Below, one piece after another: positions 1-22,614 of a DNA stretch of 22,614 nt; the stretch's first letter is position 1; each line of letters opens with the position of its first letter. A program made the position numbers and the translations under genes. The notes under the pieces were generated by a model that was not told the origin of the DNA, searched no databases, and was given only the letters and a program-made list of their open reading frames with translations. The stretch is from IMG/VR virus record IMGVR_UViG_3300020189_000074, positions 1-22,614 of that record, one strand, 5' to 3'. The stretch comes from a virus.

Positions 1-663
1 CGGATCGTCGAATACCAAGGTGTATTGAACGACAGCCTGAGGCGCAGAACCCGGTGACGCTACGGTCGAACCCTGAATTGCAACTTGCTTATGATCGACG
101 TCACCACCGGCCACAATTTGACGCTCGCCGTCAGCGTTCTCTTCGACAATAGGATTGTAAGTTGGCTTTGTGTCAACTATGACTGGCGGAACATAAGACG
201 AAGAACCGACCGTCGGATCGTTGGCGTTAAATGATGCTTCCTCGTATGCGGCGATTTCAAACTCGTCCCATCCAAGTCCATCGAAAAGGTCCTGATAGTT
301 GTTCTCTGCCATCATTTCCATGAGTTCAAAAACCGCAGCGTTATCGCTTTGGCCTAGTTCAACAGTTCGGTTGTCAGCAAGAGCGAAGGCAATTGCTTTA
401 TCCATGTCACCATCCATGCGCACTGCCGCAACCTGAGTCCATCCCAGTCGTCGTGCTGCTTCAACTTGGTGATTCCCAGCGATTACCGTGAATGTTCCAT
501 CATCACCATTTGGAGTGATGACAATTGGACGCACTTGTCCGAATTCACGATACGACGCCATGATTGCCTCAACGTTACCTTTTCGAGGATTACTAGGCAG
601 TGGCGTCAAAACGCTGAGGTCGATAGCAAGATCGGCAATTGCTTTATCAATATTGTTACTCAC
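1..663 (-). CDS. ParB-like nuclease/sulfiredoxin-fold domain protein, C-terminus cut by window edge
   Basis: This minus-strand frame is open from a GTG at 663 to the window edge, about 221 residues, and its C-terminus lies outside. Residues about 15-100 resemble the ParB N-terminal (ParBc) fold: a PLPSNPRKGN segment, a QVRPIVIT strand, and the signature GNHQVEAARRLG (about residues 63-74), followed by a stretch ending in ALADNRTVELG. Phage proteins of this type are often found beside or fused to DNA methyltransferases and act as DNA-binding or nuclease-like proteins; the exact role here is unknown. After residue 130 the chain becomes linker-like. The start overlaps the deaminase stop by 8 bases. 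A GAGGTGAT Shine-Dalgarno-like stretch precedes two adjacent GTG codons (666 and 663), so a start at 666 is equally possible. Domain confidence is good; function is uncertain. Confidence 0.75.
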   Translation of the reverse strand, partial: MSNNIDKAIADLAIDLSVLTPLPSNPRKGNVEAIMASYREFGQVRPIVITPNGDDGTFTVIAGNHQVEAARRLGWTQVAAVRMDGDMDKAIAFALADNRTVELGQSDNAAVFELMEMMAENNYQDLFDGLGWDEFEIAAYEEASFNANDPTVGSSSYVPPVIVDTKPTYNPIVEENADGERQIVAGGDVDHKQVAIQGSTVASPGSAPQAVVQYTLVFDDP

Positions 664-1117
664 CACTAATCACCTCAATAACATCGATGTGAGCATTTTC
701 CATGAACAAACGCACTCTAGCCCAATCTTCATACGCTGAATCGGAATAACAAACCACCCTGACAATTCCACTGGAGGCAATTTGTTTGGCGCACCCGTAA
801 CAGGGTGGTCCGTTTACAATCAGGGTGCCACCAATCCTTTGACTGGGGTCAGACCACAACAGCGCATTTGCTTCGGCATGTTGAGCGATGCAGTTGTCGT
901 AAACCGCGCCATTGGCCGATCCCTCCGTATAGCGTGGACAATGACCGTCGACACAATGACCAATTCCCGGCGGGGAGCCGTTATAACCCACTCCAGCGAC
1001 ACGGCCATTGGGCATTAGAACAACAGCGAAATACTGACGTTTAGCGCAAGTGGAAAACCTGCCGGCCAGATCAACGCACGACTCAAGCCAGTTCTTCTCG
1101 CGCCTTGATATTGTCAC
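656..1117 (-). CDS. dCMP (deoxycytidylate) deaminase family protein
   Basis: This is a 153-residue zinc-dependent deaminase of the cytidine/deoxycytidylate family. The catalytic signature is visible as H80-A-E82 in QHAEANALL, with the second zinc half-site PPCYGC (C106 and C109). Family members convert dCMP to dUMP, feeding thymidylate synthesis, and large phages often carry one to support DNA replication. Extra cysteines in the GHCVDGHC and YDNC segments (C55, C60, C76) recall the additional metal site of T4-type dCMP deaminases. The start is GTG at 1117, which overlaps the preceding gene stop as GTGA, indicating translational coupling. Length fits the family. A ComE-type or other nucleotide deaminase is a less likely alternative. 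Confidence 0.9.
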   Translation of the reverse strand: MTISRREKNWLESCVDLAGRFSTCAKRQYFAVVLMPNGRVAGVGYNGSPPGIGHCVDGHCPRYTEGSANGAVYDNCIAQHAEANALLWSDPSQRIGGTLIVNGPPCYGCAKQIASSGIVRVVCYSDSAYEDWARVRLFMENAHIDVIEVISGE

Positions 1118-1461
1118 GGCCCAACCTGAACACGCACATTTGCATTCAGTGTCCGCATGGCATCAATTGACGTTCTAAGTGACAACAACTTTTCCCGCTT
1201 CGATTTCACAAGCGCTTCAGCAATCTTGAAATCGTATTGCTCATCCGCCATCTTGTAATCAGCCCAAGACTCACGTTCCTTAATTGAGCCCTTAGCGCTG
1301 AGATATTCTTTAGCCCAATTTGATTTATATAAGGCTTCTTTCTTCGCCGAATCTTCCGCTAATACTTCGAAGGCCTCCGTCTCATCTTCGAGATCAGCGA
1401 TCAAACGAAGCAACTCGTCTTCGATTTCAACCTGACTAATAGGGCTGTTTCTACGGTTCAT
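1114..1461 (-). CDS. Small helical hypothetical phage protein
   Basis: I do not recognise a named family. The 115-residue protein is charged, almost entirely helix-forming, and likely coiled-coil: residues about 10-45 are acidic (EIEDELLRLIADLEDE) and residues about 75-112 are basic-amphipathic, ending in LLSLRTSIDAMRTLNANVR. Short proteins of this shape are common in phage recombination clusters, but no function can be assigned from sequence. The ATG at 1461 overlaps the resolvase gene by 11 bases. Its start context GGAGAAATGAAC is nearly the same as that of the resolvase gene just upstream. Being held between the resolvase and deaminase genes suggests co-expression with DNA metabolism. Confidence 0.8.
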   Translation of the reverse strand: MNRRNSPISQVEIEDELLRLIADLEDETEAFEVLAEDSAKKEALYKSNWAKEYLSAKGSIKERESWADYKMADEQYDFKIAEALVKSKREKLLSLRTSIDAMRTLNANVRVQVGP

Positions 1462-1963
1462 TTCTCCACTCTATTTTTTCTAATGCGGCCAAATGTGATT
1501 CTGGCCAACTGTAAGATGACTCACCTAAATGCGCTAAAACCATCTGACGCAAAATCCATGCGTCACACATATCGTCAGATCCAGAACCAGACCACACGAT
1601 TCCGGTTCTCGCAGAAATTGAACTTACAACTTCGGTTTTCGAAGCATTCCCTTTTCCGGTGGCGAACTTCGCTCGTGAAGTGGGTGGTATTTCCACGTAA
1701 GGAATACCATGCTCATAAAAATCGACACGCAAAACTCCACCAAGTTCACCCAAAGCATGAGCGTGAGAATTTCTTGAAGAAAAGGAATATCCCTCGATCG
1801 CTATCAGATCTATCGAGTGCGCCCGCACAAGAGCGTTGACAAAATTACGTATCTGAATTAGACGTTCAGGACCTTTTGTCTTCGGCTGAAAAACCATCGT
1901 TTCATCGTCAGACATGCAAACACCAGTCGATGTCAGCGATGGATCAACACCAAGGACGTTCAT
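1451..1963 (-). CDS. RuvC-like Holliday junction resolvase
   Basis: This 170-residue RNase H-fold endonuclease would cut four-way DNA junctions. The catalytic acidic residues are visible in family order: D7 in VLGVDPSLTSTG, E57 in LIAIEGYSF, and D131/D134 in SGSDDMCDAW. The GKGNASKTEV segment (about residues 103-112) is typical of phage RuvC-like proteins. The start is taken as ATG at 1963 because it overlaps the HNH stop as ATGA and puts the first catalytic Asp at position 7, as in bacterial RuvC. The open frame continues 24 codons upstream to an ATG at 2035, but that stretch lies wholly inside the HNH gene. The likely job is to debranch replicating or recombining phage DNA before packaging. 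Confidence 0.9.
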   Translation of the reverse strand: MNVLGVDPSLTSTGVCMSDDETMVFQPKTKGPERLIQIRNFVNALVRAHSIDLIAIEGYSFSSRNSHAHALGELGGVLRVDFYEHGIPYVEIPPTSRAKFATGKGNASKTEVVSSISARTGIVWSGSGSDDMCDAWILRQMVLAHLGESSYSWPESHLAALEKIEWRNEP

Positions 1964-2331
1964 TTCTCCCAGCCGTGTTTCGCTAAACCCAACTCGAATG
2001 CCAACTGCGGATAATTGCCAATTCGAACATGACATTCTCGACAGACTGCAATGCAGTTGGACTCATCAAGAATCGAACCGCCCTGACTTCTGCGAACAAG
2101 TTCGTGAATGTCTACACTCCCCCTACGAGTGTAAGCAATGACTCCATCGTGCCTCGCAAAAACCGGACACGCTTGACAGTATCTGTGATCGTCCAACATT
2201 TTTGCGACAAGTTTGCGTCGCTCAACATATTCTGCTTCACGTTTCTTGCTACGCACTTTCAATGGCGAACCACGCTTCAGACCACCAGACCTCTTCAAAG
2301 GGGTCCGCTTCATCGGTTTGCCACGCTTCAC
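1960..2331 (-). CDS. HNH endonuclease
   Basis: A 123-residue HNH nuclease. It has a strongly basic N-terminus with repeated KR/PLK steps (residues 1-31). A zinc-ribbon-like CQAC (C52, C55) follows, then the ββα-metal core: H76 in VDIHELVRRS, N92 in DESNC, and CRECHVRIG with C97, C100 and H101. Such proteins nick or cut DNA; in phages they assist packaging, act as homing nucleases, or process recombination intermediates. Its place between recombination genes, rather than beside a small terminase gene, leaves the role open. The start is GTG at 2331, overlapping the upstream stop as GTGA; an ATG at 2313 is possible, but neither has a convincing Shine-Dalgarno sequence. The 3' end overlaps the resolvase start as ATGA. 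Confidence 0.88.
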   Translation of the reverse strand: MKRGKPMKRTPLKRSGGLKRGSPLKVRSKKREAEYVERRKLVAKMLDDHRYCQACPVFARHDGVIAYTRRGSVDIHELVRRSQGGSILDESNCIAVCRECHVRIGNYPQLAFELGLAKHGWEK

Positions 2332-2834
2332 AACAACGCAGCATCCACGTTGTCGAACTCCCAGCGATTATCGAGGGTAGCCCACAGTGCTTTGTCGACC
2401 TCAGTTTCTTCCATGTTGTACTCCTGCAACATGGTCCGATGCATCTTGATAGCGCGACGATAAAAATCTGCGGTTTCCCAAGGGCTTTCCTCGATGACCT
2501 GACCGTTTTCAATCATCGCATTAACTTGGTTCAAGCGTCTTTGAACAAAGAACCTAAATCGCTCAACCTTGTTTCGCTTAGATTTGTATGCCGACTCAGC
2601 GGTCTTCAATAATTTTGCACCATCACGGCCAAGCGCTTTGTACCTAGATGCATCGGCTTCAGAGTCAGCATCAATATCGTCAATCTGCCCGTTCAAGTTT
2701 TCAACAAGTACCTGAAGGGCCCGTCTCCACTTGTCCCAGTTTTCTTGCTTCATTAATGTCTGTCTTTGATCTGGCGACAGTTTATTTTTGACTTCTTCAG
2801 CCACCATTTGTGCAAAAATTTCGTCCGGAATCAC
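2328..2834 (-). CDS. Hypothetical helical protein in the recombination cluster
   Basis: I do not recognise a family. The 168-residue product is charged and largely helical, with an N-terminal FAQMVAEEVKNKLSP segment, a central coiled-coil-prone part (about residues 30-110), and a conserved-looking tail (ESPWETADFYRRAIKMH). The longest open frame starts at a TTG at 2882, but the true start is most likely GTG at 2834: a GGAGG lies five bases before it and the nuclease stop codon TAG is two bases upstream, a typical stop-restart junction. The gene lies between a RecB-like nuclease and an HNH nuclease, so a role in DNA recombination or nuclease control is plausible but unproven. Confidence 0.75.
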   Translation of the reverse strand: MIPDEIFAQMVAEEVKNKLSPDQRQTLMKQENWDKWRRALQVLVENLNGQIDDIDADSEADASRYKALGRDGAKLLKTAESAYKSKRNKVERFRFFVQRRLNQVNAMIENGQVIEESPWETADFYRRAIKMHRTMLQEYNMEETEVDKALWATLDNRWEFDNVDAALL

Positions 2835-2836
2835 CA

Positions 2837-3610
2837 CTACCTCCAAGCAGGGCAAATTGTTTTGTAGGCGCACCAATCGCAAAGCCGTGAGGTGCGAGTT
2901 TCGAATTGATGTGTCTCACACGCCTCATCAATAAGACGCTTCGTGATAGTTACATACTCAATTGTATCGCTTCTATCCTGATCAGTGAATGGAACTTTAT
3001 ATTTAGTCCCATCCTTCAAATACAACAGTTCGAGTTGATCAGGTTCACATACTCCGAGTTCACCAATCAGCGTCCCATAAATCCGCAGTTGCAAAAATTT
3101 GTCATCGACCCATCGCTTTGCAGGAGTTTTTCCGGTTTTGTAATCGGAAATAACATTTGTGTCACCGATGGTTAAACGGTCGATGAAACCCTTCAATGTC
3201 ACACCATTAATCTGGCCATTCAACTCGTACTCAATGTGGGTTGCGTCAACTTGCTTAGGGTTCTCGACATTGAAGATGTTCTCCAGACACCACCACGAGT
3301 TCCAGCGGAACATTCTGATGACATCTGGATCAGTACCAATCCAAGGCGTTACGCGTTCGAGCCATTCACTGTTCTCCCACGTGCTCGCAGCAAGTGACTT
3401 TAGGTTCGCTAAATTCCTATCGTCGGATGGGAGCACGTAGAAGTATTCCAATGTTTCATGCACAAAGTTACCCATCAGCGTCGCCTGCGTTGGCTCGTCT
3501 GGGATCATGTCGATTTTTGAGAACCGAAACTTCTGCGGACACTGATTGAACGTGCCCATTGATGATGGCGATAAATGCGGTGGGGGGACTAGAACATCAC
3601 TACTCGCCAT
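2837..3610 (-). CDS. RecB/Cas4-like PD-(D/E)XK exonuclease with predicted 4Fe-4S cluster
   Basis: A 257-residue nuclease of the PD-(D/E)XK (RecB/AddB/Cas4) superfamily. Visible motifs, numbered from ATG 3610: LSPSSMGTFNQCPQKF with C24; H51 in GNFVHETLEYF; D144 in GFIDRL; the catalytic D156-Y-K158 in ISDYKTGK; QLRIYG about 20 residues later; and C244, C247 and C253 in CDWCAYKTIC. C24 plus the three C-terminal cysteines match the iron-sulfur cluster arrangement of AddB/Cas4-type nucleases. The probable role is resecting DNA ends to give single strands for the Rad52-like protein encoded immediately upstream. A TTG at 3619 would add three residues; ATG 3610 is preferred. The gene overlaps the Rad52-like gene by 11 bases. 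Confidence 0.9.
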   Translation of the reverse strand: MASSDVLVPPPHLSPSSMGTFNQCPQKFRFSKIDMIPDEPTQATLMGNFVHETLEYFYVLPSDDRNLANLKSLAASTWENSEWLERVTPWIGTDPDVIRMFRWNSWWCLENIFNVENPKQVDATHIEYELNGQINGVTLKGFIDRLTIGDTNVISDYKTGKTPAKRWVDDKFLQLRIYGTLIGELGVCEPDQLELLYLKDGTKYKVPFTDQDRSDTIEYVTITKRLIDEACETHQFETRTSRLCDWCAYKTICPAWR

Positions 3611-4244
3611 TAGGCTCAACCCATTCCCCGCCCATCATAATGCGAACGCACTCACCGATTAGAAACTCCAGATCGACAGCCGACGCGGTTTCCAAAGTGG
3701 GCTTAGGGGCGCCGTCGGCATACTCCGACCATACCTGTCCAAGTTCAGCCTTCTGATCGGCATTCAATTCCTTAGTGTGGCTAATGAAAGAAGTCCACAG
3801 TGCGATGATTTCTTCACTAACGACAGGCTTGGAAGCCTCCTCGTCAATGGCCAAAGCCTCGTCGGTTCGTGCGAGGTAGAGGCCGATACCGAACTGTTGA
3901 GCGGCCTTCTTGAGAGCGTCCGAAACGGCGCCCTTGAACTCGTCACCAAGATCAACAATGTCTCCGTTCTTGGTGCGCTTAATCTTCTGACCGCCAATGC
4001 CATCCTTCCAGACCAACGTGCCGTCAATGGTGGTTTCGATGCGAACATGGGCGACAATGAAGTCAGGATCAAGTTGGTCTCGGGCGCACGAGATGATCTG
4101 GCTACTCCACTTTTCTACACCAAACACCTTGTTCATTCGAGTGATGACTTCACTGACGGGAATGTAAGTCAGGTTCGCACCACCCTTTTTAAGGGTCCGT
4201 TCAACCTCTCGGGGAAACGGTTCGTACAGGTCATTCAATTCCAT
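3600..4244 (-). CDS. Rad52/Rad22-like single-strand annealing protein
   Basis: A 214-residue phage recombinase of the Rad52 family. The N-terminal domain (about residues 10-130) shows LTYIPVSEVITRMNKVFG, a VWKDGIGGQ segment, and the diagnostic DLGDEFKGAVSDALKKAA followed by QQFGIGLYL. Family members coat single-stranded DNA and anneal complementary strands during phage recombination and repair. The C-terminal part (about residues 140-214) is acidic and poorly conserved in appearance and may bind a partner. Start ATG 4244 overlaps the preceding stop by one base (TAATG). Overlap with the following exonuclease gene suggests a classic exonuclease-plus-annealase pair. Confidence 0.92.
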   Translation of the reverse strand: MELNDLYEPFPREVERTLKKGGANLTYIPVSEVITRMNKVFGVEKWSSQIISCARDQLDPDFIVAHVRIETTIDGTLVWKDGIGGQKIKRTKNGDIVDLGDEFKGAVSDALKKAAQQFGIGLYLARTDEALAIDEEASKPVVSEEIIALWTSFISHTKELNADQKAELGQVWSEYADGAPKPTLETASAVDLEFLIGECVRIMMGGEWVEPNGE

Positions 4245-4747
4245 TACTTCGCCTTTCCAATATTGCCCTTGCGGACAATGACGCTGGTTTTTGCTTCTGA
4301 CTCGCAGTAGTTGTCAGGGTTGATTCCAATTTCATTCAACTTTGATGCACGCCAATACGAAGGCTGAACAAAGTCCAACATACGCATGGCGACATCCTCC
4401 GAAGACATGACAACCTCGCCGGTATCCATGTCAATCGATGATTGAACGATTCTACGCACGACGTCGTTTGCAATGTCCTTGTGACGCCACTTCGTGCGAG
4501 ACGATGACATCTTGCGTTCGATTTCAGCACCGTCACGCAACTTGATGAATTCATTGTTTCGCATCAGGACGCCCATTCGTGCTTCGACAGAAGAATAGAC
4601 GTACGAGAGATCCGTCTTGAGAAGATTCAGTTCGAGCATCAAATTTGCGGCATCTTCCACATTGACCTCATCGGACAAATATTCCGCGAGTGCATCATCG
4701 AGATCCGCGATTTGACGCCGAAGATCAGCAATCAAGTTAGTAATCAT
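4244..4747 (-). CDS. Hypothetical protein upstream of the Rad52-like gene
   Basis: I do not recognise a domain with confidence. The 167-residue protein begins with a coiled-coil-prone segment (residues about 1-60, LIADLRRQIADLDDALAEYL), continues with a basic region (about 75-95, SSSRTKWRHKD), and ends with a compact part carrying PSYWRASKLNEIGINPDNYCE. Proteins of this general form occur beside annealing recombinases in phages and could be accessory DNA-binding factors, but this is inference. The start ATG 4747 has a good Shine-Dalgarno (AAAGGGG, about five bases before it). It is separated from the terminase gene by 32 bases, in which I see no structured element. Confidence 0.75.
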   Translation of the reverse strand: MITNLIADLRRQIADLDDALAEYLSDEVNVEDAANLMLELNLLKTDLSYVYSSVEARMGVLMRNNEFIKLRDGAEIERKMSSSRTKWRHKDIANDVVRRIVQSSIDMDTGEVVMSSEDVAMRMLDFVQPSYWRASKLNEIGINPDNYCESEAKTSVIVRKGNIGKAK

Positions 4748-4779
4748 TGTTCCCCTTTAATAAGTGTGGGTGGTTGTTG

Positions 4780-6084
4780 TTATACGACGATAGCAACTCT
4801 TTTTCGCTGTGGCAACCCCAAACCTGTTAAATGTGTGAACGCCCCCACAGCAGAGTCGACTTGGTCATCATGTGGCGCGGCCTCCGGGAACGCCGATAAC
4901 TCATCAAGCCATTCTGTTAACCATGGGGCGCGTACACATCTGACGTTGCCGTTGGCAACAGCAGCAGCAAATGGCCGTGCGCGCGTAACCTTGTCTCCAG
5001 TCGAACGGATTCCAGCAAAATCATAGCCAGACAGCACATATCGAGCATACTGATCGACAAGGGCCTTCCCTGATGAACCCGGCTCTTGCTCCATGCGAAT
5101 CGCAACATGCCTTCCGTCTTCGTACGCCGTTTGAGCGATCAGTTGTTCAACCTTCTCGCCCTTGACCCTTGCTTTCTTTACATCAAGGATGTATGCGATG
5201 CCCTGATCGAACAGCATCAACGTACCCACAGTCCAGTCAGGGTCCGGGTTGGACTGTGATGGTTCGGTGGCAGCCAAGTCCCAGAATCGAACAGCCCGGG
5301 CAGCAGATGAAATCTCAGGGACCTCATGCTGATCGAGAAGAACAACATTTTCACGTTCAAAAAGACTGCCAAGCGTAGTTGACCACCAATCACCTTCTTC
5401 GAGCCGGCGTCGCTCAACAGGGTCAAGCGCTTGAAGGGTCTGTCTGTAGGAAGCAGCGTCGATACCCGGGTTGTCCGTCAACTTCGACGGAACGAAAATC
5501 CGGTTGTGTTCGAGACCTTCAACAATGAATCGTTGCCGCACCCAGTTGGGCGCCGGGTTGGAAGCAGCCCTCATCCGTAGTGGCACCTTGGACAGGGGGC
5601 CGTTTGCTGGACGACGCAAACGCGAGAACATGTAGCGGTAGTCCGATTCGCGAATCTCGGTGACCTCGTCCATTCCGATAAATTGAAATTCAGCACCCTT
5701 ATAACGCAAATAGTCCTGCTGATTGTTCAAATACCCGAAAGATATGCGTGCGCCAGACGGGAAAACTGCCGTGTAGTTATTGGCGTTCCACCGAACGTCA
5801 TCTTCGGCAGCAATCCAAGATTGGAAACGGTCCATGATTGCTCCGGGCAAAGCAAGGTCAGCGTAGGTGCGCCTAAACAGGATTGCGCTATACCCGGGCA
5901 CATCGACATATTGAAGTGCCGACATCAAAAGGGCCGAACTTTTACCGCCACCGGCCGCTCCGCCAAACAGGGCCTCGAGAGCGTACGTACGCAAAAAGAC
6001 CTTTTGCGTCAACGATGCGGACTCTGGACAGTACAGCGCTTCCTTCGGCTGCAAATAATCTAAAACCTTTTGCCAATCTTCCAC
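4780..6084 (-). CDS. terL: Terminase large subunit
   Basis: A 434-residue DNA-packaging motor subunit. The ATPase part has Walker A GGAAGGGKS (residues 41-49), an ILFRRTYADL segment typical of TerL, and Walker B FIGMDE (D139, E140). The RNase H-fold nuclease part shows FWDLAA (D269), MEQEPGSSG (E332/E334) and HDDQVDS (D406, D407, D410). The enzyme pumps DNA into the prohead through the portal and cuts the concatemer. The start is GTG at 6084 with AAAGG eight bases upstream. The gene points away from the portal gene and is the first gene of the minus-strand unit, an uncommon arrangement. I see no small terminase subunit in the window. Confidence 0.96.
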   Translation of the reverse strand: MEDWQKVLDYLQPKEALYCPESASLTQKVFLRTYALEALFGGAAGGGKSSALLMSALQYVDVPGYSAILFRRTYADLALPGAIMDRFQSWIAAEDDVRWNANNYTAVFPSGARISFGYLNNQQDYLRYKGAEFQFIGMDEVTEIRESDYRYMFSRLRRPANGPLSKVPLRMRAASNPAPNWVRQRFIVEGLEHNRIFVPSKLTDNPGIDAASYRQTLQALDPVERRRLEEGDWWSTTLGSLFERENVVLLDQHEVPEISSAARAVRFWDLAATEPSQSNPDPDWTVGTLMLFDQGIAYILDVKKARVKGEKVEQLIAQTAYEDGRHVAIRMEQEPGSSGKALVDQYARYVLSGYDFAGIRSTGDKVTRARPFAAAVANGNVRCVRAPWLTEWLDELSAFPEAAPHDDQVDSAVGAFTHLTGLGLPQRKRVAIVV

Positions 6085-6142
6085 TGAGAGACCTTTCGCG
6101 CTATTACCAGAATAGACGACAACGTTGCGCTATGTTGTGAGT
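6085..6142. promoter_or_regulatory. Divergent intergenic region between packaging/recombination and head gene units
   Basis: This 58-bp gap separates two units transcribed outward, so promoters for both directions are expected in or near it. It contains an 8-bp palindrome, CAACGTTG, at 6120-6127. I could not find a convincing -35/-10 pair with normal spacing on either strand: TTACCA (6104) and TATGTT (6131) are 21 bases apart. The regulatory role is inferred from gene orientation only. Confidence 0.4.
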
Positions 6143-6340
6143 ATGGCCGAGCAGATAAAAACGAAGTGGCGACGCATGCGTGAAAAAGTCAACCGCGTTA
6201 ATGTTGCCAACCTTCTGATGCTATTATTTATAGTGTTTACCAGTATTGGTGTCGCTCTTGTCGCCCCTTCGGCGGGATGGGGTTTCATTGCTGCTGGTGT
6301 AACAAGCGGCATATTCGGCTATCTGCTGGGACTTGAATAA
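6143..6340 (+). CDS. Small two-helix membrane protein
   Basis: A 65-residue protein with a positively charged N-terminus (EQIKTKWRRMREKVNR) and two hydrophobic segments: about residues 22-42 (NLLMLLFIVFTSIGVALV) and about 46-64 (GWGFIAAGVTSGIFGYLLGL). This predicts a membrane protein with a short hairpin topology. It could be a holin-like or other envelope-directed phage protein, but size and topology are the only evidence. The frame is open from a TTG at 6125; ATG 6143 is chosen as the first ATG, though no good Shine-Dalgarno precedes it. It ends two bases before the portal ATG, so it is probably coupled to head-gene expression. Confidence 0.65.
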   Translation: MAEQIKTKWRRMREKVNRVNVANLLMLLFIVFTSIGVALVAPSAGWGFIAAGVTSGIFGYLLGLE

Positions 6341-6342
6341 GC

Positions 6343-8328
6343 ATGGCATGGAACTCCTTTGAAAAGAAGTCACTCAACAACATTGAGTCGAAAGCCGCAC
6401 GGGTGTCGGTCGGTGCGCCCATTGCCAACAACCCCAGTTACGCCGGAAAAGGTTACCGAGACCCTTGGGACATTGAACGTGCGTACAAAGAGGGGATGCA
6501 GAAAGTTGTCTGGGTATCGCGATGCATCGACGCGATTGCCGGCAACCAAGCGCGACTACCAGTAATTCTTCGGCAAAACAATGATCCCGAAGGAAAGATC
6601 GTTACCAAAAAGAATCTTGGAAACGGCAGCATTCTCGACATCCTGAACACGAAGGCGAACGAAGGCGAAAACTCCTTCATCTTCCGTTACAGGCTTTCCG
6701 CCCAACTTCTGATGAGCACACGAGGTGCTTTCATTGAGAAGATTAGGGGGCGCGATGGTCGAATTATCGGGCTGAACTTGCTTCCCCCTCAGTACACGTC
6801 ACCAATTCCTGACCCGAGGCGCTTCGTTGCTGGCTATGAAGTGCTCATGCCTAACGGCGAGAAAATCATCATGAAGCCAGATGATGTCATTTGGATTCGC
6901 CGTCCGCACCCCATTGACCCATACCTGTCGATGACTCCAATGGAATCAGCAGGTATCGCGATCGAAATCGAAAACCTTGCGAAACTTTATAACCGCAACT
7001 ATCTCATCAACGATGGCCGACCGGGTGGTCTCCTTGTTCTCAAGGGAGAAATCGACGAGGATGATAAAGATGAACTACGTAATCGTTTCCGAGGAAATCT
7101 TGGACGCACCGGCGCAACAACGGTAATCGCCGCTGATGATGGTGTTGACTACGTCGACACCTCGTCGAGCCCCCGCGATGCTGCTTACATTCAGATGCGG
7201 CAAATCACGAAAGAAGAGATTCTCGCCTCCTTCGGCGTGCCTGAATCGGTCATCGGTAATGCTGCGGGTCGAACATTCTCGAATGCTGCCGAGGAAATCC
7301 GAGTTTTCTGGATTGAGACGATGATGCCTCACTTGGAGCATCTTGCTCGAGGGCTGGACGAAGCAGACGAGAAGCATTATGTCGACTTCGACACCTCTGA
7401 AGTTCCGATCCTTGTGATTTACAAGCAGGAGCGGGAAAGATACCTGCTCGATGAACTCCAGCAAGGTCTCATCACCCCAAATGAATACCGCGAGGCAACC
7501 GGTCGGAAAAAGGTGGAATCAGAACTTGCCGATTCCATGTTGATGAATCCCAACCTCACGCCTGTCGGAAACACAGAAAAACCGATGCCCGGGCCAGAAG
7601 CGCAAATGGGTGGAGGGGCCCCCGGAATGCCGGGAGCGATGCCGGGAGCGATGCCCGGACAACCGGGAGAAACGCCAGCGGCAATGCCGCCGCAGCAGCC
7701 GGGCGCCGCACCGCTTGATCCAAACACCATGCAGGGCGCTATGGCGGCTGAGCAGGCTCCGATGGAAACAACTAACGTTGAGCCACCGGAAGGACAGTTG
7801 GCGGATCCGGCGTTCGGTAATGTGAATACCAAATCTGACATAGATGCCGATCTTGAGCGTTGGACTCAAATCCTTGAGCGGTCACTTGAAAGGCTTGTTG
7901 AGCGACAGCAGCGAGTTGTGCTTGAAAAAGTAAGTGGTCAGAAAGCGCGAAAAGCACTTGCCGAGGGAACAATCGATCCGGACAGCGTAATGCCATTAGA
8001 CGTCTGGACGAAGCAGTTGGAAGAAGACATTCTTCCTGTCTTGAACTCAATTATGAAGGACGGGCAGGGTTTTGATGTGAAGTCGGAAAATAACGACGAC
8101 ATGGTTGTTCATGCCAACGCTGCACTCAGTCGCATTAAAACTGTGGTTTCTGATACCCGCACGTTTTTGGATATTGAGATCAATAAGTGTATGGCCATTC
8201 CAGACGGTGAATTGCGCCTGAAAGTGCTTCGTTCTGCGCTTACAGGGCATTTTGCCTATCTGATGGGCAAGAAGGTTAACGAGATTGCGACCGCAGAGGC
8301 TCGCAGGGCTTGGAAATTGGCCAAGTAG
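6343..8328 (+). CDS. Portal protein (HK97-type) with C-terminal extension
   Basis: A 661-residue phage portal, the dodecameric ring at the head vertex through which DNA passes. The core (residues about 30-400) carries family-typical features: WVSRCIDAIAGNQARLPV, the STRGAFIEKIRG strand region, WIRRPHP followed by PYLSMTPMESA, and FGVPESVIGNAAGRTFSNAAEE. A linker rich in Met, Pro, Gly and Ala follows (about 415-480), with a tandem MPGA repeat, then a helical C-terminal domain (about 490-661) absent from minimal portals of about 400-450 residues. That extension could hold head-completion or scaffolding contacts. Translation is probably coupled to the small membrane protein upstream, as the Shine-Dalgarno is weak. 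Confidence 0.93.
   Translation: MAWNSFEKKSLNNIESKAARVSVGAPIANNPSYAGKGYRDPWDIERAYKEGMQKVVWVSRCIDAIAGNQARLPVILRQNNDPEGKIVTKKNLGNGSILDILNTKANEGENSFIFRYRLSAQLLMSTRGAFIEKIRGRDGRIIGLNLLPPQYTSPIPDPRRFVAGYEVLMPNGEKIIMKPDDVIWIRRPHPIDPYLSMTPMESAGIAIEIENLAKLYNRNYLINDGRPGGLLVLKGEIDEDDKDELRNRFRGNLGRTGATTVIAADDGVDYVDTSSSPRDAAYIQMRQITKEEILASFGVPESVIGNAAGRTFSNAAEEIRVFWIETMMPHLEHLARGLDEADEKHYVDFDTSEVPILVIYKQERERYLLDELQQGLITPNEYREATGRKKVESELADSMLMNPNLTPVGNTEKPMPGPEAQMGGGAPGMPGAMPGAMPGQPGETPAAMPPQQPGAAPLDPNTMQGAMAAEQAPMETTNVEPPEGQLADPAFGNVNTKSDIDADLERWTQILERSLERLVERQQRVVLEKVSGQKARKALAEGTIDPDSVMPLDVWTKQLEEDILPVLNSIMKDGQGFDVKSENNDDMVVHANAALSRIKTVVSDTRTFLDIEINKCMAIPDGELRLKVLRSALTGHFAYLMGKKVNEIATAEARRAWKLAK
7627..7662 (+). 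repeat. 12-bp tandem repeat encoding Met-Pro-Gly-Ala in the portal linker
   Basis: Two perfect copies of ATGCCGGGAGCG (7627-7638 and 7639-7650) are followed by a diverged third copy. They encode MPGA-MPGA-MPGQ within the low-complexity linker between the portal core and its helical extension. Such a repeat can vary in length by slippage without breaking the frame. Confidence 0.85.
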
Positions 8329-8361
8329 CAGTTTACGTAAATAACTCGCAGTTTACGTAAA
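8328..8361. repeat. Tandem palindromic operator-like repeats (GCAGTTTACGTAAA)
   Basis: Two exact 14-bp copies lie at 8328-8341 and 8348-8361, spaced by exactly 20 bp, about two helical turns. Each contains the perfect palindrome TTTACGTAAA, and the second extends to the 12-bp palindrome GTTTACGTAAAC. Same-face spacing and dyad symmetry are what cooperative dimeric repressors or activators bind. The first copy touches the portal stop codon. Their position upstream of the protease gene suggests control of the capsid genes; the binding protein is unknown. Confidence 0.7.
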
Positions 8362-8380
8362 CCCTTTATTTTGCTCGTAT

Positions 8381-8420
8381 TAGTTGCATTACGTCAACTA
8401 CGCTTCGTTTATTATATTTA
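8381..8420 (+). promoter_or_regulatory. Inverted repeat and AT-rich candidate promoter before the protease gene
   Basis: TAGTTG (8381-8386) and CAACTA (8395-8400) form a perfect 6-bp inverted repeat around CATTACGT, sharing TTACGT with the two upstream palindromes. An AT-rich stretch with TATTAT (8410) and TATATT (8413) follows and could serve as a -10 box; no consensus -35 box sits at ideal spacing (TTGCAT at 8384 is 20 bases from TATTAT). A start site here would leave a short leader carrying the AAGGAG at 8427-8432. The promoter call is tentative. Confidence 0.45.
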
Positions 8421-8438
8421 GTGTCGAAGGAGCGAAAA

Positions 8439-10121
8439 ATGCCCACTAACGAACTTACCGATCTCGAAATCAAAGCAGCGCCAGCCGGCCAGATGACCGT
8501 AAATCAGGCAAAAGGCATCGTCGAGGCTTTCGTTGCAGGAATTGGCAACAAAGACTCTGTGGGCGATATTTGCGCCTCGGGAGCGTTCAACGCGAGCCTT
8601 AAGCGCCGCAAGCCACGCGTGGTGTGGGGACACAACTGGAATGACCCAATCGGTAAAGTGCTTGAAATCTATGAGGTTCCGGCTACCGACCCCCGCCTTC
8701 CGGAAAAGATGAAACGTGCCGGAATCGGTGGACTTTACGCAAAAGTTCAGTTCAACCTCAACAGTGAAAAAGGACGCGAAGCGTTCGCAAATGTCCAATT
8801 TTTCGGTTTAGAGCAAGAATGGTCAATCGGATACAAAACGCTCGACGCCATTTTCGATCCCGCCAAGCAAGCGAATGTTCTCAAAGAAGTCGAACTTTAC
8901 GAAGTCAGCCCAGTTCTTCATGGCGCAAACCAGTTGACGGGAACAATTTCCGTAAAAGCAGCGAAGCAGAAACTGCGCGACCCCAAGGGTGGGCTGACCG
9001 CCGCTGGGCGACGTCACTTCAACCAGACCGAAGGATCGAACCTCAAGCCGGGCGTTAAAGGTCCTGCTGATACGCCGCAAAAAATGCGTCGGAAAGGCTC
9101 GTTTCTGACTCGCTTCTTCACAAACCCATCCGGGCCAATGAAAAAGCCGGACGGCAAGCCGACTCGCCTCGCACTTTCAGCGGCTGCATGGGGCGAACCA
9201 GTTCCACAAAACCGCAGTGACGCAGCCAAACTCGCCGCAAAAGGACGTCGACTCCTTGAACGCTACGAGAATGCGAAGAAAAAAGATGCTGATTGGGACG
9301 AGGAGCAAATCGACTATACGGTCTTTGAGAACTTCTTCGCCGAGGATAACCCCGAGTTCAAAACGCTCGAAACTGACGAGGGATTCTCTATTAACGATAT
9401 TGAAATCGACGAGGTCGACGAAAAGGGCCACTACATGATGCGTATGGTTCCACGCAGAGCCCCAGAAAGCCCCCGCCGTGACATTTTCGCAGAAGGCGAA
9501 GCGCAATCCCTCAATGCGGAGAAGCGAAACGCCCTTGAAATGGAAATTGCTTCACGAACCCAGATGCCGATCAAACTCATTGAGGCGACGGAAAACTTGG
9601 CTGTCTTTGCTAAGAGCAAGCCAGATGGTACTAAGAAGTTTTACCGCCTTCCATACCACTGGGACACTGAAACCCAGCAATACATGTTTGGCAAGCCAGA
9701 GCGCGTCGAGCCAGCGATGATGTGGCGCCCACGGAAGCCACGCGTCGTCGTCCCATCACAAATGCCGTCAATGCCGGTTGAAGTAAAGCCTCAAGGTGAA
9801 GGGCGAGGCGAGTACAACAACCCTGTAACCGTGAAGTTTGAAGAAGATGAGAAAAGCGCAATCGATCAAATGATGGAGTGGCTTGATGAATCTGAAGATG
9901 TCGAAATGAAGGAAGATGCTGTTCGCTTCATCATCGAATGCGACATGGAAGATGCCTTCAACGTGAAATCTGCATTCGACCCAATCTTCGATTACTACAA
10001 AGTTGACGTCGAAGTTACTGAAGATGGAATTGAAGTTCTGTCAGAGGCTTCTGACGACTTCTTGAATGCCATTGCGGTTGCTTCCAAATCGATCTTCGGG
10101 GAGACCGAAAAAAAAGTCTGA
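8439..10121 (+). CDS. HK97-family prohead protease with KGGLTAAGR-type (DUF6321-like) domain and acidic tail
   Basis: A 560-residue protein. Residues about 1-165 match the HK97 prohead protease family, a serine protease that trims scaffold and capsid proteins: H65 in VVWGHNWNDP and a candidate nucleophile S129 in EQEWSIGYKT, followed by ELYEVSPVLHGAN. Residues about 181-282 form a separate module with DPKGGLTAAGRRHF, GSNLKPGVKGPADTP, KMRRKGSFLTRFF and PTRLALSAAAWGEPVP, which I recognise as a phage domain usually seen elsewhere (DUF6321-like). An acidic mixed C-terminal part (about 450-560) ends at a likely frameshift site. Start ATG 8439 has AAGGAG six bases before it; a GTG at 8421 is less likely. 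At 560 residues it is far longer than typical prohead proteases (about 180-250). Confidence 0.9.
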   Translation: MPTNELTDLEIKAAPAGQMTVNQAKGIVEAFVAGIGNKDSVGDICASGAFNASLKRRKPRVVWGHNWNDPIGKVLEIYEVPATDPRLPEKMKRAGIGGLYAKVQFNLNSEKGREAFANVQFFGLEQEWSIGYKTLDAIFDPAKQANVLKEVELYEVSPVLHGANQLTGTISVKAAKQKLRDPKGGLTAAGRRHFNQTEGSNLKPGVKGPADTPQKMRRKGSFLTRFFTNPSGPMKKPDGKPTRLALSAAAWGEPVPQNRSDAAKLAAKGRRLLERYENAKKKDADWDEEQIDYTVFENFFAEDNPEFKTLETDEGFSINDIEIDEVDEKGHYMMRMVPRRAPESPRRDIFAEGEAQSLNAEKRNALEMEIASRTQMPIKLIEATENLAVFAKSKPDGTKKFYRLPYHWDTETQQYMFGKPERVEPAMMWRPRKPRVVVPSQMPSMPVEVKPQGEGRGEYNNPVTVKFEEDEKSAIDQMMEWLDESEDVEMKEDAVRFIIECDMEDAFNVKSAFDPIFDYYKVDVEVTEDGIEVLSEASDDFLNAIAVASKSIFGETEKKV

Positions 10122-10147
10122 GGGGTCGCGCTCAAAGTTTCGACCCC
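10098..10147 (+). promoter_or_regulatory. Candidate programmed -1 ribosomal frameshift site
   Basis: The protease frame reads GAA AAA AAA GTC TGA, giving the slippery heptamer A-AAA-AAA at 10109-10115 within a run of eight A (10108-10115). Six bases later begins a stem, GGGGTCG (10122-10128), that pairs perfectly with CGACCCC (10141-10147) around a 12-base loop. A Shine-Dalgarno-like GGGGAG (10098-10103) lies just upstream. Slippage by -1 avoids the TGA at 10119 and enters the next long frame at AGT (10115). Slippery run, spacer and stem match the known layout of bacterial and phage -1 frameshift sites. Confidence 0.75.
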
Positions 10148-12991
10148 AACGCTGTAGATGGTGACGAGGACGGTCTCGTTCAGGAGGGCACCCCCTTCGA
10201 GCGTCCAGCCACACCCAATGTCGCTCGCGCCCTTAGGAGCGCCACAAGTTCCGCCGGATTCGACGGGATGAAACGCGACGATATGGCGAAAATGCGTTCA
10301 GAAGAATTCAACGAGGCGGTACAGAAACAGTTCGAAAAAGCAAAGGAACTGAGGGCCGAACTGTACGAGAAATATCCAAAACTGGATGCGATGCTTGCAG
10401 CGCAGCAGATTGCGACCGTCACTTCAGTTCGCACCGGTCAGGACATCCGTGAAGAAGATGTCATGGAAGAACTTCAAGATCTGCTGAAGATCGATAGCGA
10501 CGAAATCGACGACCTAGCAGACATCATCGCCAGTACACGATTCAGCCAAGACCTCCTCGAAGCGGACGAAGCGCAAATGTCAATTTCTCGCGCTCGAGAT
10601 TTCGTTGAGGAAACAACTGAGGACATGGGGAACATCTCGCTCGCAATCACCGACATGGAAGAAGACGTAGAAACCGCTCTTGACCGAATCAAGAAAGAAC
10701 TTGACGGCATGGAGATTTCTACAGGGCAATTCAAAGATCTTGCTGAATCCGATGACCGTGCCGACGCAACCCGCAGGCTACTCACTGATTTGATTGACGA
10801 CCGAGAAGAACTTGAGCAACAGATTCCTCAAATGGGCTACCTTCTTGAAGATTACGACGAGGTCAAGGAGATGCGCGATCAACTCAAAGACCTCGTAGAT
10901 GAACTCGAAGAACTTTCAAGTGGACCTGTTGAATCTAGGGAGCGGGGACGAGATCTGCTTAAGCAAGGTTTCCTGAACGCTGACTCACTAAACACGGGGT
11001 ACGACGAAGACAAGTTTCGTGAGATGCTTGGAAAGTTCCGCAAGACAAAGACTTACGAGCGTGCCACCGAAGGGATGACAATCGTCCGCAAGCGCAGTAT
11101 TCCAAAATCTGAACCCGTTGCTGACAGCGACGCCGCAAGGGACATTCATGGACTTGGAAAGCGCAGCATCATCAACATCCCGGAAACGGGCGTTCAGGTC
11201 ATGCTCAACGATGATCAACGTGGCGATGCTCGTCGCACCATCGCTGGTCTCAGGTCATCAACACAAAATCCTGATGCTTTCGAGAAGATGGACGAGTGGC
11301 TTTCCGGTAAATCGCCCAATATTTCGCGAGATCAGCATGAGGAGATTTTCAACGAGTTCGCAGATGCCGCCAACCGGGATTTGGATCTTGGAGACCTCCG
11401 ACACGTCCGTGACGCGATCAACTTGGCGGCAATGTCTGAAGATGGAAAATGGAAAACGCCAAAGGCTGAGGGTGGATTCGATGGAAGACCAAAACCCGCT
11501 GGTCTGACTAAGCGCCAAAGAGCAGATTTGTTGGAGTGGGGGCAAAACGACGCAGATGACATGCTGCGTAGACGCTTCGTTGGTCTGAAAGAAGATGATG
11601 TGTCCCCCAAGGGGTGGATGATGCTCCGCAACGATTTTGGCGGTGGCATGCGTTCAGCAACTGGCGGTGGAAGCATCAATGAAACGCGTGACACCGGCAA
11701 GCGAGCACAGCGAGGTAGGCCGGTTGGCGCTGGTGATGAGAAGAAATTCAAGGGCAAACCGTTCTCGGAAGTAAAACCTGACAATTGGGATCAGTTGACT
11801 GCCGATGAGAGGTTTGACGAACTTCTTACGAATTTGCACCCTTCTAAGACCGGTCTTCGAGAAGTTGACTTCAACCGTTTGAGAAAAGAACTGGTGCTGG
11901 AGTCTCTCCGCTCAGATCAGGAAAGCGAGCGTGCTCGACGTCGGGCTCAGCGTCGGGAAGCGCTGGCGAACGTCAGGGTAAGCAAACCAACTGAGCGCCC
12001 TGCTGCTCGACCTGCTCCAGTTGCTACAACCGCTGAACAAGCCAAGAAGCAGCGTCAGCAGGAAGTCACGAAAATCGGCAACCGAGTTGCCCGTATTTCG
12101 TCAAATATTGACAAGCAGTTCGAGAGAGACGAAGAACGTGGTTTGGACCCCAACGATGAGTCCCATAGAGATATTTGGGCGTCACTTACCGACATTTTGG
12201 AAGATAGCGATGAGTTAACCCTGTCTCAAGCAGAATCCATCGCTGCAACCCTTGACGACTACCTAGAAGAAGCATCCGGAGCAGATCTTACTGCAACCGA
12301 ATCAAACAGTGTCCAAAATGCTCAGGTTCTTCGCGCAGATATGGGCGATCTGATTGACAGATATAGGCTTGACCCGAATATCAGCAAGGGTGACAGTTCA
12401 GCGGCGGTCCGAATTGGCGGCGAAGGTGAAGAAGATGTCGCCACCACCGGCCGCTCCGCCGCACGATTCCTTTCCGAAGGCGGAATGCGATCATTTACCT
12501 CATACAAGCCTTCCCCAACCGTCCAAGAATACGCAGAAGCACGCAGAAGCCAAGGGCTACGCAGTCAACAGGCTGGACGAACCGTAATCAATGAGGAAGC
12601 GACATTCTTCAAGGCAATCGAAGATTCTCTGGCAAAAGAAATCAGAGAAGCACGTAACGCCAACGATTCACGAACGGTTAAGGGGCTTGAACTACTTCAG
12701 CGAATTATGCGTCGTCAAGATTCAGGCAAAGTCTCGGATCGTCGAACCAACGCCGGCGCACTTTGGGTGACGGCAGACGAAGCCGATGAGATTTTGGACG
12801 CGATGATGTTTGCCCTTGACCGACAAATGGAAACAGGCGGATCTAGGGTGGACCTGTATGCACAATTTGTCGAAATTATCTCGGCTGCCGCAATGGGGAC
12901 ATTCATCAGCAAGACGACCTCGGAGGTTTCGTCACGAACCCAAGCACGAACGAACAGTCAAGGACGACAAGTAAATATCCCGAATCAGTAG
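10115..12991 (+). CDS. Large coiled-coil virion/scaffold-like protein, probably made as a -1 frameshift fusion to the protease
   Basis: No named family is recognised. The first ATG is 10268 (907 residues, no clear Shine-Dalgarno), but the frame is open and coding-like for 51 codons before it: RAQSFDPNAVDGDEDG, then LVQEGTPFERPATP, then ALRSATSS. No ATG, GTG or TTG exists there, so entry by -1 frameshift from the protease is favoured, giving about 1517 residues in total. Numbered from ATG 10268, residues 1-220 are acidic and coiled-coil-prone (for example EMRDQLKDLVDELEELSS); the middle holds a KPDNWDQLTADERFDELL segment and a basic Arg/Ala/Pro stretch. Four further (G)(L/M)RS motifs occur at 11246, 11645, 12482 and 12554. 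Position after the protease suggests a scaffold or internal virion component. Confidence 0.75.
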   Translation, partial: SLRGRAQSFDPNAVDGDEDGLVQEGTPFERPATPNVARALRSATSSAGFDGMKRDDMAKMRSEEFNEAVQKQFEKAKELRAELYEKYPKLDAMLAAQQIATVTSVRTGQDIREEDVMEELQDLLKIDSDEIDDLADIIASTRFSQDLLEADEAQMSISRARDFVEETTEDMGNISLAITDMEEDVETALDRIKKELDGMEISTGQFKDLAESDDRADATRRLLTDLIDDREELEQQIPQMGYLLEDYDEVKEMRDQLKDLVDELEELSSGPVESRERGRDLLKQGFLNADSLNTGYDEDKFREMLGKFRKTKTYERATEGMTIVRKRSIPKSEPVADSDAARDIHGLGKRSIINIPETGVQVMLNDDQRGDARRTIAGLRSSTQNPDAFEKMDEWLSGKSPNISRDQHEEIFNEFADAANRDLDLGDLRHVRDAINLAAMSEDGKWKTPKAEGGFDGRPKPAGLTKRQRADLLEWGQNDADDMLRRRFVGLKEDDVSPKGWMMLRNDFGGGMRSATGGGSINETRDTGKRAQRGRPVGAGDEKKFKGKPFSEVKPDNWDQLTADERFDELLTNLHPSKTGLREVDFNRLRKELVLESLRSDQESERARRRAQRREALANVRVSKPTERPAARPAPVATTAEQAKKQRQQEVTKIGNRVARISSNIDKQFERDEERGLDPNDESHRDIWASLTDILEDSDELTLSQAESIAATLDDYLEEASGADLTATESNSVQNAQVLRADMGDLIDRYRLDPNISKGDSSAAVRIGGEGEEDVATTGRSAARFLSEGGMRSFTSYKPSPTVQEYAEARRSQGLRSQQAGRTVINEEATFFKAIEDSLAKEIREARNANDSRTVKGLELLQRIMRRQDSGKVSDRRTNAGALWVTADEADEILDAMMFALDRQMETGGSRVDLYAQFVEIISAAAMGTFISKTTSEVSSRTQARTNSQGRQVNIPNQ

Positions 12992-13176
12992 AACGTCAAT
13001 AAGTACTCCACAGAATAAGCCAATTTTGGGGTACAATTTGACAAACGGTCCTCACGAAAAAACAGTTTAAATACCTCTGCATGGTCACAGGCAAACAGGC
13101 TATGATGCCATGTAGTGGTTGTAGCATCTCTAAGAGATGTTTACTGAATAACATGCAGTACAAGGAGCCTACCAAC
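12992..13176 (+). promoter_or_regulatory. 185-bp intergenic leader with consensus -35 box and hairpin
   Basis: This is the longest non-coding gap. It contains a perfect TTGACA (13038-13043), but only TTTAAA 22 bases downstream as a possible -10, too far for a standard promoter. A hairpin CATCTC-TAA-GAGATG (13125-13139), extendable by G-T and A-T pairs on the outside, lies about 22 bases before the Shine-Dalgarno AAGGAG (13162-13167) of the next gene. It lacks a T-tract, so it is more likely a leader structure than a terminator. An open frame begins at ATG 13081 and passes through it, but no ribosome site supports that start. Confidence 0.45.
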
Positions 13177-14658
13177 ATGGAACAAGAAGAGAAAGCAGTC
13201 ATCAAGATCGATGCCGAGGGCAAGATGATGAACTGCGCCAAAGGCCATGGTGGAGACGACTGCGGCTACAAAACTGGCGCGAAGATGTGCGGCAAGTGTG
13301 GAGCCATGGCAGTTGAAGTAAAAGATGACGATGCCGACTCCGAAGATCTCGAGGCCAAGTCCTACGATGAAATCGACGAAGACGACGAAATTATCGAAAA
13401 GGCACTCGCCGCCGTTGCTACCGATGAAGACGAGGACGAGGACGAGGAAGAGTCCGACGAGGAAGAGTCCGACGAGGAATCGGATGATGACGCCGAGATG
13501 AAGGCTGTTGGCAACGCTCCACAGATGGATGAAGAAGAAGACGAAGAAGACGAAGACGAAGAAGAGGACGACGTTGCCCCCGCAGAGGCCGCCCCAGCCG
13601 AAGAGGCCACTCCTGCCGATGATGAGCCCACCCCTGATTCTGATGCCGAGATGGAAGAAGAAGAAGACGAAGACGAGGAAGAGGACGACGAAGAGGAAAA
13701 AGGCTGGATGGGTGACGCTCGCAAGCGCCGCCTCCAGACCATGGGGCGCAAATCTGCCGACCTTGGTCAGACCGGCTTCCTCTGCGCCGTCGAGCGCAAG
13801 GTGTACCCGGGAAGCGCATCCGTCTGTGACGACTGCCCGGGTGGATGTATCGCCGAAAAAGGCATGCCCGGTCTCATCGAAATCGAAGGCAAGGCCGAAG
13901 CAGAGTTCAACGGTACCGTCATTGATTCCGGATACTCGCAGGACAGCGACATCTACGTCATTGACCTTGAAGTTAAGGACGGACACGCCATCGAAGTGTT
14001 CATGGAGGGATCCACTGGCGAAACCCTCGGCTTCCATCGTCTCGACGACTCTGTGTTTGAGCAGAAATCGCTGACCGCTGACACCGAACTAATCGATTTC
14101 AACGTCGCTGCCGAAATTGCCGTCAAATCAATCGAAGGGGTTGAAGGCATCGTTACCGCTGTGGAGCCTGACACCTTCGAAGGCTTTGACGTTTACGCAG
14201 TAGAGGTCGACGGTATTGATGGCAAGTCATATGACGTATTCGTCGCTCTAGACGGAGAAGTGCTTGGTTTCGACACTTACGAACCGGACGAGGCGGAAGA
14301 GATTGAAGCCGAAGCGGCAGAAATCGCCCTCAAGCGTGCGTTTAATGAATCCCAGCGAGAGGAAATGGCCAAAGAAGGTCTTGCGCTTCCTGATGGTTCT
14401 TTCCCAATTTCCAATGTTGACGATCTGCGCAACGCAATCATGGCCCATGGCCGCGCCGTCGACAAGGAGAAAGCCAAGAAGCACATCATTAAGCGCGCCC
14501 GAGAAATGGGTAAGGAAGAGATGATTCCTGCTGCTTGGACATCCGCCAAGAAAGAAGACGCCGAGGTGAACGACATCAACGACGCAAGTTTCATGCGTTC
14601 GCTGGTCGAGTTTGAAATGCTCATGAACGAGGACGACAGCAACGACGGGAACTCCTGA
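13177..14658 (+). CDS. Acidic cysteine-rich virion-associated protein with PepSY-like repeats and DUF6582-like domain
   Basis: A 493-residue protein. ATG 13177 is chosen for its AAGGAG nine bases upstream. Domains in order: a zinc-ribbon-like segment with C20, C29, C38 and C41 (CGYKTGAKMCGKCGA); an extremely acidic tract (about 45-185) of Asp/Glu runs; a second cysteine cluster with C203, C217, C220 and C224 (ASVCDDCPGGC); two PepSY-like repeats (about 240-295 and 310-370; the second includes SYDVFVALDGEVLGFD); and a C-terminal module (about 397-454) with GLALPDGSFPISNVDDLRNA and KKHIIKRAREMG, which resembles the DUF6582 domain of phage capsid-associated proteins. It is probably a head or head-assembly protein; the acidic tract would suit a scaffold or DNA-mimic role, but this is inference. 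Confidence 0.82.
   Translation: MEQEEKAVIKIDAEGKMMNCAKGHGGDDCGYKTGAKMCGKCGAMAVEVKDDDADSEDLEAKSYDEIDEDDEIIEKALAAVATDEDEDEDEEESDEEESDEESDDDAEMKAVGNAPQMDEEEDEEDEDEEEDDVAPAEAAPAEEATPADDEPTPDSDAEMEEEEDEDEEEDDEEEKGWMGDARKRRLQTMGRKSADLGQTGFLCAVERKVYPGSASVCDDCPGGCIAEKGMPGLIEIEGKAEAEFNGTVIDSGYSQDSDIYVIDLEVKDGHAIEVFMEGSTGETLGFHRLDDSVFEQKSLTADTELIDFNVAAEIAVKSIEGVEGIVTAVEPDTFEGFDVYAVEVDGIDGKSYDVFVALDGEVLGFDTYEPDEAEEIEAEAAEIALKRAFNESQREEMAKEGLALPDGSFPISNVDDLRNAIMAHGRAVDKEKAKKHIIKRAREMGKEEMIPAAWTSAKKEDAEVNDINDASFMRSLVEFEMLMNEDDSNDGNS
13444..13479 (+). repeat. 15-bp tandem repeat in the acidic tract
   Basis: GAGGAAGAGTCCGAC occurs twice in direct succession (13444-13458 and 13459-13473) and is followed by a partial third copy. 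It encodes the pentapeptide EEESD inside an Asp/Glu-rich tract, consistent with expansion by slippage. Confidence 0.8.
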
Positions 14659-14681
14659 AGGCTGGGAAAGAGTGGCCCACT

Positions 14682-17600
14682 ATGGCCAACATCCGGGCCG
14701 AACGAGTAATACTTTCTGATCGCGTCAACACCTATCGACGTGATTACGAAACCATTGGTGCTCTCTTTCGGATAAAGAGTGCGGTACTTGCTTCCCAAGA
14801 GAGCCTTGACCCAAACATCTCTGTAAAAGCGTTAAATCAGGATCTTCCCAAAAAAGATAAAAAAGATTCTGAGAAGCGCACTTCTGGTACGGGAGTTGAA
14901 GAACAACTCCCCGAACTTCGCTATGCGCCTAACGGCAAACGTGGCCGTGGCGACGTACTCAAACTGCATGTAACCCCACGCGACCTCACAACTGGCAACG
15001 AACCAAACTTTGGTTGGATTCCTGCTCCTGAGAAAAAATCCGAAGAGGAAACACGCAAACAAATGCGTGAACTGTTGGATTGGAAGAAGCGCCGACCCAA
15101 AGTTCGCGTCAGGAGTTTTCGTGCTGACCCAAGAACAGGTCAACGAGTAGAGGATTCCGGTGTCGATGTCGAAGTAAAAGGACTCGGCAGAAAACTGAAC
15201 CAGATTGTTCCCGGAGGGAATTTGTCCTCACGTGCGGCTGGGGCAGTTGGAGTACTAACTGACGCAAACGGGAAATTCCGATGCCCGCCCGGAACCCCGG
15301 CAGCCAACCAGTTCACCGATGAATTTGGTACAAACTGTTTCAAACCAGCACTCTCCTCGCGTCGACTCATTGGAGCGATGCGTCGGTGGTTCGACAAATA
15401 TGTTGAACTCGGAGAACAAATCCAACTGCTTGAAAGCATGGGCATATACGGTGTCGGGCCAGACGACCTAACCCCTCAATACAGGCAAAACATCCGAAAC
15501 ATGGTTCGGGCTGCTGGAAGTGTTGCGCCAAAAGAACGCGTCCAAGAAGTTCAATCCCGAATGGACACCGCAATTGATGCCCTCCAAACACGACTTGGAA
15601 CGACTCGCGACACCACAGACAATGCCGACATGTGGACCGCGCTGGCAACGCTGGCCGCCGATGAATGGCAAGACCTTGACTTCTCAGGGATTTTTTCCGG
15701 ACCGGAAGGCTGGGGTTCGTGGAACAAAAACATGCTTGCCGACCCAAAGGGTCGCACTCCTCAAGCAGCAGCAGATCACACTGCCGACGTTCGTAGCCAA
15801 TACATCTCAATGTTTGACAACTGGGTGTCGGACGGCCCAATGCGCCAAAGGTACCGAGATGGAGACCCCGAAGCCAGAGCCCTCATTGACGAAATGGTTA
15901 CCCGCCATCTGGCAGCAGAGCGTGGCTTCTTAAAGGCGATTCTTCAGGAGTATCAAGAATCCCCGGAAATCATGCGTCAAGTAAAGACGCTAGGCCGAAC
16001 GCAAATCCGTGATGGCGAGGCGTTTGATGACTATTGGCGAGTAGATGGAGAATGCAGCCCGGCAGGTTTCCACCCCAGAGATGGGTTCGCTCTGAATATT
16101 GACTTCAACGCGGCAGCAGTGGCTCTGAAACCAGCAATCCAAAACGGACTAGCAAATTACACTTCTGACGGCCGCATCCTCTTATTCGATATCGACCCCA
16201 ACGATGTGTCTCGCTCATTCACTTCGGAAGCCGAACAGTGGGCCGAAATCGGAAACCTGATGCAGAACACCGTCGATCTTGAACGGTGGCGAAATGTTTA
16301 CGCTCAAGACCTTTCTACCGCACGCCACGGCTCAATCGAAGCAAAGGGTGTGCATATCGCAAAACATGAACTTGGTCACGCCCGCCAGTACCAGTTCATT
16401 AAAAATGCCGTCTTGGACACCCACGCCAAAACAGGCTCCACCTACTTAGTCAACTCAACTTCAGGTCAAATTGAACGGCTCGACGTTTCTCCCGATCAGT
16501 GGACTAACCAGCAATGGGTTGATGTGGTGACGAGTCAGGTTCAACGTCTTATCCCAGAAAAGTACCTCGCCGATGGCTTCCCACCGACGTCGCTTGAGAC
16601 GTTCGAAGGAACAATGCTTCACATCATGGCGGGAAGGTATTACCAAGACGAAGTTCAAAATTTCTTCAACTTGAATGATGATGCCAAACGAGGACAGTCG
16701 GCATTGATGATGCTCGAAGGCATGACAGAATTGCGCGCGCTTCGAGATATGGGTGTCCTCATGGATCCAGAACTCGACCGGCTCGTGTCATGGATGGACG
16801 ACGTTGACCCCAGAACACCGGAACGCCCTGATCCGCAAGGAGTTATCTGGCCGCCGCCGACAAGTTCAGCAATGCAAGTGTTCCAGCCGGATCCCAATGG
16901 AACGTGGGACACAATTAGCCGCACCCCGATTGAAGATCCAAACCCGTTCATTCCTGACCTTGGCGGAAAACAGGAACATATCGATGCCATCAATTCACGC
17001 ATCTCAAGTCTCAATCGCAGTCTTCCCGACGCCGAAAGAGACCTTTTTGATCCAAGAAGCGAAGTCGTCGAAATCCAGAACGGCAATGACGTTGTCGAAC
17101 AACTGAGAAGTGGCAAAACCGCTCTCGACATTGAAAACCTGACGGTTAAGAAACAGCAAATCATTGACCGCGAAGTACTTGCTGAGGACATCGCAGCAAC
17201 AGGAGAAATCGACGATGTTGGGGATCTCGAGGTCGGCGATGCCATCCGATTCAAAGGATTCAAAACACTTGATCGCCGCATGGATGCTGATCAAGAACAA
17301 GACCTTTCGGCTGACGAAGGAAAACGGAAAGTCAACTTTGTTCTACCTAAGGGAACAAAAGGCATCGAAAAACAAAACCCGGCGAACAACGAGCCCGATC
17401 AGGTTGAGATTCCCGGCGGAGAATACGAAGTCCGTTCTGTTAACCCAGATGGAACTGTCACGCTAGTTCCCCGCAGCCAAGATGATGCCGACACCGTTGC
17501 TCGTCGCCTCATCGACAGTCTTGATGGAAGTTCCGACATAGACGACGTTCGCGATGCTGTAAGAACAGTTCAGAAACGGGCGCAGAAGTACGTCCAGAAA

Positions 17601-20600
17601 AAGGAAAAGATTCGTCGAGCCACGCGATCCAGCGACCCGGCCACCGCACAACGTATGGAGCGGCGCAATGCGGCGATTGTCGAAGAAATTCGGCAACGTG
17701 GAGCAAACCCATTCCGCGTAACCGACAGAGATATCGAACGCATCTGGGGCTCTGTAAGACCCGGTGAACGTCCACCATTCACCCGTGCCCAAGCAGAAGA
17801 GGCTTACGGACGTGCGCTCGAAACTATCGAAGATCTCCGTGGCCGACCAACAACTGGGCGATTTGGTCGAGCATTGGAAGCAACTGATGAAGTCAGAGAA
17901 TTCCTAGAGACCGCCCGCCAAAGCGAAATCGGTGCGCGTATTGAACGCGCTGTAATGGAGTACCACAACGGTTTCGATTCACGCCCACGATACCGGACCG
18001 ACATGGACGGCCTTCAGAGCATCATTGACACAGGGGACTCACGTGGCCTCATCCCGCCACGCGGTTCTCAGTGGGATCCGTTCCTTGATGCTGAAGATGC
18101 CATGCAAGGGTTCACTCCAGATGATGGAATTCGTCCACTCTTCGGCAATCTGCTGCACGCTGACGATGACAGCGCCATTCAACGCTACTTGGACAACATC
18201 AAGGGTTACGCCGCTATTCGAGACTCGGAGTTCTTCGATCGGGTAACTGAGTCGCCACTCGGCAAAGTCCTAACCGGAGATGTCGAATTGGTTCTTCGTG
18301 CCGATGTCGCTCGCCGAACCGGATACGGAATTGGTGATGCACGAGGTCAAATCGCGTTTGGCGTCATGATTCACGACGACGATCCAGCGCGTGTCCGTCA
18401 AGCACTCCTGACACGTCGATTTGGCGGACCTATTGACGACACCGCAACCACAGGCGCAGCATTGGACTTCTTGCACGCAGACCTGACCGGTGACTACTCG
18501 GGAATCAGAACCCCGATGGACACCCTTTCCCTTGACGCTGGCCTCAGCGTAGACGTCAGAGATCGAACTATCCGTGGACGAGTAGACGCAGATGCATTTA
18601 TCGCAGGCGGATTCAACGGCGAAGAACTAGAAAATGTTCGAATCGGTAGTGCTTCACTGAACTACAAACGTCAATTCCTAGCACCAGCAGAAGTCGGCGC
18701 GAACAACAGCGAACTCCGCAAGAGGCTCGGTCTTGCCGGTCTCTCTCAAACTGAAGTAGACACCGTGTTTGAGTTCGCTCAAAGCGGCCGCCTCGACCTC
18801 GAATCAGCCGACTTGCTACGAATGAACAAAGCAGCACGGGAACAGGCAGACCGTTTCGCAAGAGTCGGTATCAGCACAACTTTCACCAACGATAAGGGCA
18901 TTAACGTCCTTGATGGTGCTTCGGTATCGGTAGAAACACCGGGTATTGGCCGCATCGAAGCATCCAAGCGTGCCGACGACATCCTGCGTGTACGCCTTGA
19001 GGGAGAAATCGCCGAGCGCGCAGAAGACATTGCCAAACAAATTCGATCTGGTGTTGGTCTTCGTTCAGCAACCTCTTCACCACGCCGAGACGCCCCAATC
19101 AATGTCGTTGACCCCTTTAGTGATGACCCATTTGGCGGTGTGGTTGACCGAGCACGGACTGTTGTCACCGACCGTATTCGCGACGAAGTAAGCGAAAGAG
19201 CAACGGCGCTTGCAACAGAGAAGATTGGCCGTCTGGGAGCCAAACTTTCCCGTCGTCAAGTTCAGAATCGCGGCATACAAAGAGTTGGCATGAACGTTCT
19301 TCAATCGGACCGAGCAGAAAATTTGCTTCGTCGGGCCGGACTTGAGACAGACGACATTGAGAACATCCGCTTTGTCGGTGAACTTGCTGCTGCCTTCGGA
19401 ACTTCCGGACCGGCCGGCGTCGGATTGGTTCTCGCTCGACGCGGAAGCCGTGAAGGAATCGATTTTGGTGTTCGCAAAGCACGCGAACAAGGTTGGATCA
19501 CCGACAGCCAAGCCAACGCAATCTTGCGCGCCGCAGACACCGTTGCACCAGAAGGACTTCCTGATGCGGTGACGAACGCAATTGGTGAACAAGCGCAGCG
19601 AGCCATCAACTCAGACGCAGCCGATCGTGCTAGGGAAATCGCAAGCGCCGCCGCTGAACGTGTGCGTGAACTTGACCTTGGTGATCGTGTTGGGGACATT
19701 TTTGATAGGGGTCGCACGGCCGATACTCCTGCTCTTCCGTCCACACCCAACGACCCATTCTCCGCGAATGATCCGTTCGCACCTATCTCCGGTGGAGGGC
19801 TTCGCTCTCAAACTGGGCGTTCGATTCTCGCACAGTCGAAACCAATTTTTGACATTGAATCTGATGACGACATCAACAAATTGGCCGACGAACTGCGAAC
19901 CCTTACGCAACCAGATTCAAGAAACCCTAATAACCACGTGAGCATCGTGGCAGAAGAGTTGCGAGACATTATTGGCGATATAGAAACTCCTGATCTTCTC
20001 ACTGGTGAACCACGCAAATATGCGGAAGACATCACTGACAGCATTCCTTCATATATTGCCAACAGAGTACGCGAGCAACTGGGCGATATGCCGCTTTCTG
20101 ACGAACAGAAGCAACGCGTTGGGGAACTGCTCGCGGCATCCGAGCAGATGCGAGAACTTGACGCCTTCCGGTTTGACATCATGCAACGGAGGACACCTGA
20201 TCAAGTCACTGATACGAATGACCCATTTGGTGGTCCACCACCAAGAAGGCCAAGCGCACCACCACCAAGAAGGCCTACAGCAAACGACCCATTCTCTGAC
20301 GGTCCAGAAGAAGTTCCAGAAACGCCGCCTCAGTACACCGCTGCGCAAGCACGCGAACGTCTCGATGAGATCCTTGCAGATTCAACGATTTTTACAACCG
20401 AATTCAATCAGCGCCAAGCAACTATCACCGAGCGAGAAAATCGTCGATCCGAAGTGGAAACACGCAGGCAAGAACTTGAGTCAGTAATCAATGAACTGGC
20501 TAGATACGAAATGGTTACCGCTGACCGTCTGACAGAAGAAATTGATAGAACTGCACCAGTTGGAAAAGCCACAACCACACAAGCGGCCAAAATCGATCCC

Positions 20601-21710
20601 AGACAACACGCCCCACAGCAAGGCATTGTTCGTGACCCCAAAGAGGTCCAGCGAATCGCAGAACAGACTGTCGCTCCCGCTGCCGACCTCACCTTGCCAG
20701 AACACCGTGATGAGTTGCGCACGCTCCTGCTCGAGAACGAAAACATCACCAAATGGCTTGGCCTCATTCAGGAACGAACCCCCATCATCAAGGAGGGGAT
20801 CGGCAACTGGATGAATGATGTTTACGCCCTTAACCCACCCCCCGCAGACTGGGACGTCAATGAAATATGGCGAGAGTCCGGAGGCTTGGTCGGAGCGCGA
20901 CTTACCGAAGCGCTCATTAGAAGCAGAGGTTATGACGCGCCAGCAATGACTGTAAATGAAGCAGAAATGGATCTTCTTCTAGCCACCCGTGGACTTATGC
21001 CGATCTCACGTGGTGCTACCAACAACATGCAACGCGCAACCCTTGATTCGTCAGAAGAATTCCTCACCGGAGGCGGCATTGACGGTGCTGGGCTCTATTT
21101 CGCTATCGAAGGAACAAGCCCCACCCGACTGGGTGGCGGACATCACGAGGCCGACGGCTACATCGAAGGCGTATCAGATGCTTCTGTTATCCGTGGCGCG
21201 CTAAACCCCGGCGCGAAAGTAATGCAAATTTCTGCTGCAACACGAATGGCTGAAGAATACCGGTTGGAAACTCTAGGTGAGGATGTTGGTGCAGGAGGGG
21301 AAGCGAACCCTCTGATCGCCCTGAGGCGCAGCCTCGTGAACGACCCATCTCAGGCCGATTTGTTGGAAGCGTTAGATTCGGCGATTGTTGATTCAACCGA
21401 CCCAGCAAAGTTTGACGGAGGATCAGTTAACGGACGGACAGTAATTCCGTTGCTCTTGGGCTATGACGCTACAATTTCCGAGACACGAGATGATAACCGC
21501 GTTGTCATTCTGAACCGCTCGGCAGCAATCCTGCAAGACACAACGTATACGGGTCAAGAGTGGGCTGAGGCAAAACCATGGGATCGCCTCTTGGAACGCG
21601 CCAAAGTGCTTGGTGCCGACATGGACATTCCTATCGGCCTCTCACCGGAAGAAAGAACACAGTGGGTTCTTGAGAAGTTGGAAACAGAATTTGGAGCGAT
21701 CAGTGGATAG
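14682..21710 (+). CDS. Giant 2342-residue virion polyprotein with metallopeptidase-like and ADP-ribosyltransferase-like domains
   Basis: A 2342-residue multidomain protein. Near the N-terminus is a RCPPGTPAANQFTDEFGTNC motif (C201, C219). A zincin-like metallopeptidase motif HELGH (H562, E563, H566, then ARQYQF) is followed by candidate third ligands E679/E683 in LEGMTELRALRDMG. A central region (around residue 1199) has GDVELVLRADVARRTGYG, seen in other phage toxin-like polyproteins. Residues about 1470-1880 are low-complexity with six DPF tripeptides and a PPPRRP repeat. The C-terminus (about 2100-2300) resembles an ADP-ribosyltransferase: R2110 in PISRGATNN, GAGLYFA (2135-2141), GYDA (2260) and VVILNRSA (N2278). 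It is likely carried in the virion and perhaps injected to modify host proteins. ATG 14682 is the first usable start, 23 bases after the previous stop. Confidence 0.85.
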   Translation: MANIRAERVILSDRVNTYRRDYETIGALFRIKSAVLASQESLDPNISVKALNQDLPKKDKKDSEKRTSGTGVEEQLPELRYAPNGKRGRGDVLKLHVTPRDLTTGNEPNFGWIPAPEKKSEEETRKQMRELLDWKKRRPKVRVRSFRADPRTGQRVEDSGVDVEVKGLGRKLNQIVPGGNLSSRAAGAVGVLTDANGKFRCPPGTPAANQFTDEFGTNCFKPALSSRRLIGAMRRWFDKYVELGEQIQLLESMGIYGVGPDDLTPQYRQNIRNMVRAAGSVAPKERVQEVQSRMDTAIDALQTRLGTTRDTTDNADMWTALATLAADEWQDLDFSGIFSGPEGWGSWNKNMLADPKGRTPQAAADHTADVRSQYISMFDNWVSDGPMRQRYRDGDPEARALIDEMVTRHLAAERGFLKAILQEYQESPEIMRQVKTLGRTQIRDGEAFDDYWRVDGECSPAGFHPRDGFALNIDFNAAAVALKPAIQNGLANYTSDGRILLFDIDPNDVSRSFTSEAEQWAEIGNLMQNTVDLERWRNVYAQDLSTARHGSIEAKGVHIAKHELGHARQYQFIKNAVLDTHAKTGSTYLVNSTSGQIERLDVSPDQWTNQQWVDVVTSQVQRLIPEKYLADGFPPTSLETFEGTMLHIMAGRYYQDEVQNFFNLNDDAKRGQSALMMLEGMTELRALRDMGVLMDPELDRLVSWMDDVDPRTPERPDPQGVIWPPPTSSAMQVFQPDPNGTWDTISRTPIEDPNPFIPDLGGKQEHIDAINSRISSLNRSLPDAERDLFDPRSEVVEIQNGNDVVEQLRSGKTALDIENLTVKKQQIIDREVLAEDIAATGEIDDVGDLEVGDAIRFKGFKTLDRRMDADQEQDLSADEGKRKVNFVLPKGTKGIEKQNPANNEPDQVEIPGGEYEVRSVNPDGTVTLVPRSQDDADTVARRLIDSLDGSSDIDDVRDAVRTVQKRAQKYVQKKEKIRRATRSSDPATAQRMERRNAAIVEEIRQRGANPFRVTDRDIERIWGSVRPGERPPFTRAQAEEAYGRALETIEDLRGRPTTGRFGRALEATDEVREFLETARQSEIGARIERAVMEYHNGFDSRPRYRTDMDGLQSIIDTGDSRGLIPPRGSQWDPFLDAEDAMQGFTPDDGIRPLFGNLLHADDDSAIQRYLDNIKGYAAIRDSEFFDRVTESPLGKVLTGDVELVLRADVARRTGYGIGDARGQIAFGVMIHDDDPARVRQALLTRRFGGPIDDTATTGAALDFLHADLTGDYSGIRTPMDTLSLDAGLSVDVRDRTIRGRVDADAFIAGGFNGEELENVRIGSASLNYKRQFLAPAEVGANNSELRKRLGLAGLSQTEVDTVFEFAQSGRLDLESADLLRMNKAAREQADRFARVGISTTFTNDKGINVLDGASVSVETPGIGRIEASKRADDILRVRLEGEIAERAEDIAKQIRSGVGLRSATSSPRRDAPINVVDPFSDDPFGGVVDRARTVVTDRIRDEVSERATALATEKIGRLGAKLSRRQVQNRGIQRVGMNVLQSDRAENLLRRAGLETDDIENIRFVGELAAAFGTSGPAGVGLVLARRGSREGIDFGVRKAREQGWITDSQANAILRAADTVAPEGLPDAVTNAIGEQAQRAINSDAADRAREIASAAAERVRELDLGDRVGDIFDRGRTADTPALPSTPNDPFSANDPFAPISGGGLRSQTGRSILAQSKPIFDIESDDDINKLADELRTLTQPDSRNPNNHVSIVAEELRDIIGDIETPDLLTGEPRKYAEDITDSIPSYIANRVREQLGDMPLSDEQKQRVGELLAASEQMRELDAFRFDIMQRRTPDQVTDTNDPFGGPPPRRPSAPPPRRPTANDPFSDGPEEVPETPPQYTAAQARERLDEILADSTIFTTEFNQRQATITERENRRSEVETRRQELESVINELARYEMVTADRLTEEIDRTAPVGKATTTQAAKIDPRQHAPQQGIVRDPKEVQRIAEQTVAPAADLTLPEHRDELRTLLLENENITKWLGLIQERTPIIKEGIGNWMNDVYALNPPPADWDVNEIWRESGGLVGARLTEALIRSRGYDAPAMTVNEAEMDLLLATRGLMPISRGATNNMQRATLDSSEEFLTGGGIDGAGLYFAIEGTSPTRLGGGHHEADGYIEGVSDASVIRGALNPGAKVMQISAATRMAEEYRLETLGEDVGAGGEANPLIALRRSLVNDPSQADLLEALDSAIVDSTDPAKFDGGSVNGRTVIPLLLGYDATISETRDDNRVVILNRSAAILQDTTYTGQEWAEAKPWDRLLERAKVLGADMDIPIGLSPEERTQWVLEKLETEFGAISG
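20235..20282 (+). repeat. 24-bp tandem repeat encoding PPPRRP(S/T)A
   Basis: Two copies of an 8-codon unit (20235-20258, PPPRRPSA; 20259-20282, PPPRRPTA) share an identical 17-base core, CCACCACCAAGAAGGCC. They sit between NDPF motifs in the disordered region of the giant protein and probably form an extended proline-rich linker. Confidence 0.85.
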
Positions 21711-21927
21711 CAAACGAGTCACCACCGGAGATGACGGCATCCGTTTTCAGCCTAGCCAGACGTACTTGAAGTACATGGAAACCAGCGCTGTTCGTGAACT
21801 GCTTGATAAAGACCCCGACGTTGAACCGTACCTCCAGCAGATCTTTACTGCGCTGCCACAAGTCAGTGAAGTAATCGATCTTTACAAAAACACCTACATC
21901 ATGGCGCTGCGTGAGGTTGAAGAATGA
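21703..21927 (+). CDS. Small hypothetical protein
   Basis: A 74-residue protein of unknown function. Start GTG 21703 is supported by GGAG six bases upstream and by its 8-base overlap with the stop of the giant gene; the open frame extends further upstream only inside that gene. The sequence is soluble and mostly helical (SAVRELLDKDPDVEPYLQQI, then an LPQVSEVIDLYKNTY segment), acidic overall, with no metal-binding or membrane features. Its stop overlaps the next start as ATGA, so the genes are probably translated together. A small head-assembly or adaptor role is possible from position only. Confidence 0.75.
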   Translation: MDSKRVTTGDDGIRFQPSQTYLKYMETSAVRELLDKDPDVEPYLQQIFTALPQVSEVIDLYKNTYIMALREVEE

Positions 21928-22614
21928 GAGCAGTACTAATTGGTCAAGTTAGAAAAAACCCGGTCTACTACGACCTAGACGGAAAAGAAACTGACGCGTT
22001 CGTTGTCGATAAAGAAAACAACGTTGTTCCGGTCAACGTTATCTCCCTCATTGGCAAAGGCCTCATAGAACCCATCAACGACTCCGACTTCACTGACTTC
22101 TTTTGGAATGGTTCCAAAGAGAGCAGCAAAAGATGGGAAAACATTTTTATCCATCGCGTTCAAGATGTGCCAGACAAACTGTTGCGTGGAGTTCAAATGC
22201 TTACCACTCCACCAAAAAAGAAGAATCCGGCGCGATCGAAAGCCGTTGAGGAAAAAGCGCTGAGAGCAGATGCCTACAAAGCGCTTGTTGAGAGCGAGCA
22301 GCACGAGAAAGCACTGGGTCGAAGTCTAAATCGATTCGGTGGAAGGGCTACTGCGGGTGTTCGTGGATTCGTTCGTAATGCCCGATGGGACCCTGACGCA
22401 TTGGATGCTGACGGTGATGGTTGGGTTCAGGAAGGAACACAGTTCGCTCGTCGGATAACCGGTGCTAATGTGACGAAACCGAATAAGCCTTCTCCACCCG
22501 AAGTCAACGTTGAGCACTATCGCGCGCTTAGAAGTCAACAAAGGCGCAATTATCAGAACTATCTAAGCGGATCGATCAGTGAACGACTTGCAAAACGTAA
22601 AGCGCGATTCTACA
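21924..22614 (+). CDS. Partial phage structural-region protein with D-x-D-x-D-G-x-VQEGT motif
   Basis: The frame is open from ATG 21924 to the window end (230 complete codons), so the C-terminus is missing. GAGG lies seven bases before the start. The N-terminal part (about 1-60) is a small mixed domain with VVDKENNVVPVNVISLIGKG; a WNGSKESSKRWENIF part and a Lys/Arg/Ala-rich helical stretch follow. Residues about 150-170 carry ARWDPDALDADGDGWVQEGT, a calcium-loop-like motif that also occurs in the frameshift extension after the protease (near 10142). An ALRSQQ follows about 35 residues later, the same order as in that extension. This suggests a shared module among the virion proteins. The family is not identified. 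Confidence 0.8.
   Translation, partial: MRAVLIGQVRKNPVYYDLDGKETDAFVVDKENNVVPVNVISLIGKGLIEPINDSDFTDFFWNGSKESSKRWENIFIHRVQDVPDKLLRGVQMLTTPPKKKNPARSKAVEEKALRADAYKALVESEQHEKALGRSLNRFGGRATAGVRGFVRNARWDPDALDADGDGWVQEGTQFARRITGANVTKPNKPSPPEVNVEHYRALRSQQRRNYQNYLSGSISERLAKRKARFY

Follow-up and report, generated by a model that had tools for sequence, protein, structure and literature searches.

How can the gene for a phage head maturation protease end in one reading frame while an overlapping frame, lacking a start codon of its own near the junction, runs on for hundreds of codons? The locus that raises this question lies in a stretch of 22,614 nucleotides of viral DNA (IMG/VR record IMGVR_UViG_3300020189_000074, positions 1 to 22,614), which we call the window. 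Coordinates refer to the window unless another locus is named, and the features of the protease gene, its junction and its tail are all on the + strand.

The protease gene and slip site of the window

The short product of the locus is a head maturation (prohead) protease of 560 residues (8439-10121), counted from ATG 8439 and ending at the TGA at 10119-10121; the mechanical ORF starts at GTG 8421, an alternative to ATG 8439. Its profile matches are Peptidase_S78 (E = 4e-12) and DUF6321 (E = 2e-28) in Pfam, and phrog_80, head maturation protease (E = 9e-32), in PHROGs. Against the family profile of Peptidase_S78 it scores 47 bits, above the cut-off of 21, which places it among the caudovirus prohead serine proteases, and the domain occupies 8505-8948 (residues 29-176, numbered from 8421). 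The alignment shows a conserved C-terminal domain of the short form at 9927-10097, which ends just 5' of the slip signal. In the predicted model of the short form the pLDDT is 85-91 for residues 501-550, 53 for residues 551-560 and 61 overall, and a structure search with this model gave no match below E 0.1.

Directly after this domain lies an SD-like sequence, GGGGAG (10098-10103), a possible frameshift stimulator; the 18 nt upstream form a duplex of −7.9 kcal/mol with the 16S 3' end. The gene ends in the zero-frame codons GAA AAA AAA GTC TGA, from which a slippery heptamer A AAA AAA in zero phase (10109-10115) can be read directly, inside a run of eight A (10108-10115). A stem-loop follows at 10122-10147, with a perfect 7-bp stem (GGGGTCG, 10122-10128, and CGACCCC, 10141-10147) and a 12-nt loop. 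The zero-frame stop of the short form, TGA (10119-10121), falls inside the 6-nt spacer (10116-10121), and the coordinates thus agree with the preliminary description, which had placed this stop in the six-base spacer between the heptamer and a perfect, GC-rich stem of 7 bp. The product sizes given there are likewise correct: 559 residues of protease and 958 of tail make a fusion of 1517, next to the 560-residue protease from ATG 8439.

The eight-A run is the sole run of at least seven A on both strands of the window, while shuffles averaged 9.2 matches. The RNA of 10109-10160 folds with −14.4 kcal/mol (z = −1.9 versus dinucleotide shuffles), which is modest taken alone. The eight A are shared by four contigs (L001-L004), which over 13.4-13.7 kb are identical to the window except for 1-5 substitutions and one 15-nt indel.

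In the −1 frame, the 958 open codons at 10115-12991 would be fused to the protease as a tail when entered by frameshift. Reading this frame bears out the earlier claim that it contains no ATG, GTG or TTG before 10268: the first of these is found at codon index 51 (10268), and none occurs 5' of the slip in the same frame. A motif with the sequence DGDEDGLVQEGT lies 5' of any start codon, at 10157-10192, and has what we take to be a Ca-binding-loop-like pattern. As previously suggested, it has a counterpart elsewhere in the window, the similar motif DADGDGWVQEGT in the ORF at 21924.

The codons at the beginning of the −1 frame could be compared with those of relatives. Over the 26 codons from FDPNA onward, 14 synonymous changes and 1 nonsynonymous change separate the window from L005, and equally many separate it from L007; the counts are 12 and 1 for L160 and 12 and 3 for L010, and no second codon position differs. 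Judged from these codons, the −1 frame of the window is under purifying selection before its first start codon, and no other observation speaks as directly for translation of the frame as part of a fusion.

The signal in related phages

A protease search of IMG/VR gave 342 relatives; the 80 best were retained, and further scans and a scan of GTDB genomes added others. The collected set comprises at least 346 sequences, at least 302 of them with the protease, repeat fetches of the same contigs included; many of its rows are close relatives, and 112 groups are distinct in protease-domain DNA. We assigned 61 of these as continuous with a site, 8 as reversed with a site and 36 as lacking a site, and 7 were not judged. 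The automatic states before manual editing were 63 continuous, 7 reversed, 35 none and 7 not judged (n = 112). Five were changed by hand: L149, L333 and L339 to none, the heptamer being off the junction or the stem weak, and, despite weak stems, L006 to continuous and L280 to reversed. The scan for A-run patterns favours A-rich sites by design; the protease-based searches alone give 61, 7, 35 and 7 groups, respectively.

In the 61 continuous groups protease and tail form a single ORF that keeps a zero-phase heptamer, followed by a −1 stop 2-35 nt on and nearly always by a stem. The heptamer is mostly G GGA AAA, also A AAA AAA and once C CCA AAA. It is located 25-36 codons past the conserved anchor '..DPIFDY..VTEDGI' where this was found, or 21 codons in L221 and L243. 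The preliminary description had the frameshift join the protease to a partner protein. The programmed −1 frameshift is strongly supported, but the partner is not a separate gene: 61 of the 112 groups encode the tail without interruption as the C-terminal portion of the protease ORF, and a slip in these would cut the protein short.

Clustering the protease domain at 90% identity gave 29 clusters: 14 continuous, 2 reversed, 1 with both arrangements, 1 with continuous members and members lacking the site, and 11 without it. Site-bearing members are thus present in 18 of 29 clusters. Some of the 36 site-less groups (L012, L054, L061, L214 and L110) keep a continuous tail, so that the two products are not universal; the short form may not be needed by every phage, or may be made otherwise, for example by proteolysis. 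Some groups assigned to none have heptamers near the junction that were not counted, such as C CCT TTT in L054/L061 and A AAA AAA with no strong stem in the L323 group. In L018, L019, L021, L022, L031, L323 and their relatives the protease leads into ORFs of more than 2000 codons that run off the edge of the locus, with no recognised slip site and stem at the junction. The continuous G GGA AAA form also occurs in L344 (JASLZV010000001.1), binned as a Phycisphaerae bacterium, which is probably a phage contig in a MAG.

The frequency of the signal was determined in a recount in which the choice of heptamer did not depend on stem, stop or SD-like sequence. Of the 110 groups from the protease-based searches, 23 lacked the anchor and 3 offered too little sequence; the other 84 have a located junction. 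Between 15 and 45 codons past the anchor, G GGA AAA or A AAA AAA occurs in the slippery phase in 61 of the 84 groups, versus 0 and 2 in the other two phases, and this is the X XXY YYZ phase of dnaX-type −1 frameshifting. One of the two off-phase heptamers is presumably the window's own eight-A run. Perfect stems with a score of at least 16 lie downstream in 38 of 44 distinct sequences, compared with 75 of 2640 windows drawn at random from these ORFs; in the family the stem-loop begins 2-11 nt past the heptamer, mostly 4-8 nt. An exception is L126, which has the heptamer without a stem; the stems of L006 and L280 are weak, and L005, L243, L273 and L281 have no perfect stem. SD-like pairing of −5 kcal/mol or lower was found in 40 of 45 distinct upstream 18-nt stretches, versus 457 of 2640 background windows, as a sequence match that could partly reflect conserved Gly codons. 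Among 40 distinct continuous members, a −1 stop occurs within 14 nt in 33 (40% of background positions) and within 35 nt in 39 (65% of background positions).

Across whole ORFs the same phase preference was observed for heptamers with a strong nearby stem, near copies included: G GGA AAA occurs 50 times in the slippery phase versus 5 and 10 in the others, and A AAA AAA 28 times versus 8 and 7. For A AAA AAG with a stem the counts are 2 in the slippery phase versus 34 and 5 elsewhere, some of these being the same A-runs, and this heptamer, the one of E. coli dnaX, is not used in the family. Earlier sets of 49, 60 and 67 junctions had been conditioned on a stem mfe of −9.5 or lower and, for continuous members, also on a −1 stop within 60 nt. 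Their figures, partly circular for stem and stop, were stems in 39 of 49 versus 87 of 2940, SD-like pairing in 94% versus 17% and stops within 14 nt in 87% versus 40%; the unconditioned recount is at least as strong.

Taken individually, the stems are unremarkable against shuffles, with z = −0.9 in L067 beside the −1.9 of the window. The MAFFT alignment of the stems mixed 3-nt and 5-nt loops, and pair types were counted by a script instead, which found G-C and C-G about equally frequent at the middle stem positions. An arrangement that recurs with different letters across the family is, on this comparison of sequences, beyond chance.

The eight-A run is also a plausible substrate for transcriptional slippage, in which RNA polymerase adds or drops an A and the mixed mRNAs give both products by ordinary translation; Thermus thermophilus dnaX works in this way, as part of PMC5009743 relates. 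For the present family we regard this explanation as improbable, since most site-bearing relatives carry G GGA AAA, which is no homopolymer, and since phase, short-spaced stem and SD-like element are all kept, none of which transcriptional slippage needs.

Very probably, a dnaX-type programmed −1 ribosomal frameshift maintains the short protease and the protease-tail protein together. Ribosomes translating the protease gene would pass the SD-like sequence and then slip on A AAA AAA, or on G GGA AAA in most relatives, while the GC-rich stem-loop downstream would hold them up at the slip site. In the window, ribosomes that do not slip would stop at TGA 10119 and yield the 560-residue protease, and those that slip to −1 would read 958 more codons to the 1517-residue protein. 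Most site-bearing relatives would operate in the opposite sense, with the zero frame giving the long protein and slippage the short protease.

Reversals of polarity and comparison with known frameshifts

The reversed polarity, in which the zero frame stops and the −1 frame enters the tail, was found in 8 groups belonging to three clades, the window included. In L005, L007 and L160, the closest relatives of the window, the run is seven A long and the ORF is continuous; L010 is also continuous, with the heptamer A AAA AAA. Because the closest relatives with seven A are continuous, the window lineage apparently gained one A, going from seven to eight. The second reversed clade, L067/L072, reads CGA AAA AAA GAA GAC, followed by a 6-bp stem and TAG. 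The third consists of L275, L267/L269 and L280, and has continuous relatives with A AAA AAA (L271/L273/L281) and with G GGA AAA (L277/L324). A quick tree was built from 102 protease domains labelled continuous (61), reversed (7) or none (34), with L345 and L346 excluded. On this tree the reversed label needs 4 changes, and the starred branches force at least 2. The reversed group L154, absent from this tree, represents the contig species of the window itself in a truncated copy.

These comparisons bear on whether the frame break of the window is real. The preliminary description named as its main alternative an A missed in sequencing, which would make the fusion permanent; this alternative does not do away with the programmed frameshift, since eight A are read alike in the window and the four contigs, and the continuous relatives keep the heptamer, the SD-like element, the stem and the nearby −1 stop. 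More generally, the break could be a recent mutation or an assembly error, in a gene that is really a single ORF or has a decaying tail, as the continuous seven-A sisters and L010 might suggest. We give this very little credence: the eight A recur in the four contigs above, the tail retains its conserved C-terminal domain and all 958 open codons, purifying selection acts on the −1 codons that precede the first start, and two other clades are reversed likewise. That the tail is a separate protein translated from an internal start, by ATG 10268 or by reinitiation, is equally improbable, even with a GTG or TTG two codons past the slip in the −1 frame of L275 and L267/L269, where reinitiation is possible from the sequence, because the conserved codons FDPNA..DGLVQEGTPFERP evolve as protein 5' of the window's first start, relatives encode the fusion in one frame, and slippery phase and stem would go unexplained.

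Under programmed frameshifting, both arrangements would give both proteins, and for this reason conservation seems to act on having both products, whichever of them is the default. A single base swaps the two roles, and has done so more than once, which suggests a frameshift efficiency near 50%, where such a swap costs little. We tentatively propose that the protease gene is an approximately 1:1 splitter, which would make about half of the molecules as bare protease and half with a very long inner-head tail, selection keeping the stoichiometry and not the frame. As part of this proposal, which we make with similar reserve here, single-base indels may repeatedly have exchanged default and slipped product without displacing the signal. 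The reversals amount to a natural evolutionary experiment on which ratio is kept. Ordinary annotation would probably split the reversed cases into two genes or take them for a broken gene, and in continuous relatives it would probably miss the short product.

The layout of the signal is that of E. coli dnaX (tau/gamma), which has a heptamer, an SD-like sequence upstream and a stem-loop downstream. The two differ in the heptamer, A AAA AAG in E. coli and G GGA AAA or A AAA AAA in the phage family, and in the gene, a polymerase subunit there and a phage head maturation protease here. In dnaX, too, slippage leads to a nearby stop and to a shorter product of a continuous ORF, and the dnaX section of PMC5009743 describes a reversed polarity in a minority of bacteria and a reversal of roles at about 50% efficiency. 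The G/GT tail assembly chaperone of lambda is similar in that a frameshift in an assembly gene sets the ratio of short to extended product, about 30:1 (PMC5009743, in part), but there the gene is a tail chaperone and the frameshift extends the protein, whereas here it is a head protease and the frameshift usually truncates it. That source also gives two frameshift products from a virion or assembly gene in T7/T3 (coat protein), Lactobacillus phage A2 and Listeria PSA; in these a capsid protein gains an extension, and here the gene is that of the maturation protease. The protease-scaffold-capsid fusions of small-genome actinophages also join a maturation protease to further assembly domains, and the passages of PMC7302621 on them mention no frameshift.

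The frameshifts named in the relevant parts of PMC12733950, PMC5824014 and PMC2884959 concern tail chaperones and a primase. In the portions of the literature consulted, the structural-gene frameshifts of tailed phages affect tail chaperones, major capsid or tail proteins, and we found no programmed frameshift in a head maturation protease among open-licence papers. The mechanism is of a known kind, and the gene is one for which no described frameshift was found; the dnaX-like site is common to many uncultured phage lineages.

Isolated phages were also searched. None of the 60 records listed, of 233 matched by the window protease, covers 80% of it. For the full L101 protein, the 52 matches listed of 205 (the 12 best and 40 spread over the others) lie within query residues 1-172, and none covers 80%. 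Searches of isolated phages with the window tail end and with nucleotide sequence gave no match. The genes of Gordonia phages GMA6 and DalanDe and of Streptomyces phage Gilgamesh, scanned from 200 codons past the match start, have no zero-phase X XXY YYZ heptamer.

The tail and its neighbourhood

The C-terminal part of the tail (12434-12988) carries a conserved domain, identified in an alignment of 30 sequences and present in both continuous and reversed phages (the window and L072 among the latter). AlphaFold2 predicts it with a mean pLDDT of 82. With its C-terminal 185 residues, Foldseek found no fold match at E ≤ 0.001 in PDB or BFVD, and a PDB profile search none at E ≤ 1. The whole tail has no Pfam match at E ≤ 0.1, only sub-threshold ones (E 1.7-2.2), and one weak match in PHROGs (E 0.008). 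Compared with known head scaffolding proteins, neither the sequence of the whole tail nor the fold of the C-terminal 185 residues gave a significant match. In one relative, L011, a KTSC domain was observed in the tail.

The contig behind L003, which belongs to the species of the window, extends further, and about 24 kb past the protease it encodes a major capsid protein of the HK97 type. Three further genes 5' of this capsid gene carry D.D.DG.VQ[ED]GT after FDPNA or a variant of it. Since the junction motif is common to genes before the major capsid protein, the tail seems, by its sequence, to be a member of a set of large, presumably structural proteins. The motif was observed at window position 22404 (ORF 21924-22613, which runs off the window edge) and at L352:208, L352:5890 and L352:10095. 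Preceded by a basic stretch resembling KALGR, it thus occurs in three more genes located between those for the portal and the major capsid protein, and it may serve virion proteins as a junction or processing module.

Proteases of the Peptidase_S78 type work in proheads. Because the tail is fused to a protease of this family and shares its junction motif with the large portal-to-capsid genes, it could act in the head during assembly, as a scaffold or as inner-head cargo carried by only part of the protease molecules, a role that we put forward with some hesitation.

Directly after the tail, at 13081-14658, the window encodes a strongly acidic protein of 525 residues without a Pfam match above threshold; its identity is 53-69% in the listed relatives outside the window's species, and 78% over part of the protein in L005. 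It is followed at 14682-21710 by an ORF of 2342 residues without Pfam or PHROGs match, the first 220-415 residues of which match relatives, where the closer loci end. The window has 15 extra bases relative to the four near-identical contigs, at about 13441-13455, in the acidic part of the 525-residue gene.
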